Below are positions 1-64,000 of a stretch of 64,000 nucleotides of DNA, piece by piece. The position numbers were made by a program, and so were the translations under genes. This DNA is from Paenibacillus albus (lineage in GTDB: Bacteria; Bacillota; Bacilli; Paenibacillales; Paenibacillaceae). Position 1 is the stretch's first letter. The number at the start of each line of letters is the position of its first letter. The notes under the pieces are model-generated. The model was not told the origin of the DNA. It worked only from the letters and a program-made list of their open reading frames with translations, and did not search any database. The DNA lies in contig NZ_CP034437.1 of assembly GCF_003952225.1 (NCBI RefSeq), forward strand, positions 1,531,501 through 1,595,500, read 5' to 3'.

Positions 1-263
1 AGAAGCTTATCTTCGAGGCGTTCCAGCAGGAGGACGGTTCGATCAATCGCAACTACGGCGGTACTGGGCTTGGGTTGTCGATCAGCTTGCAGCTCGCCCG
101 GCTGCTTGGAGGCACGTTGTCGCTCGTCAGCGAGAAAGGCGAAGGCAGTACGTTTACTCTCTATCTGCCGATTTCGCCGCAGGTGGCGAGCAGTGTAGCG
201 ACCGGCGACAACGGCCAGCCGGAGCCGCCGGATAAGGGGAATCGGCGCTTGTCCCGCGTTTGA
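1..263 (+). CDS. Sensor histidine kinase, C-terminal fragment
   Basis: The window opens inside this gene; only the last part of the HATPase_c ATP-binding domain is present. Reading from base 3, the F-box ([11 protein letters not shown]) and the G2 box ([10 protein letters not shown]) are visible, followed by the usual closing strand ([11 protein letters not shown]) and a short polar tail ending at a TGA at 261-263. These motifs define the catalytic domain of two-component or hybrid histidine kinases, which use ATP to autophosphorylate a histidine and pass the phosphate to a response regulator. The sensory part and the partner lie outside the window, so the signal is unknown. Confidence 0.9.
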
Positions 264-327
264 TGGCGAGGGATGGAGCGCTTTTTACCGCGGGAGCTTT
301 AGCGATGTAAACGCACTTAAAAAAGCA

Positions 328-357
328 TTGACGCATGCTCAAACGCAGCGGTATATT
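328..357 (+). promoter_or_regulatory. Sigma-A type promoter for tRNA-Thr
   Basis: A -35 like TTGACG (328-333) and a -10 like TATATT (352-357) are separated by 18 bases and lie just upstream of the tRNA at 376. The placement and spacing fit a housekeeping promoter. This is read from sequence only. Confidence 0.55.
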
Positions 358-375
358 ATAGTCGTCGTAAGGAAC

Positions 376-450
376 GCTGGTGTAGCTCAGGGGCAGAGCA
401 ACGCACTCGTAATGCGTAGGTCGGGGGTTCGATTCCCTTCACCAGCACCA
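376..450 (+). tRNA. tRNA-Thr, anticodon CGT
   Basis: The gene folds as a complete cloverleaf. The acceptor GCTGGTG pairs with CACCAGC, there is a D-arm with GCTC/GAGC, and the anticodon stem ACGCA/TGCGT encloses the loop CTCGTAA, giving anticodon CGT (reads ACG, threonine). The T-arm contains GGTTCGATTCC-type sequence and CCA is encoded at 448-450. Bases 400-450 recur at 2531-2581 with one mismatch, so the 3' half of this gene appears to have been used as an integration target. Confidence 0.93.
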
Positions 451-1006
451 TATTTATTCAGTAATGGCGCGGGTTCTGAGAAATCAGACTCGTGCCTTTA
501 TTATATTCATCTACCATTTATCGCTAGTGAGACATAGTGCCAGAGAACGTATATTTTAAGTTGCTTTAGTGCCCGAAATGTTAGATGAAGGAAGATGGTA
601 TAACGCCCCATATTTATAAAGGGGAAGTAGGAGCCTATTTGCTAAGATAAAGCATATGGGCTTTTTTAAATAATGCTGTAAAATTGAAGAGTAAAAGCCG
701 ATATATTTCTCAACTAATGGAGGGCAGAACCAGCTGTACCGTCTACATTTATGCTAACGATGAAATAATGCTGATATGTCACGAAAGAGAACGTTATGAA
801 AGATGAGGTCTCGGGGAAAAGCAGTTGACATGCACTTACTATGCTGCGCAAGCCGGTGCGAAAACGTGTTAAATGATGTAATTGTCGAGACTTGCAAGGT
901 AAGCCTCTTATGGATCGACAGTTATGCGGTAAAAATGCATCAGCAGATTGTACTCTTGTTGAGCAAGATTATAGACAAGCAGCTATGTAGAAAGGACATG
1001 ATTTTT
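451..1006. other. AT-rich intergenic stretch at the left end of a tRNA-bounded insert
   Basis: No convincing gene is seen over this 556-base stretch. It is much richer in A+T than the flanking chromosome. It holds a terminator-like hairpin at 632-667. The sequence just after the tRNA (GCGCGGGTTCTGAG, then a T-rich run) resembles the terminator that follows the second tRNA copy at 2597-2636. An open frame extends the next gene upstream to 803, but that extension has no ribosome site and is rich in atypical residues. Confidence 0.5.
632..667 (+). terminator. Rho-independent terminator candidate
   Basis: AGCCTATTTGCT and AGCATATGGGCT form an imperfect stem around a six-base loop and are followed by six T residues. 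It may end transcription from the tRNA promoter. Confidence 0.5.
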
Positions 1007-1777
1007 ATGGGTATTTCAGCAGCACTTATTGTTAAGAATGAAGAACGTTGTATTTCAAGATGTATTTTAAGTGTACTTCCTGCAGTAGATGAAGTAATAG
1101 TTGTTGATACTGGGTCAACTGATAACACTATTGAAATAGTTTCTAAATTAGCTCTTGAGTCGAATAAGGTTAAACTTTTTCATTTTGAGTGGATAGATGA
1201 TTTCTCTGCTGCTCGTAATTTTAGTCTTTCTCTTGTATCGAATGATTGGGCATTTGTTATAGATGCAGATGAATTGTTGCCTAAAGAAGAACATTTTAAG
1301 TTGAGGAAATATACCAAAATGCTAGATGATACTTATGATGGCAAAGTTGCTTTATATATTGTTTCAGATAGCATTACTAACGGTGAAATTTCACATAGCC
1401 ATGAGCTAGCATATATTCGCCTTTTTCCCTCCTGTTTGCGTTTTAAAGATCGAATACATGAAACGTTAGATATTCCGGATGGATTTCATGTAACTACATG
1501 TGATGTTCATATTCATCATGATGGATATGATGCATCTGTTGTCGATCAAGTTCAAAAAAGAAATCGTAATTTGATTCTTTTATATCGTAATTTGGTAGAT
1601 GATCCAAATAACGCACGATTATGGATGCAATTGGGTCGAGAGCTTATTGGAACTGATAATGAAAAGGCGCTTGGTTGTTTGGATATGGCATCTTCAATAG
1701 CTGTTTCTAGTGAGGATAATGATTTGATTTTGCAATGGATTGAGGATACTCGTAAAGCCATAATTGCTGCTGTTTGA
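1007..1777 (+). CDS. Family 2 glycosyltransferase
   Basis: This 256-residue protein begins with the GT2 signature for nucleotide-sugar binding: an ALIVKNEE strand, then EVIVVDTGSTDNT, and a DXD-like metal site in VIDADELLP. DDFSAARNFSL is typical of the SunS/TPR-type glycosyltransferases that often modify peptides or surface polymers. It probably transfers a sugar from an NDP-sugar in the cytoplasm; the acceptor is unknown. I chose ATG 1007 because AGAAAGGA sits about ten bases upstream; the open frame continues to 803 without a ribosome site. Base composition is far more A+T rich than the neighbours, and the gene lies inside the tRNA-bounded insert, so recent transfer is likely. Confidence 0.8.
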   Translation: MGISAALIVKNEERCISRCILSVLPAVDEVIVVDTGSTDNTIEIVSKLALESNKVKLFHFEWIDDFSAARNFSLSLVSNDWAFVIDADELLPKEEHFKLRKYTKMLDDTYDGKVALYIVSDSITNGEISHSHELAYIRLFPSCLRFKDRIHETLDIPDGFHVTTCDVHIHHDGYDASVVDQVQKRNRNLILLYRNLVDDPNNARLWMQLGRELIGTDNEKALGCLDMASSIAVSSEDNDLILQWIEDTRKAIIAAV

Positions 1778-2042
1778 GTTTAGAGTGAATAGTATCTTGA
1801 CTCTCTCGCATTTTCATTGAAGTTAACATTGTGACAATATGCCTGCATTTTTAAATAATATAATCTGTTCTTGTTTTCCTACATATTATCAGCAAAGACA
1901 TAAGTGAGCTGTAGGGGTCTTAGGAGGAAAGTGATTTGTTGATATCAGGCATTTTAGGCATATTTATCTTTGGGGCAGCGTTTCTTTTTTTGGTAAGTTA
2001 ACGATAGCATTTTTTAGTATCACAGAAGAATCAAAAGATGAA

Positions 2043-2402
2043 ATGGATGTAATTTGGAAACCGATCGTCGCAATGATCATGGGGATTCTTAGTATGTTAT
2101 TTGTGTTGATGACCATTAAAAGTATTAAGAATACTGTTGATGGAGCACATCTAATAACTCTGAAAGAAATAATTATATCTACGATTTCAGTTATGTTTTT
2201 CGCATTAATACTTTTATTATTTTTATTAATTAAAAGAGCAGCTAGTAAATATAAAGTTAATTTGAACACAAAAGTTTATGTTAGTAACCTTTTGACTAAT
2301 GAGTATGAAGAAATGATTATAGTTAAATATATTACTGAAAAATTGAAAATTGAAAATAAAGATGTGAGATTAATGAGAATTGAAAGCCCATTCCTAGTAT
2401 GA
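2043..2402 (+). CDS. Hypothetical membrane protein, 5' end probably frameshifted
   Basis: The 119-residue frame encodes two hydrophobic segments (about residues 7-25 and 45-65) and a charged tail; I recognise no family. There is no ribosome site at ATG 2043. A perfect AGGAGG lies at 1922-1927, eight bases before TTG 1936, which opens a hydrophobic frame (LLISGILGIFIFGAAFLF) that stops at 1999-2001. The frame of the present gene is open through the same region, and a T-run (about 1985-1991) sits where the two frames would join. The gene was therefore probably one reading frame from 1936 to 2402, broken by a one-base indel. AT-rich, inside the insert. Confidence 0.45.
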   Translation: MDVIWKPIVAMIMGILSMLFVLMTIKSIKNTVDGAHLITLKEIIISTISVMFFALILLLFLLIKRAASKYKVNLNTKVYVSNLLTNEYEEMIIVKYITEKLKIENKDVRLMRIESPFLV

Positions 2403-2530
2403 TACGATTGCACCTTATGTTCATCTACCCGTTCATCTACCGTCATGAAAATTCTTACCGAACCTAAATGGTGGTTATAGGCTATAATACAGCTTATAGA
2501 ACCATTCAGAACCAAAGAAAATTCAGTTGA

Positions 2531-2581
2531 AACGCACTCGTAATGCGTAGGCCGGGGGTTCGATTCCCTTCACCAGCACCA
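2531..2581 (+). repeat. Partial tRNA-Thr copy, att-like direct repeat
   Basis: These 51 bases repeat positions 400-450 of tRNA-Thr (anticodon stem through CCA) with one mismatch (T421 versus C2552). The 5' half of a tRNA is absent. A direct repeat of a tRNA 3' end flanking AT-rich foreign-looking DNA is the standard footprint of tyrosine-recombinase integration. No integrase remains between the two copies. Confidence 0.8.
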
Positions 2582-2596
2582 CTTTTGAAATGAGTA

Positions 2597-2636
2597 AAGC
2601 GCGGTTTCCGAGAGATCGGAGATCGCGCTTTTTTTG
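2597..2636 (+). terminator. Terminator following the tRNA-Thr copy
   Basis: AAAGCGCG and CGCGCTTT form the stem base, with inner complementarity (TTTCCGA/TCGGAGA) and a following run of seven T. It is probably the original chromosomal terminator of the tRNA gene, now separated from the intact tRNA by the insert. Confidence 0.65.
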
Positions 2637-2657
2637 CTTATCCATGATGCGCGGAAG

Positions 2658-3050
2658 CTAGATAATTTTGCTATACCAATCTATAAGCGCATTTTTGACT
2701 GCGGTTTTAATCTCTTTTTCGATGAAACTTCCTGAGTATATACAGGTCGAAACCGAATCAAACACGGCATCGATGTTGATGCTGTCTGAACTCGTTGCCG
2801 ACACCAATAGTCCCAATATCCTTACGTTTGCATACGAGATATAAATAGCACGAAATGTATTAGATTGCATTTCTAAAGCACGATCAGTATCAACAAATGC
2901 TCTAATAACCGGCATCATTTCAGAATTTACGCGCTCTAGTACATCTTTTGCATCATCTTGCGCCCAGTGGGTTTTATTCATTTTCTCTTGCTTCAACTTT
3001 TTAATTTGGTCGCGGAAATCTACGAAATCGAAATCATCTTCTATACGCAT
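2658..3050 (-). CDS. Hypothetical protein, 130 residues
   Basis: I do not recognise this protein. It is soluble, with an acidic-aromatic start (MRIEDDFDFVDF), a lysine-rich helix and a helical middle (VNSEMMPVIRAFVDTDRALEMQSNTFRAIYISYANVRIL). It has no signal peptide or membrane segment. GAAAGGAG lies upstream of the ATG at 3050 on the minus strand, so the start is sound. It stands alone just outside the tRNA-bounded insert, tail to the terminator at 2597-2636. A function cannot be proposed. Confidence 0.6.
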   Translation of the reverse strand: MRIEDDFDFVDFRDQIKKLKQEKMNKTHWAQDDAKDVLERVNSEMMPVIRAFVDTDRALEMQSNTFRAIYISYANVRILGLLVSATSSDSINIDAVFDSVSTCIYSGSFIEKEIKTAVKNALIDWYSKII

Positions 3051-3144
3051 CTAGTCGTACTCTCCTTTCAAGCATGCAATGCCTTAACAGGGATGCGCAT
3101 CACATGGTGGTCGGTCTCGGCTTGATCCTCGGTGGATCCTCAAT

Positions 3145-3175
3145 AAAAAAAGGGTACGGATCATATTCCGTACCC
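3145..3175 (-). terminator. Rho-independent terminator of the small paralog pair
   Basis: On the minus strand a perfect nine-base stem (GGGTACGGA/TCCGTACCC) with a six-base loop is followed by seven T residues. It lies 30 bases beyond the stop of the gene at 3206-3424. Confidence 0.85.
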
Positions 3176-3205
3176 TCGCCCGCCATCACAATCTTCATAT
3201 TAACT

Positions 3206-3424
3206 TCAGTTATGAATCGAAATTGCTTGAATGCTGCGAGGATTAATGAACAAAACTTCATTATTAACCAAGAAAAGTGCGGAATTCCCTTCAAAACCAA
3301 GGAATGTCGCTTGGATTCCTTGTGGACCAGTATGATCGAATACAACGTCTACACGTACTCCTGGAGAAAGACGGAACAAAATGCTTGGAGCTCCTCCAAA
3401 CCCATTATTAAAACCACAACTCAT
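3206..3424 (-). CDS. Small conserved protein, paralog A
   Basis: This 72-residue protein has a short Cys/Gly/Phe-rich start (MSCGFNNGFGG) and a compact beta-rich body (SILFRLSPGVRVDVVFDHTG, FLGFEGNSALFLVNN, INPRSIQAI). It is about 80% identical over some 60 residues to the protein encoded at 3557-3802. The body resembles a small barrel of the kind found in short spore or surface-associated proteins, but I do not recognise a named family. GGGAGG lies eight bases before the ATG. The pair runs in one direction and ends at the terminator at 3145-3175, so it may be one transcript. Confidence 0.7.
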   Translation of the reverse strand: MSCGFNNGFGGAPSILFRLSPGVRVDVVFDHTGPQGIQATFLGFEGNSALFLVNNEVLFINPRSIQAISIHN

Positions 3425-3556
3425 ATCTTTTTCCTCCCTTCATTGGTTCTCATACACTATATGAGAGGTTGCTAGAAAAGGACTTGGCTAATCAACTAAT
3501 GAATTTATGAAATTTGCGAGATTTCGAGATTCGAAGTCACAGCATGGAGCTTTGAC

Positions 3557-3802
3557 CTAACATTGTTTACGAGATGAGTGCAATGAGATCGCTTTAATGC
3601 TGCGAGGATTAATGTACAAGACTTTACAATTGGACAAGAATAGCGCAGAGTCCCCTACAAATCCAAGGAATGTAGCCCGAAGCCCTTGCGGGCCAGTGTG
3701 GTCAAAAACAACGTCTACACATACTCCAGGAGAGAGACGAAATAGAATGCTTGGAACCCCATTAAACCCTCTACCAAAACCTCCACAAAAACCACAACCC
3801 AT
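3557..3802 (-). CDS. Small conserved protein, paralog B
   Basis: This 81-residue protein is a tandem duplicate of the protein at 3206-3424. It keeps the SILFRLSPGV-VDVVFDHTGPQG core and adds a longer Gly-rich start (MGCGFCGGFGRGFNG) with two cysteines. AAAGGAGG precedes the ATG by eight bases. The two copies are separated by 132 bases without a clear terminator. The Gly/Cys/Phe-rich start is compatible with a structural (spore coat or exosporium type) protein, but that is inference only. Confidence 0.7.
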   Translation of the reverse strand: MGCGFCGGFGRGFNGVPSILFRLSPGVCVDVVFDHTGPQGLRATFLGFVGDSALFLSNCKVLYINPRSIKAISLHSSRKQC

Positions 3803-4001
3803 ATATTTAGCCTCCTTTCGATGATTCTCAATTAAAATATGAAAGTTTATAAGTAAACGGCAAGGCTAACATACTAATTGATTAATGGAATTTGAGAGAA
3901 AGAGATTATAGTCAGAGAGATAGAGAACGATCTAATGAACCCTTTCCATTTCACGGCATAAGCTAAGAGCAATGGACATATGACTACGGAGGTGACTTGG
4001 T

Positions 4002-4841
4002 ATGCCGTTTATACCGAATTTCCCGCAAGCCTTGCTAGATGAACACATGCGCTGGCACCATGCGCATCACTTCGATAATCCAGCTTTGCTGCCGCCAGGT
4101 TATGGCCAGCAGTTCATGCAATTCCATCGTTATTTCATTCGAAAAGCATTGCAGTGGTATAACGCGCAAGGCTACGATCCCCAGCTTGTGGCGGCTTGGC
4201 CGAGCGTGCCCGAAGTTATTCGTAACGCCCCTTGTTATAACCGTGCGGCAGAAGCCCGCGTGGTAAATAACCCGCAGTCCTTCGCGACGGTGGATCAGCT
4301 GGGTTTGTTTATTGAAGGCTCGAACCTGCACGGCTGCATTCATCAGGAAGCGGCGAGATGGTTTAACGAGGAAGCGCTGAACGACTTTGATATTGCTCCG
4401 GCCACCACGATGTTCTACAAAATCCACGGGTTAATTGATCAGTGGTATACGAACTGGGAGCGTGCAACGGGTCAAGTGAATGCAGGACGAAGCGGAAGTG
4501 AAGCCGCTGGCATAGCTGCCGCGCTGCCTCAGCCGAAAGCGGAGAAGAGGGGCAAGACGATATTCGCCCATAAAAAAAGCGCCTTACCGCTCAGAAAGCG
4601 AGCAGTAAAGCGCGGAATACGCCGGAATAGTAGCTTGCAGGCCTTGGCACGAAATCCGAAGCCTTTACTTGAACGGAAGCCGCCAATAGCTGCTGTTCAG
4701 AGCCAAGTCGGAAACCGTCCGCCGCTGCGTGATCCTGCCGTCCCTCGAACAGCGCAATCATCGCTTCGAGATCGGCTTCGTAAATCCCGGCCACTTCTTC
4801 CGGCTGCAGCGTTAGTGAAGCGAGCTTCGCGTCGTAAATAA
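4002..4841 (+). CDS. Tyrosinase-like protein with antisense-overlapping tail
   Basis: GGAGGTGA precedes the ATG. The first 160 residues resemble the type-3 copper fold of tyrosinases: a His-rich start (H15, H19, H20, H22, H23), FHRYF (H42), an HxxxH pair (H110, H114 in LHGCIHQ) and FYKIHGLIDQWYTNW (H142), which matches the CuB region 'FxxHHxxxD'. The CuA histidine spacing is not canonical, so activity is uncertain. From about residue 190 the frame runs through the terminator of the opposite-strand Nudix gene and 250 bases into that gene. This basic, low-complexity tail is probably not native and suggests a lost stop codon. Confidence 0.55.
   Translation: MPFIPNFPQALLDEHMRWHHAHHFDNPALLPPGYGQQFMQFHRYFIRKALQWYNAQGYDPQLVAAWPSVPEVIRNAPCYNRAAEARVVNNPQSFATVDQLGLFIEGSNLHGCIHQEAARWFNEEALNDFDIAPATTMFYKIHGLIDQWYTNWERATGQVNAGRSGSEAAGIAAALPQPKAEKRGKTIFAHKKSALPLRKRAVKRGIRRNSSLQALARNPKPLLERKPPIAAVQSQVGNRPPLRDPAVPRTAQSSLRDRLRKSRPLLPAAALVKRASRRK
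4572..4613 (-). terminator. Terminator of the lipid kinase-mscL-Nudix run
   Basis: On the minus strand GCGCTTTACTGCTC and GAGCGGTAAGGCGC form a long stem followed by seven T. The stem includes the Nudix stop codon (4591-4593), so the gene end and terminator overlap. Confidence 0.8.
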
Positions 4842-5226
4842 AGCCGAATACCTCGCTCGCCTCGCGGTCAATAAAGGCCACGCCCTTAGCGAAGCCCGCT
4901 GTTTCCTTGCGGGCTTCGCCAAGCGGGATGAGCGCTTCGAACGGCACGCGAACGCCGAGCTCTTCCTCGATCTCCCGAGCGGCGTCCTGCATCGTTTCGC
5001 CGGCGCTCAGATGGCCGGCGGCGGTAACGTCGAAGTGGCTTGGGAACGTGTCCTTGTCTTCGCTTCGCTGCTGGAACAGGACAAGCTTGCGCTCGCCGTC
5101 CCGCCGCACCAGCCAGCAATGAATAGAGCGGTGCCATAGCCCGCGCGCATGCACGTCGCTGCGGCTTGCCGTTCCTAGCCAGTTACCGGCTTCGTCGTAG
5201 TAATCGAACTGCTCTTCTGCCGCCAT
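4591..5226 (-). CDS. Nudix hydrolase, IPP-isomerase-like type
   Basis: The 211-residue protein carries a complete Nudix box at residues 71-93 (G-x5-E-x7-REIEEELGV), which binds Mg2+ and hydrolyses a nucleoside diphosphate linked to another group. The start (YYDEAGNWLGTASRSDVHARGLWHRSIHCWL) is typical of the YfcD/IDI-like branch. The exact substrate cannot be told. It starts three bases after the mscL stop, so the two are co-transcribed. Its 3' end is overlapped by 251 bases of the convergent tyrosinase-like frame. Confidence 0.85.
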   Translation of the reverse strand: MAAEEQFDYYDEAGNWLGTASRSDVHARGLWHRSIHCWLVRRDGERKLVLFQQRSEDKDTFPSHFDVTAAGHLSAGETMQDAAREIEEELGVRVPFEALIPLGEARKETAGFAKGVAFIDREASEVFGFIYDAKLASLTLQPEEVAGIYEADLEAMIALFEGRQDHAAADGFRLGSEQQLLAASVQVKASDFVPRPASYYSGVFRALLLAF

Positions 5227-5229
5227 TGA

Positions 5230-5730
5230 TTAGGCCAAGCCTTCCGGCACATCATCTGGCATTTCTGTCAGATGCGAGGTGCAGTGACCACAGCGCGTTG
5301 CTTTGATCGGAATCTTCGTCAAGCAGTACGGGCAATCCTTCTCCGTCGGTTCTGGGGCTGCAACGACCTCCGGTTCCTTGGTACCGATACGGCGAAGCGC
5401 GTTAGCTCCCTTGACAATCATGAAGATACAGAAAGCGACAATGGTAAAATCGAGTACAACATTAATAAAATTGCCGTATGCAATGACAGGAACAGGTCCT
5501 TTCTGTGCGGCTGCCAATGTTTCGGGACGATCCGCAACAGTCGACAGGACGAAAAACTTATCCACCAGATTAACGCTGCCCATGAGTCTGCTAATCGGCG
5601 GCATAATGATGTCATTGACGAGCGATGTAACGATTTTGCCGAACGCACCACCTATGATAACCCCGACAGCAAGATCGAGCACATTGCCTCGGACGGCGAA
5701 CTCTCTAAACTCTTTTAATATTTTCATCAT
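5230..5730 (-). CDS. mscL: Large-conductance mechanosensitive channel MscL with zinc-ribbon tail
   Basis: MscL opens under membrane tension and releases solutes during hypo-osmotic shock. The N-terminal amphipathic helix and TM1 ([20 protein letters not shown]) and TM2 (about residues 88-110) are intact. Most MscL proteins have 120-150 residues; this one has 166. The extra C-terminus holds a four-cysteine motif, CPYC (133, 136) and CGHC (147, 150), which looks like a rubredoxin-type zinc ribbon placed after the cytoplasmic helix. AAGGAG precedes the start. It sits between a lipid kinase and a Nudix gene on one strand. Confidence 0.92.
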
Positions 5731-5781
5731 GCTATCACTCCTTCTGCCCTATTATATCGGATTCAAGAAAACGTTCCTAGA

Positions 5782-6777
5782 TTATCTCACCAAAAACAGC
5801 CGATTTGAAGCAGCTTCGACTTCAAGCGGCACATCGCAGGCCGGTTCGCCGTCTCCGAATGCGGAGATAGGAGCAGCTCCCTCCATGGATTCAGCGCTAA
5901 CCGAAACCCGTCGTCCGCGCAGCATCGTCACGAATGGCAGTCGGACATGCTTGCCTGTAAGGAGTGTTGGAAAGAGGCGCAGCAGCTGCAGCGGTGTACA
6001 TGTGTGCACAATGCAGATATCGAGCACGCCATCGGAAGGCGATGCCTCTGGGCAGATTCGCAGGCCGCCGCCGTAAGCGGGGACATTGCAGATCGCAGCC
6101 ATCCAACCACGATTGTAAACGTGCTGAGTGCCATCTATCGTCACCGTCATCTGGCGAGGGCGGTAGATTAGTAGCATGTGGAAGAGAGCAATAACATAAG
6201 CTAACGAGCCGACGCCAAGCCGGTTACATAGTTTTTTATAAGAAGAGCGATTCACCGCGGAGGCGATTGCTGCGTCGAAGCCGACGGCGAGCGCAGTCAA
6301 TACGGGCTTCTGCGGTTGAACGTTGCCGCTGTTGTTACCGCCGAGAATAATGAGATCGACCGCTACTGTCTCGCCTTGAAGCACCCGTTCAAGCGCGGCA
6401 AGCGGCTGCTTCGGAATGCCGAAGGCGCGAGCCGTATCGTTGCCGGAGCCGGACGGGATGAGCCCGAGCGGAACGCCGCTGCCTTGCAGCGCCGGTAAGA
6501 TACTATGGACCGTGCCATCGCCGCCAATTACGGTAACCGCTCTCACATTTGAGGGAGATTGATTACTGCCGGCGAGACTCTGACCTTGACTCTGACTCTG
6601 AATCCCGCTCCGGCTCCGAGCAAGTAAACTATGCACTTCCTCGCACGCAGTCTCGGCCGAAGCCGTAATGACGGCAAGATACGGGAGACTTCTGCGCTGC
6701 AGCTCGGCTTCAACAAGCTTCCATATTATTTTTCCACGGCCGCTTCCGGCTTGTTCATTAACCGCGAATATCCACAT
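5782..6777 (-). CDS. YegS/BmrU-type lipid kinase (diacylglycerol kinase family)
   Basis: The protein contains the diacylglycerol-kinase catalytic signature GGDGT (residues 85-89, VIGGDGTVHSIL), the N-terminal NEQAGSGRG loop and GSGNDTARAFG. Family members phosphorylate diacylglycerol or related lipids at the inner membrane face. I place the start at 6777 (MWIFAVNEQAGSG), which has AGAGGAGG seven bases upstream; longer frames have no ribosome site. A Ser/Gln-rich segment (about residues 60-75) is an unusual insertion before the active-site loop. It leads the run lipid kinase-mscL-Nudix. Confidence 0.85.
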   Translation of the reverse strand: MWIFAVNEQAGSGRGKIIWKLVEAELQRRSLPYLAVITASAETACEEVHSLLARSRSGIQSQSQGQSLAGSNQSPSNVRAVTVIGGDGTVHSILPALQGSGVPLGLIPSGSGNDTARAFGIPKQPLAALERVLQGETVAVDLIILGGNNSGNVQPQKPVLTALAVGFDAAIASAVNRSSYKKLCNRLGVGSLAYVIALFHMLLIYRPRQMTVTIDGTQHVYNRGWMAAICNVPAYGGGLRICPEASPSDGVLDICIVHTCTPLQLLRLFPTLLTGKHVRLPFVTMLRGRRVSVSAESMEGAAPISAFGDGEPACDVPLEVEAASNRLFLVR

Positions 6778-6886
6778 GCTGCGACTCCTCCTCTGACTTG
6801 CCCTCATTATAAGGGCGCTGGAGCGGCCCGCCAACTTCTTTTTACAGCAGAATCGGCTATAATAACGGAAGGAGGTAAGACAAGAT

Positions 6887-8026
6887 ATGGCTGAACCGTT
6901 AAAAGCAATGTATGACCTGCCGTTCCTGCGGCAATTTGCAGCACGCGTCGCCTCCGCGTGGGCACCTTTTCGGCAAGAGGACTTTATCCAGCTCGTCATG
7001 GGTGATGGCTGGGAGGCTCTCGAACTGAAAGGACGAATGAGGCGTATTACGCATGCGCTTGGGGCAACTTTGCCTGCATCATACCCGGAAGCACTCGGTG
7101 TATTGCTTGCCATTCATGAGCAGTGCGCTGGCTTCCCGTACTTATTTTTCCCTGATTTTGTAGAGGTGTATGGTCTGGAGGAGCAGCATCACGAGCGTTC
7201 ATTGAATGCCCTCGAGCGCTTCACGGCGCAGTCATCAGCCGAGTTCGCGATTCGTCCGTTCCTGCTGCAGGCGCCAGAGCGCACGCTCGCACGCATGCTG
7301 GAATGGGCGCTGAGCCCGAATGAGCATGTACGCCGGCTTGCCAGCGAAGGCTGTAGACCGCGCCTGCCGTGGGCGCCTGCCTTAACGATGTACAAAAAGG
7401 ACCCCTCTCCGATTGTGCCGCTGCTCGAGCTGCTGAAATGCGATCCGTCGCTGTATGTACGCAAGAGTGTCGCTAATAATTTGAACGATATCGCAAAGGA
7501 TCATCCGGCAATTGTTATCGAAATTGCAAAACGCTGGAGCGGCCATCATCAGTGGACGGATTGGATTGTCCGACATGGCTGCCGATCGCTCATCAAAGCG
7601 GCAGATCCGGAAATTATGGCGCTGTTCGGCTATGAAGAGCACAAGGCGGATGCAGAAGGCTTCGTCGAGCATGCAGCGCTGCAGGCACTCTCGCAGGAAG
7701 TGCGCATTGGCGAAGAGAGCGAGCTGCGCTACGAAGTGAAGCTGCGCCAGTCACCGAGCACGGAGCTGCTCCGTCTTCGTGTGGAGCTTGGCGTCTTCTA
7801 TGTGAAATCCGGAGGTAAAGTATCGGAGAAACGGTTCCTCGTAACCGACAAGAAAGCTGCTCCGGGCACCAGCTTCGGAGGAATGAAGAAGCTGAGCTGG
7901 AAGGACTTATCGACTCGTAAGCATTATGAAGGACTACATAGGCTGACGCTAGTAGTGAACGGCCTTACGGTTGCCGAGACATCCATCATGGTGTCCCAGC
8001 TTGAACAAGGGAGCGGTGCGGAATGA
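6887..8026 (+). CDS. DNA alkylation repair protein (AlkC/AlkD family)
   Basis: GGAAGGAGG precedes the ATG. The first 250 residues are HEAT-like helical repeats (for example SPNEHVRRLASEGCRPRLPW, DPSLYVRKSVANNLNDIAKDHP), the fold of AlkC/AlkD glycosylases, which remove N3- and N7-alkylated purines without base flipping. RPRLPWAP is close to the conserved AlkC signature. The last 110 residues look like a beta-sandwich, as in the two-domain AlkC subgroup. The next gene starts inside its stop codon, so the two are translationally coupled. Confidence 0.8.
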   Translation: MAEPLKAMYDLPFLRQFAARVASAWAPFRQEDFIQLVMGDGWEALELKGRMRRITHALGATLPASYPEALGVLLAIHEQCAGFPYLFFPDFVEVYGLEEQHHERSLNALERFTAQSSAEFAIRPFLLQAPERTLARMLEWALSPNEHVRRLASEGCRPRLPWAPALTMYKKDPSPIVPLLELLKCDPSLYVRKSVANNLNDIAKDHPAIVIEIAKRWSGHHQWTDWIVRHGCRSLIKAADPEIMALFGYEEHKADAEGFVEHAALQALSQEVRIGEESELRYEVKLRQSPSTELLRLRVELGVFYVKSGGKVSEKRFLVTDKKAAPGTSFGGMKKLSWKDLSTRKHYEGLHRLTLVVNGLTVAETSIMVSQLEQGSGAE

Positions 8027-9063
8027 CAATTGGCGCACGAGTTCTGAAGACAGGGCTTGCCGTCGCGCTGGCGCTCTACCTGAGCAACATGCTCGGCTTT
8101 GCATCCCCGATCATCGCAGCTGTAGCTTCAATCTTTACGATTCAGCCGTCCATTTCACGTTCCTGGCAGCAGGTCGTCGATCAGCTTCAAACCAATTTGC
8201 TCGGAGCTGCTGTTGCGCTTGCGGCGGTTAGCCTGTTCGGAACGGCACCGATAGCGGTCGGTCTTGTATGTATCATCGTTATTCTTATAAGTATCAAGCT
8301 GCGGATGGAGAGCACCATTGGCCTTACGCTGGTTACGGTTGTAGCGGTAATGGAAGCGAATCAGGAAGGCTGGACCTTCGCTCTGGACCGCGTACTCATG
8401 GTTTTGACAGGGATGGCGGCAGCTTTCGCCGTGAATACGCTCATTATTCCGCCTCGTCCGCGCAAGCAATTCGTCAGTCAAGTTCAGGAGGCCTATAATC
8501 AGCTGTCGCTCCTGCTTCGCCTCGCGATCTCGAATGAGATGAAAGAGGATGTGCATCGCAGGGAGAAAGAGAAGCTGGTCGGCATTCTGCGCAAGCTGGA
8601 TGAATCGTACCTGCTGTTCGAGGAGGAACGATCGCTGCTTCCCAAGCGCAAGGCAGCGCGGGCAAGGCAGCTCATTCTGTCCAAGCATCTCATAAAAGCG
8701 CTGCATAAAGGCGTCGATCTGCTCGAGGTCGTAGAGGAGCATTATTTCTCGGCGGCGGATGCGGAGATGTGGGCGAAGCGGTTCGATGCCCAGATTGAAG
8801 AGCTGGCGAAGTACCACGAGCATATCTTGCTCAAGCTGGCTGGCAAAATGAAGCCGTTCGCAACGATTGAGCCGGAGCAGGAGCGGGAAGATCGGCTCAT
8901 TGAGCAGCTGACGAGCTACTTGCATGATGAACACGGGCACAATAAGCGCCTTGTGTTCGTTGCATCATCCATGCTGGAGTACGGCTATCATCTCCGCCGG
9001 CTCGACAAAGTGGCGGATCAAGTACAGCAGCGCGAAGGTGCTGCCGAGCTAAGCTTGCAATAA
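8023..9063 (+). CDS. Aromatic acid exporter (ArAE_1/FUSC-type) family protein
   Basis: The 346-residue protein has about five hydrophobic segments in its first 145 residues (VALALYLSNMLGFASPIIAAVASIFTI, then LLGAAVALAAVSLFG, VGLVCIIVILISI, MVLTGMAAAFAVNTLII) and a long charged helical cytoplasmic tail. This is the layout of the DUF939/ArAE_1 family, relatives of fusaric-acid-type exporters. The transported substrate is unknown. It overlaps the alkylation-repair gene by four bases (ATGA). Confidence 0.8.
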   Translation: MTIGARVLKTGLAVALALYLSNMLGFASPIIAAVASIFTIQPSISRSWQQVVDQLQTNLLGAAVALAAVSLFGTAPIAVGLVCIIVILISIKLRMESTIGLTLVTVVAVMEANQEGWTFALDRVLMVLTGMAAAFAVNTLIIPPRPRKQFVSQVQEAYNQLSLLLRLAISNEMKEDVHRREKEKLVGILRKLDESYLLFEEERSLLPKRKAARARQLILSKHLIKALHKGVDLLEVVEEHYFSAADAEMWAKRFDAQIEELAKYHEHILLKLAGKMKPFATIEPEQEREDRLIEQLTSYLHDEHGHNKRLVFVASSMLEYGYHLRRLDKVADQVQQREGAAELSLQ

Positions 9064-9090
9064 CAACATCTATGATATCATGACCATGAC

Positions 9091-9164
9091 AAAACGCCCT
9101 TGTATCCGTCTTGGCGAAAGAGCAGCTGCTGCTCGTCGCTGACAGGTACAAGGGCGTTTATTTT
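9091..9164. terminator. Bidirectional terminator between convergent genes
   Basis: AAACGCCCTTGTA and TACAAGGGCGTTT form a 13-base stem around a loop that holds an inner hairpin (GAGCAGCTGCTGCTC). A/T runs flank both sides, serving the exporter gene on the plus strand and the small gene at 9171-9458 on the minus strand. Confidence 0.75.
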
Positions 9165-9170
9165 CACAGC

Positions 9171-9458
9171 TTATTTATCAACATCGTCCGGATGTCTGCG
9201 CGGATGCTGCAGATGTGCTTCATGCTGCGTAATTTCCTTCTTAGGCGTGAGCCGCTCGTCGGTCTTGCCTTCATGATGGTTATCGAAAGCGAGCTGGGTG
9301 AGCTCCCATTCCGTTGTCCCGATCTGCGGGTCAGCAGGGAACACATCACCACGCTTCAAATGCTCCTCACGACCAAGCTCGTTCGTATAGACGCCATCTA
9401 CTTCAACGGGCTCACCTGATACCGGGTCCATCTGATTATGCCCTAATTGTTCATCCAT
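9171..9458 (-). CDS. Small hydrophilic protein, 95 residues
   Basis: AGGAGGAG lies six bases before the ATG. The protein is soluble and His/Asp/Glu-rich toward its C-terminus. The core GVYTNELGREEHLKRGDVFP followed by a GTTEW segment resembles the 'G-x-Y ... L-x-x-GD-x-FP ... W' pattern of the small YjzC family, but the match is loose. Function unknown. It ends at the terminator at 9091-9164 and probably shares a transcript with the small genes just upstream on the minus strand. Confidence 0.65.
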   Translation of the reverse strand: MDEQLGHNQMDPVSGEPVEVDGVYTNELGREEHLKRGDVFPADPQIGTTEWELTQLAFDNHHEGKTDERLTPKKEITQHEAHLQHPRRHPDDVDK

Positions 9459-9499
9459 TGCGTTCTCCTCCTGATAATTCTCATCGGCCAGCCGCAGCC

Positions 9500-9643
9500 T
9501 TACAGACCATGTTTAGGAACAGCGGCGCGGTCAGCAGCGGATTGCGCTGCGCTCGCTGCAGCTTTGCCTGCTCCTGTCTGATCTGCTTTCGACTGTGCCT
9601 TGCTTGCTTTCACTTGCAAGTGGGAAGGTTGTTCGCCTGACAT
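9500..9643 (-). CDS. Short Ala/Lys/Ser-rich protein, 47 residues
   Basis: A short frame with a perfect AGGAGG seven bases before its ATG (9641-9643) encodes 47 residues rich in Ala, Ser, Lys and Gln (MSGEQPSHLQVKASK, then AGKAAASAAQSAADRAA). It has no membrane segment. The composition recalls small disordered proteins such as SASP-like or stress proteins, but no signature is present. It sits between two other small minus-strand genes in a run that ends at 9091-9164. Confidence 0.5.
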   Translation of the reverse strand: MSGEQPSHLQVKASKAQSKADQTGAGKAAASAAQSAADRAAVPKHGL

Positions 9644-9744
9644 AGGTGGCCTCCTGATCAATAGTCATGATAATTGAAATGCCTATCTCAGTTTGCCACG
9701 AGCGGGGAGAAACTATGTAGAGTTTTGGTTGCTGCCGGCAGCAG

Positions 9745-10059
9745 TTATAACAGACGCAGACCGCAGGATGGACAATCGACGTCTTGATGGGTGACAGCAT
9801 CACCGCAGGCGGGACACGGCTCCTTGAAAGGCTGCTTGGCCGCCGTTTGCAAAGCGATCGCATTCTCAGCCTGCCGCTCCTCGGCTGTTTCTTTGCTTGC
9901 TGCTTGAGAAGCGGATCCGCCAAAAAGCGCTTCCACGAACTGCTTTACTTCAGCGTGCTTCCCTGAGTCATCGCCGGAGATACGTATCATGAAGATCATC
10001 GCCGCAACGAGTGCGCCGGCAACGACAAGAACAATAACAGTAGCAAATGTATTCATCAT
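9745..10059 (-). CDS. Membrane-anchored zinc-ribbon protein
   Basis: A single N-terminal membrane segment (FATVIVLVVAGALVAAMIFMI, residues 5-25) is followed by a helical, Ala/Glu-rich linker. A C-terminal zinc ribbon comes last: CPACGDAVTHQDVDCPSCG (cysteines at about residues 82, 85, 96 and 99). The domain should face the cytoplasm or hold Zn2+ as a structural clamp. Its partner is unknown. The MscL at 5230 in this window carries a comparable CxxC-CxxC tail. The start is ATG 10059 with only a weak ribosome site. Confidence 0.65.
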   Translation of the reverse strand: MMNTFATVIVLVVAGALVAAMIFMIRISGDDSGKHAEVKQFVEALFGGSASQAASKETAEERQAENAIALQTAAKQPFKEPCPACGDAVTHQDVDCPSCGLRLL

Positions 10060-10102
10060 GGCAGAGGTTCCCCATTTCGTTCATTTCAAGGTCATGCGCT
10101 GA

Positions 10103-10708
10103 TTACTTCAAATGATAGCGCGATTCCAGCTTCTTGCCGCCCAGCCACATGACGATGAACAGCACGAGGGCAAGGATGATCCGCCAAGGCTGCTTGGTCA
10201 GATCGCCAATGTCGAAGCTGAGCACCGATACGCAGAGGATCATGACGGCTTTGCCGAGCAGAATCGCGAGGATGAATGAGCCGAAGGAGATCCGGCTAAG
10301 TCCGGAGACGACGTTAATGACCGCTGAAGGCGAGAAAGGAAAGCAAGCGAATAGAAACACCGGCGTGAAGCCGCGTTTCTCGATAAACACGAGCAGCTTC
10401 GAGGCGCGGGGAAATTTGCGGCGGATCCAGCCGCTTAGATGGCCGCCGAGCCTGCGCGCGATCCAGAACAACAGAATCGAGCCGCTGCAGACGCCGATCC
10501 AGGATAACAGCGAGCCCAGCCACAGCCCGTAAATATTAGCGTTGGCAGCAACGAATACGAGCAGCGGCAGCACCGGGAGGAACGATTCTGCAAGCGGCAG
10601 CAGAATGCCCGGCAGAGGACCGTATGCTTTATAGCTCTCGAGCGTCCGCTGTAAATGCTCGAGGTCTAGATTTTTCAGTGAGCGAATCCAATCTTGAAAA
10701 TGATCCAT
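10103..10708 (-). CDS. TVP38/TMEM64 (VTT domain) membrane protein
   Basis: The 201-residue protein has five to six membrane segments and the VTT/DedA signature FACFPFSPSAVINVVSGLSRISFG, where the Pro-rich re-entrant loop and Asn-Gly pair are typical. DedA/VTT proteins are membrane scramblases or transporters that affect envelope homeostasis. GGGGAG precedes the start. It lies in a minus-strand run between the MFS gene and the zinc-ribbon protein. Confidence 0.8.
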   Translation of the reverse strand: MDHFQDWIRSLKNLDLEHLQRTLESYKAYGPLPGILLPLAESFLPVLPLLVFVAANANIYGLWLGSLLSWIGVCSGSILLFWIARRLGGHLSGWIRRKFPRASKLLVFIEKRGFTPVFLFACFPFSPSAVINVVSGLSRISFGSFILAILLGKAVMILCVSVLSFDIGDLTKQPWRIILALVLFIVMWLGGKKLESRYHLK

Positions 10709-10753
10709 GCGTGTAGCTCTCCCCTAACCATATCCCTGTAAACCGATGCCTTC

Positions 10754-11929
10754 TTATATTTCTTTCTCTTTAAATGCACGGAATGGGAACCAAATATAGA
10801 AAAATCCGATAACGGCATACATAATGCCGCTGTACCACAGCACTGCCGACTGGTCCTGCATTGTAGCAAGCGAACCGCCGATTACAGGCCCAATCATCCC
10901 GCCAATGCCTTCGACGGTAGAGAAGATGCCCCATCCAAGCCCTTGCTGCTTCGGAGGCACATAGTTGGCGAGCAGCGCATTCCATGCAGGCAGCAGCGTC
11001 GCATACGAAAGGCCGAGCACGCCGGTGAGCACGATGCATTCCCACATCGGCGGAGCGAGCGAGAGCAGGTACAGCGAGACGCCAATGAAGACGAAGCCAA
11101 GCACGAGAAACCACTTCTTCCCGCCGAGGATGTCCGATAATCGGCCAAGCGGAATAAGGCCAAGCACCGTGCAGGCGCCTCCGGCTGTAAGAAGCAGCGA
11201 GTATTGCGCGCCGTTCATGCCAAGCTTGTTCTCGGCGAAGCTCGGCAGAATGGGAACGAGCATCCCTGCGCCCATCGTCTGCAGCACCATGCCGGGAAGC
11301 AGCAGGCGCATATGGCGCAGACGGTCTTTGAGAATGACGAACTGCTCGCGAAGCGGAAGTGACGTTGCGGCGCCTTGTGCCTTGCTGTTGTTAATGAATA
11401 GCGACAGCAGCCAGCATAGCAGAGCGAACCCGAGGAGCAGGTAGTAGGTGAAGGACTTGCTGTAATCGAGCAGCAGGTTGCTGACGATCGGCCCGGCACC
11501 GATGCCGATGAACCAGATCGTATAGAGGAAGCCCATCTGCATCGCCCGGCGGTCATCTGACACTTTCGTTAAGCAGACAATCCAGATTGGCGAGATTCCT
11601 ACCCCGTATAGGGCGGCGGCTACAATGAAAAGCCACGGAGCATGTGCGAATGGGACGAGAAATATGCCGATGAACGAGATGAACAAGCCGGTATGTACAA
11701 CGAAACGAATCGAGAACCGGTCGAGCAGGTAGCCGATCGCCATCTTCAGCGCGGTATCGGTCAAGTAGTGGGCGGTGATCGCGATACCGATAATATCGAG
11801 TGATAAACCGAGCATTTTCTCTCCATAAATCGGCAGGAAGCTGATAAGCGCAGCTCCGCGTACGAACTCGACGAAGAACAGAATGACGGAGAACAGAATG
11901 ATTTCGCGCGAAAATAATCGTTTAGCCAT
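10754..11929 (-). CDS. Major facilitator superfamily transporter
   Basis: 391 residues with about twelve hydrophobic segments fit an MFS antiporter. The conserved loop-2/3 motif is seen as GYLLDRFSIRF, and its second-half copy as PLGRLSDILGGKKWF. The family moves drugs, sugars or metabolites using the proton gradient; the sequence does not tell which. The start at 11929 follows AGGGGG. It is the first gene of the minus-strand run that continues through the VTT protein and is separated from ilvA by the terminator at 12138-12174. Confidence 0.82.
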   Translation of the reverse strand: MAKRLFSREIILFSVILFFVEFVRGAALISFLPIYGEKMLGLSLDIIGIAITAHYLTDTALKMAIGYLLDRFSIRFVVHTGLFISFIGIFLVPFAHAPWLFIVAAALYGVGISPIWIVCLTKVSDDRRAMQMGFLYTIWFIGIGAGPIVSNLLLDYSKSFTYYLLLGFALLCWLLSLFINNSKAQGAATSLPLREQFVILKDRLRHMRLLLPGMVLQTMGAGMLVPILPSFAENKLGMNGAQYSLLLTAGGACTVLGLIPLGRLSDILGGKKWFLVLGFVFIGVSLYLLSLAPPMWECIVLTGVLGLSYATLLPAWNALLANYVPPKQQGLGWGIFSTVEGIGGMIGPVIGGSLATMQDQSAVLWYSGIMYAVIGFFYIWFPFRAFKEKEI

Positions 11930-12137
11930 GTGTCAGAATCCCCCTATGCATCCACGATTCGGGCACAACGGACGGGCAGACATCTTCATTATATGCAAGC
12001 TGGTATAAAAATCCAACCAAGCTATTAGCCAGCATGCCTATTGAAGTGTGTGCTTGCCCCTCCATTTACGAATTGGATGATCAGTACGTTTCACAAAGTA
12101 GTATCAGGATTCCCCGAAACTTGCCTATTCATTGCAC

Positions 12138-12174
12138 AAAAATAGCCCGTCCACTCCAAAAGGAGCAGCCGGGC
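12138..12174 (-). terminator. Terminator of ilvA
   Basis: On the minus strand GCCCGGCTGCTCC and GGAGTGGACGGGC form a stem with one mismatch around TTTT, followed by a T-rich tail. It lies 18 bases past the ilvA stop. Confidence 0.8.
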
Positions 12175-12192
12175 ATGCGTTAAGGGCTAGTA

Positions 12193-13467
12193 TCAGATGA
12201 GCAGATTGAACAAGACGGGGTCTTTGTTCAGCTCTACATAATTGAGGCCTTTCTTGTTCATCCGTTCAACGAGCGGATCGTAATCTTGACGGTTCTTCAG
12301 CTCGATGCCGACGAGGGCAGGTCCGTTATCCTTGTTGTGCTTCTTCGTATACTCAAACCGTGTGATGTCATCGTCCGGCCCGAGCACCTCGTCAAGGAAC
12401 TCGCGAAGGGCGCCGGCACGCTGAGGGAAGCTGACCATAAAATAATGCTTCAACCCTTCGAAAACGAGCGACCGCTCCTTAATTTCCTGCATTCTGTCGA
12501 CATCGTTGTTGCCGCCGCTGATGACGCAGACAACTGTCTTGCCGGCAATCTGCTCGCGATACAGGTCAAGCGCCGCAATCGGCAGTGAACCTGCCGGTTC
12601 TACAACGATCGCGTTCTCGTTGTACAGATCGAGCATCGCCGTGCATGCTTTGCCTTCCGGCACGATAATAATATCGTCGAGCATTTCGCGGCACATGCGG
12701 AACGTTAGTTCGCCGACCCGCTTCACCGCGGCGCCATCGACGAATTTGTCGATCGTATCCAGCGTCTGCACTTCTCCGGCATCCAGCGATGCACGCATCG
12801 AAGGCGCGCCTTCCGGCTCGATGCCGATAATTTTCGTGGTCGGGGATACAGCTTTCACATATGCGGCAACGCCGGCAGCAAGCCCGCCGCCTCCAATTGT
12901 CACGAACACGAAGTCAGGCGCAGTATCGACCGCTTCCATAATCTCTTTACCGATTGTTCCGTTACCCGCGATAATCTTCGGATCGTCGAAAGGATGGATG
13001 AAGGCGAGATCATCCTTGCGGCTTGCTTTGATTGCCTCGTTGAACGCATCGTCAAAGGTATCGCCTGTCAGGATGATTTCAACATCGGGGCCCCCGAAGA
13101 ACGCCACTTGGTTGACCTTCTGACGCGGCGTCGTGCTTGGCATGTAGATTTTGCCTGGGATGCCGAGCGTACGACAGGAGTAAGCAACGCCTTGCGCATG
13201 GTTGCCTGCGCTTGCGCAGACGACGCCGCGCACCAGACGCTCCTCCGGCAATGACTTAATCAGATGATAAGCGCCGCGCAGCTTGAAGGAGCGCACCACC
13301 TGCAGATCCTCCCGTTTCAGCAGCACATTGCAGCCATAACGCTCCGACAGCACCCGATTCTGCTGCAGCGGCGTGCGTGCCGCCACTTCCTTCACATGCA
13401 TTTGTGCCTGCGCGATCTCCGTCAGTCCAACGGTAAGCGTGCCGCTGTAGTTCCATTCATTAGCCAT
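12193..13467 (-). CDS. ilvA: Threonine ammonia-lyase, biosynthetic
   Basis: IlvA deaminates threonine to 2-oxobutanoate, the first step toward isoleucine. The PLP-binding lysine is K62 in RSFKLRGAY, and the phosphate-binding glycine loop is TIGGGGLAAG. A C-terminal ACT-like regulatory domain (HYFMVSFPQRAGALREFLDE onward) is present, as in the single-ACT, roughly 420-residue form of Bacillota. I chose ATG 13467 (MANEWNY) because AAAGGAG is ten bases upstream; an in-frame ATG three codons earlier touches that site. Expression is controlled by the T-box leader upstream. The neighbouring ilv and leu genes are not in this window. Confidence 0.93.
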   Translation of the reverse strand: MANEWNYSGTLTVGLTEIAQAQMHVKEVAARTPLQQNRVLSERYGCNVLLKREDLQVVRSFKLRGAYHLIKSLPEERLVRGVVCASAGNHAQGVAYSCRTLGIPGKIYMPSTTPRQKVNQVAFFGGPDVEIILTGDTFDDAFNEAIKASRKDDLAFIHPFDDPKIIAGNGTIGKEIMEAVDTAPDFVFVTIGGGGLAAGVAAYVKAVSPTTKIIGIEPEGAPSMRASLDAGEVQTLDTIDKFVDGAAVKRVGELTFRMCREMLDDIIIVPEGKACTAMLDLYNENAIVVEPAGSLPIAALDLYREQIAGKTVVCVISGGNNDVDRMQEIKERSLVFEGLKHYFMVSFPQRAGALREFLDEVLGPDDDITRFEYTKKHNKDNGPALVGIELKNRQDYDPLVERMNKKGLNYVELNKDPVLFNLLI

Positions 13468-13512
13468 GGCCTTCATGCTCCTTTCGTCTTCTCCCATATC
13501 GCATAAATACAA

Positions 13513-13818
13513 AATAAAAAAATCCCGCCCCGAAAGGGACGAGATTCATCTCGCGTTACCACCCTAATTCCGTATGCGCGCCCATGCCTCGTGGCTGGCT
13601 GCTAACATAACGGCACCTTTGTCGCGTACAATCATACGCGCTCCGTGTAACGGCGGATTCCGTCCATGCTTACTGGCTTAAGGTTCAGCAAGGATTCTCG
13701 GGGAGGATACAGCAAACGCTTGGCAAACGCCGGCTTTCAGCAGGTACCGGCTCTCTGGGGGATGCCTTAATTGCGCATGTGCGTGTTCCCGTCAGTAGAA
13801 TTTTCATAATTTCGAATT
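13513..13818 (-). promoter_or_regulatory. T-box riboswitch leader of ilvA (probably isoleucine-specific)
   Basis: Read on the minus strand, the leader has a distal stem I with AGAGAGCCGGT and GAAAGCCGGC. The canonical T-box AGGGTGGTAACGCG lies at about 13552-13565, and the attenuator terminator follows. The T-box binds uncharged tRNA and allows readthrough when its amino acid is short. A candidate specifier ATC (Ile) is read at 13708-13706 in the context GTATCCTCC; the specifier assignment is inference, the T-box itself is clear. Confidence 0.88.
13516..13545 (-). terminator. T-box attenuator terminator of ilvA
   Basis: On the minus strand ATCTCGTCCC and GGGGCGGGAT form a ten-pair stem with a TTTC loop and are followed by seven T. 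It is immediately downstream of the T-box sequence and should be the terminator that competes with the antiterminator. Confidence 0.85.
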
Positions 13819-13824
13819 ATTCTT

Positions 13825-13854
13825 ATTATACTCCCCAGAAGGGGCAGTTGTCAA
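13825..13854 (-). promoter_or_regulatory. Consensus sigma-A promoter of ilvA
   Basis: The minus strand shows perfect TTGACA (13854-13849) and perfect TATAAT (13830-13825) separated by 18 bases, just upstream of the T-box leader. Confidence 0.85.
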
Positions 13855-13889
13855 CGAGTTTGTTGGTGGCTTTAATTGGAGGGGTAAAA

Positions 13890-14534
13890 TTGCCATTTCG
13901 TCGTAATTATGTTCTGCTGATCGAGATCGCTCTTTTCGTAGTATTCTGGGTGCTGCTTGCGATTCATCCGAACAGCGTGCTCGACTGGTGGATGGAGAAT
14001 ATATTGAACTTTGCCGCAATCATCGTGCTCGCAGTCAGCTACCGCCGGTTTAAATTCAGCAGGCTTTCTTACACGCTGATCATTCTTCTAATTGCGCTAC
14101 ACACATTCGGCGCTCATTATGCGTACCATGAGACGCCTGTCGATCGTTGGATGAAGCCGCTGTTTCATCTCAAGCGGAACATGTATGACCGTATCGTCCA
14201 TTGCGGCTTCGGCCTGCTGCTCAGCTATCCGATGATTGAGCTGCTCACGCGCGTTTCCCGTACACGCCGTATTGGGGCATATCTGTTTACTCCGTGGATT
14301 CTGCTCGGCTTTGGTGCGCTCTATGAGATCGGGGAGATGTACGTCGTATTCCTCGCGCCGAAGAAGGAAGGGCAGGATTTTCTCGGGATGCAGGGGGACA
14401 TCTGGGATTCGCAGCATGACATGGAGATGACGCTGTACGGCGCGATTCTCGCAGTAGTTGTGATTGCATTGTGCAGGAAGCTGTGGAGGAAAAAATCAGA
14501 TACACCGCTGACCGAAATGGAATATAATGAGTGA
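13890..14534 (+). CDS. DUF2238 (YjdF-type) integral membrane protein
   Basis: The 214-residue product has five to six membrane segments and the family hallmarks YDRIVHCGFGLLLSYPMIEL and WDSQHDMEMTLYG. The function of the family is unknown. I chose TTG 13890 because TTGGAGGGG lies about five bases upstream; the open frame extends back to 13779 through the ilvA promoter region, which is not credible as coding. Divergent from ilvA. Confidence 0.75.
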   Translation: MPFRRNYVLLIEIALFVVFWVLLAIHPNSVLDWWMENILNFAAIIVLAVSYRRFKFSRLSYTLIILLIALHTFGAHYAYHETPVDRWMKPLFHLKRNMYDRIVHCGFGLLLSYPMIELLTRVSRTRRIGAYLFTPWILLGFGALYEIGEMYVVFLAPKKEGQDFLGMQGDIWDSQHDMEMTLYGAILAVVVIALCRKLWRKKSDTPLTEMEYNE

Positions 14535-14562
14535 AACATGCCATTTCTGGGGAGGAGCCACA

Positions 14563-15140
14563 GTGGTGCAAACAAAGCTGATTTTCGTCAGACATGCAGA
14601 GTCTACGGGGCCTTTTTTGCCTGAGCTTGACCGAACCCGGGGGCTGTCTGAGCGTGGACAAGCCTCCTTGAGCCGTGTTTGTGAGATGATGAATGAGAAG
14701 CATGTCGATCACGTCGTCTCCAGTCCGTATCGCCGAGCGATGCTTACCGTGCAGGGGTGGCGGATACCCGTGGATTGCCTGTTGTTTGTTATGAAGAATT
14801 AAGGGAGCGCCGGCTGCATGGTCCCGAATATCCGCTTGCAGGAGAAGAATTCCTCGGAGTGATTCAGCGTTCCTTTGAAGACAAGCGCTTCGCGCTCCCA
14901 GGAGGAGAGTCGTTCGAAGAGGTTCAGCAGCGAGCACTGCCGGTTATCAAGCAGCTGCTTTGCGAGCATCAAGGTAAAACGGTTGTCGTCGGGACTCATG
15001 GTAACATTATGGCCATGCTGCTGAACGCGTTCGATGAACGGTATGATTATGAGTTCTGGCGGAGCGTGGAGATGCCGGATGTATACGAAGTGGAGTTCGA
15101 TGGCGAGCAGCTTGTGGAGGTAAGACGGTTATGGAGCTGA
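14563..15140 (+). pseudogene. Histidine phosphatase (PGM-like) gene with a frameshift
   Basis: The N-terminal part (LIFVRHAEST, the RHG-type phosphohistidine motif) is read in one frame and the C-terminal part (ELRERRL, GGESFEEVQQR, VVVGTHGNIM with the second His) in another. The switch is at 14753-14757, a run of four G. One extra G would restore an unbroken VQGVADTRGLP. The family removes phosphate from small molecules or proteins. The start is GTG 14563 or 14566 behind GGAGGAG. Either the gene is inactivated or this is a homopolymer sequencing error. Confidence 0.8.
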
Positions 15141-15550
15141 TTTATCGGGAAATGACGATTGACGATTACGAAGCTGCCTACACGCTATGGATGAAGACGG
15201 AGGGGATGGTGCTCAGCGGCGCCGACTCCGAAGAAGAGATCGACGCTTATTTGGCGCGAAATCCGGGCGCAAGCTTCGTCTGCGAGGCCGATGGTGAACT
15301 GGTAGGAACGATACTAGGCGGACATGACGGTCGGCGAGGATTTATCTATCATGTTGCCGTATCGACGGATACGCGCGGCAGGGGCATCGGACAGCGGCTC
15401 GTGCAGCTTTCGCTGGGCAAGCTGAGCGAAGCGGGCATTGCCAAATGCCATCTCTTCGTACTGGAGGACAATCCGATCGGGAGCAGGTTTTGGGCTCGGA
15501 CGGGCTGGCAGAAGCGGGAAGGGATATTGTTATTTTCGAAGGATACATAG
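15131..15550 (+). CDS. GNAT N-acetyltransferase, 139 residues
   Basis: The acetyl-CoA binding motif A is clear: IYHVAVSTDTRGRGIGQRLVQ (R/Q-x-x-G-x-G/A), with the closing LFVLEDNPIGSRFWARTGWQ typical of motif B. GNAT enzymes transfer acetyl groups to amines; the substrate is not predictable. The start overlaps the end of the broken phosphatase gene by ten bases, with GGAGG ten bases upstream. The size is normal for the family. Confidence 0.85.
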   Translation: MELIYREMTIDDYEAAYTLWMKTEGMVLSGADSEEEIDAYLARNPGASFVCEADGELVGTILGGHDGRRGFIYHVAVSTDTRGRGIGQRLVQLSLGKLSEAGIAKCHLFVLEDNPIGSRFWARTGWQKREGILLFSKDT

Positions 15551-15640
15551 GTAGGAGAGAGTGAGCGCAAGGAGCTGGAAATGCTAGAAAGCTAAGAAGA
15601 TAGGAAGCTAGAAGAGCTGGAAAAGCTAGAATAGCGAGAA
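15551..15640 (+). repeat. Degenerate purine-rich AGCTAGAA/AGCTGGAA repeat
   Basis: About five imperfect copies of an eight-to-ten base AGCT(A/G)GAA motif fill the gap between the two acetyltransferase genes. It looks like slippage-grown low-complexity DNA and holds no gene. Confidence 0.5.
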
Positions 15641-16453
15641 ATGCGAGGCTGGCCGATGCTGCGTATCGACATTTGTAGAGTAGAGCGTTTGGAAGACTAC
15701 GATCTGACTTCTCTGCTGACAGAGAGTGAAGCGGAAGGTTTTCGCCATATCAGGCGGTTCGTGAACGAATATTTGGATGGTTCTAACCGGTTCGATCTCG
15801 AGGGTGAAGTGCTGTTCTTGGCGCGTGTGAATGGGCTGGTTGCTGGCGTTGGCGGGCTCAATCGAGAGATGAGTGACAAGACAAGGCGAGCGGCCGGTCG
15901 CGTGAGGCGAGTCTATGTAGCTTCGGCGTATCGCAGGCAGGGCGTAGCTCGTGCACTTATGAAAGCGATCTTGGAACATGCTGAGAATGGGAGCTCCTTC
16001 GCATATGATCGGCTAGTTTTGCGGTGCGGCAGTTCGGAGGCGGATTTATTTTATCGTTCGCTGGGGTTCCAAACGGTGGAAGGAAATGCGAGTATTACTC
16101 ATGAACTATTATTCAATCTAACATCCGAGGAGGAACAATTAATGGATAACAAAAGCATTCAACATATGGTGATTTTTGATTTGAAGCATTCAGCAGGATC
16201 GGCAGAGGCCGAGCAGTTTCTGAAGGATGGCCAGCGTCTGTTGACGTCCATTCCGGTGGTACGCAGCTTCCAGGTGTTCAACCAAGTGAGCGCCAAGAAC
16301 GATTACCAATACGGCTTCTCCATGGTGTTCGATAACCAGGCCGATTACGAAGCATACAATGCGCATCCGGTTCACGTTGATTTCGTGGAAGGCCGCTGGG
16401 TGCCGGAAGTGGCGCGGTTTTTGGAGATTGATTTTAAGAATTATGGGGGTTAA
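15641..16453 (+). CDS. GNAT-Dabb fusion protein
   Basis: The first 160 residues are a GNAT acetyltransferase (RRVYVASAYRRQGVARALM is motif A; LFYRSLGFQTV closes the fold). After residue 167 begins a stress-responsive A/B-barrel (Dabb) domain: MDNKSIQHMVIFDLKHSAGS through the HPVHVDFVEGRWVPEVARF core. The join contains a near-perfect ribosome site, GAGGAGG, eight bases before ATG 16142, so the Dabb part was probably a separate gene and may still be translated on its own. The 5' start is uncertain (ATG 15641 or 15656). The DinB gene follows with a one-base overlap. Confidence 0.75.
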   Translation: MRGWPMLRIDICRVERLEDYDLTSLLTESEAEGFRHIRRFVNEYLDGSNRFDLEGEVLFLARVNGLVAGVGGLNREMSDKTRRAAGRVRRVYVASAYRRQGVARALMKAILEHAENGSSFAYDRLVLRCGSSEADLFYRSLGFQTVEGNASITHELLFNLTSEEEQLMDNKSIQHMVIFDLKHSAGSAEAEQFLKDGQRLLTSIPVVRSFQVFNQVSAKNDYQYGFSMVFDNQADYEAYNAHPVHVDFVEGRWVPEVARFLEIDFKNYGG

Positions 16454-16920
16454 TGGTGAAGGCGCTGTTTCAGTACAACTGGCTTGTCCGGGATGAATGG
16501 TTTCGGTTACTGGAGACCGTTCCGGAGAAGGAGCTTGCGAAGAAGCAGCTTGCAGGAGTAGGCTCTTTCCTGGATACGATGCTGCACATTATCGATGTGG
16601 AGTATAGCTGGTTTCGGACGATTGTGAAGAAGCCCGACATCCAGTTCGATCCGGCGGAATATGGAAGCTTGGCGGCCATTAAAGCGTTATCGGACAAGCT
16701 GAGGCCTGAGATCGAAGCCGTTCTCGACGGTTGGTCGCATGAGCAGGATGGAGAGCTTGTTTCGCCGTCTTGGCAGGAGCAGCAGTTCTATCGCAAGGAT
16801 GAGATTTGGCATCATATGATTGTGCACGAGATTCATCACATCGGGCAATTCTCAGTATGGGCGAAAGAGCTTGGCGTGAAGTCGGCATCTGCGAATTTCA
16901 TCGGGCGAGGGTTGCTGTGA
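16453..16920 (+). CDS. DinB family protein
   Basis: The 155-residue four-helix protein has the DinB metal-binding histidines in LHIIDVEYSWF and in MIVHEIHHIGQFSVWAKELG (HxxxH). DinB/YfiT-fold proteins are metal-dependent thiol transferases or hydrolases; the substrate is unknown. It starts with TAATG coupling to the preceding gene, behind GGGGG. It ends 38 bases before a small membrane-protein gene. Confidence 0.8.
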   Translation: MVKALFQYNWLVRDEWFRLLETVPEKELAKKQLAGVGSFLDTMLHIIDVEYSWFRTIVKKPDIQFDPAEYGSLAAIKALSDKLRPEIEAVLDGWSHEQDGELVSPSWQEQQFYRKDEIWHHMIVHEIHHIGQFSVWAKELGVKSASANFIGRGLL

Positions 16921-16958
16921 TGGGAGTTGGCGGCAGGAGAGAGGAGTGAGGGAGTAGA

Positions 16959-17216
16959 ATGACGCTGCGGCAGTTTGCGCGTGGTTTGACTGGTGCGCTG
17001 GTAGTGCCCTGGTTCATCTACTTCGCGCTTCATTTGTACGTAGAGTATAGGAACCAGGCGCCTGATGATTTCGCTTATCATGACAGCTATTTCTTGGCGC
17101 TGAATGTTGGGTGGATTGGGTATTTTACTCTCGTTGTCGTATTATTGGCGGTGTACAGTATCGCTGTCGCGAGCTTCAATTGGATAGGGAAAAGAAGAAA
17201 ACCAGGCCGCCGATAG
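16959..17216 (+). CDS. Small membrane protein, 85 residues
   Basis: Two hydrophobic segments (GALVVPWFIYFALHLYV, residues 12-28, and VGWIGYFTLVVVLLAVYSIAV, residues 50-70) are separated by a polar loop, with a basic end (KRRKPGRR). I recognise no family. A purine-rich GAGGGAG lies about six bases before the ATG. The stop codon lies inside the following terminator stem. Confidence 0.6.
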   Translation: MTLRQFARGLTGALVVPWFIYFALHLYVEYRNQAPDDFAYHDSYFLALNVGWIGYFTLVVVLLAVYSIAVASFNWIGKRRKPGRR

Positions 17217-17228
17217 GGGTCTGGTTTT
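17198..17228 (+). terminator. Terminator of the 15-17 kb run
   Basis: AAAACCAG and CTGGTTTT form an eight-base stem around a 15-base loop with a T-rich end. It overlaps the last codons of the gene at 16959-17216. Confidence 0.65.
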
Positions 17229-17295
17229 GTTGTGTTTATGGGCTAGGGAGGCTGCCAACCAATCGAATGCCCCTGGAATGCCCCTGGCTGCCGGT

Positions 17296-17480
17296 CTAAC
17301 GGAACGTACAGTGCCTATTCGTCCATTTTTCACGAATCTGGCGCGCTAACGGAACACAGAGAAGCTATTGCCCCGATATTACCGCAAAATAGGCTAAATT
17401 GCTGATGATAAGGTTTCTGTGTTCCGTTACACTTTCCAAGCCGCCAAAAATGTCTCGATAGCGCGTCTGAGTTCCGTTAG
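17296..17480. repeat. Nested inverted repeats, CTAACGGAAC family
   Basis: CTAACGGAAC at 17296-17305 is mirrored by GTTCCGTTAG at 17471-17480. Inside it, TAACGGAACACAGA (17347-17360) is mirrored perfectly by TCTGTGTTCCGTTA (17416-17429). The element fills the gap between a plus-strand terminator and the end of etfA. Related CTAACGGATC motifs occur at 33908-34090. No gene is seen. Confidence 0.7.
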
Positions 17481-17508
17481 AGGAGGTAAACGTTAGTGCA
17501 GCAGTGAG

Positions 17509-18537
17509 TCAAGGGCCGGGCTTCTGCAATATGGCTCGGAATTGCTCGGTCAGCAGAGGGACGACATCGAACAGGTCTCCGACGATGCCGTAATCGGCGA
17601 CGCCGAAGATTGGGGCATCGGGGTCTTTGTTGATGGCGACGATAACACGGGACTGACTCATGCCCGCGAGATGCTGAATCGCGCCGCTGATGCCGCAGGC
17701 GATGTAGAGCTTCGGCGTGACGGTCTTGCCGGTCTGCCCGATCTGCAGCGAGTAATCGCAGTAGCCGGCATCGCAGGCGCCTCGAGATGCGCCGACCGCG
17801 CCGCCGACGACGGCGGCAAGCTCTTCAAGCGGCGCGAAGCCCTCCGCGCTGCGAACCCCTCTGCCGCCGGAGACGATGATGTCGGCCTCGGCTAGATCGA
17901 TCCGTCCGCTCGCTTTGCGAACAACGTCGCGGACGATGGTCCACAGCGGCGGCGCTGAATACGCCAGCGCCGCGATCGTGCCCTCGCTGCCGGGAGCGAC
18001 CGGCTCCGCGACGGGCAGATTGTTCGGGCGCACCGTAATGACCTGCGGTGCGCCGGGGAGAAACCGCCGCTGCTCGAACGCCTTGCCGGCGTAGAGCGGG
18101 CGAGTGAAGATCGCGGCTGCGCCGCCGTCGTCATCGACGTCGACGGCGGTCACATCCGCGATGTGGCCGCCATTCACGGCGGCGGCCACGCGGGGCGCGA
18201 GCTCGCGCCCCGCCGCGGTGTGGCCGAGCACGATGATGCTCGGCTGCACCGCAGCAATGGCAGCGCCGATGGCGGCGGCGTACGCCTCAGGCGCAAAGCC
18301 CGCGAGGGCGGGGTCGTCAACCACGTGGACGACCTCCGCCCCGCGCGCGGCGAGCTCCGCGGCGGCAGTGCCAAGCGCCGCCGCGGACGCTCCGCCGCCG
18401 ACAACGACGGCGTGGACGCTGCCGCCGTCTCCGGCTAGCCGCCTTGCTGCGCCGAGCGCTTCCAGCGCCACGCGCCGCAAAGCCCCCTCCGCGCACTCGG
18501 CATACACGAGTGCCGTTCGTTTCTCTGTATCGCTCAT
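17509..18537 (-). CDS. etfA: Electron transfer flavoprotein, alpha subunit
   Basis: EtfA binds FAD and, with EtfB, carries electrons from acyl-CoA dehydrogenases to the membrane. The C-terminal FAD domain is intact: VSGGRGVRSAEGF, QIGQTGKTVTPKLYIACGISGAIQHLAGM and VIVAINKDPDAPIFGVADYGIVGD. I place the start at 18537 (MSDTEKRTALVY) behind GAGGGGG; the longer frame overlaps etfB. An Ala-rich middle (residues 25-130) is strongly GC-rich but keeps the N-terminal ETF fold. etfB lies 17 bases upstream, so the pair is one operon, divergent from the fad genes. Confidence 0.93.
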   Translation of the reverse strand: MSDTEKRTALVYAECAEGALRRVALEALGAARRLAGDGGSVHAVVVGGGASAAALGTAAAELAARGAEVVHVVDDPALAGFAPEAYAAAIGAAIAAVQPSIIVLGHTAAGRELAPRVAAAVNGGHIADVTAVDVDDDGGAAAIFTRPLYAGKAFEQRRFLPGAPQVITVRPNNLPVAEPVAPGSEGTIAALAYSAPPLWTIVRDVVRKASGRIDLAEADIIVSGGRGVRSAEGFAPLEELAAVVGGAVGASRGACDAGYCDYSLQIGQTGKTVTPKLYIACGISGAIQHLAGMSQSRVIVAINKDPDAPIFGVADYGIVGDLFDVVPLLTEQFRAILQKPGP

Positions 18538-18554
18538 CGCGATTAGCCCCCTCT

Positions 18555-19403
18555 CTAGAACAATTTCGCTTCGCGCTGCAGCAGATCCGCAAGCTGTGCG
18601 GCTTGCTCCTGCGGCGTGCCGCCGAGCTTGCGGCCTGCCGCGCGAACCGGCGGCGCGAGCAGCGCGACGCGCTTCGTCCGCGGTGCCAGATCGTCCGCCG
18701 CGAGCCCAAGCTCCGAAGCGCTGATCTGCTTCAGCGGCTTCTTCTTCGCCTTCATGATGCCGGGCAGCGACGGATATCTTGGCTCGTTCAATCCCTGCTG
18801 TGCCGTAATAAGAGCGGGGAGGGGAACCTCCACCGTCTCTACGCCCCATTCGGTGTCACGTTCGACGACAGCGACTTGTTTCACTCCGCCGCCAGACCAC
18901 GATGCTCCGCTTGGGCTTAGGCTGTTTCCTGCTGCATTTGCATTACCGCCATCCGCATCCTTAACTTCCACCTTCAGCGCCGCTGCCGCTTGCGGCAGTC
19001 CGAGCCGCTCCGCGATTTGCAGGGCGACGCTGCCTGCGCCGCGATCCACGGCGAACAATCCGGCGAGCAGCAGGTCAGGCTTCAACTGCTCCACCACCTT
19101 GGCGAGGGCAGAGGCTACCGCGAAGCCGTCATCGCCTTGCAAGCTCTCCGCAGACAGCAGGACCGCTTCGTCTGCGCCCATAGCAAGAGCGGTTCGGAGC
19201 GCCTCGATGGCGCGGTCCGATCCGCAGGAGACGACGGTGACGGTCCCGCCGTGTGCCTCGCGCAGCCGAAGCGCTTCTTCCAACGCGTACTCGTCATATG
19301 GATTAATGATGAATTTTACATTTTGCTCGTCTGCGGTCCCGTTCACGATCTCGATTTTTTCCTCCGTATCGAACGTCTGCTTCATCAGAACGACCAGCTG
19401 CAT
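18555..19403 (-). CDS. etfB: Electron transfer flavoprotein, beta subunit
   Basis: The protein has the EtfB features VVLMKQTFDTEEKIEI at the start, NPYDEYALEEALRLRE, the AMP-binding loop and VDRGAGSVALQIAERLGLPQ. The signature VEVPLPALITAQQGLNEPRYPSL comes next. It forms the EtfAB heterodimer in the cytoplasm. At 282 residues it is a little longer than usual because of a Gly/Ser-rich insertion (about residues 150-172). The start has GGAGGTG about ten bases upstream. First gene of the etfBA operon. Confidence 0.93.
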   Translation of the reverse strand: MQLVVLMKQTFDTEEKIEIVNGTADEQNVKFIINPYDEYALEEALRLREAHGGTVTVVSCGSDRAIEALRTALAMGADEAVLLSAESLQGDDGFAVASALAKVVEQLKPDLLLAGLFAVDRGAGSVALQIAERLGLPQAAAALKVEVKDADGGNANAAGNSLSPSGASWSGGGVKQVAVVERDTEWGVETVEVPLPALITAQQGLNEPRYPSLPGIMKAKKKPLKQISASELGLAADDLAPRTKRVALLAPPVRAAGRKLGGTPQEQAAQLADLLQREAKLF

Positions 19404-19655
19404 CGCTTCGTGAGCACCTCCTGCAAAAATCCTTAATTGACCGCATCAGTCATACCGCTGCCGAGCGGCCGAATACGATAAAATAAGCCCTCCATGCCTA
19501 GCCTGCGACTAGTAGTTACCTTATGAACTTGGCCCTTAAAATAGACCGCTGACGCCCCTGCGGCAGGTGCCTATCCGCATGTTCTCAGGCAGAGGGACAT
19601 ATACTGAACCACCCCTGTTATCCGCGGCACAATCGGCTCCAAAGGAGGGATCTTT

Positions 19656-22016
19656 ATGGGGTTTCTAAGCCCAAATCTGCTTGCGGCGCTCTTGCGATGG
19701 CTGCTGTTTGCAGGGATGACGGCAGGAGCGCTCGTGTGCTTTTACCTCGTTGTGAGCAGGAGAGTGGGGTATATCCGGCTCGGCCGAAGAATAGCGCCAA
19801 AACGGCCCGCCCCGCCCTATGACGAAGCAGGCGACGAGTATGACGACCGCGAGAGTGAGAGTGAGGACACAGTCCGTCTATCCTCTTTTTCAGCGAATGC
19901 GGCGCTTGCATCGGAGGCAGTTGCGAGCCCGGAAGCGCGCAGGCGGCTCGAATGGGCGTACCAAGTGTTCGGTCACCGCAAGCTCCTGAAGGACATCCGG
20001 AGCGGACTGATGCACCTGGTTCTGTTCTACGGGTTTATTGTGCTGCAGTTTGGAGCGCTGGACATTATTTGGGAAGGGATCAGCGGTTCGCCGCTGCCTT
20101 TTCTGGACTATCACTGGTTTGTGTATATGCAGGAAATGACCGTGTCGCTCGTGCTGCTGGCGCTGCTCTACGGCGGCTTCAGGCGATATGTGGAGCGGCT
20201 TCGTCGTCTGAAAAGAGGCTGGAAGCCCTCTATTGTGCTGTGGTTTATCGGGGGTTTGATGATTACGGTGCTCCTTACGCAAGCTTTTAACCGCTTGCAG
20301 GGCGCGTCTTCCGGCAGCGCTTCGCTTTATGTGGGCTACGCTCCGGTTTCATCGGCAATTGCCGAGGCGCTGCGCCTTGTTGATGTAACGCATGACGTCA
20401 GCCGCGTGTTCTACGAGCTGTTTTGGTGGCTGCATTATGCGGTGCTGCTGTCATTTCTGGTGTATGTGCCGCAATCGAAGCATTTTCATATTTTTACAGC
20501 TCCGGTCAACTTGTGGCTAAGGCGCCGCTCCCCTCCTGGGAAGCTAACGCCGCTTGACCTTGAGGATGAAACCGCCGAATCGTTCGGCGTCGGGGCGATT
20601 GAAGAGTTTACGCAAAAGCAGCTGCTCGACCTTTATGCTTGCGTCGAATGCGGGCGCTGCACGAATGTGTGCCCGGCATCGAATACCGGCAAGCTGCTGT
20701 CGCCGATGCATCTGATTGTGAAGCTTCGCGATCATCTGACGGAAAAAGGCGCTGCAATTACGTCCAAGTCGCCATGGGTGCCGGCTTTCGGCGGCGGAGC
20801 TGGGCTGCCTTCAAGCGCGCATGTGATGCAGAGCGATGCGCCGGTGCTGTGGGTGAAACAGTCCGAGAGCGAGGGCACCGCTGTAACCATCGACCCGACG
20901 ATGACCGCGCAAAAGCAAGCTTGGACTGTTCACGCCGACATGGCTCCATCGGATGTGGCGCTTATTGGCGACGTGATGACGGAGTCGGAGCTATGGTCGT
21001 GCACGACCTGCCGCAATTGCGAGGATCAGTGCCCCGTAGGCAATGAGCACGTGGACAAAATCATCGATATGCGCCGCTTCCTCGTCCTGACGGAAGGCAA
21101 AATCCCGGCAGAGGCCCAGCGTGCGATGAACAATATCGAGCGCCAGGGCAATCCGTGGGGGCTGCCGCGTTCGGAGCGGGGGAGCTGGCTCTCGGCGTAC
21201 AACAGCGCTTTTGCTGTGGAGGGGGCTGCGCCTGTTCTGACGATGCAGGAGGCAGCGAAGCGAAAAGGGAGCGAGGAGCGCCCGGAGCTGGTGCTGTGGG
21301 CCGGAACGATGGGCGCTTACGATCAGCGGAGCCGCAAGGTTCTGTTCGCCGTTGTGCGGCTGCTCCAGCATGCCGGCATTCCGTTCGCCGTGCTCGGCGG
21401 GGAGGAACGCAACTCCGGCGATACGGCGCGGCGTCTCGGGAATGAGCTGCTGTTCCAGACGTTGTGCACCGAGAATATTGCTACGCTCGAGCGCTATGGA
21501 GTACGGCGAGTCGTGACGATTTGCCCGCATACGTTCAATGCGTTCAAGAATGAATATCCGGATTTTGGACTGAGCAAATCCGTCGTGGTGGAGCATCATA
21601 CGAGCTTGCTCGAACGGCTCGTTGCGCAGCAGCTCATTAAGCCGGTGCATCCGCTTGGGGAGCGAGTTGTGTTCCACGACTCGTGCTACTTGGGGCGCTA
21701 TAACGGAATCTACGATGCCCCGCGCAATTTGCTTCGCGCGATCCCGGGTGTGAAGCTGCTCGAAATGGAGCGCAATCGCGACAATGGCATGTGCTGCGGT
21801 GCAGGCGGCGGCCTCATGTGGATGGAAGAGCGCAGCGGCGTGAGGGTGAACGAAGCTCGGGCGTCGCAAGCGATAGCCACTTCGCCGACTATCATCGGCT
21901 CGGCATGCCCGTACTGTCTGACGATGATGGAGGACGGCATCAAGCTGCTTGATGCGGAGGACACGGTTCGGGCTCGCGACGTCGCGGAGCTGCTGGCGGA
22001 GAGTGTGTTTGGGTGA
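19656..22016 (+). CDS. fadF: Membrane Fe-S oxidoreductase of fatty-acid oxidation (FadF-like)
   Basis: This 786-residue protein has an N-terminal membrane part (about five to six segments, including LLRWLLFAGMTAGALVCFYL), then two 4Fe-4S sites. CVECGRCTNVCP lies near residue 329 and CTTCRNCEDQCP near residue 448. Two CCG domains of heterodisulfide-reductase type follow (HDSCYLGRYNG; MCCGAGGG near residue 711). In Bacillus subtilis the homologue FadF (YwjF) is part of the FadR regulon and is thought to pass electrons from EtfAB to quinone. AAAGGAGGG precedes the ATG. Its place opposite etfBA and ahead of fadN supports that role. Confidence 0.88.
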   Translation: MGFLSPNLLAALLRWLLFAGMTAGALVCFYLVVSRRVGYIRLGRRIAPKRPAPPYDEAGDEYDDRESESEDTVRLSSFSANAALASEAVASPEARRRLEWAYQVFGHRKLLKDIRSGLMHLVLFYGFIVLQFGALDIIWEGISGSPLPFLDYHWFVYMQEMTVSLVLLALLYGGFRRYVERLRRLKRGWKPSIVLWFIGGLMITVLLTQAFNRLQGASSGSASLYVGYAPVSSAIAEALRLVDVTHDVSRVFYELFWWLHYAVLLSFLVYVPQSKHFHIFTAPVNLWLRRRSPPGKLTPLDLEDETAESFGVGAIEEFTQKQLLDLYACVECGRCTNVCPASNTGKLLSPMHLIVKLRDHLTEKGAAITSKSPWVPAFGGGAGLPSSAHVMQSDAPVLWVKQSESEGTAVTIDPTMTAQKQAWTVHADMAPSDVALIGDVMTESELWSCTTCRNCEDQCPVGNEHVDKIIDMRRFLVLTEGKIPAEAQRAMNNIERQGNPWGLPRSERGSWLSAYNSAFAVEGAAPVLTMQEAAKRKGSEERPELVLWAGTMGAYDQRSRKVLFAVVRLLQHAGIPFAVLGGEERNSGDTARRLGNELLFQTLCTENIATLERYGVRRVVTICPHTFNAFKNEYPDFGLSKSVVVEHHTSLLERLVAQQLIKPVHPLGERVVFHDSCYLGRYNGIYDAPRNLLRAIPGVKLLEMERNRDNGMCCGAGGGLMWMEERSGVRVNEARASQAIATSPTIIGSACPYCLTMMEDGIKLLDAEDTVRARDVAELLAESVFG

Positions 22017-22044
22017 GGGCAGGGTTTGAGCGGGTTAGCGTGCT

Positions 22045-22119
22045 GAGAGTTCGGAAAACGGACTCTCGCAGAGGAAAAGCGCCGATTGTGGGGCTGAGAG
22101 TCGCAAAAGTGGACACTCA
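22045..22119. repeat. Two related small hairpins between fadF and fadN
   Basis: GAGAGTTCG pairs with CGGACTCTC (22045-22067), and TGAGAGTC pairs with GACACTCA (22095-22119). Each pair has an A-rich loop. The two units are about 50 bases apart and similar in sequence (GAGAGT...GGACxCTC). They may act as mRNA processing or stability structures within the fad transcript. Confidence 0.5.
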
Positions 22120-22191
22120 GGTTCGAGAACCCGCGGAGAACGCACAAGTACTTATGCAACATTTTCAACCTAACTAAAAGGAGGGAGCCAT

Positions 22192-24615
22192 GTGGGAGGA
22201 AAAACGCCAGGGCCCCGCATTAGCCGTGCGGCGGTTATCGGGTCGGGTGTGATGGGAGCGGGGATCGCCGCTCATCTTTCGAATGCGGGCATTAGCGTGC
22301 TGCTGCTCGATATTCCGCCGACTTCGCTGACGGAGCAGGAGGAGCGCGCGGGCAGGACGCTGCAGGACGCTGCAGTGCGCAACCGTCTTGCAGCCGCCAG
22401 CATTGCAAGGCTTGTGAATCAACAGCCGGCGGCTTTGTATGATGCGGCTTTTGCAAGGCGCATTACGGCGGGCAACTTGGAGGATGACCTCGGCAAGCTG
22501 GCTGGCGTGGAGTGGATTGTTGAAGCCGTCGTGGAGCGGCTCGACGTGAAGCAGGCTGTTTTCGAGCGCATCGAGCCATGGCTTGGGCCGGAGACGCTCG
22601 TCACGACGAACACCTCCGGCTTATCGGCAAGCGCGATGGCAGAGGGGCGCGGCGAGAAGTTCCGGAAGCATTTTGCCGTCACCCACTTCTTCAACCCGCC
22701 TCGTCACATGAAGCTGGTCGAGCTTGTTGCCGGACCGGATACGGAGCCTACCGTCATGGCGCGGCTGGCCGCCATCTGCGAGCGACAGCTTGGCAAAGGC
22801 GTCGTCACTGCCAAAGACACGCCGAACTTCATTGCCAACCGGATTGGCACGTACGGGATGATGACGACTTTTGCGGCGATGAAGCAGTTTGGGCTGAACG
22901 TGGATGAGGTTGATGCACTTACCGGACCGGCGATGGGACGGCCGAAGACGGCGACGTTCCGCATGCTGGACCTCGTCGGACTCGATACGCTGCTGCATGT
23001 GGTGGACAATGTGCGGGAGCGGAGCGAGGATAGCGAGGATCAGGAAGCTTTTGCAAGGCCGCCGGAGCTTGAAGCGCTTGTGGCTAGAGGTTGGATCGGC
23101 GAGAAGGCTGGAAGCGGCTTCTATCGCAAAATCAAACGTCCCGGTGGAGGCAGCGACATCGAGACGCTTCAGTTGGATACGATGGAGTACGCACCGCGAA
23201 GGAGCGTGAACTCCCCGGTTATCGAGGCGGCGAAGTCGGCAAAAGGTGCCGCGGGCAAGCTCAAGGCGCTCCTCTTCACCGATCCGAACGACCGTTACGC
23301 CAAGTTTGGGTGGCAGGTGACCAAGACAATGCTGCTCTATTCTGCGCGGCAGCTCGGCGTTGTTGCGGATACGATTGACGACATCGATAAGGCGCTCGTC
23401 TGGGGCTTCAACTGGGAGCTTGGGCCCTTCGAGCTCTGGGATGCAATCGGGCTGGAGAAGTCGGTGCAGCGGATGCGGGCAGAGGGCGACGATATACCGG
23501 GGTGGCTAAGTGAGTGGCTGGCTTCGGGAAATAAAAGCTTTTACAAGGAGGAGGGACAGCGCAGATTTTACGTGGACAGAGGCGAATTCCGGCAGGTGGA
23601 GGAGAAGCCCGATGTCATATCGCTTGCTGCGCTGAAGCGTGCCGGCCGAACCATTCTCGGTAACTCAGGCGCTTCGCTGCTGGACCTTGGCGATGAAGTC
23701 GCTTGCCTTGTCTTTCATTCGCCGAACAATGCAATTGGCGGAGATATCCTCAGCGCGATTCGGCAAAGCGCGGATGAGGTTAGCCGCAACTGGCGAGGGC
23801 TCGTAATTGCTAATGAGGGACGGCATTTCTGCGTTGGTGCCAACCTCATGATGCTGCTCATGGAAGCGCAAAACGGTGACTTCGATGAGGTTGACGATAT
23901 AATTCGCCTGTTCCAAAACAGCATGCTGACGCTGAAGCGGCTTGATCGGCCGGTCGTCGCGGCACCGCACCGGATGACGCTTGGCGGCGGGGTGGAGGCG
24001 TGCTTGCCTGCGGATCGGATTATTTTCTCGGCGGAGACGTATTTCGGACTCGTCGAGACAGGAGTCGGGCTGATTCCGGCAGGCGGCGGCTGCAAAGAAG
24101 CGGCGGTGATGGCTTCGGCGCGAGCCGGGGCAACGGGGGATCTTCAGCCACACGTGAACGCGCTGTTCGAGACGATTGCAATGGCGAAGACGTCGAGCAG
24201 CGGCTACGATGTGCACCGCACTGGGCTGATGCGGCCAGGGGATCGCGTCATTATGCGCGATGAGACGCGCGTGGCGGAGGCTAAACGCAGCGTGCTTGAG
24301 CTGGATCAGGCGGGGTACGAGGCACCAGGGTCGGCGAATGCTCGCGTTCGGGTTGCGGGCCGCGAAGGGCGCGCCGTTCTGCAGCTTGGCGTGGAAGCGA
24401 TGCGCCTCAGCGGGCAAATTAGCGAGCACGATGTGAAGATCGGCCGCAAGCTCGCGCATGTCATTGCAGGCGGCGATGCGGCGCCAGGGGCTGAAGTGAG
24501 CGAGCAGTACTTGCTCGATCTGGAGCGCGAAGCGTTCCTCAGCTTGTGCGGCGAGCCGCTGACGCAGGCTCGGATGCGGCATATGCTCACGACGGGCAAG
24601 CCGCTGCGGAACTAG
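22192..24615 (+). CDS. fadN: 3-hydroxyacyl-CoA dehydrogenase / enoyl-CoA hydratase
   Basis: FadN carries out the middle two steps of beta-oxidation. Residues 1-300 hold the NAD-binding Rossmann motif (AVIGSGVMGAGIAAHLSNAG) and the dehydrogenase core (THFFNPPRHMKLVELV). The C-terminal third is a crotonase-like hydratase domain (VCLVFHS-type strand, RHFCVGANL, GGGVEACLPADRI). The length of 807 residues matches Bacillus FadN. The start is GTG 22192 behind AAAGGAGGG; the overlapping ATG at 22190 is in another frame. fadA follows after 80 bases. Confidence 0.93.
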   Translation: MGGKTPGPRISRAAVIGSGVMGAGIAAHLSNAGISVLLLDIPPTSLTEQEERAGRTLQDAAVRNRLAAASIARLVNQQPAALYDAAFARRITAGNLEDDLGKLAGVEWIVEAVVERLDVKQAVFERIEPWLGPETLVTTNTSGLSASAMAEGRGEKFRKHFAVTHFFNPPRHMKLVELVAGPDTEPTVMARLAAICERQLGKGVVTAKDTPNFIANRIGTYGMMTTFAAMKQFGLNVDEVDALTGPAMGRPKTATFRMLDLVGLDTLLHVVDNVRERSEDSEDQEAFARPPELEALVARGWIGEKAGSGFYRKIKRPGGGSDIETLQLDTMEYAPRRSVNSPVIEAAKSAKGAAGKLKALLFTDPNDRYAKFGWQVTKTMLLYSARQLGVVADTIDDIDKALVWGFNWELGPFELWDAIGLEKSVQRMRAEGDDIPGWLSEWLASGNKSFYKEEGQRRFYVDRGEFRQVEEKPDVISLAALKRAGRTILGNSGASLLDLGDEVACLVFHSPNNAIGGDILSAIRQSADEVSRNWRGLVIANEGRHFCVGANLMMLLMEAQNGDFDEVDDIIRLFQNSMLTLKRLDRPVVAAPHRMTLGGGVEACLPADRIIFSAETYFGLVETGVGLIPAGGGCKEAAVMASARAGATGDLQPHVNALFETIAMAKTSSSGYDVHRTGLMRPGDRVIMRDETRVAEAKRSVLELDQAGYEAPGSANARVRVAGREGRAVLQLGVEAMRLSGQISEHDVKIGRKLAHVIAGGDAAPGAEVSEQYLLDLEREAFLSLCGEPLTQARMRHMLTTGKPLRN

Positions 24616-24695
24616 CGTTGGGGGAAGTGAATAGACCAAATTAAATAGACCAACCAAGCTTTTGCGATGCCACTATTCGAAGGAGGTGACCGCCT

Positions 24696-25904
24696 ATGAC
24701 GAAAGCGAATCAGAACCATCCGCTCGATGCAGTCATTGTGTCGGCGGTTCGAACGGCTGTCGGCAAGGCGAAGAAGGGCAGCCTTGCCGATACGAGAGCC
24801 GAAGATTTAGGGCGCGCGGTGCTGCGCGCGGCAGTTGACCGCGTCCCCGGACTTGCATACGGGGATGTGCAGGATGTTGTCATCGGCTGCGCGATGCCCG
24901 AAGGGGAGCAAGGCCTTAACTTTGCCCGCATCATGACGCTGTATGCGGGCTTTCCGGTGACGACGCCGGCCGTCACCGTCAATCGGTTTTGCGCCTCCGG
25001 CCTGCAGGCGATTGCCTATGCCGCGGAGCGCATCCGGCTCGGCGAGGCGGAAGTCGTGCTCGCCGGAGGCGTCGAAAGCATGAGCCACGTCCCGATGACT
25101 GGCTTCAAGCTTTCGCCGCATCCCGGCATCGCCGATGCCATGCCGGAGGTGTACATGGGCATGGGGCATACCGCCGAGGAAGTCGCGAGGCGGTATGGGA
25201 TTAGCCGCGAAGCGCAGGATGCTTTTGCGGCGGCGAGCCATGCGAAAGCGGCGGCAGCGCAGGCAGCCGGCCGCTTCTCGGAGGAGATCGTTCCGCTGCA
25301 TGTGCAGCGCGAAGGCGTCGACGACAACGGCCGCCCTTGGTCGCGCAGCTTCGTGTTCGACAGCGACGAAGGCGTGCGCGCCGATACGACGCCGGAGGTG
25401 CTCGTGAAGCTGAAGCCATCCTTCGCGCGCGAAGGCACCGTCACCGCGGGCAACGCCTCGCAGATGAGCGACGGCGCGGCGGCCGTCGTCATCATGAGCC
25501 GCGAACGAGCGGAGCAGCTCGGCGTGAAGCCGCTCGCGGTGTTCCGCGCGTACAGCGTCGCCGGCGTCGCGCCGGAAGTGATGGGGATCGGCCCGATCGA
25601 GGCGATCCCGAAGGCGCTGGCGCGCGCGAGTGTGGGACTCGAACAGGTGAAGCTGTTCGAGCTGAACGAGGCCTTCGCGGCGCAATGCCTGCCGATCGTT
25701 CAGCGGCTCGGGATCAACCCCGAGCTCGTGAACGTGAACGGCGGCGCGATCGCGCTTGGCCATCCGCTCGGCTGCACGGGGACGAAGCTCAGCGTCTCCC
25801 TGATCCACGAGCTGCAGCGCCGCGGCGGCGGCTTCGGCATGGTCTCCATGTGCGTCGGCGGCGGCATGGGCGCCGCGGGCGTGTTTGAGGTTCCTCCGGC
25901 TTAG
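24696..25904 (+). CDS. fadA: Acetyl-CoA acyltransferase (3-ketoacyl-CoA thiolase)
   Basis: FadA cleaves 3-ketoacyl-CoA with CoA, releasing acetyl-CoA. The nucleophilic cysteine is in NRFCASGLQAI (about residue 97). The catalytic His and second Cys are in GGAIALGHPLGCTG and MCVGGGMGAAGVFE. AAGGAGGTGA precedes the ATG. The middle of the gene is very GC-rich compared with its neighbours. The usual fadN-fadA-fadE order is kept, but a 51-bp tandem repeat array of about 450 bases separates fadA from fadE. Confidence 0.94.
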   Translation: MTKANQNHPLDAVIVSAVRTAVGKAKKGSLADTRAEDLGRAVLRAAVDRVPGLAYGDVQDVVIGCAMPEGEQGLNFARIMTLYAGFPVTTPAVTVNRFCASGLQAIAYAAERIRLGEAEVVLAGGVESMSHVPMTGFKLSPHPGIADAMPEVYMGMGHTAEEVARRYGISREAQDAFAAASHAKAAAAQAAGRFSEEIVPLHVQREGVDDNGRPWSRSFVFDSDEGVRADTTPEVLVKLKPSFAREGTVTAGNASQMSDGAAAVVIMSRERAEQLGVKPLAVFRAYSVAGVAPEVMGIGPIEAIPKALARASVGLEQVKLFELNEAFAAQCLPIVQRLGINPELVNVNGGAIALGHPLGCTGTKLSVSLIHELQRRGGGFGMVSMCVGGGMGAAGVFEVPPA

Positions 25905-25911
25905 AGGAGTG

Positions 25912-26365
25912 GTACCCTGTACCACACATTGGCGAAAAAAACGATTAGATTAGCCCAAGAGGCGTACCAGCTACCCCACTTTATTGTCGCACGAACGTAA
26001 GAAGCTGGTTTGGTGGACCACATCGGCGGAAATCCGCTCAAACGAGCATAAGTAGCTGGTTTACTGGACCACATTGGTGGATATCTGGCCCAACGAGAGA
26101 AAGTAGCTGGTTTGGTGGACCACATCGGCGGAAATCCGCTCAAACGAGCATAAGTAGCTGGTTTACTGTACCACATTGGTGGAAATCTGGCGCAACGAGA
26201 GAAAGTAGCTGGTCTGGTGGACCACATTAGCGGAAATCCGCCATATCGAGCGCAAGTAGCTGGTTTGGTGGACTACATCAACGAAAAGAGAATCCCCCAG
26301 GGATCTACATTAGCGGAAAACCGGCAATTCGGCCCAAAGAGAATCCCCCAGGGATCTACATGGTT
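25912..26365. repeat. 51-bp tandem repeat array, locus 1
   Basis: About eight to nine units lie between fadA and fadE with a 51-base period, for example AGCTGG at 26003, 26054 and 26105. Units begin with GTAGCTGGTTTGGTGGACCA or GAATCCCCCAGGGATCTACA and share an ACATT-(T)GGCGGAAATCCG tail. A second-order 102-bp alternation is visible (units 1 and 3 alike, 2 and 4 alike). The final two units (heads at 26290 and 26341) carry the GGGATCTACA head. The same family occurs at 38330 and 56475. No gene is supported here. Confidence 0.85.
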
Positions 26366-26449
26366 TGATTCCAATCAATCCGTCAGTTAGTTGAATATCA
26401 CTTCCGTTACACTGTCACTCGTGCTTCTCCTAGAAAGGAGTGAATAAAT

Positions 26450-28243
26450 ATGGCGCAAAACAATCGTTGGGGCGGGCGCTTCGTGGTGGAGGATATTACG
26501 CCGGATGCAATCGTCACGCCGGAGGACTTCACCGATGAGCAGCGGATGATCGCGGATGCGGCGCGCGCTTTTCTCGCGGGTGAGGTACGACCGCGCGATG
26601 CGGAAATTGAGGCGCTCAATTATGAGCTCACCACGCAGCTGCTGCGCAAGGCCGGTGACCTCGGCCTGCTAGGCGCGGATGTGCCGGAGGCTTATGGCGG
26701 CCTCGGCCTCGACAAAGTGAGCTCGACGCTGCTCGCCGAGACGTTCTCCGAGGCGTCCTCGTTCGCGCTCTCGATCGGCGCGCACGTTGGCATCGGAACG
26801 CTGCCAATCGTCTTCTTCGGCACGCCAGAGCAGAAGCAGCGCTACTTGCCGGATCTTGCCACCGCCAAGCGAATCGCTGCGTACTGCCTGACGGAACCGG
26901 CATCCGGCTCCGACGCGCTCGGCGCGCGGACGACGGCGCGGCTGTCGCCGGACGGCAAGCATTACATCTTGAACGGCTCTAAGCTGTACATTACGAACTC
27001 TGGCTTCGCCGATGTGTTCATCGTGTACGCGAAGGTGAACGGGGACCATTTTACCGCATTCATTGTGGAGCGCGGCTACCCGGGCTTTAGCATCGGACCG
27101 GAGGAGCACAAGATGGGCATCAAGGGCTCATCGACCTGCCCAATCTTCTTCGAGGATACGCCGGTGCCTGTGGAGAACGTGCTCGGCGAGATTGGCAAAG
27201 GCCATCTTATCGCATTCAACATACTCAATATCGGACGCTTCAAGCTCGCAGCAGGCTGCGTCGGCGGTGCGAAGGAAACGATCGGACTCTCTTCCAAATA
27301 CGCGAACCAGCGCAAGCAGTTCGGTCGCTCGATCTCCTCTTTTCCGCTCATCGGGGCAAAGCTGGCGGATATGAATATTGCCACCTATGTACTGGAGAGC
27401 ATGGTGTACCGCACGGCTGGCTGGATCGACGCGCTGCTGCAAGAGAGTGAAGCGGAAGGCGGCACGGACGAGAATGCGGGAGCCCGCGCAGCCAAAGCGA
27501 TATCCGAATACGCGCTTGAATGCTCGATCAACAAAGTATTCGCAACCGAAGTGCTCGACCACGTTGCGGACGAAGGGGTTCAAATTCACGGCGGCTACGG
27601 CTACATTCGCGAATACAAGGTGGAGCGGATTTACCGGGATTCGCGGATTAACCGGATTTTTGAAGGGACGAATGAGATTAACCGAATGCTTATTCCAGGC
27701 ACGCTCATGAAAAAAGCGCTCAAAGGCGAGCTGCCGCTCCTGCGCAAAGCACGCGCACTCCAAGCGGAGCTGCTGCAGCCGATGCCGCTTCCTTCGTTCG
27801 ATGAGCCGCTCTCCAAGGAGACGTACCGGGTCCAGCAAGCGAAGAAAATCTTTCTTGCAGTCGGCGGCCTTGCGGTGCAGAAGTATGGGCTCGCGCTCGA
27901 ACAGCAGCAGGAAGTGCTCTGCCTGCTTGCAGATATGATGATCCAAGTGTTCGCGATGGAAAGCGCCAGCCTCCGCACGCGCAAAATGCTTCAAAAAGCC
28001 GATCCGGCCGCCGCGGCCCGCATCAAAAATGCAACTGAAATGACAGTTGTTTTCGTGCAAGAAGCGATGGAACGGGTTGAACGTTACGCGAAGACGGCGC
28101 TGTCTGCACTAGAGGAAGGCGATTCGCTCCAAACGCAGCTCTCGGTGCTGAAGAAGCTGACGCGCGCGCCGCTCTCCGATACCATCGCGCTCAAACGCGG
28201 CATTGCCGCTCGTGTCATCCGCAGCGAACAGTACACGTTGTAG
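26450..28243 (+). CDS. fadE: Acyl-CoA dehydrogenase
   Basis: FadE makes the first oxidation of beta-oxidation, reducing its FAD and passing electrons to EtfAB. The signature YCLTEPASGSDALGARTTA (FAD/substrate loop), QFGRSISSFPLIGAKLADM and GGYGYIREYKVERIYRDSRI with FEGTNEINRML are all present. At 597 residues it carries the C-terminal helical extension seen in Bacillus FadE (about 594). GAAAGGAG precedes the ATG. lcfA starts 18 bases downstream. Confidence 0.93.
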   Translation: MAQNNRWGGRFVVEDITPDAIVTPEDFTDEQRMIADAARAFLAGEVRPRDAEIEALNYELTTQLLRKAGDLGLLGADVPEAYGGLGLDKVSSTLLAETFSEASSFALSIGAHVGIGTLPIVFFGTPEQKQRYLPDLATAKRIAAYCLTEPASGSDALGARTTARLSPDGKHYILNGSKLYITNSGFADVFIVYAKVNGDHFTAFIVERGYPGFSIGPEEHKMGIKGSSTCPIFFEDTPVPVENVLGEIGKGHLIAFNILNIGRFKLAAGCVGGAKETIGLSSKYANQRKQFGRSISSFPLIGAKLADMNIATYVLESMVYRTAGWIDALLQESEAEGGTDENAGARAAKAISEYALECSINKVFATEVLDHVADEGVQIHGGYGYIREYKVERIYRDSRINRIFEGTNEINRMLIPGTLMKKALKGELPLLRKARALQAELLQPMPLPSFDEPLSKETYRVQQAKKIFLAVGGLAVQKYGLALEQQQEVLCLLADMMIQVFAMESASLRTRKMLQKADPAAAARIKNATEMTVVFVQEAMERVERYAKTALSALEEGDSLQTQLSVLKKLTRAPLSDTIALKRGIAARVIRSEQYTL

Positions 28244-28261
28244 GAGGAGGCGCACGCGTTT

Positions 28262-29992
28262 ATGGATCAGGCGCAAGCAAGTCCATGGTTTCGAAATTAT
28301 CCCGGCGAAGTGCCGAATACGCTCGATATTCCGAATATCAGCATCAGTGATCTGCTGCTTCAGACGGCAGCCAAATTCCCGAGTAACGAAGCGCTGCACT
28401 TCTATGGCAAGCGAACAACGTACCGCGAGCTGCTGGCTGCTGCGAATCGTATGGCAGCTGGCTTGCAAGCGGTTGGCATTGGCAAGGGCGACCGTGTCGC
28501 GATCATGCTGCCGAACTGCCCGCAGACCGTCATCGCTTACTACGGCGTCCTGCTCGCAGGCGCGGTTGCCGTTATGACGAATCCGCTCTATGTCGAGCGG
28601 GAGCTGACGCATCAGCTGAAGGACAGCGGCGCGCGCTGCATCATTACGCTGGATTTGCTCTATCCGCGGCTGGCGCGGGTGCGCGGCGAGGCGCCGGAGG
28701 AAGGTCCGGTGCCGCAGCTGCGCACCGTGCTCATCACGTCCATTCAGGATGAGCTCCCTTTTCCGAAAAATATGCTCTATCCGATCAAGCAGCGGCGCGC
28801 CGGCCATAATCCAAGTATTCCGTACGGCAAGCATGGCGTCACCCGCTACACTTCTTTTCTATCCAAAGCCCCGAAGCTGCCAGCTGAAGCAGCGGTCAAC
28901 CCGGAGTCCGATACGGCGCAGCTGCAGTATACCGGCGGAACGACCGGACTTGCGAAGGGCGTCATCCTCACGCACCGAAATTTAGTCGCCAATGTGCTGC
29001 AGTGCTCTGCTTGGTTCTATCGCGTGGATGAAGGCAAGGAGCGTTTTTTGGCTGCACTGCCGCTCTTCCACGTCTTTGGTTTAACCTCACTTATGAATTT
29101 ATCTATACTAAAGGCAGGCTCCCTTATCCTCCTTCCCCGATTTGAAGTTCTAACCGTTCTCCAGACGATTCGCAAGCTGAAGCCGACTGTCTTCCCCGGA
29201 GCCCCAACGATGTATATCGCCCTGCTCAATCATCCTGATGTGAAGAAATATGATCTCTCTTCGATAAAAGTTTGCGTCAGCGGCTCGTCACCGCTGCCGC
29301 TTGAGGTGCAGACGAAGTTTGAAGCGTTGACCGGAGGCAGGCTCATTGAAGGTTACGGCCTAACGGAGGCATCACCTGTGACTCATGTGAATCCGATCTG
29401 GACAAAACGGCGGATCGGCTCCATTGGATTGCCGCTGCCGAACACAGAGGCGCGAATAGCGGATATGGAGACAGGCGAGGATGTGCCGGAGGGCGAGATC
29501 GGCGAGCTTCTCGTTCGAGGACCTCAGGTGATGAAGGGCTATTGGAACAATGAGGCAGCAACGGAGGCGTCATTCCGAGGAGAATGGCTTCGCACGGGGG
29601 ATTTGGCACAGGTTGATCGCGACGGTTTCTTTGCGATTGTAGATCGTATTAAGGACATTATTATCGCAAGTGGATTTAATGTTTACCCGCGTGAAATCGA
29701 AGAAGTGCTCTATGAGCATCCAGGTGTCCGCGACGCCTGCGTGATCGGGGTGAAGGATGAGTATCGCGGAGAGACGGTCAAGGCTTATGTCGTGCTGCGC
29801 AAAGATGTGCATGTATCGGCGATGCAGCTGGATCGCTGGTGCCGCGACCGCCTTGCTGTCTTTAAAGTGCCGCATCTCTATGAATTCCGAACGGAGCTGC
29901 CGATGTCGATGATCGGGAAGGTACTGCGGCGCAAGCTGCAGGAGGAGGAAACGAATGAACGAGAAGGAACAGGAGGTCCCCCGTCCCCGTGA
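28262..29992 (+). CDS. lcfA: Long-chain fatty-acid-CoA ligase
   Basis: LcfA activates fatty acids with ATP and CoA, the entry step of the pathway encoded here. The AMP-binding motifs are YTGGTTGLAKGVILTHRN (near residue 220), EGYGLTEASPV and GDLAQVDRDGFFAIVDRIKD. The acyl-adenylation lysine is in MIGKVLRRKL. The length of 576 residues is normal. TAGGAGGAGG precedes the ATG. It overlaps the start of the thioesterase gene by 38 bases, so the two are translationally linked. Confidence 0.93.
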   Translation: MDQAQASPWFRNYPGEVPNTLDIPNISISDLLLQTAAKFPSNEALHFYGKRTTYRELLAAANRMAAGLQAVGIGKGDRVAIMLPNCPQTVIAYYGVLLAGAVAVMTNPLYVERELTHQLKDSGARCIITLDLLYPRLARVRGEAPEEGPVPQLRTVLITSIQDELPFPKNMLYPIKQRRAGHNPSIPYGKHGVTRYTSFLSKAPKLPAEAAVNPESDTAQLQYTGGTTGLAKGVILTHRNLVANVLQCSAWFYRVDEGKERFLAALPLFHVFGLTSLMNLSILKAGSLILLPRFEVLTVLQTIRKLKPTVFPGAPTMYIALLNHPDVKKYDLSSIKVCVSGSSPLPLEVQTKFEALTGGRLIEGYGLTEASPVTHVNPIWTKRRIGSIGLPLPNTEARIADMETGEDVPEGEIGELLVRGPQVMKGYWNNEAATEASFRGEWLRTGDLAQVDRDGFFAIVDRIKDIIIASGFNVYPREIEEVLYEHPGVRDACVIGVKDEYRGETVKAYVVLRKDVHVSAMQLDRWCRDRLAVFKVPHLYEFRTELPMSMIGKVLRRKLQEEETNEREGTGGPPSP

Positions 29993-30392
29993 TGAGCTAT
30001 CTCGGCTGAACCAGCTTGCGGAAGCCGCGAAGCCGACGTTCTGGGGCTATCTCGGCTGCGAGCTGGTTCATGCTTCACCTGGCAAATGCGGCATCTCGCT
30101 GCAGGTGAGGCCGGAGCATCTCAATCTCGCGCATATCGTGCATGGCGGCGTGCTGGCGTCGCTGCTCGATAACGCGATGGGGCTCGTCGTTATTTTGGAA
30201 TGTCCGGGGGAGAAGACCGTTACGACGCAGCTTAATGTGCATTATTTGCAAAGTGCAGGACAAGGCGAGATCCGCTGCGAAGCGGTCCTTATCCATAAAT
30301 CTAGGCGAACGCTCACATTGCAAGGCAGTATTGTCGATAATAATGGTGAGTTACTGGCTTGGGGAAGCGGAACATTCCGCCGAGTAACTTAA
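29955..30392 (+). CDS. PaaI-type hotdog thioesterase
   Basis: The 145-residue protein is a 4HBT hotdog enzyme with the motif LAHIVHGGVLASLLDNAMGLVV, where HGG and the following Asp are active-site positions. PaaI-family thioesterases hydrolyse acyl-CoA and may here release CoA from blocked intermediates. AGGAGGAGG lies eight bases before the ATG, inside lcfA. It is the last gene of the plus-strand fad run. Confidence 0.85.
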   Translation: MNEKEQEVPRPRDELSRLNQLAEAAKPTFWGYLGCELVHASPGKCGISLQVRPEHLNLAHIVHGGVLASLLDNAMGLVVILECPGEKTVTTQLNVHYLQSAGQGEIRCEAVLIHKSRRTLTLQGSIVDNNGELLAWGSGTFRRVT

Positions 30393-30393
30393 T

Positions 30394-30407
30394 TGTAACA
30401 TGTTACA
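30394..30407. promoter_or_regulatory. Perfect palindrome, possible operator
   Basis: TGTAACATGTTACA is a perfect 14-base palindrome directly after the thioesterase stop and about 25 bases before the promoter of the next gene. It has the form of a homodimeric repressor site; the regulator is unknown. Confidence 0.35.
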
Positions 30408-30432
30408 TTTCTGCTGAGGGCTGTCCGCCACA

Positions 30433-30461
30433 TTGAAAGCGCTATCCCTTTCCCCTATAAT
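30433..30461 (+). promoter_or_regulatory. Sigma-A type promoter
   Basis: TTGAAA (30433-30438) and perfect TATAAT (30456-30461) are separated by 17 bases, 45 bases upstream of the small gene at 30506. Confidence 0.75.
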
Positions 30462-30505
30462 TAGCCTGTAAATGGAAATTCACTTGGGGAGATGGAGGGT
30501 GCATA

Positions 30506-30730
30506 ATGGTTAGCCCATGGGTTACGGGCGCGGTCATCCTGTTCGGTATCATCGTTGCGGTTACAGGTGTGATCGCCTACTTGCGAGTGTATAAGAACAG
30601 TAGCTGGTCAGCCATGACTTCACGCTCGCCCGAATCTGCTCCACCAAGGACGGTTATTTTGGAGCGAAAGCAGCGGGAAGAATCAGCAGCTGCCGAAGTG
30701 GAAGAAGCGTCTGAGCAAGGAGAGAGTTGA
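30506..30730 (+). CDS. Small single-span membrane protein, 74 residues
   Basis: One membrane helix (VTGAVILFGIIVAVTGVIAYLRV, residues 6-28) is followed by a disordered Ser/Pro then Glu-rich cytoplasmic tail (ERKQREESAAAEVEEASEQ). I recognise no family. GGAGGGTG lies five to six bases before the ATG, and a consensus-like promoter lies at 30433-30461, so it is expressed on its own after the fad run. Confidence 0.65.
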   Translation: MVSPWVTGAVILFGIIVAVTGVIAYLRVYKNSSWSAMTSRSPESAPPRTVILERKQREESAAAEVEEASEQGES

Positions 30731-31015
30731 AATAAATGTAAAGTTTGGGTGTTCGCTTTTAACTGAAAGTTTAAAATGTTATAATTAATTGATAAATGAA
30801 ACAATTTTGCATAAGCTGCTGCGCAAAATGCGTTTCAAGATGACCATTTTGGATGTGATTTGATTTCTAGCTGCTCACAGAGCTTCCTTTTCTCGCCTTC
30901 GTTCAAACGGATTGTCAGGCACCAGTGGGGTACCAGCCGCGGTTTAAGTTCCGCCGTGCGCGTTCTCGTACAGTAACTGTTAGGACCAGTAAGCCGATGC
31001 TAGGGAGGGGATTTC

Positions 31016-31204
31016 ATGGCGAAACGCAGCCATAATGAAGTCAAAGAAAGCCTCGTGGAGCTGACTCGCATTTTTCAGCCGAAAGATTCACGGAAGTTTG
31101 TCAGAGAGTATATCCGCAAGTATCGAATCATGGGGGGATATGAGGAAGAACTAACTCTGCTGGTTGAACACGAGATGGGCAGACTTCGGTCGTCCGTCAG
31201 CTGA
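31016..31204 (+). CDS. Small hypothetical protein, 62 residues
   Basis: A highly charged helical protein (MAKRSHNEVKESLVELTRIF, then KYRIMGGYEEELTLLVEHEMGRL) with no membrane segment. No family is recognised. GGGAGGGG lies six bases before the ATG, and a strong terminator follows at 31219. The roughly 280-base gap upstream shows no other gene. Confidence 0.65.
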   Translation: MAKRSHNEVKESLVELTRIFQPKDSRKFVREYIRKYRIMGGYEEELTLLVEHEMGRLRSSVS

Positions 31205-31218
31205 ATAAATTAATGATT

Positions 31219-31252
31219 AACCTTGTCCGGCACATTAGGACAAGGTTTTTTG
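31219..31252 (+). terminator. Rho-independent terminator
   Basis: AACCTTGTCC and GGACAAGGTT form a perfect ten-base stem with a nine-base loop and a run of T. It ends the transcript of the 62-residue gene. Confidence 0.9.
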
Positions 31253-31294
31253 TTATATGCGCCTTGTCTGACGGGAGGGGAGGAAGACGCTAAG

Positions 31295-32038
31295 ATGATC
31301 CACTACAAGACGGATGAACAGCTGCGCTTGATTCGTAAGGCTGGGCGCATCGTTGCGGCTTGCCATAAGGAGATCGCAGCGCGGATCAAGCCTGGCGTGT
31401 CGACGCTGGAGATCAACCGATTCGCAGATGCTTATATGCGCAGATATGGCGCGAGGCCGGCACAGATCGGGTATAAAGGATATCCTTATGCAACCTGCGC
31501 ATCTGTCTGTGATGCCGTATGCCATGGCTTTCCGACGGCAGTTCCGCTCAAAGAAGGGCAGATCGTGACGATTGATATGGTGGCGGAGCTGGACGGATGG
31601 ATGGCGGATTCGGCATGGACCTACGCTGTCGGCAGGGTAAGTCCGGAGATTCAGAAGCTCATGAAATTGACGAAGCAGGCGCTCTACCGGGGCATTGCGC
31701 AGGCAGTGGATGGTAAGCGGCTCGGCGACATCGGCTTTGCGGTGCAGCAGATCGCTGACCGAGAAGGGTACTCGGTTGTGGAGGAGTTTATCGGACACGG
31801 AATCGGACGGAGAATGCACGAGGACCCGCAAGTGCTTCACCGCGGCAAGCCGGGCACAGGCAAATGGCTGCGTAAAGGGATGGTTATTACAATCGAGCCG
31901 ATCTTCGTTATGGGTGGCCCGCATGTGAACATCGGCAGTGACGGCTGGACCGTACGTACGGTAGACGGCTCATGGGGCGCGCAATTTGAGCATACGGTTG
32001 CGGTAATGGACGGGGAGCCGATTATTCTGACAAGGTGA
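31295..32038 (+). CDS. map: Methionine aminopeptidase, type I
   Basis: The enzyme removes the initiator methionine from nascent proteins. All five metal ligands are visible: D94, D105, H168, E201 and E232, plus the substrate-binding His at 77 (CHGFP). I chose ATG 31295 (MIHYKTDEQLRL) with a GGAGG about eight to ten bases upstream, giving 247 residues, the normal type-I length; a longer frame from 31223 crosses the terminator. It stands apart from ribosomal genes and so may be a second copy. It converges with the AraC gene, overlapping by 17 bases. Confidence 0.93.
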   Translation: MIHYKTDEQLRLIRKAGRIVAACHKEIAARIKPGVSTLEINRFADAYMRRYGARPAQIGYKGYPYATCASVCDAVCHGFPTAVPLKEGQIVTIDMVAELDGWMADSAWTYAVGRVSPEIQKLMKLTKQALYRGIAQAVDGKRLGDIGFAVQQIADREGYSVVEEFIGHGIGRRMHEDPQVLHRGKPGTGKWLRKGMVITIEPIFVMGGPHVNIGSDGWTVRTVDGSWGAQFEHTVAVMDGEPIILTR

Positions 32039-33020
32039 TGAGCGGCTCGGGTCGTTGTGTAGATCGGAATTCGCGCGGCGTCATCCCAGTCTTCTTCTTG
32101 AACAGTCTGCTAAAAAATTTCACGTCCTGGTAGCCAGCGCGAAGAGCGATTCGGCTTACTAAGTCATCGGTGCTCAGCAGCAGCTTGCAGCTGAGGTCGA
32201 TGCGCGCGCTCTGCACATAGGCGAGGAATGTCATGCCCGTCGCCTTCTGGAAGCTGCGCTGAAATTGGCGCTCGCTGATGCCGAGCTGCGCGGCCATTGC
32301 AGCAACGGACAGATTGGAAGCTGCGCAGTCGGCATCGATGGCTTCAATGACCTGCTGCATGGAGCTCGGCGGCGCCGCTTGCTTCGTCTGCTGCTGTTCG
32401 GGCATCGCTTCGCGTTCGAGCTGCCTGCGGTAGAGCATGATGAGCAGCTCGATAACCGCTGCGCACATGGATGCGGCATAGCCGGGGCGGCGCGTCGTGA
32501 ATTCCTGGTACAGCTTATGGAACAGCAGCTGACCTTCCTCGCCTCGCTCATGCACATGCAGCCACTGCCGCCCGTCGCAGAGCTGGCGGTACATGGCCGC
32601 GATAGCTGACTCGGCGGGCACTGCATGCAGCAGCCTGTCCAGCTGCTCCATCGTAAACGTGCAGTTATAGATGATGAGCTGACGGCTCCTTGCGGTTGAT
32701 CCGGGACGAAATACATGCGAGACGCCAACCGGAATGAAGAACAGATCGCCGCGGGCCACCGGCATTTGCTCGTCGCCGATGTAATGGAAGCCCGTCCCTT
32801 CGGCGACGATGCACACCTCTATGAAGTCATGCGCATGCTTAAGCAGCTCGAAGGTTTCGTGAGCGCGATTCACGTAGATAGGCGCTTCTTTGTCGTCTTC
32901 GAAGAGGGAGGAGAAGGGCAGCAGACGCTCTCCTTTTGAAAACCCTGGCATAGAAGAGGGGCTGTTTTGCGGCGCTTTCGTAGCATTCGGCATTCCTGGG
33001 AGACGCGGTGTACTCGGCAT
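32022..33020 (-). CDS. AraC family transcriptional regulator with cupin-type sensor
   Basis: Residues 55-130 form a cupin-like ligand domain (HAHDFIEVCIVAEGTGFHYI, MPVARGDLFFIPVGVSHVF). The last 100 residues are two helix-turn-helix motifs (LSVAAMAAQLGISERQFQRSF, LVSRIALRAGYQDVKFFSRL) ending in the AraC signature KKKTGMTPREFR. It probably controls a carbohydrate or metabolite gene set; the target is not in view. CGAAAGGAG lies 12 bases before the ATG. Its 3' end overlaps map. Confidence 0.85.
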   Translation of the reverse strand: MPSTPRLPGMPNATKAPQNSPSSMPGFSKGERLLPFSSLFEDDKEAPIYVNRAHETFELLKHAHDFIEVCIVAEGTGFHYIGDEQMPVARGDLFFIPVGVSHVFRPGSTARSRQLIIYNCTFTMEQLDRLLHAVPAESAIAAMYRQLCDGRQWLHVHERGEEGQLLFHKLYQEFTTRRPGYAASMCAAVIELLIMLYRRQLEREAMPEQQQTKQAAPPSSMQQVIEAIDADCAASNLSVAAMAAQLGISERQFQRSFQKATGMTFLAYVQSARIDLSCKLLLSTDDLVSRIALRAGYQDVKFFSRLFKKKTGMTPREFRSTQRPEPLITLSE

Positions 33021-33145
33021 GAGGCGGTTTCGCTCCTTTCGTTACGTATGATTATAACGCACCTGTTGGCAGAAGGGTGGAACGTTCACACATGTTTTCA
33101 GTGCATCCAGGCAATAATAGCCAAAACAACTGGAGGTGTTTTCCG

Positions 33146-33793
33146 ATGTGTGAAGCAATTGCCATTACGGCGCAATCATCTGAGCTAACAGATAAGTTCG
33201 AGCTCGACAATATTCTGCTCTATATCGCAAACCGAAATGAAGTGACGCCGACCGATACGATATCGGCGATTTTTGAACATAAGGAGACAGGGCGGATCTT
33301 GGATGAGTTCCGCTGGGGAATGGTGCCCTACTGGGCAAAAGATTCCGTACATATGGATCGCAGTCAGTTGTTCCACAAACCAATTTATGAGCGCATTGTG
33401 CAAAAGCAGCGCTGCATCATTCCGTGCAACGGCTTCTATGTGACGCGGACAATCGGCAAAGAGGTGCATCGCCTTAAGCTCATGATGCGCAGCGGCACTT
33501 TTGCAATTGCGGGCCTCTACGATGTGTTCCGCCAAGCTTCCGGCTTCGAGATGCGCACCTGCACGATGATGATGACCGAAGCCAATGAGCTCGTCTCTCC
33601 TTATCAGCCGCTGATGCCGGCGATTCTTGAGCCGGAAGCTATCGGCGATTGGCTGCATCGCGGGAATCGTCCTCCTTATGAGCTGCATGCGATGCTGTGT
33701 CCGATGGACGAGCTGCGCATGATCGCAATCCCGCTCGGCGGCACCGGCGACGAGGAAGTCGAGCTGCAAGCTCCGCGGACGGAATGGGTGTAG
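33146..33793 (+). CDS. SRAP (YedK/HMCES-like) protein with altered active site
   Basis: SRAP proteins crosslink through Cys2 to abasic sites in single-stranded DNA. Here Cys2 is present (MCEAIAIT), as are FRWGMVPYWAKD and the fold around CIIPCNGFY. The canonical NAR(S/A)E segment is not seen, the Glu of GFYEW is replaced (GFYVT, residues 97-100), and the HDRMP His is replaced (SPYQPLMP, 151-158). The start is ATG 33146 behind TGGAGGTG, which places Cys at position 2 after Met removal. It may be a divergent paralog with changed chemistry. Confidence 0.78.
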   Translation: MCEAIAITAQSSELTDKFELDNILLYIANRNEVTPTDTISAIFEHKETGRILDEFRWGMVPYWAKDSVHMDRSQLFHKPIYERIVQKQRCIIPCNGFYVTRTIGKEVHRLKLMMRSGTFAIAGLYDVFRQASGFEMRTCTMMMTEANELVSPYQPLMPAILEPEAIGDWLHRGNRPPYELHAMLCPMDELRMIAIPLGGTGDEEVELQAPRTEWV

Positions 33794-34194
33794 GGAGCTG
33801 AGATGTTGCTCTCGTATGTAGTGGCAGCAACGGCTCGAGTGAGCTGGTGCAGCGGCCATGGCGGGGGCATTAGGCGGAAGTTGGTGAGGTTGGCGGCAGT
33901 GAGGAATCTAACGGATCTCAGAGTCGCTATTCGGCCATTTTCGCAGTTTCGGATTCTAACGAATTGCAGCGACGCTATATGGGGGATCAGAGTCTCCATT
34001 TGTTAAAAAAGGGGGTAATAACGCCGCGCTGGTTCGTTACCGAAATTCGAGTGCGATTAAGGAAGCGATAACGTGATTACGATTCGTTAGCGCAGATTGT
34101 ATAGGTGAAGCGGGACCGCTGCGGCGGTCTTTTTTCGTTTGTGCGGCACTAAAGACATGAAAAAGGTGGTGTCTGAGTGGGGCGGCTCCCCTGT
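33794..34194. other. Intergenic region with CTAACGGATC-type repeats
   Basis: No gene is seen in 400 bases. CTAACGGATCTCAGAGTCGCT at 33908 resembles the CTAACGGAACACAGAGAAGCT element at 17346, and GATTCGTTAG (34081-34090) is a partial inverse. Several TCAGAGTC and GATTCTAACG motifs lie between. A strong short terminator follows at 34114. Confidence 0.5.
34114..34135 (+). terminator. Rho-independent terminator
   Basis: GACCGC-TGCG-GCGGTC is a perfect six-base stem with a tetraloop followed by six T. It lies 320 bases after the SRAP gene and may end its transcript or one starting in the repeat region. Confidence 0.7.
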
Positions 34195-34983
34195 CTACTC
34201 CAGCTGGGACCGCTCCGCTATGACATCGGACGGGAGCCGGCCGATTACCTTTTTGAATATCCGATTGAAATACGAGGGGTCGCTGTATCCGAGATGCTCG
34301 GAAATATCCTGCACCGTCAGCCTGGAGTGGCGGAGCATGTAGTGCGCGGTCTTCATCCGTTTGCGGTGCACATAGTCGCTGATGGTGAGGCCGGTCACTT
34401 TGCGGAACAGCGTTGCCGCGTAGTTCGGACTGACGCCGATGCAGGCGCCTAGCTCGTTTTTGGTGATTTTGCCGCGGTAGTGATTCTCGACGTATTGCTT
34501 CATTCGCTCGATATGCTGAATGGAGGACGGAGCCTTCTCTCCCTCATCGTACTCGCGGCTGATCGTGACGATCAGCTCCGTCAGCAGCGCGGCGCACATG
34601 ACAGAGAAGTAGCGGTCGCGCGCGGTCCACTGCTCCACAATGACGAGGAGCTTCTCCATCAGCAGCTCCGGCATATGAGTAACCCAGCGCAGCGGCGCGC
34701 GTCTCGCGAGAATGGGCAGCAGCTGTGTCGTAGCGGTGTCGGCAGGACTGAAGCGGACGGTGACACTCTCGCGGATGCTCCCTGAAGCGCGCAGCTCTGC
34801 GGCGGGAATGCCTGCCGGAATGAGCAATAGCTCGTTCTTGCGGCAGCTCACGACTTGACCGGCATAGGTGAAGCTGGTCTGGCCAAAACGTATCCAGATG
34901 AGTGTGAAGCTGTCGATGCCGAGCATCCGGCGCTCCTCTTGCAGCACCCCGCGCTCCTGCTTAATATCGAAGATATGAAACAT
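34195..34983 (-). CDS. AraC family transcriptional regulator
   Basis: 262 residues: an N-terminal cupin-like part (VVSCRKNELLLIPAGIPAAEL) and two C-terminal helix-turn-helix motifs (ITKNELGACIGVSPNYAATLF and LTVQDISEHLGYSDPSYFNRIFKK), as in sugar-responsive AraC regulators. The ligand is unknown. No good ribosome site precedes the ATG at 34983. It is divergent from pyruvate kinase, with a direct repeat TGTACTAT at 35013 and 35032 in between. Confidence 0.85.
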   Translation of the reverse strand: MFHIFDIKQERGVLQEERRMLGIDSFTLIWIRFGQTSFTYAGQVVSCRKNELLLIPAGIPAAELRASGSIRESVTVRFSPADTATTQLLPILARRAPLRWVTHMPELLMEKLLVIVEQWTARDRYFSVMCAALLTELIVTISREYDEGEKAPSSIQHIERMKQYVENHYRGKITKNELGACIGVSPNYAATLFRKVTGLTISDYVHRKRMKTAHYMLRHSRLTVQDISEHLGYSDPSYFNRIFKKVIGRLPSDVIAERSQLE

Positions 34984-35111
34984 AAGGACAACACTCGCTT
35001 TTTGTCGATTAGTGTACTATTTTACAGCTACTGTACTATAGTTCATCGCGCTAGCGCAATCGTTCTTTTAAAATAAAAGAAACGGATTGAACTTGGACAG
35101 GAGTGAGCGAC

Positions 35112-36155
35112 ATGAAAAAGACTGCAATTGTATGTACAATGGGACCGGCTTGTATGGCCGCTGATAAATTGGAAGGCATGCTGAAAGCAGGCATGAATAT
35201 TGCTCGCCTCAATTTGGCGCACGGGGATCTGGATGACCACCGTCAGCGCATTCTGATTGTTCGTGAAGCAGCGCGCAAGCTGAATGTGCCTGTATCGATC
35301 CTGCTCGATATTAAAGGACCGGAAATTCGTACTGGGCTCTTGCAAGAGCCTTCTTATATGCTGAAAAGCGGAGAGTTTTTGACACTGACTACGGAGCAAT
35401 TCGTCGGTAACGCTTCACGGATCTCGGTATCTTATGATCTCGCGCAGGACGTGGCAGTTGGTTCGCGCATCATGATCGACGATGGCCTCATTGAGCTAGA
35501 GGTTGTACGCATCGAAGGTACGGAAGTGGTGTGTGTGATTCTGAACGGCGGCATCATTAAATCGCGCAAAGGCGTTAACTTGCCAGGCATTCGCACAAGC
35601 CTTCCAGGCGTAACGGAGAAGGATAAGCTGCATATTGCTTTTGGCGTTGAGACTGGCGTAGATATCATTGCAATGTCGTTCGTCCGCCGTGCAGAGGATG
35701 TAATGGAAGTGAAGCGCATGCTGGCAGAGCAAGGCGCGAGCCATATTCAGGTGCATTCCAAAATCGAGAATCAAGAAGGGCTCGACGAGCTCGCAGCGAT
35801 TATCGAAGCATCCGACGGCATTATGGTCGCACGCGGTGATCTTGGCGTCGAAATTCCGATTGAAGAAGTGCCGTTAGCGCAGAAGCGTATGATCTCGGCA
35901 TGTAACCGTGCTGGCAAATTCGTCATTACAGCTACGCAAATGCTTGAATCCATGCAGAGCAACCCGCGTCCGACACGTGCTGAAGCGTGCGATGTGGCGA
36001 ATGCGGTATGGGATGGTACAGATGCGGTCATGCTCTCGGGCGAGACAGCATCCGGCGCATATCCGGTTGAAGCGGTGCAGACAATGGCTGCAATTGCGAT
36101 CAAAGCTGAGGAAGCGCTGAGCGAAGTTGTAAAGAAAGATTTGATTGAAGCTTAG
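35112..36155 (+). CDS. pyk: Pyruvate kinase, short form lacking the C-terminal domain
   Basis: The enzyme makes pyruvate and ATP from phosphoenolpyruvate and ADP. Catalytic motifs are present: [59 protein letters not shown] and [19 protein letters not shown]. It stops at about 347 residues, just after the barrel. The C-terminal allosteric domain of the usual 470-580 residue enzymes is missing, and no remnant follows. ATG 35112 has AGGAG nine bases upstream. It is probably a second, less regulated isozyme. Confidence 0.85.
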
Positions 36156-36281
36156 CCAATCGTTTAAAGTGGGTAGAGGACAAAATTATGCGAGCGCGCT
36201 CGTCCAAGGCGGATTGATCGAATTTGGATGCGGCGGGCTCGCGGTTTTGCGATTTACTAACGTTAGGCGGGAATAAATAAT

Positions 36282-38258
36282 ATGCACGTATTAACGGTTG
36301 ATCATATTTCGAAGAACTATGGCGAGAAAATATTGTTTCAAGACGTGTCGTTCGGCGTTGAGATGGGCGACAAAATCGGCATTATCGGCGTCAACGGTAC
36401 CGGTAAGTCGACGTTTCTGAATGTCGTTGCAGGTTTAGAGCCCCCTGATTCGGGCTCTATTCTTGTTGCTGGAGGCACGACGGTGCGCATGCTGTCGCAG
36501 GATCCGCAGTTTGATCCGGAGCAGACGGTGCTTGCGCATGTACTCGGCGGCGACTCGCCGCAGATGGTAGCGATTCGCGCTTATGAAGCGGCGCTTCTGG
36601 CACTGGAGCTGAAGCCCGGCGATGAGGAATTGCAGGAGAAGCTCGTTCGTGCGAACTCGCGGATGGCGGAGCTGGATGCATGGGGCATTGAGGGTGAAGC
36701 CAAGATCGCGCTGTCCAAGCTCGGGATTACAAGCTTTGACGCGAAGCTCGGCGTACTGTCCGGCGGCCAGCGTAAGCGTGTGGCGATGGCGGCAGCTCTT
36801 ATTCAGCCGGCAGATGTGCTGCTGCTGGATGAGCCGACGAACCATATCGACAACGAATCGGTCGCATGGCTCGAAGGAATGCTGCAGAAGCGCAAAGGCG
36901 CGCTGCTGATGATTACGCATGATCGGTATTTCCTCGATCGTGTCAGCAATCGGACGTTGGAGCTTGATCGCGGGCGGGCGCATTTCTACACGGCGAATTA
37001 CAGCAACTTCCTGGAGCTGAAGCTGGATCGCGAGGAGCGGGAAGCGGCATCGGAATCGAAGCGGCAGAACCTGCTGCGCAATGAGCTTGCTTGGATGCGC
37101 CGCGGGGCGAAGGCTCGCACGACGAAGCAGCAAGCGCGGATTCAGCGTTTTGAAGCTTTGAGTGCGGCCGCGCCGGAGAAGGCGCTAGGCAAGCTTGAGG
37201 TGTCCGTAGCATCGACGCGCCTCGGGAAGAAAATCATTGAAATCGAAGGCTTGAACAAGTCGTTCGAGGGTCGGACGGTCATCCGCGATTTCAGCTATAT
37301 TGCCGTGCCGGAGGATCGCGTCGGCATCGTCGGACGCAATGGGCTTGGCAAGTCGACGCTTCTGAAGCTCATCTCCGGCAAGCTTGCGCCGGATGGTGGC
37401 GAGGTTCGCCTCGGGCCGACGGTGAAGCTCGGCGTGTTCTCGCAGGAGCGCGAGGAGATGGACGAGACGATGCGCGTCATTGATTTTATCAAGGAAAGCG
37501 CGGAACGGGTGACGACCGGCGATGGTACGACGGTGACGGCAGCGCAGATGCTGGAGCGGTTCTTGTTCCCGCCGGCGCAGCAGTGGACGCCGATTGCGAA
37601 GCTGTCCGGAGGCGAGAAGCGCAGGCTGCAGCTGCTGCGCGTGCTGATGGAAGCACCGAACGTCTTATTGCTGGATGAGCCGACGAATGATCTCGATATT
37701 ACGACGCTGACGGTTCTTGAGGATTATCTCGACGACTTCCCTGGCGTCGTGTTCACAGTATCTCATGACCGGTACTTCCTCGATCGGACAGTCGATCGGA
37801 TATTCGCTTTCGAAGGCGATGGCGCGATTGAGCAGCACGTCGGCAATTTTACGGATTATCAGACTTATGCGGAAGTGCATGGGGTACGGTCGCAAGCTGG
37901 TGCTAGTGCTGGTGCGGCGGCGGGTTCCGCTGCTGGAGGTGCGAAGAGTGGCAAAGCTGCTGAGCCTGTAGGCGGCGGTGCTGGTGTGGATGCAACCGCA
38001 GCTGCGCCGGTCGGCCCGACCAAAATGAGCTACAAAGAGCAAAAGGAATTCGAAACGATCGACGCCGACATCGAGAAGGCCGAAGCTGCGCTTGCAGCCG
38101 TGCAGTCGAAGATGGAAGTGTCGAGCAGCGATTCCGCTACGCTGCAGGAGCTTCTGAACGAACAGCAGGAGCTGGAAGCGAAGCTGGAGCATCTGATGGA
38201 GCGCTGGACATTCTTGAATGAGCTCGCCGAGCAGATCGCGGCGAATAAGAAGAAATAA
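36282..38258 (+). CDS. ABC-F family ATPase (Uup/YfmR-like)
   Basis: Two nucleotide-binding domains without membrane parts: Walker A GVNGTGKST and GRNGLGKST, signatures LSGGQRKRVAMA and LSGGEKRRLQLL, Walker B LLLDEPTNHID and LLLDEPTNDLD. An Ala/Gly-rich linker (about residues 540-585) leads to a C-terminal coiled coil of Uup type. ABC-F proteins act on the ribosome, rescuing stalled elongation or giving antibiotic protection. The coiled-coil end argues for the Uup/YfmR housekeeping branch. The array at 38330 follows. Confidence 0.88.
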   Translation: MHVLTVDHISKNYGEKILFQDVSFGVEMGDKIGIIGVNGTGKSTFLNVVAGLEPPDSGSILVAGGTTVRMLSQDPQFDPEQTVLAHVLGGDSPQMVAIRAYEAALLALELKPGDEELQEKLVRANSRMAELDAWGIEGEAKIALSKLGITSFDAKLGVLSGGQRKRVAMAAALIQPADVLLLDEPTNHIDNESVAWLEGMLQKRKGALLMITHDRYFLDRVSNRTLELDRGRAHFYTANYSNFLELKLDREEREAASESKRQNLLRNELAWMRRGAKARTTKQQARIQRFEALSAAAPEKALGKLEVSVASTRLGKKIIEIEGLNKSFEGRTVIRDFSYIAVPEDRVGIVGRNGLGKSTLLKLISGKLAPDGGEVRLGPTVKLGVFSQEREEMDETMRVIDFIKESAERVTTGDGTTVTAAQMLERFLFPPAQQWTPIAKLSGGEKRRLQLLRVLMEAPNVLLLDEPTNDLDITTLTVLEDYLDDFPGVVFTVSHDRYFLDRTVDRIFAFEGDGAIEQHVGNFTDYQTYAEVHGVRSQAGASAGAAAGSAAGGAKSGKAAEPVGGGAGVDATAAAPVGPTKMSYKEQKEFETIDADIEKAEAALAAVQSKMEVSSSDSATLQELLNEQQELEAKLEHLMERWTFLNELAEQIAANKKK

Positions 38259-38329
38259 TGGGAGGGCCGCCTTGTGGATGCAGGGCGGCTCTTTTGTTTG
38301 GGTCGAGGGAGGGTTTTGATGGGAATGTG

Positions 38330-38770
38330 AATGTAGATCCCGTAGGGATCTACATTAGCGAAAAAGTATCGAAATTGTGGAATGTGGATCCCCTGGGGAT
38401 CTACATTGCCGAAAAAGTATCGAAATCGGGTAATGTGAATCCCCTAGGGATCTACATTATGAATACAAACTCAGCGAGGCTGGCGCATGAAGGGAAAGAA
38501 GCTGGTTTGGTGGACTACATTGGTGGAAATCCGGTGGAGTTGGGGGAGGAAGCTGGATTGGTGGACTACATGGATGGAAATCCGGGGGAGTAGAGGGAAA
38601 GAAGCTGGTTAGGTGGACTACATGAGTGGAAATCCGGTGGAGTTGGGGGAAAGAAGCTGGTTTGGTGGACTACATGGGTGGAAATCCGGCGGAGTAGAGG
38701 GAAAGAAGCTGGTTTGGTGGACTACATAGGTGGAAATCCGGTGGAGTTGGGGGAAGAAGCCCAAGTGAGG
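38330..38770. repeat. 51-bp tandem repeat array, locus 2
   Basis: About eight units of 51-52 bases fill the gap between the ABC-F gene and dps. The first three have GGGATCTACATT heads. The first is a perfect dyad, AATGTAGATCCC (38330-38341) mirrored by GGGATCTACATT (38345-38356). The rest begin AAGAAGCTGGTTTGGTGGAC with tails TACAT-GGTGGAAATCCGGTGG. The same head types occur at 25912 and 56475. No gene is supported. Confidence 0.85.
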
Positions 38771-38787
38771 TAGGAGGAACTTCACAC

Positions 38788-38823
38788 AAAAAAACGAGAC
38801 GCGCCCCAAGGGGCTGCATCTCG
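38788..38823 (-). terminator. Terminator of trxB-dps
   Basis: On the minus strand CGAGATGCAGCCCC and GGGGCGCGTCTCG form an imperfect stem with a short loop, followed by seven T. Confidence 0.85.
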
Positions 38824-38844
38824 CTGCTATTTCATCTCATTGGC

Positions 38845-39285
38845 TTAACGGCCGTTAAACGCCTTCAGCATCCAAATGTGTTTCTCAAGCGCGCTGTGGA
38901 TCGCGAGCAGCATGTCGCCGGACGTTTCGTCGCCGCTTGCTGCTGCTTCTGCCATACCTTCTTTCAGCTCAGCAACAACTGCGCTGAAGTCTGCGATAAG
39001 AGCGTCGACCATCTCGACAGCGGACTCCTTGCCGGATGCTTCTCTAACTGTTGAGAGTTCGATATATTCAGACATCGTAGCTACCGGCTGTCCGCCGATT
39101 GCAAGCAGGCGCTCAGCGATCTCATCGACGTGAAGCGTTGCTTCCTCGTACAGTTCTTGGAACTTCACATGCAGAGTGAAGAACTGATTGCCTTTTACAT
39201 ACCAATGGTAATTGTGTAGTTTGACATAGAGAACGCTCCATGTCGCAATTTGTTTGTTTAGAATCGTTTGCAGATTTGTTGTCAT
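38845..39285 (-). CDS. dps: Dps-family ferritin-like protein
   Basis: Dps forms a dodecamer that oxidises and stores iron and protects DNA under stress. The inter-subunit ferroxidase ligands are in place: H27 and H39 on the first helix, D54 and E58 on the second ([25 protein letters not shown]). The length of 146 residues is normal. AAAGGAG precedes the ATG. It follows trxB by 43 bases on the same strand, so both may answer to the PerR-like box at 40365. Confidence 0.93.
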
Positions 39286-39328
39286 GTGGGTTAGCTCCTT
39301 TGTAATGGAATTGGTATATATAGCTAAT

Positions 39329-40282
39329 TTAAACGTTGACTTCTTCTTTTAATCGCCCTGCTTTAAAAACTTCGAGCTCATGCTCGCAATCCAGCGCCGC
39401 CATACAGCCGCTGCCGGCAGCTGTAATCGCTTGGCGGTAACGATGATCCTGCACGTCGCCGCAAGCATACACACCGGGGATGTTCGTGAGCGAGGTGCCC
39501 GGCTGGACCGCAATGTAGCCAAGCTCATCCGTCGTCACTTGACCGCCGAGGAAGCCCGTGTTCGGCGTGTGCCCGATGGCGACGAATACGCCGTCCGCTT
39601 CGAGCAGTGTTTCTTCGCCAGTCGCGTTGTCATGGACGCGAAGTCCGCGTAAGCCTTGCTCGCCTGCCTCGACTTCAAGCGGCGTGACGCCTAGACTCCA
39701 CTTGATTTTGTCATTGGCACGAGCCCGGTCCTGCATGATCTTCGACGCGCGCAGCTCTTCGCGGCGATGTACAAGCCTTACCTCAGATGCGAACCGCGTC
39801 AAGAACCCGGCTTCCTCCATCGCAGAGTCTCCTCCGCCAACGACGATAATCTTCTTCCCGCGGAAGAAAAATCCGTCACATGTCGCGCATGTGCTCACCC
39901 CGCGCCCGATGTTGTCACGTTCACCAGGGATACCCATATATTTTGCCGAGGCGCCAGTGGAAATAATCATCGACTGTGTAAACATTTCACTGCCGTTCTC
40001 AAAGGTCAGCTTGAACGGCCGCTTCGACAGATCGGTCGATTGTACCCAGCCTGTCTGGAAACGCGCGCCGAACTTCTCCGCTTGCTGTCGCATATTCGCC
40101 ATTAAGTCGGTGCCGAGCACGCCTTCCGGGAATCCGGGGAAGTTCTCTACCTCTGTCGTTGTCGTCAATTGGCCGCCTGGCTGCGGACCTTCCAGCACGA
40201 GCGGACTGTATCCGGCGCGTGCGAGATAGATGGCTGCCGTAAGTCCGGCTGGACCAGTACCTACAATTACGATATCTTCCAT
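39329..40282 (-). CDS. trxB: Thioredoxin reductase
   Basis: The FAD enzyme reduces thioredoxin with NADPH. The FAD motif [12 protein letters not shown], the redox pair C132-A-T-C135 ([10 protein letters not shown]), the NADPH motif [10 protein letters not shown] and the FAD-binding end [21 protein letters not shown] are complete. At 317 residues the length is typical. GAAGGGAG lies upstream of the ATG. A PerR-like box lies about 85 bases upstream. dps follows on the same strand, which makes this an oxidative-stress pair. Confidence 0.94.
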
Positions 40283-40364
40283 GGGCGAACAGCTCCCTTC
40301 TTAAAGACCGATAGATGATGGTGTCTTGCAGTAGCTTCAAGCTTTATTAATAATAACTACTAAA

Positions 40365-40379
40365 TTAAAATTATTATAA
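40365..40379. promoter_or_regulatory. PerR-like box upstream of trxB
   Basis: TTAAAATTATTATAA matches the PerR consensus TTATAATNATTATAA at all but one defined position. It lies between trxB (minus) and the lipoprotein gene (plus). The region is AT-rich, so a chance match cannot be excluded. Confidence 0.45.
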
Positions 40380-40541
40380 ATAAGATCATAAGTCAACCCT
40401 TTTTTCAAAACATTTAGGATGCGCTCGTCCAATTGCTATGCGTAAGCCTAATCCCTTGCAGCTGAATAATTCGGGCTAAGTTGGAAAAACAAGTAAGAAG
40501 CCACTTGGCGTCGTTATTCATAGGAAGCGAGGACAACATCT

Positions 40542-41447
40542 ATGTTAAGCAAAGGAAAAGCGGTGTTATCCGTTACAGCGGCACTTCTGCTGCTGATAAG
40601 CAGTACAGGCTGTCAAAGAGGAGCTTCCGCCGTACAAAAGCAAGCCGCAGTGGCGGTGGATGCTATACCATCCGATATGCATCATGAGCAAGGCAGCGAG
40701 GCGAGTATGGAAATGGACCCGATCGCAAAAGGGGCTAACCGCACCGATTTTGCCAAATGGACATGGCCGAGAGGGATGCCGCAAGCAGGGAAACCGGCAC
40801 TGCTGCGAATCGCGGTTACGGACGCGGGCGGGGAGCCCGATCAGCGGCTTCAAGTCAACCATGAGAAGAAGCTTCATCTCATCATCGTCAGTAAAAGGCT
40901 GTCGTCGTTCATGCATCTCCATCCCGTCGAAACGAAAGTGGCAGGCGTGTTTGAAGTGCTGGTTCCGTTCAAAGCAGCCGGCGCGTATAAGCTAGTAGCA
41001 GATTTCAAGCCCGCAGATGGCAGCCAGCAATCGCAGAGCGATTGGGTTGTGGTCGCGCGAGGCGAAGGGAGCGAGCCGAAGTCTGAACCGGTATTGACTG
41101 CTGACAAGGAGCTGACCCGCTTAGCTGGTGGGATGGAAGTAAGCTTATCATTCAATCAAACACCGCGAGCAGGAGTAACCGGGATGCTAACCTTCTCATT
41201 CCGCGATCAGATGAGCGGCAAGCCTGTCACCGATTTACAGCCGTACCTGGGGGCAGTCGGCCATGTGGTCATTATGGATGCGGGTGCGGAGCACTATGTG
41301 CATGTGCACGCGATGGATGAGCTGGGAAAGGGACCGAACGCGGAATTCCATGCGACGTTTCCGGAGCCAGGCTTGTACAAGATATGGGGACAGTTCAAAC
41401 GGAATGACAAGCTTATGATCGTGCCTTTCGTGATTGAAGTAAAGTAA
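40542..41447 (+). CDS. Secreted lipoprotein with two His-rich beta-sandwich domains
   Basis: A signal peptide ends in the lipobox LLISSTGCQ, so the mature protein is lipid-anchored outside the membrane. Two similar beta-sandwich halves follow. The first contains KKLHLIIVSKRLSSFMHLHP; the second GHVVIMDAGAEHYVHVHA and FPEPGLYKIWGQF. The paired HxH motifs and a Met/His-rich start (DMHHEQGSEASMEMDP) suggest metal binding, perhaps copper; this is inference. AGCGAGGA precedes the ATG. A terminator follows at 41509. Confidence 0.7.
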   Translation: MLSKGKAVLSVTAALLLLISSTGCQRGASAVQKQAAVAVDAIPSDMHHEQGSEASMEMDPIAKGANRTDFAKWTWPRGMPQAGKPALLRIAVTDAGGEPDQRLQVNHEKKLHLIIVSKRLSSFMHLHPVETKVAGVFEVLVPFKAAGAYKLVADFKPADGSQQSQSDWVVVARGEGSEPKSEPVLTADKELTRLAGGMEVSLSFNQTPRAGVTGMLTFSFRDQMSGKPVTDLQPYLGAVGHVVIMDAGAEHYVHVHAMDELGKGPNAEFHATFPEPGLYKIWGQFKRNDKLMIVPFVIEVK

Positions 41448-41508
41448 CTGCGTTTGTATGCCAAATGAATGGAACAAATACTTAACAATTTATTAAATTG
41501 ACAGATAT

Positions 41509-41540
41509 ACCGGCTGAAGCTTCTTCAGCTGGTTTTTTTT
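41509..41540 (+). terminator. Terminator of the lipoprotein gene
   Basis: CCGGCTGAAG and CTTCAGCTGG form a ten-base stem with one G-T pair, followed by eight T. Confidence 0.85.
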
Positions 41541-41594
41541 ATGCATTTAAACTGATAGAATATTTTTACTGTAGTCAAGCGAGGAGAACAATCC

Positions 41595-43349
41595 ATGATT
41601 CAGTCAAACAGAGACGAGACGGGCCTGTTATCGCAGGAGCGTCTTATGAACCACAGCAAGAGGCTGTATGTAGAAGAGCTGTTTAGTAAGCTTCATCAGC
41701 TGCAGCAATTGTGCGCAGCTGATGATATAGAGATTTCATTGGATAAAGCAGCTGAGATATACCGCATCGTGCATTCGATAAAAGGGAGCGCGTCGACAAT
41801 CGGGTTCAAGCGGATCGGTGAAATCGCGCAGCAAATGCTCTCCAGCTGGCATTGGGCGAGGAAAGTCACGCTGGCGGCGGTTCTGGAAGAATATGATGGC
41901 GCCTTCACCCTGCAGCTGTATCAGGGCAGCGCGCTTGTGTCGATGCCGCTGCTGTGCGCGCTGGAAGCGGAGATTGATGCATCCGCGAGCCTCATTGCTT
42001 CACTTCAGCAGGAGGTGCCACCTGTACCGATCGAAGGGCAAGGCGGCCATACAGAGCTGCTTCCTGGGGCGAGAAGGATTCTCATTATTGATGACGATGC
42101 CGGACTTCGCACTTACTTGGCCGAGCGGCTTGAACTTGAAGATTACCGGGTCGATATGGCATCGAATGTGCAAGAAGCGATGACTTTGCTGCGGGGCGGC
42201 AGCTACCAGCTGATTACGCTCGATCTTATGATGTATCCGCAAAGCGGGTACGAAATTCTGCATATGCTCAAGAATGACCGGGCGATTCGCGTAGTGCCGA
42301 TGATTGTGCTGTCAGGCATCAATGATACCGAGGATAAAGTTCGCTGCCTGGATATGGGCGTCGATGATTATGTCAGCAAGCCGTTCGACTACGAAGAGCT
42401 TAGCGCGCGAATTCGGAGGATTTTGCAGCGAAACCGAGAGTTCGAATGGATTGCGTTCCGTGATCCGCTCACCGGCTTGTACAATCGGCGATTCTTCGAC
42501 TGTCAGATTGAAGTTGAGCTTAGCCGGATGAGCCGTAAGCCGGCGAATATCTCGATTGTGCTGCTTGATGTGGATCATTTTAAAAAAGTGAACGATACAT
42601 ATGGGCATCAGATTGGCGACCTGGTCCTGCAGCATTTTGGCCAGCTTCTTCAAAAAAGTTTGCGTACCTCTGATATTGTGGCGCGTTGGGGCGGAGAAGA
42701 ATTCGTCGTTATTATGCCGAATACGACCGATTCGGATGCCTACAAGGCGATCGGCTCCATCCTGCAAAAGGTGCAGAATTCGCCGATTGTGACAACCGGG
42801 GAGCGGAGCTACTCCATCACGTTCTCGGCCGGTATTTCGCAGTGGCGGGTGGGGCTTACCGTCGAGCAGTGGATTCAGCGGGCGGATTATGCGCTATATA
42901 AAGCGAAGCATCTGGGACGTAACCGCATGTGCAAAATCTCAAGCAAGCTTCGTACCGATCCGTCGATATCCGGCTCCGAGTCTGTTAAGAAGGTTATCGT
43001 CGCTAAGGATGACCGGGTACTTCGAATGATTATGGTCGATAATTTGGTTAATTCCGGCTACCAGACACTGGAAGCTCAAGATGGCGAGATGGCATACCGC
43101 ATGCTGATGAGCGAGGATGCGGATTTGTGCATATTGGATTGCGTTATGCCGGTGTTGAATGGTCTTCAGGTGCTGAAGCGAATGAAGGATGAAGGCTCGC
43201 GGCCTGTACGAACCAAGATCATGTTCGCAACCGGTCACGATCAATCTGATATGGCAAAAGAGTGCTTTGCGCTTGGTGCGGACCAGTTCATAACGAAGCC
43301 TTTCTCGATGCAGGACTTCGAGCGAAAGGTGAGCAGCCTTATGGAATAG
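41595..43349 (+). CDS. Hpt-REC-GGDEF-REC signalling protein (diguanylate cyclase)
   Basis: Domains in order: an Hpt domain with the phospho-accepting H60 (VHSIKGSAST), a receiver with Asp near residue 209 (ITLDLMMYPQSG), a GGDEF domain with an active RWGGEEFVVIMP (near residue 365), and a second receiver with DCVMP (near residue 514). It should make cyclic di-GMP in response to phosphorelay input. The second receiver has AKDD in place of the usual acidic VDDD, but the acid pair remains. GAGGAG precedes the ATG. It stands alone between terminators. Confidence 0.9.
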   Translation: MIQSNRDETGLLSQERLMNHSKRLYVEELFSKLHQLQQLCAADDIEISLDKAAEIYRIVHSIKGSASTIGFKRIGEIAQQMLSSWHWARKVTLAAVLEEYDGAFTLQLYQGSALVSMPLLCALEAEIDASASLIASLQQEVPPVPIEGQGGHTELLPGARRILIIDDDAGLRTYLAERLELEDYRVDMASNVQEAMTLLRGGSYQLITLDLMMYPQSGYEILHMLKNDRAIRVVPMIVLSGINDTEDKVRCLDMGVDDYVSKPFDYEELSARIRRILQRNREFEWIAFRDPLTGLYNRRFFDCQIEVELSRMSRKPANISIVLLDVDHFKKVNDTYGHQIGDLVLQHFGQLLQKSLRTSDIVARWGGEEFVVIMPNTTDSDAYKAIGSILQKVQNSPIVTTGERSYSITFSAGISQWRVGLTVEQWIQRADYALYKAKHLGRNRMCKISSKLRTDPSISGSESVKKVIVAKDDRVLRMIMVDNLVNSGYQTLEAQDGEMAYRMLMSEDADLCILDCVMPVLNGLQVLKRMKDEGSRPVRTKIMFATGHDQSDMAKECFALGADQFITKPFSMQDFERKVSSLME

Positions 43350-43351
43350 AG

Positions 43352-43386
43352 AAACGCCCGCAGTCCACCTGGGATTGCGGGCGTTT
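43352..43386. terminator. Bidirectional terminator
   Basis: AAACGCCCGCAGTCC and GGGATTGCGGGCGTTT form a long stem (one mismatch) with a four-base loop, shared by the convergent genes on each side. Confidence 0.8.
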
Positions 43387-43402
43387 GTTGTATGAGTGTG
43401 AG

Positions 43403-44374
43403 CTAGCCTTGCTGCTCAGCCTCTTCCAAGCGCTGAAGCGCTTCGAGGTTGTTCTCGATGACTTCCGGGTATGGCTGGAAGTTTCCATCGTCATTGCGCG
43501 GCGTGCCAATTGGGCCAACGACAAGCTCAAGGCCAACAGTGTCGCCGGATTGAACAGGGAAGTAAATCAGCGATTCCGGAACACGGCGTCCGTTGAGGCT
43601 GAGAATCGTATCGGTGCTGCCGGCAATCACGACACCGTTAACGGAGACGATCCGTCCGTTATTGTTGATGCGAACGACGCCTGTCGAGTTAAGCGCCTGT
43701 GCGATGTTCATGCCCGGGAAGTGTCTCACGCGGTACGAGTTCGTAATCCACGGGAAGAAACGTCCGCCGTTGATGAATACCGCTACGAAGCCGCCAGGGA
43801 ATGGTCCTGGTGGAAATCCACCGCCAGGCGGGAATGGGATCGGAATCGGAATCGGCACAGGGAACGGTCCAGGCGGGAATGGGCCGGGGCCTGGGAATGG
43901 CGGAGGAGGGAAGCCTCCAGGACCGCCAGGGAATGGTGGGGGTGGGAAACCGCCGGGACCGCCGGGACCGCCAGGGAATCCACCGGGACCGCCAGGGAAT
44001 CCACCGGGACCGCCGGGTCCGCCAGGGAATCCGCCGGGACCACCGGGACCACCAGGGAATCCGCCCGAACCGCCAGGTCCGCCAGGGAATCCACCGGGTC
44101 CCCCAGGCATACCAGGGAATCCTGGACCACCGGGACCGCCGGGTCCGCCAGGCATACCAGGTCCACCGGGACCGCCAGGAAATCCACCAGGTCCACCAGG
44201 TCCACCAGGCATACCAGGGAATCCTGGGCCACCAGGTCCACCTGGCATTCCACCGGGTCCGCCCGGCATGCCCATGCCGCCGCCTGGCAAGCCCGGGAAC
44301 ATGCGCGGACCGCCGCATCCGCAATCGCGAGAGTAGCCTTCAGGCATGCCTGGAATATATGCGTAAGTACTCAT
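43403..44374 (-). CDS. Collagen-like Gly-X-Y repeat protein
   Basis: After a short Cys-containing start (MSTYAYIPGMPEGYSRDCGC), about 120 residues are uninterrupted G-x-x triplets rich in GPGG, GFP and GMP, followed by a Pro/Phe-rich bridge (FPPGPFPVPIPIPIPFPP). A folded C-terminal domain of about 130 residues comes last (FVAVFINGGRFFPWI, NNNGRIVSVNGVVIAG, PVQSGDTVGLELVVG). There is no signal peptide, as in many spore-surface (BclA-like) proteins made in the mother cell; exosporium location is inference. AAAGGAG precedes the ATG. The repeat DNA is itself a minisatellite and may vary in length. Confidence 0.8.
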   Translation of the reverse strand: MSTYAYIPGMPEGYSRDCGCGGPRMFPGLPGGGMGMPGGPGGMPGGPGGPGFPGMPGGPGGPGGFPGGPGGPGMPGGPGGPGGPGFPGMPGGPGGFPGGPGGSGGFPGGPGGPGGFPGGPGGPGGFPGGPGGFPGGPGGPGGFPPPPFPGGPGGFPPPPFPGPGPFPPGPFPVPIPIPIPFPPGGGFPPGPFPGGFVAVFINGGRFFPWITNSYRVRHFPGMNIAQALNSTGVVRINNNGRIVSVNGVVIAGSTDTILSLNGRRVPESLIYFPVQSGDTVGLELVVGPIGTPRNDDGNFQPYPEVIENNLEALQRLEEAEQQG

Positions 44375-44456
44375 GAATCGATCTCCTTTACCAAAAGCGT
44401 CATTAGGTAAATGTCTCGGTTGTAGTGTATGCGCCTATTCTCCAGGGTGTGTTTAA

Positions 44457-44496
44457 TAAAAAAAAGACCTCAGCGATCATAAGGCGATCGCGAGGT
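44457..44496 (-). terminator. Terminator of the chemoreceptor gene
   Basis: On the minus strand GACCTCGCGATC and GATCGCTGAGGTC form a stem with a small bulge and are followed by eight T, ten bases after the stop. Confidence 0.85.
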
Positions 44497-44506
44497 CTAC
44501 TCTCTA

Positions 44507-46741
44507 TTAGCGCTTGCGTACATCGCTAAGCTGGAACTGCCCTACAAGCTGTTGAAGGAACGCTGTAATCGCTTCTACATGATTGGAGGTGTGGCGAACG
44601 TTCACGAAATCACCGAGCAGATCCTGCACATTGCGTTCCACCTCGGTCGAGATGATGCGGTTCTGCTTGCTCACATCCGCGATTTTCTCCATAATGACGA
44701 CCACCTCGTCGATGATTTGCGATTTTAAGGTGTCATTATCTTGGCTGCTGCTCAAGAGCTCGGAGGCGGCTGCGACTAGTGCGGTTCCTTCCGTCACGAC
44801 TTTGGTTCCTTCGGCCATCGTCTCTGTAGCTTGCTTGGCGTTAACATAGATCTGGTGGACGATATCGTGCACTTGTTCCGTTGACAACTTGGTATGATCG
44901 GCTAATTTGCGGATTTCAGCCGCGACAACCGCGAAGCCTTTGCCTTGCTCGCCGACCCGTGCGGCTTCAATGGATGCGTTAAGCGCCAGCAGATGGGTCT
45001 GCGAGGATATTCCCTCAATGACACGCAGTACATTGCGAATTTCATTTGTAGTGACCATAAAAGCTTCGACAGATTGGTTTGTTACCGCAACATGCGCTGC
45101 AATCTGCTCCATTTTATCGCCGATCCGAACAAGCTCGTCCTGCGCGACGCTGATATTGGAGGATGCCTTATCCTCCAGCATGCGCAGTGTCTCGCGCATC
45201 TCGCCTGCGACATCCTTGGCAATATCAATGTCCTTCAGCTGGCTGCGAATGCTGAGGATCATGTCGCTGACCTTTGTGCTGACCCGTTCGGTCGTGCCGG
45301 CTGTTGCCCCGGTCGTCTCGAGCAGCGCGCGTTGGTTGGTTAACACGTCGCTGGAAGCGAGTTTCACTTGAAGCATGATGCCTTCGATCGAATCGATCAT
45401 ATTGTTAATCCATTTGGCAAGCTCGCGTGTTTCGTTGTTTGGAAAGGAGCTCGTATCCAGACGCTGGGTAAGGTCTCCCTTGCCTTCGGCATTAATACGG
45501 ATAAATTGATTTAATCTGCGCATTTGGCGAACAGTCACCTGATTACCTTTGCGATCAAGCACGCGCATCACGGCAAGGCCAAACAAGAAGCTGAAGCCGC
45601 CGATAATTAGCGAGCCGATGATAGGCGTGACGCTTGTGAAGAGATAATAAGCGATTATCGCACTAATAATGCTAAGGCTGGCCAGCCATCCTGCCACAAG
45701 CTTGGATTGCGTATAGCGGATGCTGCGGATGCGGTAGACTTCCTCCAAGTCACCTTCGCACATCATCCCCCACAGATCGGGACAGTGCGGAAGCTGGAAG
45801 GTGACGCCTTTGCCAATGACGGGAATGTGCCGGTAATCCGAATAGCCGGGAAACTGGGTGAACAGATTGGAGCCGTTTCTTATGGTGTTCGCAACACCGG
45901 GATGGAGCTGTCCGGTAGCGGGATCGGTAAAGATAAGCTCAAGCTCTGTATGCTCTTCGACGGAAACGATGCCAAAGTCTGTAGTAACACCATCCTTCAA
46001 ATTGTCGCCGTGGGTAAAGGTACGGTCTTCGAAACGGCTGCGGGACAAGGCTGTGCCTGGTGCTATGTAGGTATTCAGTGCAGGGCGAGCCATAAACAGA
46101 TAGTTGTCGCCGGAATCGGAATAGACATGGCCGGATTCCCGCTGAATGAGATCACCGATCACATCGTTTGGTACTCGCCCGCACAAAGCGCCTTGCCATT
46201 TGCCGTCATGGACAATCGGAGTAATAAAGAGAAGCGTCATTTTATCATGAAAAGAAGACGAGCTCGGCCCGATTGTAAGCGTCCAAGGATCGGCATAAGG
46301 GCCGAACAAACATTTACGGCCGCCGGACGTCTGATCTTGCGAGTACGTTAATCCAGGCGCCAGCACAGTTCCGTGCCCATACAGCTCTCCGACATGACGA
46401 GGTTCCGTCGAGAAGGTAACGCGGTTCTCATCATCAAGCAGGAAGAGCTCGGAGAAGTCCGAAGCTCTAGCTCGCGTCCCGGCAAACAATCCTTCCCAAG
46501 AGGCAGTGGTATTCGAGGCTATAGCAGAATCAATAGGCTGCTTGAGGGACATTTGATGAAGCAAACGGTCGAGATGATCCCAGTATTCAGCTGCCCACGC
46601 CTGAAGGATGTCCATTCTTGTTTCTGCGATACCTTCGAAAATATCCGCAACATCCTCGTTCATCGCAGCATTGAGCTTGTACGACCACCACAAGGGCAGT
46701 CCTTTGCGAAATCCCAACCAATCAAACATCAAGTAACCCAC
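44507..46741 (-). CDS. Methyl-accepting chemotaxis protein without N-terminal membrane segment
   Basis: The last 370 residues hold a HAMP-like linker and the MCP signalling tip ([38 protein letters not shown]). The first 340 residues are a Cache/PAS-like sensor ([37 protein letters not shown]). Only one pair of membrane helices is seen (about residues 347-392) and none precedes the sensor, which should therefore face the cytoplasm. The start is GTG 46741 behind AAGGAG. It lies apart from the che operon at 57.5 kb. Confidence 0.85.
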
Positions 46742-47008
46742 TCTCTCTCCTTGGATATCATGGGAGGAATTATAACATGAGATATGAGAAAATAGTTGGA
46801 ATTTGTTGAAAAAAAAGCTGTGATTTCGAAGTTATGTTAGGTATTTAGTCTTAAATTTAAAAAAATACATAAAAAACTTCCGCGAATGAATCAAGGGGTT
46901 TTCATCCTCCTATGCGGCAATAGCTTATCCGTTGCCTATCGCGAAGCTTCCATACTATCTTCTAGCCGCTCTGTATACATATAGAAAGGTGAAGGGTGGT
47001 TGATCGAT

Positions 47009-47818
47009 ATGGGGCACTATGTGGAAGTGGAGAAAGGTGTAAAGCTGTACGTCGAGGATATCGGATCAGGGAAGCCGGTCATATTTGTCCACGGATGGCC
47101 GGTCAATCACAAGATGTTCGAATACCAGTACAATGTGCTGCCAAAGCGCGGCTATCGCTGCATCGGCATTGATCTGCGCGGCTACGGCAGGTCAGATGCG
47201 CCTTGGAGCGGATACGACTACAATCGTATGTCCGATGACATAGCCATCGTGGCGGATGCGCTAGGTCTTCGGCATGCCATGCTTGTCGGCTTCTCGATGG
47301 GAGGTGCGCTGGCAATCCGATATGCTGCGCGCCACAGCGGGAGAAGACTAGGCGGACTTGTGCTTGCAGCCGCAGCAGCGCCGGTGTTCACACAGCGGCC
47401 GGACTTCCCATACGGAGCGCCTGTAGAACAAGTGAATAGAACCATCGCCGGACTGTACGTTGATCGGCCCAAGACCGTAGCGGATTTCGGTATGACCTTT
47501 TTTGCGAAGCCGATCAGCGATCCGTTTCGTACTTGGTTTAACGGGCTTGGCTACGACGCCTCTTCCTACGGAACGATCAAAGGGCTCGAATCGCTGCGCG
47601 ATGAAGATTTGCGCGAGGACCTCGCCAAAGTACGGCTCCCCACGACGATTCTCCACGGCAAGCTGGATGCTATCGCGCCTTATGCGCTGGCAGAGCAAAT
47701 GAATAAAGGGATTCAAGGCTCCAAGCTCGTTCCATTCGTGGAGAGCGGACACGGTCTCTTCTACGACGAGCGCGAGAAGTTCAATCAAGAGCTGCTGAAC
47801 GCCTTAGACGGCAAATAA
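47009..47818 (+). CDS. Alpha/beta hydrolase
   Basis: The fold and active site are clear: the oxyanion strand VIFVHGWPVNHKMFEYQ, the nucleophile elbow GFSMGG (Ser), Asp in LHGKLDAIAP and His in ESGHGLFYDE. It resembles non-haem haloperoxidase/esterase-type enzymes. The substrate is not predictable. I place the start at ATG 47009 with AGGGTGG nine bases upstream. It converges on sodA across a shared terminator. Confidence 0.87.
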   Translation: MGHYVEVEKGVKLYVEDIGSGKPVIFVHGWPVNHKMFEYQYNVLPKRGYRCIGIDLRGYGRSDAPWSGYDYNRMSDDIAIVADALGLRHAMLVGFSMGGALAIRYAARHSGRRLGGLVLAAAAAPVFTQRPDFPYGAPVEQVNRTIAGLYVDRPKTVADFGMTFFAKPISDPFRTWFNGLGYDASSYGTIKGLESLRDEDLREDLAKVRLPTTILHGKLDAIAPYALAEQMNKGIQGSKLVPFVESGHGLFYDEREKFNQELLNALDGK

Positions 47819-47820
47819 AC

Positions 47821-47862
47821 AAAGAGGACCTCTGCGCAGCAAGTGCGAGAGGTCCTCTTCTT
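47821..47862. terminator. Bidirectional terminator
   Basis: AAGAGGACCTCT and AGAGGTCCTCTT form a perfect 12-base stem with a 14-base loop, between the convergent hydrolase and sodA. Confidence 0.85.
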
Positions 47863-47875
47863 CATAAACCGCGAT

Positions 47876-48487
47876 TTATTTCGCAGCTTCGTAACGTTTG
47901 CCAACTTCAGACCAGTTAACAACGTTCCAGAACGCTGCAATGTAGTCAGGGCGTTTGTTTTGGTATTTCAGGTAGTAAGCGTGCTCCCATACATCCAGAC
48001 CAAGAAGCGGAGTTTCGCCTTCCATGATCGGGCTGTCTTGGTTCGGAAGGCTGTACACTTTCAGCTTGCCGTCTTTGCTAAGCGCAAGGAACGCCCAGCC
48101 GCTGCCGAAACGAGTTGTTGCTGCTTTCGCGAAGTCAGCTTTGAACTGCTCAAGGCCGCCCAGCTCGCTAGCGATTGCATCAGCCAAAGCCCCAGTAGGC
48201 TCGCCGCCAGCGTTTGGTCCGATTGTTTCCCAGAACAGGGAGTGGTTCGCGTGGCCGCCGCCGTTGTTGCGGACAGCCGTGCGGATTGCTTCAGGAACGC
48301 TGTTCAGATCAGCAATCAGATCTTCGATCGATTTGCTTTGCAGCTCAGGAGCGGACTCCAGCGCAGCGTTCAGGTTCGTTACATAAGCGTTATGATGACG
48401 GTCGTGGTGAATCATCATCGTTGTTTCATCGATATGCGGCTCAAGCGCATTGTTTGCGTAAGGCAAAGCAGGCAATTGGTGTGCCAT
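47876..48487 (-). CDS. sodA: Superoxide dismutase (Mn/Fe type)
   Basis: The enzyme converts superoxide to oxygen and hydrogen peroxide. The metal ligands H27, H82, D165 and H169 are present in the standard contexts ([39 protein letters not shown]). At 203 residues it is of normal length, and the [11 protein letters not shown] form fits the Mn enzymes of Bacillota. AGGAGG precedes the ATG, and a promoter candidate lies at 48531-48559. Confidence 0.95.
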
Positions 48488-48530
48488 TGTTCAAAAACCT
48501 CCTATATTATGTATCAATTTTTTCTTTTCC

Positions 48531-48559
48531 ATTATGCTCCTTCCGGGCACATAAATCAA
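48531..48559 (-). promoter_or_regulatory. Promoter candidate of sodA
   Basis: On the minus strand TTGATT and CATAAT are separated by 17 bases, about 45 bases upstream of the sodA start. Confidence 0.55.
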
Positions 48560-48721
48560 CATAAATGTTTGTAAAGTAGCCCGTGATGCCAGCGACCGGA
48601 AGAACATCTTCTAGCATGAACCAAAGGAGCATTTTCCATACAAAATAACCCATCCCCGGACCAAAATAGGCACCTGCGGAATATATATAAAGCAACATCA
48701 TGGGAAGCAAGGTGATCGCGC

Positions 48722-49222
48722 ATGACAGCGAAGGAAAGAGCGTTGCGGGTTATTGTAACAGGTACGGAAGGGGAGCTCGGCAATACGCTTGTCTACGGCA
48801 CGAACGAACCTGGAATAGCGGTTCTCGGCTTCAGCAGAAGCGGCATGGATGTCAACGATCTGGAGCATTGCCGCCAAGTTGTGAAACGGTATCAGGCGGA
48901 CGCAGTTATTCACTGCGAGCCCGCGTTGCCAATTCGGAATGTCGCGCTTGCAGCCAATGAGTTCGGAGCCAAGCTCGTTTATGTTATTCAAGGCGATGCA
49001 AGCGAGGCGGAGAAGGAGATCGGCCCTCTAGCGCACCGTGCATATATCGTGCAACTCGATCGGGAGTTGGCTCACAGTCCAGAGCCGAATAAAGAGTTAT
49101 CTACCTTCTTGGTTCGTCTTGTGCTGACGGACAACTATGGACTCTATCAACTATCTGCTAGCGGCGAGCTGGCGTGGCATGCGTTCAAGCAGCATAAAAC
49201 CTGGCGCAGCAGCGTACGGTAG
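48722..49222 (+). CDS. Truncated RmlD-like (NAD-binding) protein
   Basis: The 166-residue product aligns with the start and end of dTDP-4-dehydrorhamnose reductase: VIVTGTEGELGNTLVYG (Rossmann loop), DVNDLEHCRQVVKRYQADAVIHCE, and near the end NYGLYQLSASGELAWHAF. The catalytic Tyr-x-x-x-Lys region and the middle of the fold are missing, compared with 281 residues in the complete RfbD encoded at 50894. It is probably a decayed or repurposed paralog of rfbD. AAGGTGA lies upstream of the ATG. Confidence 0.65.
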   Translation: MTAKERALRVIVTGTEGELGNTLVYGTNEPGIAVLGFSRSGMDVNDLEHCRQVVKRYQADAVIHCEPALPIRNVALAANEFGAKLVYVIQGDASEAEKEIGPLAHRAYIVQLDRELAHSPEPNKELSTFLVRLVLTDNYGLYQLSASGELAWHAFKQHKTWRSSVR

Positions 49223-49338
49223 CAATACCTATATCAAAATATTTTCATGAACATATACTAGTTTAGAAGGTTGGTGGACTAGCGCGGATACGTTGGCGTG
49301 AAGCGCGAAAATAAAGACTAGGAGGAGGCGAAGGCGGG

Positions 49339-49905
49339 TTGAAAGTGTCGAGTATTGTTCTGCCGGGCGTGAAACTGATTGAACCGGATGTTTACGGCGA
49401 TAACCGTGGTTTCTTCTCGGAGAGCTATAACGAGCAGAAGCTGCAGGAGCAGGGGATCGGCCATCGCTTCGTGCAGGATAACCATTCGTTATCTGTAGAG
49501 GCTGGCGTGCTGCGCGGCCTGCATTATCAGCTTGCGCCGATGGCGCAGACGAAGCTCGTCCGTTGTACGAGCGGTGCAATCTATGATGTGGTTCTCGATA
49601 TTCGGCAGGGCTCCCCGACATTCGGGAGATGGCAGGGATTTATTTTATCGGCATCGAATTTCCGCCAGCTGCTCGTCCCGCAAGGGTTCGCGCACGGCTT
49701 CTGCACGCTTGTTCCGAACAGCGAAGTGCAGTATAAGGTCGATCAGTTCTATTCAGCAGAGCATGATCGCGGCATAGCTTGGGATGATCCGGCGCTTGGC
49801 ATAGACTGGCCGATAGCTAAACCTATTCTGTCCAGTAAAGATGCGGGGCATCCGGTCTTGCTGCGCGCAGAAACGAATTTCGCATTCGAGGGTGAGCAAG
49901 GATGA
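49339..49905 (+). CDS. rfbC: dTDP-4-dehydrorhamnose 3,5-epimerase
   Basis: RfbC makes the third step of dTDP-L-rhamnose synthesis. The cupin-fold active site is seen in VLRGLHYQLAPMAQTKLVRC (catalytic His) and the tyrosine region EVQYKVDQFYSAEHDRGI. DPALGIDWPI is the conserved closing motif. At 188 residues it is normal. The start is TTG 49339 behind GGAGGAGG. It overlaps rfbB by four bases. Confidence 0.93.
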   Translation: MKVSSIVLPGVKLIEPDVYGDNRGFFSESYNEQKLQEQGIGHRFVQDNHSLSVEAGVLRGLHYQLAPMAQTKLVRCTSGAIYDVVLDIRQGSPTFGRWQGFILSASNFRQLLVPQGFAHGFCTLVPNSEVQYKVDQFYSAEHDRGIAWDDPALGIDWPIAKPILSSKDAGHPVLLRAETNFAFEGEQG

Positions 49906-50894
49906 AAATCATCGTAACAGGCGGGGCGGGCTTCATCGGCAGCAACTTTATTCACTATATGATGAAGAAGCACCCCGAGTACGCAATCGTCAATGTCGAT
50001 GCTCTCACTTATGCCGGCAATCCGCATAATCTGCGAGCGGTGGAGAAGCTCGATGGCTATCGTTTCGTGCAAGCTGATATTGCCGACCGCAAGGCGCTTG
50101 AGCCGGTGTTCGCAGCGGAAAGCATAGATGCAGTCATTAACTTCGCGGCGGAATCGCATGTAGACCGCAGCATCGTGCAGCCGGATATTTTCGTGCGGAC
50201 GAATGTGCTGGGGACTCAAACGCTGCTTGATCTAACGAAACAATATGGCGTAGGCAAGTTCGTGCAGGTGTCCACGGATGAGGTGTACGGCACGCTCGGC
50301 GCAGCCGGATTGTTCACAGAAGCAACGCCGCTTGCGCCGAATAGCCCTTACTCCGCAAGCAAGGCAGGTGCGGATCTGCTCGTCCGCGCCTATTACGAAA
50401 CCTATGGCATGAACGTGAATATTACCCGCTGCTCCAACAACTATGGACCTTATCAGTTTCCGGAGAAGCTTATTCCGCTTATGATTCAGAATGCTCTAGA
50501 TGATAAACCGCTGCCCGTCTATGGGGACGGTCTCCATGTGCGCGATTGGCTCTATGTCGAAGACCATTGCCGTGCGATTGATCTCGTGCTGCACCAAGGG
50601 GCGCCAGGAGAGATTTATAATGTTGGGGGCATGAATGAGCGGACCAATATTGAAGTGGTTCGCCGAATTGTTGCCGAGCTTGGCAAGCCGGAGTCGCTCA
50701 TTACCTATGTGCAGGACCGTCTGGGCCACGACCGCAGATATGCCATTGACGCGTCGAAGATCCAGAGGGAGCTTGGCTGGATACCGATGTATGATTACGA
50801 ATCAGGCATTAAATCGACAATTGAATGGTATTTGAACCATGCAAAGTGGCTGGAAAATGTGCGTACAGGCGCATACCGGGGAGGGCATTCTTAA
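49902..50894 (+). CDS. rfbB: dTDP-glucose 4,6-dehydratase
   Basis: RfbB makes dTDP-4-keto-6-deoxyglucose. It is an extended short-chain dehydrogenase: GGAGFIGSNFIHY (NAD loop), VSTDEVYGTL (Thr-Asp-Glu active site) and the catalytic Tyr-Lys in SPYSASKAGADLL. The 330-residue length is typical. It overlaps rfbC (ATGA) and rfbD (TAATG), so the three genes are one coupled operon. The first enzyme, RfbA, is not encoded in this window. Confidence 0.95.
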   Translation: MKIIVTGGAGFIGSNFIHYMMKKHPEYAIVNVDALTYAGNPHNLRAVEKLDGYRFVQADIADRKALEPVFAAESIDAVINFAAESHVDRSIVQPDIFVRTNVLGTQTLLDLTKQYGVGKFVQVSTDEVYGTLGAAGLFTEATPLAPNSPYSASKAGADLLVRAYYETYGMNVNITRCSNNYGPYQFPEKLIPLMIQNALDDKPLPVYGDGLHVRDWLYVEDHCRAIDLVLHQGAPGEIYNVGGMNERTNIEVVRRIVAELGKPESLITYVQDRLGHDRRYAIDASKIQRELGWIPMYDYESGIKSTIEWYLNHAKWLENVRTGAYRGGHS

Positions 50895-51739
50895 TGAAAC
50901 TATTCGTAACCGGTGCTGGAGGACAGCTCGGTAAGGAACTGATGCAGCTTGAACTGCCGCCTCACATCCAGATCTTCGGAGCGGGACGCGATCAGCTGGA
51001 TATTACGAATGCCGAGCAGTGCCGGCAGGTGCTCGCTGCCTATGCGCCGGATGCAGTCCTTCACTGTGCGGCGTATACAGCCGTCGATAAGGCGGAATCT
51101 GAACCGGCTGCGGCCTTCCTTGTGAATGAGGAGGGAACGCGCAACATCGCGCTTGCAGCTGCTGCTTGCGGCGCTAAGCTTTGCTACATCAGCACGGATT
51201 ATGTGTTTGACGGAGGAGCAAGCGAGCCTTACGAAGAGCATGATTCCGTTAATCCTCAGACTGTCTATGGAAGGTCCAAGCTGGCAGGTGAGCAAGCGGT
51301 ACAGTCGATTCTGGACCGCTTCTTCATTGTGCGCACGTCTTGGGTATTCGGCAAATACGGCAATAATTTCGTTCGGACAATCGTAAAGCTTGCCAGCGAA
51401 CGCAGTGAGCTCCAAGTGGTTAGCGATCAGATCGGCTCTCCGACATACACGCTTGATCTGGCGCGCTTTCTGGTTGAGCTTGTGCAAACGGAGCATTACG
51501 GCATCTATCATGCTTCCAATCAGGGCATATGCTCGTGGTACGATTTTGCCCAGGCGATTCTGAGCGAGAGCGGCTTGGATGCAGTGAAGCTTGTCCCATG
51601 CGCAACCTCGGCATTTCCTCGTCCAGCAGCCCGTCCGGCGTACTCCGTTATGAGCCATTCGGCGATTAAACGGAATGGATTAACCGACCTAAGACCGTGG
51701 CAAGAGGCGCTCGTCCACTACTTAAACGACAAAGAGTGA
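50894..51739 (+). CDS. rfbD: dTDP-4-dehydrorhamnose reductase
   Basis: RfbD completes dTDP-L-rhamnose, used in cell-wall or surface polysaccharides. The NAD(P) loop is VTGAGGQLGKEL; the catalytic Tyr-Lys pair lies in VYGRSKLAGEQAV; STDYVFDGG is the conserved Ser/Thr-Asp-Tyr segment. I chose ATG 50894 (MKLFVTGAGG), which overlaps the rfbB stop by one base; the longer frame from 50825 would overlap rfbB. The length of 281 residues is normal. Confidence 0.93.
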   Translation: MKLFVTGAGGQLGKELMQLELPPHIQIFGAGRDQLDITNAEQCRQVLAAYAPDAVLHCAAYTAVDKAESEPAAAFLVNEEGTRNIALAAAACGAKLCYISTDYVFDGGASEPYEEHDSVNPQTVYGRSKLAGEQAVQSILDRFFIVRTSWVFGKYGNNFVRTIVKLASERSELQVVSDQIGSPTYTLDLARFLVELVQTEHYGIYHASNQGICSWYDFAQAILSESGLDAVKLVPCATSAFPRPAARPAYSVMSHSAIKRNGLTDLRPWQEALVHYLNDKE

Positions 51740-51750
51740 AGAACAATGTA

Positions 51751-51778
51751 TGAAAACGCTTTAATTTAAACGCTTTCA
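51751..51778. promoter_or_regulatory. Tandem cre-like sites
   Basis: TGAAAACGCTTTAA (51751) and TTTAAACGCTTTCA (51765) each differ from the CcpA site consensus TGWAANCGNTNWCA at one position. They lie 12 bases past rfbD and about 145 bases before the GNAT gene. Carbon control is inference. Confidence 0.35.
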
Positions 51779-51921
51779 ACAGGAAACGGTAGATTTAATA
51801 TATTTTTTAAGGAATTTTAAAGATTTCAGCAGGAATTTGAACAAATTTGTCGTATTATTAATTTTACCTAAAAAATTAGCACTGCCGTTCTCATATTGCG
51901 TTTGTAGAGGAGCTTAAAGAA

Positions 51922-52344
51922 ATGGACGTTCGATCCTTCCAATTAGCTGATTATCGGCCTGTTACGGAACTTCTGGAAAATGTTTTGACGGAGCAATGCT
52001 ACGAGCAAACAATGGAAGCTTTTGCCCGCCAGTTGTCTTGGGACAGCGAGCTTGTGCTTGTCGCTGCTGACGGTGATGAAATCGTCGGCATTATTATCGG
52101 GACGATAGATAATGGCCGTGGCTATTATTATCGACTTGCGGTTCATCCGAACTATCAACGTCAAGGAATCGGCAAGAAGCTGATCGGTTCGCTTCGCGGT
52201 AGGTTCGAAGGACGCAATGTATCGAAAATTTTGGTAACGGCGGATGAGCATAACGAGCCTATACTCTCACTCTATGAATCGCTTGGTTACGCGGCTACAG
52301 ATTTCTTCCGTTCTTTCCAGAAATTGAGCATCGTGACCGGCTAA
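51922..52344 (+). CDS. GNAT N-acetyltransferase, 140 residues
   Basis: Motif A is YYYRLAVHPNYQRQGIGKKLIGSL, and SLYESLGYAATDFF closes the fold. The substrate is unknown. AGAGGAG lies about ten bases before the ATG. The gene starts a run GNAT-DUF402-lepB-queG-HD protein that is co-directional and closely spaced. Confidence 0.85.
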   Translation: MDVRSFQLADYRPVTELLENVLTEQCYEQTMEAFARQLSWDSELVLVAADGDEIVGIIIGTIDNGRGYYYRLAVHPNYQRQGIGKKLIGSLRGRFEGRNVSKILVTADEHNEPILSLYESLGYAATDFFRSFQKLSIVTG

Positions 52345-52456
52345 TATTCAATCGTTATATGTGAAATGGACAAGCATATCTGATGCGTCATTGATTTTGG
52401 CGAACAGATATGCTTTTCTTATAGTAAGAAAGTACCTCTCTAGGAGTAATACGCTT

Positions 52457-53008
52457 ATGACAACATATCGTCCCTGTGTAATCAAGAGCTTCAAAAATAA
52501 CGGACATCTTCACCGCATGTGGCTGGAGAATTGGCAGGTGCCGAGCGAGCTGCTCGCGCCGGAGCATGCTGCGGAAGGCATGCATGTCTTCATTAATCGC
52601 CAGACCCCGATTCAGGAAGCAGACGGAAAGCAATGGATCAGCCGGGTTCCGGCGGTTTCTTTTTTTATCCCTGGCGAGTGGTTTAATGTGGTCGGACTGC
52701 TGGAGGAGTATGGCGTTCGCTATTACTGCAACGTCGCTTCACCTCTGTTCTTCCAGAACGATGTACTCACCTATATTGATTATGACCTTGACGTTATTGT
52801 GCCGCGCGGCGGTAAGCCTCAAATCGTCGATCAAGAGGAATACGAGCTGCATAAGATAGCCTATCATTATTCGGAGGAAGTTAACCGAAAAGTAATGGAA
52901 GGGCTTCAGGCGCTGCTTAGCCGGATTGAGAGTGGACATGCTCCGTTCAACGACGAGCTAATTTTGGCCTATTTTGAAGCGTGGAACAAACAAATAGGCG
53001 AGGTGTAG
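52457..53008 (+). CDS. DUF402 nucleoside phosphatase (Ntdp-like)
   Basis: The 183-residue protein has the DUF402 core: YYCNVASPLFFQNDVLTYIDYDLDVIV and the Asp-rich metal site (DYDLD, then QIVDQEEYELHK). The Staphylococcus member is a nucleoside tri- and diphosphatase (Ntdp); by analogy this one may hydrolyse NTP or NDP. ATG 52457 has TAGGAG ten bases upstream; the frame open from 52361 has none. It is followed after seven bases by the signal peptidase gene. Confidence 0.8.
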   Translation: MTTYRPCVIKSFKNNGHLHRMWLENWQVPSELLAPEHAAEGMHVFINRQTPIQEADGKQWISRVPAVSFFIPGEWFNVVGLLEEYGVRYYCNVASPLFFQNDVLTYIDYDLDVIVPRGGKPQIVDQEEYELHKIAYHYSEEVNRKVMEGLQALLSRIESGHAPFNDELILAYFEAWNKQIGEV

Positions 53009-53015
53009 CAATTAG

Positions 53016-53714
53016 ATGGTTGAGGGTCCGCGATTGGATACGAATTCGCCTCATGCTGTAGAGGATGCGCCGATTGGGCCGCGTAAACGGAAAGGTTCTT
53101 CGGATGCTGCCAAGCAGAAGAAGCCGGCAATGGAACCAAGCAAGAAGGTCAAGCTAGGCCGGGCTGCCAAAGGGGAGCGGAACAGTCAGCCGTGGGTTGC
53201 CGAGCTGCGGAGCTGGCTGATAACGCTTGCTATTGCCGTACTTATTGTCTTCGGTATGCATGCTTTTGTATTTAACCTTTCTACTGTAAAAGGACAGTCG
53301 ATGGAGCCGACCTTGTACGAGTCGGAATGGCTGTTTGTCAATAAGCTCGCGTTTCTGACCGGTTCGCCTTCGAATGGCGATGTCGTAATTCTGAAGGATC
53401 CGGCAGAAGATGAAGGGCGCAAGGAGTTTCTGGTGAAACGGATCGTCGGCTTGCCCGGAGATACGATTGAAATTCGTCAAGGCCAGCTGTACCGCAACGG
53501 CCAGCTTGTCGTCGAACCCTACACCGATACGGAAATTGAAGATCTCGATTACGGTCCGGATAAAATCAGCGCAGACCATTATTTCGTGATGGGTGATAAT
53601 CGGCATGCAAAGGCGAGCAGAGACAGTCGTTCGTTCCATGCCGTGCCGCGCTCTTCGATTATCGGACGGGCGGATTTGATTATTTGGCCGATTGCAAGGC
53701 TAAACCAGTTGTAA
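53016..53714 (+). CDS. lepB: Signal peptidase I
   Basis: Type I signal peptidase cleaves secretory signal peptides at the outer membrane face. The Ser-Lys dyad is S95 (GQSMEPTL) and K141 (VKRIVGLPGD), and box E is GDNRHAKASRDSR. One membrane helix (about residues 67-86) is preceded by an unusually long, Lys-rich cytoplasmic start of about 60 residues. GCGAGGTG precedes the ATG. The small 53715-53756 gap to queG contains repeated AGGAAAT/AGGGAAT. Confidence 0.92.
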   Translation: MVEGPRLDTNSPHAVEDAPIGPRKRKGSSDAAKQKKPAMEPSKKVKLGRAAKGERNSQPWVAELRSWLITLAIAVLIVFGMHAFVFNLSTVKGQSMEPTLYESEWLFVNKLAFLTGSPSNGDVVILKDPAEDEGRKEFLVKRIVGLPGDTIEIRQGQLYRNGQLVVEPYTDTEIEDLDYGPDKISADHYFVMGDNRHAKASRDSRSFHAVPRSSIIGRADLIIWPIARLNQL

Positions 53715-53756
53715 TAGGAAACAGGGAATAGGAACAGGAAATAGGAGGCTTCTTGC

Positions 53757-54908
53757 TTGGACAGCGGCATGGATTGGAATCGGTTAAAAGAGGATATGAA
53801 GGCTGCTGCGGCGGAGCTTGGCATAGATAAGATCGGCGTCGCTTCTGCTGCGCCGTTCACTCAGCTGCGGGAGCGGCTCGAGCGGCATCGCGAGCTTGGC
53901 TATGAGTCGGGCTTCGAAGAGTCTGACCTTGCGAAGCGGACGGAGCCGGAGTTGTTGTTTGACGATCCGCAATCCATTATTGCAATTGCGATTGCTTATC
54001 CGTCGAAGCTGCAGGACCCTCCGAAGTCGGAGCCTGGTGCGAGACGAGGCATTATTTCGCGCTCCGCATGGGGCGAGGATTACCATTCGGTGCTGCGTGA
54101 GCGGCTGAGACGGCTGGAAGCATGGCTGCTCGAACGAGTGCCGGAGGGGCGTTTCCTTAGTATGGTTGATACGGGAGCTCTATCGGATCGTGCCGTCGCA
54201 GAGCGTGCCGGTATTGGCTGGACGGGCAGCAACTGTTCGATTATTACGCCGGAATGGGGCTCTTATGTCTACCTCGGCGAAATGATATCGAACCTGCCGA
54301 TTCCGCCAGATAAGCCAGTCACCGAAAGCTGTGGCAGCTGCACGGCGTGCATCGACGCATGTCCGACGGATGCGCTTGTCGCACCGGGCCAGCTCAATTC
54401 GCAGCGGTGCATCTCCTACGTCACGCAGACGAAGGGGATCGTCTCCGATGAGCTGATGCGCAAGATCGGCAACCGGCTGTACGGCTGCGATACGTGCCAG
54501 GTTGTCTGCCCGGAGAACAAGGGCAAGAATGCGACGCATCACCCCGAGCTAACGCCGGATAACGAGAAGGTGAAGCCGCTGCTTGTGCCTTTGCTCGCGA
54601 TGGGGAACCGCGAGTTCAAGGAGCGCTACGGCGCGAGCTCCTCGGCGTGGCGCGGCCGCAAGCCGATTCAGCGCAACGCGGTCATCGCGCTCGGGAATTT
54701 CAAGGACGCAAGCGCCATTCCCGCGCTTGCGGATGTGCTGCAGGGCGATCCGCGCTTCGAGCTGCGGGCGACAGCGGCTTGGTCGCTTGGCCGTATTGGC
54801 GGCCCTGCGGCGGATGAGCTGCTCCGCGCCGCAAGACAGCGCGAGCGGGATGAAGCGGTCATAGCAGCGATTGAACATGCGCTCGCAGGCGGTACTGCTT
54901 CGATATAA
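53757..54908 (+). CDS. queG: Epoxyqueuosine reductase
   Basis: QueG reduces epoxyqueuosine to queuosine in tRNA, with cobalamin and two 4Fe-4S clusters. The cluster motifs are CGSCTACIDACPTDAL and GCDTCQVVCPEN; RAVAERAGIGWTGSNCSII is the family signature. The last 60 residues form HEAT-like repeats (IPALADVLQGDPRFELRATAAWSLGRIGG) for tRNA contact. The start is TTG 53757, eight bases after AGGAGG. At 383 residues the length is normal. Confidence 0.92.
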   Translation: MDSGMDWNRLKEDMKAAAAELGIDKIGVASAAPFTQLRERLERHRELGYESGFEESDLAKRTEPELLFDDPQSIIAIAIAYPSKLQDPPKSEPGARRGIISRSAWGEDYHSVLRERLRRLEAWLLERVPEGRFLSMVDTGALSDRAVAERAGIGWTGSNCSIITPEWGSYVYLGEMISNLPIPPDKPVTESCGSCTACIDACPTDALVAPGQLNSQRCISYVTQTKGIVSDELMRKIGNRLYGCDTCQVVCPENKGKNATHHPELTPDNEKVKPLLVPLLAMGNREFKERYGASSSAWRGRKPIQRNAVIALGNFKDASAIPALADVLQGDPRFELRATAAWSLGRIGGPAADELLRAARQRERDEAVIAAIEHALAGGTASI

Positions 54909-54937
54909 CCATCTTTGGGGAGAAGGTCAACAACAAC

Positions 54938-55981
54938 ATGAAATATGTCGATATGGAAGCAGTAGAGTCCGGCGATATTCTTGGCAAGACGATCTATGCG
55001 GTCAATGGCCAAGTATTGCTGTCGGCGAACGTGCAGCTGACCGTGTATATGATTAGTACGCTCAAACGTATCGGCATTACGAATATCTATATTAAAGATG
55101 CCAGCATGCCGGATATCGAAGAGCAAGAAGAGATCTTGTCGGAAGAGACGAAAAGGGCGATCATCAAGCAGATGTCGGAGACGATGGATGCTATTCGCTC
55201 CGGCAAAGATTTTAACTCCCGTTCTGTCAGCTTGGTTATCGACGACTTGCTCGATGAAGTCATCCGGAACAAGGAAGTTCTCATTCATTTGAACGATATT
55301 CGGACGCGTGACAATATGGAGTATTTGCATGCAATGAACGTGTGCATGATGTCGACGCTGCTCGGTGTCGGCCTGTATCTGAACCAGATTCAGCTGAAGG
55401 ACCTGGCAATCGGCGCGCTGCTGCATGACGTGGGCAAGCCGGATTTAGAACTCGTCGAAGGTGATGCTGAGCCGAAACACCATATGTGGCGGGGTTTTGA
55501 GCTGTTGAAGTCGAAGCGCGAGTTCAGCCTGCTGATCGCGCATGTAGCGTTCCAGCATCATGAGCATGTTGATGGCACTGGCTCACCGCGCGGCCTTACC
55601 GGCGACCAAATCCATCTGTATTCCCGCATCGTAGCGGTTACGAATACGTACGACAATTTGCTGCAAACCGGAAGCGCCGAAGGCGGCCCGCTGCTGCCGC
55701 ACGAGGCGTGCGAGCGGATGATGGCGATGTCCGGGACGGTTCTGGATCATGAGATATTGACGCAGTTTTTGCGTGCGGTATCCGTCTATCCGAACGGCGT
55801 GTCGGTGAAGCTGTCGACGAAGGAAACTGGCATCGTTGTCGGCCAGCACCGGGGCTTGCCGGGCAGACCGATCGTTCGCGTTCTTGAGCGCGAGAGTGCA
55901 AGGGAGAAAGACAATGTCGAGAGTCGCGAGATTGATCTCGCGAAGCATACAACGGTGTTCATTGAACAGGTGCTCGGCTAG
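54938..55981 (+). CDS. HD-GYP-type phosphodiesterase-like protein
   Basis: The HD motif is LLHDVGK (near residue 163), and the second signature is HHEHVDGTGSPRGL, where the GYP triad is changed to GSP. HD-GYP proteins hydrolyse cyclic di-GMP; with GSP the activity is uncertain. An N-terminal DUF3391-like part (MEAVESGDILGKTIYAVNGQ) precedes the domain. GGGGAGAAGG lies upstream of the ATG. It could oppose the diguanylate cyclase at 41595. Confidence 0.82.
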   Translation: MKYVDMEAVESGDILGKTIYAVNGQVLLSANVQLTVYMISTLKRIGITNIYIKDASMPDIEEQEEILSEETKRAIIKQMSETMDAIRSGKDFNSRSVSLVIDDLLDEVIRNKEVLIHLNDIRTRDNMEYLHAMNVCMMSTLLGVGLYLNQIQLKDLAIGALLHDVGKPDLELVEGDAEPKHHMWRGFELLKSKREFSLLIAHVAFQHHEHVDGTGSPRGLTGDQIHLYSRIVAVTNTYDNLLQTGSAEGGPLLPHEACERMMAMSGTVLDHEILTQFLRAVSVYPNGVSVKLSTKETGIVVGQHRGLPGRPIVRVLERESAREKDNVESREIDLAKHTTVFIEQVLG

Positions 55982-56017
55982 AATTGGCGGGCCTGCGCTG
56001 CTGCGCCGTGCTAAGGG

Positions 56018-56332
56018 GTGAGCGCTATCGCATTCGGAATTAAGCGTGAAGAGCTGAACGTGTGGAAGAAACGGGTGGCGAGCGGAGATATCGCGTTCAT
56101 CACGCACTATTGGCATGAGCCGCGGTGGGATGGCATCACCACCGTCACTAAGGTTGGCTGCAGCGACATAGCGAAGCTCGAAGCCTGGTGTCGCAGCCAA
56201 GGACTCGACCCTGCGTACATTCACCGGAGGCAGCCGTTCCCGCACTATGACCTAATCGGCCGCAAGCAGCTCGAGATTCTTCGCCGTGAAGGGTATGAGG
56301 ATCAGATTACACGGTTCAAGCTGGATGGATAG
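56018..56332 (+). CDS. Hypothetical protein, 104 residues
   Basis: A soluble protein with a WKKRVASGDIAFITHYWHEPRWDG core and a basic C-terminal helix (HYDLIGRKQLEILRREGYEDQI). I do not recognise a named family. The annotated GTG at 56018 coincides with the only ribosome-site-like AAGGGGTG, so the true start may lie a few codons later (at a non-ATG codon) or the site is weak. It follows the HD protein by 36 bases and closes the run begun at 51922. Confidence 0.6.
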   Translation: MSAIAFGIKREELNVWKKRVASGDIAFITHYWHEPRWDGITTVTKVGCSDIAKLEAWCRSQGLDPAYIHRRQPFPHYDLIGRKQLEILRREGYEDQITRFKLDG

Positions 56333-56474
56333 ATGGATAGCTGTATAGAAGAATAATGAGTAGATGAATATAGCGCTCGTCGCAGCACAGTGGAGGTTGA
56401 ATCCGCTGTGCTGTTTTTTGTTGTGGGGAGGGGAGATGGCGTGTGTGCGAGAGTGTGCTAAAGAAGGTCCCCTA

Positions 56475-57095
56475 GAAAGAGTCGGATTCGGAGAAAGAGA
56501 ATCCCTGAGGGATCTACATTGGTGGAGAAGCGGCGAATTCGGAGCAAGAGAATCCCTGAGGGATCTACATTGGTGGAGAAGCGGCGAATATGGAGCAAGA
56601 GAATCCCTGAGGGATCTACATTGGTAGAGAAGCGGCGAATATGGAGCAAGAGAATCCCTGAGGGATCTACATTGGTGGAGAATCGACGATTTCGGAGCTA
56701 GAGAATCCCCTGGGGATCCACATTGAAGTAAAACCGCTAGAAAAGGTGAAAGAGAGGTAGCCAGTACACCACATTGGCGAGAAATCGCACGAAAAGGTAA
56801 AAGAGATGTAGTGAGAACCCCACATTATGGGAAAACCGCTAGAATAGGTGAAAGAGAGGTAGCCAGTACCCCACATTGGCGTAAAACCGCTTGAAAAGGT
56901 AAAAGAGAGGTAGCGAGAACCCCACACTTGCAGAAATGCACCCAATCAAGCCAAAGTAGCTGGTCTACTGGACCTCCTTCGTCTGAAATCGCCCCTATCT
57001 AGCAAATGTAGCTGGTCGGACCTCCTTCGTCTAAAATCGCCCCTACCTAGCCCAAGTAGCTGCTCTACAGGACCTCCTTCACCGAGGTTCCGCTT
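56475..57095. repeat. 51-bp tandem repeat array, locus 3
   Basis: Five units begin AGAATCCCTGAGGGATCTAC with GAATCC at 56499, 56550, 56601, 56652 and 56703, exactly 51 bases apart. They are followed by about four units with CCACATT heads and GTAGCCAGTACCCCA joints, then two or three with GTAGCTGGTC and ACCTCCTTCGTCT. The tails (GGTGGAGAAGCGGCGAATTC; GGCGTAAAACCGCTTG) match those of the other arrays. The head type changes in blocks along the array. Confidence 0.85.
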
Positions 57096-57266
57096 GGAAT
57101 TGGAAGGGGGCTCGGATGGAATGTGTATAGCGAGTCAGAGCTAACGAAGAGTGTGTGTATGAATTCTCCTAGTGAGGAGCAAACTCACGAGCGAACGGTG
57201 ATCCACTCCCCAAGCAACTCCCCCGTAGTACTAATGGTATAGCGCTTTATGTCGAAAGTTAGGAAC

Positions 57267-57296
57267 TTGGAATCATTTTAGACAGATAGATACAAT
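57267..57296 (+). promoter_or_regulatory. Promoter candidate of the che operon
   Basis: TTGGAA (57267-57272) and TACAAT (57291-57296) are separated by 18 bases. It would leave a leader of about 190 bases before cheA. Confidence 0.4.
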
Positions 57297-57492
57297 TTCC
57301 AACATTTGTAGTGGTAATTATTCCAGTTAATTCCTTTAAACGACACATTTAGTGTGATATTATCCCTGTAGATTCGATCACCTTTAAGTCTTTGCAACCA
57401 GGTGTCAGGGAGAGTAGTCGTATAGACTATAAGACTTCCGGCGTGGTAAGCATGAGCGGCTATTCATTACATTTCATTAGAAGGTGATTGAT

Positions 57493-59523
57493 ATGACAGG
57501 TTATTTGGCACCTGACTCACTCCTCGAAATGTACATTTTCGAGACGGGCGGGTTGACGGAGCAGTTGGAGCAAACGGCATTGTTGCTCGAGAAGAACGAT
57601 GATTTCCCAGCAAGCGCAATCCACGAAATCTTTCGCATTATGCACACGATAAAAGGCTCTTCCGGCATGATGGGCTACACCGGCGTCGCATCGCTCGCGC
57701 ATGCGATTGAAGATGTGTTTGCACTGCTGCGTTCCGGGACGAGTCCTCCTCCCTGGAGCACCTCACATGTGACTGACCTGCTCTTCGAGAGCATTGATTT
57801 TATGAAGACGGAACTGGCTGCGGTCAAATCCGGCTGTGCGCCAAACGGCGATTCAGCAGATCTGATCGGACGGCTTCACTCTCTTCTACATGCGATTACA
57901 ACGAACAACCAAAGCGCCCTCTCACCAAGCGAGGCAGAATCGCTGCAAGCTTATCGAGCCGTTATTCACTTCGAGAACGGCTGTGAGATGGAGAATATCC
58001 GAGCTTACAATGTTTTGCACCAGCTTCAGGATCTCGCTGAAACCTGCACATCCATCCCCGAGAATATCATCCAGCACCCTGACAGCATAAAACAAATTCG
58101 CGAAGAGGGCTTCACGATACATCTTCAATCACGCGCCTCCTACGACGAGCTTCACGCGCACCTCATGAGCACGATTTTCATATCCAAGCTTGAACTGACC
58201 ATGATTGAAAAAGAAAACGAGCCAGCGACCGCAGCAGCCGAGACAGCCGCATCCGACGTGTCCGAAGCAGCGCCAGATGCAGTTCCAGAACCACAGCAGC
58301 TACAGCAGCCTGCCGCGGCGAACACACCTCTGTCACCGACGACATCCGGCGCTGGCATGCCAAGCAAGATCAGCGTCCAGATTAGCAAGCTGGACAAGCT
58401 GATGGATCTCGTCGGCGAGATGGTTATCGCGGAGGCGATGGTGACGCAGAACCCGGATCTCGTGGGGCTCGAGCTGGAGCATTTCGGCAAAGCGGCCCGT
58501 CATCTGCGCAAAATCACCAAGGAGCTGCAGGACGTCGTCATGTCCGTTCGCATGGTTCCGCTTCAAGGGACGTTCCAGAAGATGAACCGGATTGTCCGCG
58601 ATATGAGCCGCAAGCTGGATAAAGAAGTCTCGCTCGTCCTGATCGGAGAGGAGACGGAAGTCGACAAGACAGTCGTAGAGCAAATATCCGACCCGCTCAT
58701 GCATATTATGCGGAATGCGATGGATCATGGGATCGAACCGGCGTCCGTACGACAGCAAACAGGCAAGCCAGCGATCGGTACGGTGACACTGGAGGCGAAG
58801 AACGCCGGCGGCGACGTTCTCATCATCATTAAAGACGACGGCAAGGGCTTAAGCAAAGAGAAGCTGCTTCGCAAAGCGATGGAGGGTGGGCTGCTTCACC
58901 GTCCGGCCGAAGATTTGACGGATAAAGAGATTTACCAGTTTATTTTTCACCCTGGGTTCTCGACCAAGGAGCAAATTTCCGAGTTCTCCGGCAGAGGCGT
59001 CGGAATGGACGTTGTTACGCGCAACATCGAATCGATTGGCGGATCCGTCTCGGTGGACAGCAAGGAAGGGGAAGGAACGGCGGTTACGCTGAAGATTCCG
59101 CTGACGCTTGCGATTATCGACGGCATGATTGTCAAAGTAGGCTCTTCTCGTTATACAATTCCGACCTCAGTCATCAAGGAATCTTTTCGCCCGGTGGCTC
59201 GCGATCTCATTACGGACCCGGATGGCAACGAAATGATTATGGTCCGCGGTCAATGCTATCCCATTCTTCGCCTGCACCGGCATTACAAGGCGCAGACCGA
59301 TATTACCCTTTTCACAGAAGGCATTCTTGTGATGGTGGAAGACAAGGAGAAGGTGCTCTGCCTCTTCGCAGACGAGCTGCTCGGTGAGCAGCAGGTTGTC
59401 GTGAAGCCGCTCCCGGCGTATGTCCAGCGGATGAAGCGCATCGAAGGGCTTGGTGGATGCACGCTGCTTGGCGACGGGAATATCAGCCTCATTCTGGATG
59501 TAGGAGGTTTGCTGCAAGCTTAG
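57493..59523 (+). CDS. cheA: Chemotaxis histidine kinase CheA
   Basis: Domains in order: Hpt (P1) with H51 (IMHTIKGSSGMMGY), a P2-like region, an Ala/Gln/Pro-rich linker (about residues 240-285), the P3 dimer helix (VQISKLDKLMDLVGEMVIAE), P4 ATPase (MRNAMDHGIE, DDGKGLSKEK, FSGRGVGMDVV) and P5 CheW-like. It phosphorylates receivers under receptor control. I chose ATG 57493 because AAGGTGA precedes it by five bases; the GTG at 57484 lies in that site. First gene of a complete cheA-W-mcp-R-B operon. Confidence 0.94.
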   Translation: MTGYLAPDSLLEMYIFETGGLTEQLEQTALLLEKNDDFPASAIHEIFRIMHTIKGSSGMMGYTGVASLAHAIEDVFALLRSGTSPPPWSTSHVTDLLFESIDFMKTELAAVKSGCAPNGDSADLIGRLHSLLHAITTNNQSALSPSEAESLQAYRAVIHFENGCEMENIRAYNVLHQLQDLAETCTSIPENIIQHPDSIKQIREEGFTIHLQSRASYDELHAHLMSTIFISKLELTMIEKENEPATAAAETAASDVSEAAPDAVPEPQQLQQPAAANTPLSPTTSGAGMPSKISVQISKLDKLMDLVGEMVIAEAMVTQNPDLVGLELEHFGKAARHLRKITKELQDVVMSVRMVPLQGTFQKMNRIVRDMSRKLDKEVSLVLIGEETEVDKTVVEQISDPLMHIMRNAMDHGIEPASVRQQTGKPAIGTVTLEAKNAGGDVLIIIKDDGKGLSKEKLLRKAMEGGLLHRPAEDLTDKEIYQFIFHPGFSTKEQISEFSGRGVGMDVVTRNIESIGGSVSVDSKEGEGTAVTLKIPLTLAIIDGMIVKVGSSRYTIPTSVIKESFRPVARDLITDPDGNEMIMVRGQCYPILRLHRHYKAQTDITLFTEGILVMVEDKEKVLCLFADELLGEQQVVVKPLPAYVQRMKRIEGLGGCTLLGDGNISLILDVGGLLQA

Positions 59524-59554
59524 GAGCTAATTGCGGAAAAGGAGATGAGAATTT

Positions 59555-60052
59555 ATGTCGGAGAGCACCTTTATGGATTTAGCTAGTGTGGAGCAGGAAG
59601 AGGATACGCAGAAAGGGAAGTTCCTGACCTTTCAAATCGGGAACGAAACCTACGGTATTGAAATCCGTTTCGTCACTGAAATTATCGGGCTGCAGCCCAT
59701 TACAGAGGTTCCGGAGCTGCCGGAGTATATCAAGGGCATTATCAATCTCCGTGGCAAAATCATTCCTGTCATGGATGTCCGCCTCCGCTTCGGCAAGCCT
59801 TTCCGCGAATACAATGACCGGACCTGCGTCGTCGTCGTAGACTGCGGCAATTTGGCAGTAGGCCTCATCGTCGATAGTGTCGCCGAGGTGCTGACAATCG
59901 CGGATGAGGACATCGTTCCTCCTCCGGATGTGAGCAGAGGGCGCAATAAGTACATCAAGGGAATCGGCAAGGTCGCCGGAGAAGTGAAGCTGCTGCTGGA
60001 TTGCAATCGGCTGCTGCTCGAGGACATGATCGAAGAGCTGGCGCAATTATAA
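59555..60052 (+). CDS. cheW: Chemotaxis adaptor CheW
   Basis: CheW couples receptors to CheA. The fold shows FLTFQIGNETYGIEIRFV at the start, VPELPEYIKGIINLRGKIIPVMDVRLRFG (the CheA/receptor contact region) and GLIVDSVAEVLTI. At 165 residues it is normal. AAAGGAGATG precedes the ATG. It lies 31 bases after cheA and 30 bases before the receptor gene. Confidence 0.94.
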   Translation: MSESTFMDLASVEQEEDTQKGKFLTFQIGNETYGIEIRFVTEIIGLQPITEVPELPEYIKGIINLRGKIIPVMDVRLRFGKPFREYNDRTCVVVVDCGNLAVGLIVDSVAEVLTIADEDIVPPPDVSRGRNKYIKGIGKVAGEVKLLLDCNRLLLEDMIEELAQL

Positions 60053-60082
60053 TATAAGGACCTAATCCAGGAGGCAGAATTT

Positions 60083-62419
60083 ATGCGCGAATACATGTTT
60101 AGTTCATTGAACTTCAAGTACATATCCGGGTTTCTTGCTATGTTTGTCGTTACGTCCGCGCTGCATCTGCTGGAAGTCCAAGACTTCGTCGTACTTGCGG
60201 TTGGAGTCGGATTCGCAATTCTACTCAGCTTGCTGTTCTCAAGCACGTTCATTAAACAGATGAAGAGCCTCATCAAAGCGGCTCAAGAGATGGCTACAGG
60301 TAATGCAAACGTTGCAATCAGCAGCAATGGCGGAGGTGAAATTCGTGAATTGTCCGCATCACTGCGCCTTATCGCAGACAACATGCAGGAGCAGACCGAA
60401 GCGGCATCTCGTATTGCAAAAGGTGACTTGCAAGTGCATGTGACATTGAAGTCGGATCGCGACATTCAAGGCAAGAGCTTGAATCAGATCGTAGAAGCGC
60501 TGCGCGAGCTTATTGCAGAGATGAACAACATGTCAAGCGAGCATGACGCTGGCGACATTGAGGTTATTTTGCCAGTAGAGAAGTTTAACGGAGCTTACAA
60601 AGTGATGGCGCAAGGCGTCAACGATATGGTGAACGGTCACATCACGGTGAAGAAGAAGGCGATGGCGGCAGTTGCTTCTTTTGCAGACGGTGACTTCGAC
60701 GTTCCGCTTGAGCGTTTCCCGGGCAAGAAAGCGTTCATTAACGACAATGTCGAGAAGCTGAGAGAGAACGTGAAGCAGTTCATCGATTCGATGAACAATA
60801 TGTCGATGGAGCATGACGCTGGCGATATCGATGTCATTATTCCGGTTGAGAAATTCGAAGGCGCATATCGCGTCATGGCACATGGCGTGAACGAGATGGT
60901 GAAGGGCCATATTACGGTGAAAAAGAAAGCAATGGCCGCTGTTGCCGCGTTCGCCGAGGGCAACTTCGAGGCGCCGCTTGAGCAGTTCCCAGGCAAAAAA
61001 GCGTTCATCAACGATAACGTCGAGAAGCTCCGTATGAATTTGAAGAATGTGAACTTGGAGATTCATCAGCTGATCGGCGCATCTCAGTCGGGACGCCTCA
61101 GCGAACGTGGCGACGTATCGCGCTTTACCGGCGACTGGGCGAGCATGATTCAAGGGCTGAACGGTTTGATCGACGCGATCATGGAGCCCATTCAAGAGGC
61201 ATCCGCCGTGCTGGAAGAGATGGCAAAGGGCAATTTGCACGCCAGCGTGAAAGGTGAATACAAAGGCGATCATGCCAAAATCAAAAATGCGCTAAATGAG
61301 ACGCTCAGCATCTTATCCGGCTACGTCAGCGAAATTTCCGAAGTGATGACGGAGATGGCGAGAGGGAATATGGATGTTGGCATCGACAGCGAGTACCGCG
61401 GCGATTTTGCAGCGATTAAGCGAGCGCTGAATCATGTCATCCAATCGTTCAATTCGCTTCTGCACGACATCAACGGTGCGGCAGGACAAGTGGCTTCCAG
61501 CTCGATGCAGGTATCCGGCTCGGCACAGCTGCTCTCGCAAGGCGCAACGGAGCAGGCGAGCTCGGTTGAGCAGCTGACGGTTTCTCTGGAGGAAATCGGC
61601 GTACAAACGAGGCGTAATGCCGAGAGTGCGGCTGAAGCGAGTGACCTTGCTGTGAAAGCGAGACTCAATGCTGTGGATGGTAATGAGCACATGAAGCATA
61701 TGCTGGGTGCGATGGATGGTATCAATGAAGCTTCCGGCAATATTTCCAAAATAATAAAGGTCATCGACGAGATCGCTTTCCAAACGAACATCCTCGCTCT
61801 GAACGCTGCAGTGGAAGCGGCACGAGCAGGCCAACATGGCAAAGGCTTCGCGGTGGTAGCGGAGGAAGTGCGCAACCTTGCCGCTCGCTCGGCGAATGCG
61901 GCGAAAGAGACGACAGTACTGATCGAAGGCTCCATCAAGAAAGTCGAGGGCGGCACGAAGATTGCGAATGAAACGGCAAGCGCTCTGAACAAGATTGTGG
62001 AAGACGTTGCAAAAGCGGCTGATTTGGTTGGCGAGATTGCCGCTGCTTCGAGTGAGCAGGCAACCGGCATCACGCAGATTAATCAGGGGATCTCCGTTAT
62101 TTCGGAGGTGACGCAGACGAACTCGGCGACGTCCGAGGAGAGCGCTGCAGCTAGCGAGGAACTGTCCGGTCAGGCCGAGATGCTTAAGGAAATGGTCGGC
62201 CGCTTCAAGCTGAAGCGGGTGGATATGGCGATGGCAGGCTTCCGCGATGATAGGTATGGGGGTTCGCAGGCGAGCGGCGGAGAGACTGTTCCTGCCTATG
62301 CCAAGTATGACCGCGTCCGCCAAACGGCGGTGTACACAGGTCGTTCCGAAACCGCTGCTGCTTCTGCCGGAGGCGCAATCAAGATCGCGCTGAGCGACAG
62401 AGAGTACGGCAAATACTGA
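60083..62419 (+). CDS. Methyl-accepting receptor with tandem HAMP-like modules
   Basis: Two close membrane helices (about residues 12-32 and 36-56) leave almost no outside domain. A long chain of HAMP-like units follows. A 90-residue module is duplicated almost exactly (MNNMS...EHDAGDI at residues 147 and 237, each ending in [14 protein letters not shown]). The signalling tip ([40 protein letters not shown]) and methylation helices are complete. The signal is probably cytoplasmic or membrane-linked. AGGAGGC precedes the ATG. Confidence 0.9.
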
Positions 62420-62441
62420 TGAGCAGTCGCTGTGATGAACG

Positions 62442-63269
62442 ATGATTGCGATATCGGGCAAGGAATTCGGGCTTTTGGCGGACTATATTCATAAGCGCTT
62501 CGGCATCTACTTGAAGGAGGACAAGCAGAATCTGCTTAAGGCAAGACTGGACGGCGTGCTAAGTGAGCTGAATATGAAGAGCTACTCCGACTACTTCGAC
62601 TATCTGGTGAAGGACAAGACGGGTACGGCAGCGGCGAAATTGTTGGAGAAGGTGACGACGAACCATACCTTCTTCATGCGGGAGACGCCGCACTTCGATT
62701 ATTTGAGGAATGAAGCGCTCCCGTATTGGCAGCGTCATATCAAGGACGGCGATTTGCGGATATGGAGCGCAGGCTGCTCCTCCGGGGAAGAGCCGTACAC
62801 GCTGGCTATGCTGCTGCTTGAATATTTTGCTCGAGAGCCGGTAGGACGCTGGGATCATAAGATTCTGGCGACGGATATCTCGAATCGCGTGCTAGAAGCC
62901 GCTGTTCGCGGCATCTATCCGTCAGAGAGCTTGCAGTCGCTGCCATCACGGTGGCAAACGAGCTATTTCGTCAAGCGGGATGCGGAGCACGCGGAGGTGT
63001 CGAATGCACTGAAGAAGGAAGTCATTTTCCGCAAGTTTAACTTGATGGAGGCAAGCTTCCCGTTCAAAAGGAAGTTTCATATGATCTTCTGCCGCAACGT
63101 GATGATCTACTTTGACAACGAGACGAAGAGCGAGCTTATTCAGAAGTTCTATAACCATCTGGAGCCGGGCGGCTTCTTGTTCATCGGCCATGCGGAGACG
63201 ATCTCGCGAGGGACTTCGCCGCTTGTTCCCGTCCGTCCGTCGATTTACCGGAAAGGGGGCGGAGCTTGA
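62442..63269 (+). CDS. cheR: Chemotaxis methyltransferase CheR
   Basis: CheR methylates receptor glutamates with S-adenosylmethionine. The SAM-binding motif is RIWSAGCSSGEEPYTLAMLL; the end has MIFCRNVMIYFDNETKSELI and GGFLFIGHAETI. At 275 residues the length is typical. No strong ribosome site precedes ATG 62442. It overlaps neither neighbour; cheB starts one base after its stop. Confidence 0.93.
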   Translation: MIAISGKEFGLLADYIHKRFGIYLKEDKQNLLKARLDGVLSELNMKSYSDYFDYLVKDKTGTAAAKLLEKVTTNHTFFMRETPHFDYLRNEALPYWQRHIKDGDLRIWSAGCSSGEEPYTLAMLLLEYFAREPVGRWDHKILATDISNRVLEAAVRGIYPSESLQSLPSRWQTSYFVKRDAEHAEVSNALKKEVIFRKFNLMEASFPFKRKFHMIFCRNVMIYFDNETKSELIQKFYNHLEPGGFLFIGHAETISRGTSPLVPVRPSIYRKGGGA

Positions 63270-63270
63270 G

Positions 63271-64000
63271 ATGAGAATCAGTGGTGGCAAAATCCGTGTG
63301 CTCGTCGTGGACGATTCGTACATGGTGCGCCGCGTATTAGAGCAAGGGCTGTCCATGGACCCGGCGATTGAGGTCATTGGCACGGCGGAGGATCCTTTCG
63401 ATGCGCGGGACAAGATCGCCGCGCTCCGACCGGACGTCATGACCTGCGATATTGAGATGCCGCGAATGAACGGCATCGAATTCGTCCACCGGCTGCTGCC
63501 GCAATACTGGCTGCCGGTAATTATGGTCAGCTCCGTAGATGAGGCGGTATTCGACGCGCTGCAAGCAGGGGCAGTCGAGTTCGTTGCCAAGCCCGCCGGC
63601 TATGGGCTAAATGAGATTGAGCCGTTCATCGCTGAGGTCGCCGCGAAGATCAAGATTGCGGCACATGCGGCGAATGTATCCGCCGCATCGCTTGGTGCAG
63701 CTCGCGGCAAAGCGCAGCAGCCGGGCGGCATGGGGTGGCCTGTGGGGTGGGAGATGCAGGCAAAGGCGGATTTTGGCGGGAGTGCGGGGAAGAGTTTGAG
63801 TGCGAGTGCAAGTGCAAGTGCAAGTGCGAGTTCAAGAACGAGTTCAAGTTCAAATGCAAATGCAAATGCAAATGCAAGCGCGAGTGCCGGAGGGAGTTGC
63901 AAGTTGATTGCGATGGGCGCTTCCACCGGAGGGACAGAGGCGCTGACCACTGTGCTGCGGTCGCTGCCAGTGACGACGCCGGGCATCGTTATCGTACAGC
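63271..64000 (+). CDS. cheB: Chemotaxis methylesterase CheB, 3' truncated by window
   Basis: CheB demethylates receptors. The receiver has VLVVDDSYMVRRVLEQG with D60 as phosphate acceptor (TCDIEMPRMNG), and the methylesterase begins with the catalytic Ser in AMGASTGGTEAL (near residue 216). The linker between them (about residues 174-209) is low-complexity, made of Ser-Ala repeats and then Asn-Ala repeats encoded by AGTGCA and AATGCA hexanucleotides. The window ends inside the esterase domain. AAAGGGGGCGGAG precedes the ATG. Confidence 0.9.
   Translation, partial: MRISGGKIRVLVVDDSYMVRRVLEQGLSMDPAIEVIGTAEDPFDARDKIAALRPDVMTCDIEMPRMNGIEFVHRLLPQYWLPVIMVSSVDEAVFDALQAGAVEFVAKPAGYGLNEIEPFIAEVAAKIKIAAHAANVSAASLGAARGKAQQPGGMGWPVGWEMQAKADFGGSAGKSLSASASASASASSRTSSSSNANANANASASAGGSCKLIAMGASTGGTEALTTVLRSLPVTTPGIVIVQ
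63796..63890 (+). repeat. AGTGCA/AATGCA microsatellite in cheB
   Basis: Tandem AGTGCA-like then AATGCA-like hexamers encode the (SA)n and (NA)n linker. The six-base period preserves the frame when the copy number changes. Confidence 0.75.

What the first reader, a model, noticed from the sequence alone, without database searches (positions are those of the whole stretch)
25912..26365. Modular 51-bp tandem repeat, locus 1, inside the fad gene run
Between fadA and fadE lie about nine units of exactly 51 bases, with a 102-bp higher-order alternation. Units consist of one of several heads (GTAGCTGGTTTGGTGGACCA or GAATCCCCCAGGGATCTACA) joined through ACATT to a common tail (GGCGGAAATCCG and neighbours). 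The same head/tail system occurs at two other intergenic sites in this window. I do not recognise it as BOX, REP, ERIC or CRISPR. The array interrupts an otherwise close operon and should be transcribed, where the palindromic heads could fold.
Basis: seen in the sequence. Interest (0 to 1): 0.8.

Follow-up and report, generated by a model that had tools for sequence, protein, structure and literature searches.

The report
Replication-oriented 51-bp intergenic repeat lattice
Scattered between genes in some Paenibacillus-type bacteria are arrays of a 51-letter repeat whose spacing and outer letters stay fixed while its palindromic centre changes between species, and most arrays point the way DNA is copied, which suggests an undescribed kind of chromosome marker.

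Summary
The array is real and is one of at least 34 such loci in this 6.63-Mb genome. The "heads and tails" reduce to one polar frame: AAAGA, a 17-bp core with dyad symmetry, ACAT, a ~25-bp tail, period 51 bp. A two-unit lattice pattern finds the family in 20 of 394 family genomes (12 of 22 in this genus, 8 of 37 in a second); its reversed control matches none of the 394. Species keep frame and spacing but differ in core. All 34 loci here have the frame on the leading strand; in relatives 57 of 62 and 16 of 21 arrays agree with local GC skew. Half of the 30 arrays examined here lie between convergent genes, where transcription gives no direction. Odd spacings cluster at multiples of about 10.4 bp, and A content in the unit peaks at 10.2 bp. 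This points to duplex DNA bound by a protein rather than RNA, though the mismatch test of the cores is mixed. It is not coding, not in Rfam, and has no Y1 transposase in the 12 array-bearing genomes. I found no description in the papers searched. Protein and function are unknown.

The parts
25998..26284 (+). Array 1, main run: six class-A units (core AGCTGGT-NNN-NTGNACY), frame starts 25998, 26049, 26100, 26151, 26202, 26253; 51-bp steps with a 102-bp alternation; the last is cut short by the next head
26285..26362 (+). Array 1, last two heads, class B (core GAATCCC-CCA-GGGATCT), frame starts 26285 (32 bp after the previous head) and 26336
25912..25997 (+). Two degenerate heads at the array's start
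38329..38760 (+). Array 2: three class-B heads with symmetric flanks (AATGT...ACATT), then five class-A units mostly 52 bp apart; between convergent genes (ABC-transporter-type ATPase on +, ferritin-like on -)
56486..57090 (+). Array 3: class B, then class C (such as GAGGTAGCCAGTACCCC), then degenerate class-A-like units; 51-bp steps kept across changes of head class, 48 and 52 bp at the degenerate end

Best explanation
The array belongs to a family of polar, double-stranded DNA binding arrays used in chromosome organisation. Each 51-bp unit holds a 17-bp inverted-repeat core read by a dimeric protein (inferred). Fixed asymmetric flanks (AAAGA upstream, ACAT downstream) give each site a direction (shown). 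Sites repeat every five helical turns, so they face one side of the helix, and A content is phased at 10.2 bp, so the array should be easy to bend or wrap (phasing shown, bending inferred). Many like sites would hold a cooperative, one-directional nucleoprotein patch, mostly at the 3' ends of genes. Because direction follows the leading strand even where flanking transcription is symmetric, the partner most likely moves along, or is loaded with, the replication direction: the replisome, an SMC-type loader or a DNA translocase (inferred). Loci persist between species while cores turn over, as expected if the arrays' presence and geometry are maintained and the protein's specificity changes (inferred).
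For: Frame and lattice conserved across two genera with different cores; 0 reversed-control matches in 394 genomes. Dyad symmetry: 1267 of 2275 core pair cells are Watson-Crick against 886 (sd 26) when 3' halves are shuffled in genus 1, and 255 of 357 against 160 (sd 10) in the second genus; no shuffle of 1000 reached either. Spacings under 100 bp and more than 2 off a multiple of 51 cluster at multiples of about 10.4 bp: own n=17, p about 0.03; relatives n=21, p about 0.001; together 2 of 5000 random draws did as well. A content peaks at the 10.2-bp harmonic of the unit in both genera (p 0.002 and 0.004). Polarity: 34 of 34 own loci (origin), 57 of 62 in nine relatives, 16 of 21 in six genomes of the second genus. 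In convergent gaps the frame follows the leading strand in 15 of 15 own arrays and the local skew in 21 of 22 and 5 of 5 in relatives. Convergent gaps hold 15 of 30 own arrays against 62 of 358 background gaps. At least 10 of 30 own arrays share two or more flanking ORFs with a fetched array of a relative, with differing cores and copy numbers at the two loci compared. No locus found within 0.67 Mb of the GC-skew flip opposite dnaA.
Against: No binding protein was identified and no array-linked gene was found. The genome carries several unrelated core classes (A, its reverse complement, B, C), which one protein could hardly read. Ten of 22 genomes of the genus and 29 of 37 of the second show no lattice match, so the system is dispensable or lost. 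The mismatch test does not cleanly favour duplex DNA: with class A left in, G·T is kept better than A·C in genus 1 (1.06 against 0.87 of expectation), which a single-strand structure would predict; only without class A and the outer pair are they alike (0.64 and 0.59). The phasing rests on 38 spacings, and the 100-bp cut was chosen after seeing the data; without it p is about 0.04 (own, n=20) and 0.015 (relatives, n=37). In the second genus the conserved-column profile itself has no significant 10.2-bp harmonic (p 0.19). Five of 62 and five of 21 relatives' arrays disagree with local GC skew, and skew itself partly follows gene strand. The preference for convergent gaps is weaker in relatives (22 of 59, six divergent) and not seen in the second genus (5 of 21, five divergent). 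Absence near the terminus could reflect the lower GC or accessory content of that region.
Confidence: 0.42

Rival explanations
1. A selfish, dispersing minisatellite: units are copied into 3' intergenic gaps by a replication-coupled process that uses exposed lagging-strand template, which fixes their orientation, and expand by slippage. Geometry would reflect the copying machinery, not a host function.
For: Patchy presence (12 of 22 and 8 of 37 genomes); the same cores occur in arrays with different tails within one genome; few own arrays in divergent (promoter) gaps (2 of 30); leading-strand polarity, as recalled for IS200/IS605-type elements.
Against: Y1 transposase (PF01797) found in none of the 12 lattice-bearing genomes of the genus, only in G016 which has no lattice match (the second genus was not tested); at least 10 of 30 own arrays share flanking genes with an array of a relative; helical phasing fits duplex DNA, not a single strand.
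Confidence: 0.3
2. A topology element of the BIME-2 kind: a phased, bendable array that captures DNA gyrase or another wrapping enzyme where convergent transcription and the incoming fork pile up positive supercoils.
For: Enrichment between convergent genes here (15 of 30 against 62 of 358); 10.2-bp phasing of A, with G at the same harmonic; arrays of up to several hundred bp.
Against: Gyrase would not be expected to need species-specific 17-bp dyads or a fixed polar frame (recalled); nine or ten of 30 own arrays are in codirectional gaps; no convergent preference in the second genus (5 of 21); no gyrase data.
Confidence: 0.13
3. RNA-level element: the array is transcribed and its hairpins terminate transcription or protect the 3' ends of messages.
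For: Position at 3' ends, often just after an intrinsic terminator as read by eye in the printouts (not counted); palindromic cores; with class A included, G·T mismatches are kept better than A·C in genus 1; two weak terminator-like sites on the minus strand of array 1, mean 0.7 in shuffles.
Against: Folding hardly better than shuffles; no G·T preference once class A and the outer pair are left out, nor in the second genus; polarity follows replication in convergent gaps where transcription is symmetric; in 3 to 5 of 30 own loci both flanking ORFs run against the frame (some of these ORF calls are doubtful).
Confidence: 0.08
4. Remnant or active coding repeat of 17 amino acids (frame AAA GAG ... 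TAC ATT).
For: 51 = 17 codons; the frame is open through some arrays (for example near 2082.8 kb, read by eye).
Against: 104 of 211 units have a stop in that frame, no fewer than column shuffles (mean 95); nearest-unit differences fall at codon positions 1/2/3 as 118/66/107; 52-bp steps break the frame.
Confidence: 0.03

Closest known systems
REP/BIME extragenic palindromes (GTAG- and CGTC-tagged families; PMC3733652, passages seen)
   Same: Short extragenic palindromes in many copies, mainly between convergent or codirectional genes, some in tandem groups, often species-specific.
   Different: No GTAG or CGTC tag as a fixed feature, no Y1 transposase in the 12 genomes of the genus, 51-bp head-to-tail lattice, fixed frame with variable core, replication polarity.
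Noc / SlmA binding sites (nucleoid occlusion; listing and abstract starts seen; avoidance of the terminus recalled)
   Same: DNA sites spread round the chromosome and lacking near the terminus.
   Different: Those are, as recalled, single non-polar sites of one consensus; here tandem polar arrays with several core classes per genome.
KOPS, SRS and Chi (polar motifs read by translocases and recombination enzymes; recalled, not looked up)
   Same: Orientation follows the leading strand.
   Different: Those are short single motifs, common in genes, with KOPS densest towards the terminus; here long phased arrays, few, intergenic, not found near the terminus.
CRISPR arrays (recalled)
   Same: Regular spacing, partly palindromic 27-bp head.
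   Different: The 'spacer' is itself repeated within an array; cas genes were not searched for.

Membership tests
GTAG/CGTC REP elements | Terminal GTAG or CGTC tag next to the palindrome | tested here: not met
   The lattice that recovers the family in 20 genomes carries AAAGA and YACAT flanks and no such tag; GTAG appears only in part of one head class
GTAG/CGTC REP elements | Y1-type (RAYT) transposase in the genome, for GTAG types | tested here: not met
   PF01797: 0 of 12 lattice-bearing genomes of the genus, 1 of 22 in all (G016); the control rings in 5 of 14 named genomes
GTAG/CGTC REP elements | Intergenic, convergent or codirectional gaps | tested here: met
   Own: 15 convergent, 10 codirectional with the frame, 3 against it, 2 divergent of 30; weaker in relatives
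CRISPR | Identical repeats separated by unique spacers | tested here: not met
   Tails are repeated within arrays
CRISPR | cas genes | not tested
   No search made
Rfam RNA families | Match at gathering score | tested here: not met
   Only a tRNA at 376-447 in the window
Protein-coding 17-aa repeat | Open frame kept free of stops | tested here: not met
   104 of 211 units have a stop
Noc/SlmA-type sites | Bound by the nucleoid occlusion protein | not testable with these tools
   No binding data; the genome holds several unrelated cores
BIME-2 gyrase sites | Gyrase binding or cleavage | not testable with these tools
   No gyrase data in reach

The most novel reading that the evidence does not exclude
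A new class of chromosome element: a replication-polar DNA lattice defined by geometry (five-turn spacing, AAAGA/ACAT flanks, dyad core) and not by its core sequence, read by a fast-diversifying family of dimeric DNA-binding proteins that gives the chromosome directional, helically phased landmarks outside the terminus region.
Probability: 0.33. Interest if true: 0.85.

Novelty: new variant of a known kind. Interest (0 to 1): 0.72.

Why it matters
The dispersed bacterial repeats I know of are recognised by their sequence (recalled). This one keeps spacing, flanks, symmetry and orientation while its core sequence is replaced between species, in the case compared even at the same locus. That is a signature of selection or of a copying machinery acting on geometry. 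It gives a direct genetic handle on what in a cell reads replication direction in DNA, and a simple search pattern for the family.

Tried and rejected
Coding repeat: rejected by stops and codon-position differences. RNA folding of the gap: not significant. Y1/RAYT mobilisation: rejected for the genus. A rule that the first head has AATGT...ACATT and the last AAAGA...TCTTT, seen by eye: not supported (70 of 82 first heads and 65 of 82 last heads are of the ordinary AAAGA/ACATT type). Search for a gene family recurring beside arrays: the largest recurring groups drew on many loci in all three sets; I did not name them by a family search, and nothing array-specific stood out. BLAST of the array against plasmids and phages: none. 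The single viral-contig lattice hit lies inside an open reading frame and is taken as chance.

Rows dropped. A hit inside what looks like a gene at 3.64 Mb (L052) was left out of the 34 loci and the 30-array tables. The 34 loci include weak ones with one or two heads (2267, 2349, 2864, 3078 kb). The 30-array tables lack the four loci found later (1616, 1887, 2349, 6338 kb). Of 60 regions fetched from relatives, three gave no cluster (L136, L150, L190). Two clusters (L180, L188) had equal hits on both strands and were set to minus by the script; without them agreement is 55 of 60. Loci of G071 and G094 were not read.

Corrections. One search used an own-genome spacing list with one wrong entry put in and one left out; one search repeats the test from the data and replaces it.

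Literature: nine searches were answered. Searches found no paper; the others listed papers, none recognisable as describing this repeat from title and start of abstract. I read passages of two papers only: PMC3733652 and PMC3012674. The rest I saw as listings. Most subscription journals are not held, so absence here is weak evidence.

Full report
What is there. Between a thiolase gene (24696-25904) and an acyl-CoA dehydrogenase gene (26450-28243; Pfam) lies a 545-bp gap filled by a tandem array. Eight good heads and two degenerate ones can be placed; steps are 51 bp in the main run, with 54, 42 and 32 at the start and at the junction of head types. Two more arrays lie at 38329-38760 and 56486-57090. 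A sequence-only model of 24 window units gives 32 matches in the window at E up to 1 and 152 in the genome, where only 150 of 1625 first-look candidates were scored.

One frame for the heads. Printed in leading-strand orientation, the head classes fit AAAGA, 16 bases, (T/C)ACAT, then about 25 bases to the next AAAGA. Over 211 distinct own-genome units the flank columns are near invariant while most core columns are not; but those units were picked by that frame with one mismatch allowed, so this is partly built in. The test that does not depend on it is the exact two-unit lattice used as a search without any core sequence: 54 matches here, 12 of 22 genomes of the genus, 20 of 394 genomes of the family, all in this genus (12 of 22) and one other (8 of 37), with 0 reversed-control matches in any genome. 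It finds only exact flanks and exact 51-bp spacing, so counts are lower bounds. The R1 model of window units finds 12 of 59 relatives, own genome included, all in this genus; it adds G003 and misses G015. Cores differ by species, for example GCGGTAC-GAG-GTACCGT in G005, GACGTAC-CCC-GTACGTC in G075, GGCTCAA-AAT-TTGAGCT in G092. Class A (AGCTGGT-TTG-GTGGACT) also occurs as its reverse complement inside the same frame.

Dyad symmetry. Across 325 distinct cores of genus 1 the seven symmetric position pairs are Watson-Crick in 1267 of 2275 cells against 886 (sd 26) when 3' halves are shuffled; in the second genus (51 cores) 255 of 357 against 160 (sd 10); no shuffle of 1000 reached either (first seen). 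Cores of one array or species are related, so cells are not independent. A structure formed by one strand should keep G·T mismatches better than A·C. The result is mixed (ratios to expectation, G·T then A·C): genus 1, all cores, inner six pairs 1.06 and 0.87; without class A 0.68 and 0.55; second genus 0.61 and 0.89; both without class A 0.64 and 0.59; those with at least four Watson-Crick pairs 0.42 and 0.50. So there is no clear single-strand signature, but class A pulls that way in genus 1. Folding of the gap as RNA is unremarkable. Class A itself is only weakly symmetric.

Helical phasing. Steps are mostly 51, some 52 (about 5 turns). Steps more than 2 off a multiple of 51 and under 100 bp fall near 31-33, 40-43, 58-65, 71-75, 82-84 and 93-94, with a few between (46, 46, 48, 96, 99). 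Rayleigh R at 10.35 bp is 0.45 in the own genome (n=17, p about 0.03) and 0.57 in the relatives (n=21, p about 0.001); the best period between 7 and 16 bp for all 38 is 10.5, and 2 of 5000 random draws did as well (which corrects). Without the 100-bp cut p is about 0.04 (n=20) and 0.015 (n=37). Within the unit, A content has its largest harmonic of the first twelve at 10.2 bp in both genera (p 0.002 and 0.004 by column permutation, which ignores runs); A+T in the second genus is a little stronger at 8.5 bp, and the conservation profile there has no significant 10.2-bp harmonic. A 10-bp internal period could itself produce 10-bp indels, so the two observations are not independent.

Polarity. 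dnaA lies at 790 kb; GC skew changes sign between 0.67 and 0.90 Mb and between 4.02 and 4.20 Mb. All 34 loci found here have the frame on the leading strand. At four of them (519, 594, 5152, 6107 kb) the R1 model, trained on one orientation of class A, matched mainly the other strand; there the core is flipped, and the frame patterns put them on the leading strand. Heads are partly symmetric, so a frame-only matrix also gives 36 weak lagging-strand matches against 211 leading in the 30 arrays. Without any trained model, the 100 of 148 relaxed-lattice matches that were listed are all on the leading strand. In relatives, 57 of 62 arrays in nine genomes agree with the sign of local GC skew; those that disagree are in L153, L155, L157, L172 and L176, and two of the 57 were strand ties. 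In six genomes of the second genus 16 of 21 agree, 12 of 13 where the skew is at least 0.03 in size, a cut chosen afterwards. Local skew partly follows gene strand, so the own genome, with its mapped origin, is the stronger test.

Replication and not transcription. Of the 30 own arrays examined, 15 lie between convergent genes, 10 between genes running with the frame, 3 against it and 2 divergent; all gaps of 60-1200 bp in the same regions are 62, 175, 38 and 83 of 358 (a looser ORF cut gives 16, 9, 5, 0). In genus-1 relatives the figures are 22, 24, 7 and 6 of 59 (three of 62 could not be placed), in the second genus 5, 4, 7 and 5 of 21, so the preference for convergent gaps is weaker there or absent. 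ORFs were called by length only and some calls are doubtful. In convergent gaps flanking transcription is symmetric, yet the frame follows the leading strand in 15 of 15 own arrays and the local skew in 21 of 22 and 5 of 5.

Placement and persistence. No locus was found between 3.435 and 5.153 Mb, around the skew flip near 4.1 Mb (p about 0.0005 for 34 loci, 0.006 for 23 clusters, uniform null). Seven 20-kb control stretches between 3.8 and 5.02 Mb had no 51-bp tandem array; one had a 45-bp repeat. Diverged arrays could have been missed, since the searches were capped or exact. At least 10 of 30 own arrays share two or more flanking ORFs with an array of a relative: ten pairs with G018 (= Paenibacillus sp. 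OV219, since two contig lengths equal its records), six with G011, one with G002; two neighbouring own arrays in L058 pair with the same array in each, and not all arrays of relatives were fetched. At the two loci compared, copy number, cores and tails differ: the fad array spans about 1.2 kb with other head classes in G018, and the 6.107-Mb array has different cores in G011 and G002. G014, G004 and G017 hold other repeats in the fad gap.

Not found. No coding signal, no Rfam family, no Y1 transposase in the lattice-bearing genomes of the genus, no plasmid or phage match, no recurring neighbour specific to arrays, no paper describing it among those listed (see Tried and rejected).

Reading. 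The simplest account is a duplex DNA site for a dimer, repeated on one face of the helix, with direction given by fixed flanks and selected or set by replication. Lattice, polarity, symmetry, placement and persistence are shown to the extent stated. Binding, bending and function are inferred. The main rival is a replication-coupled selfish repeat. I rate it a new variant of the broad kind 'extragenic palindromic repeats', since it failed a tested defining feature of the REP, CRISPR and coding-repeat families, and give the bolder reading separately.

Noticed in passing
window 43893-44269: Dense short-period repeats (9, 18, 21, 30, 36, 45, 60 bp; CCACCGGGACC-like) inside overlapping ORFs; look like a glycine/proline-rich, collagen-like coding repeat (reading not tested).
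   Followed up: no
window 63799-63887: Hexamer tandem repeat AGTGCA, 14.8 copies, 80% matches.
   Followed up: no
L112 and L116 (G014, G004), the gap before fadE: A different palindromic repeat (AAATGTTGCA...GCAACATTT type) sits in the same fadA-fadE gap in these species; G017 (L118) has yet another, about 41-bp, repeat there (read by eye).
   Followed up: partly
L060 8052-8304 (own genome 6282051-6282303): A five-copy, 51-bp tandem repeat of unrelated sequence (GGCGCTTGGCGCGGACGC...) about 1.6 kb from a lattice array.
   Followed up: no
L038 17096-17344 and L062 16590-16957 (own genome 601.6 kb and 6586 kb): Repeats of 112-113 bp at two places that share a GAGAG...TTTTCCC...CTCTC-like stretch (likeness by eye).
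   Followed up: no
G002 contigs C1 and C35: The same arrays appear on both contigs in opposite orientation, so G002 probably holds a second strain or duplicate assembly (9% contamination); its counts are inflated. Only C1 was read for polarity.
   Followed up: no
   Followed up: yes
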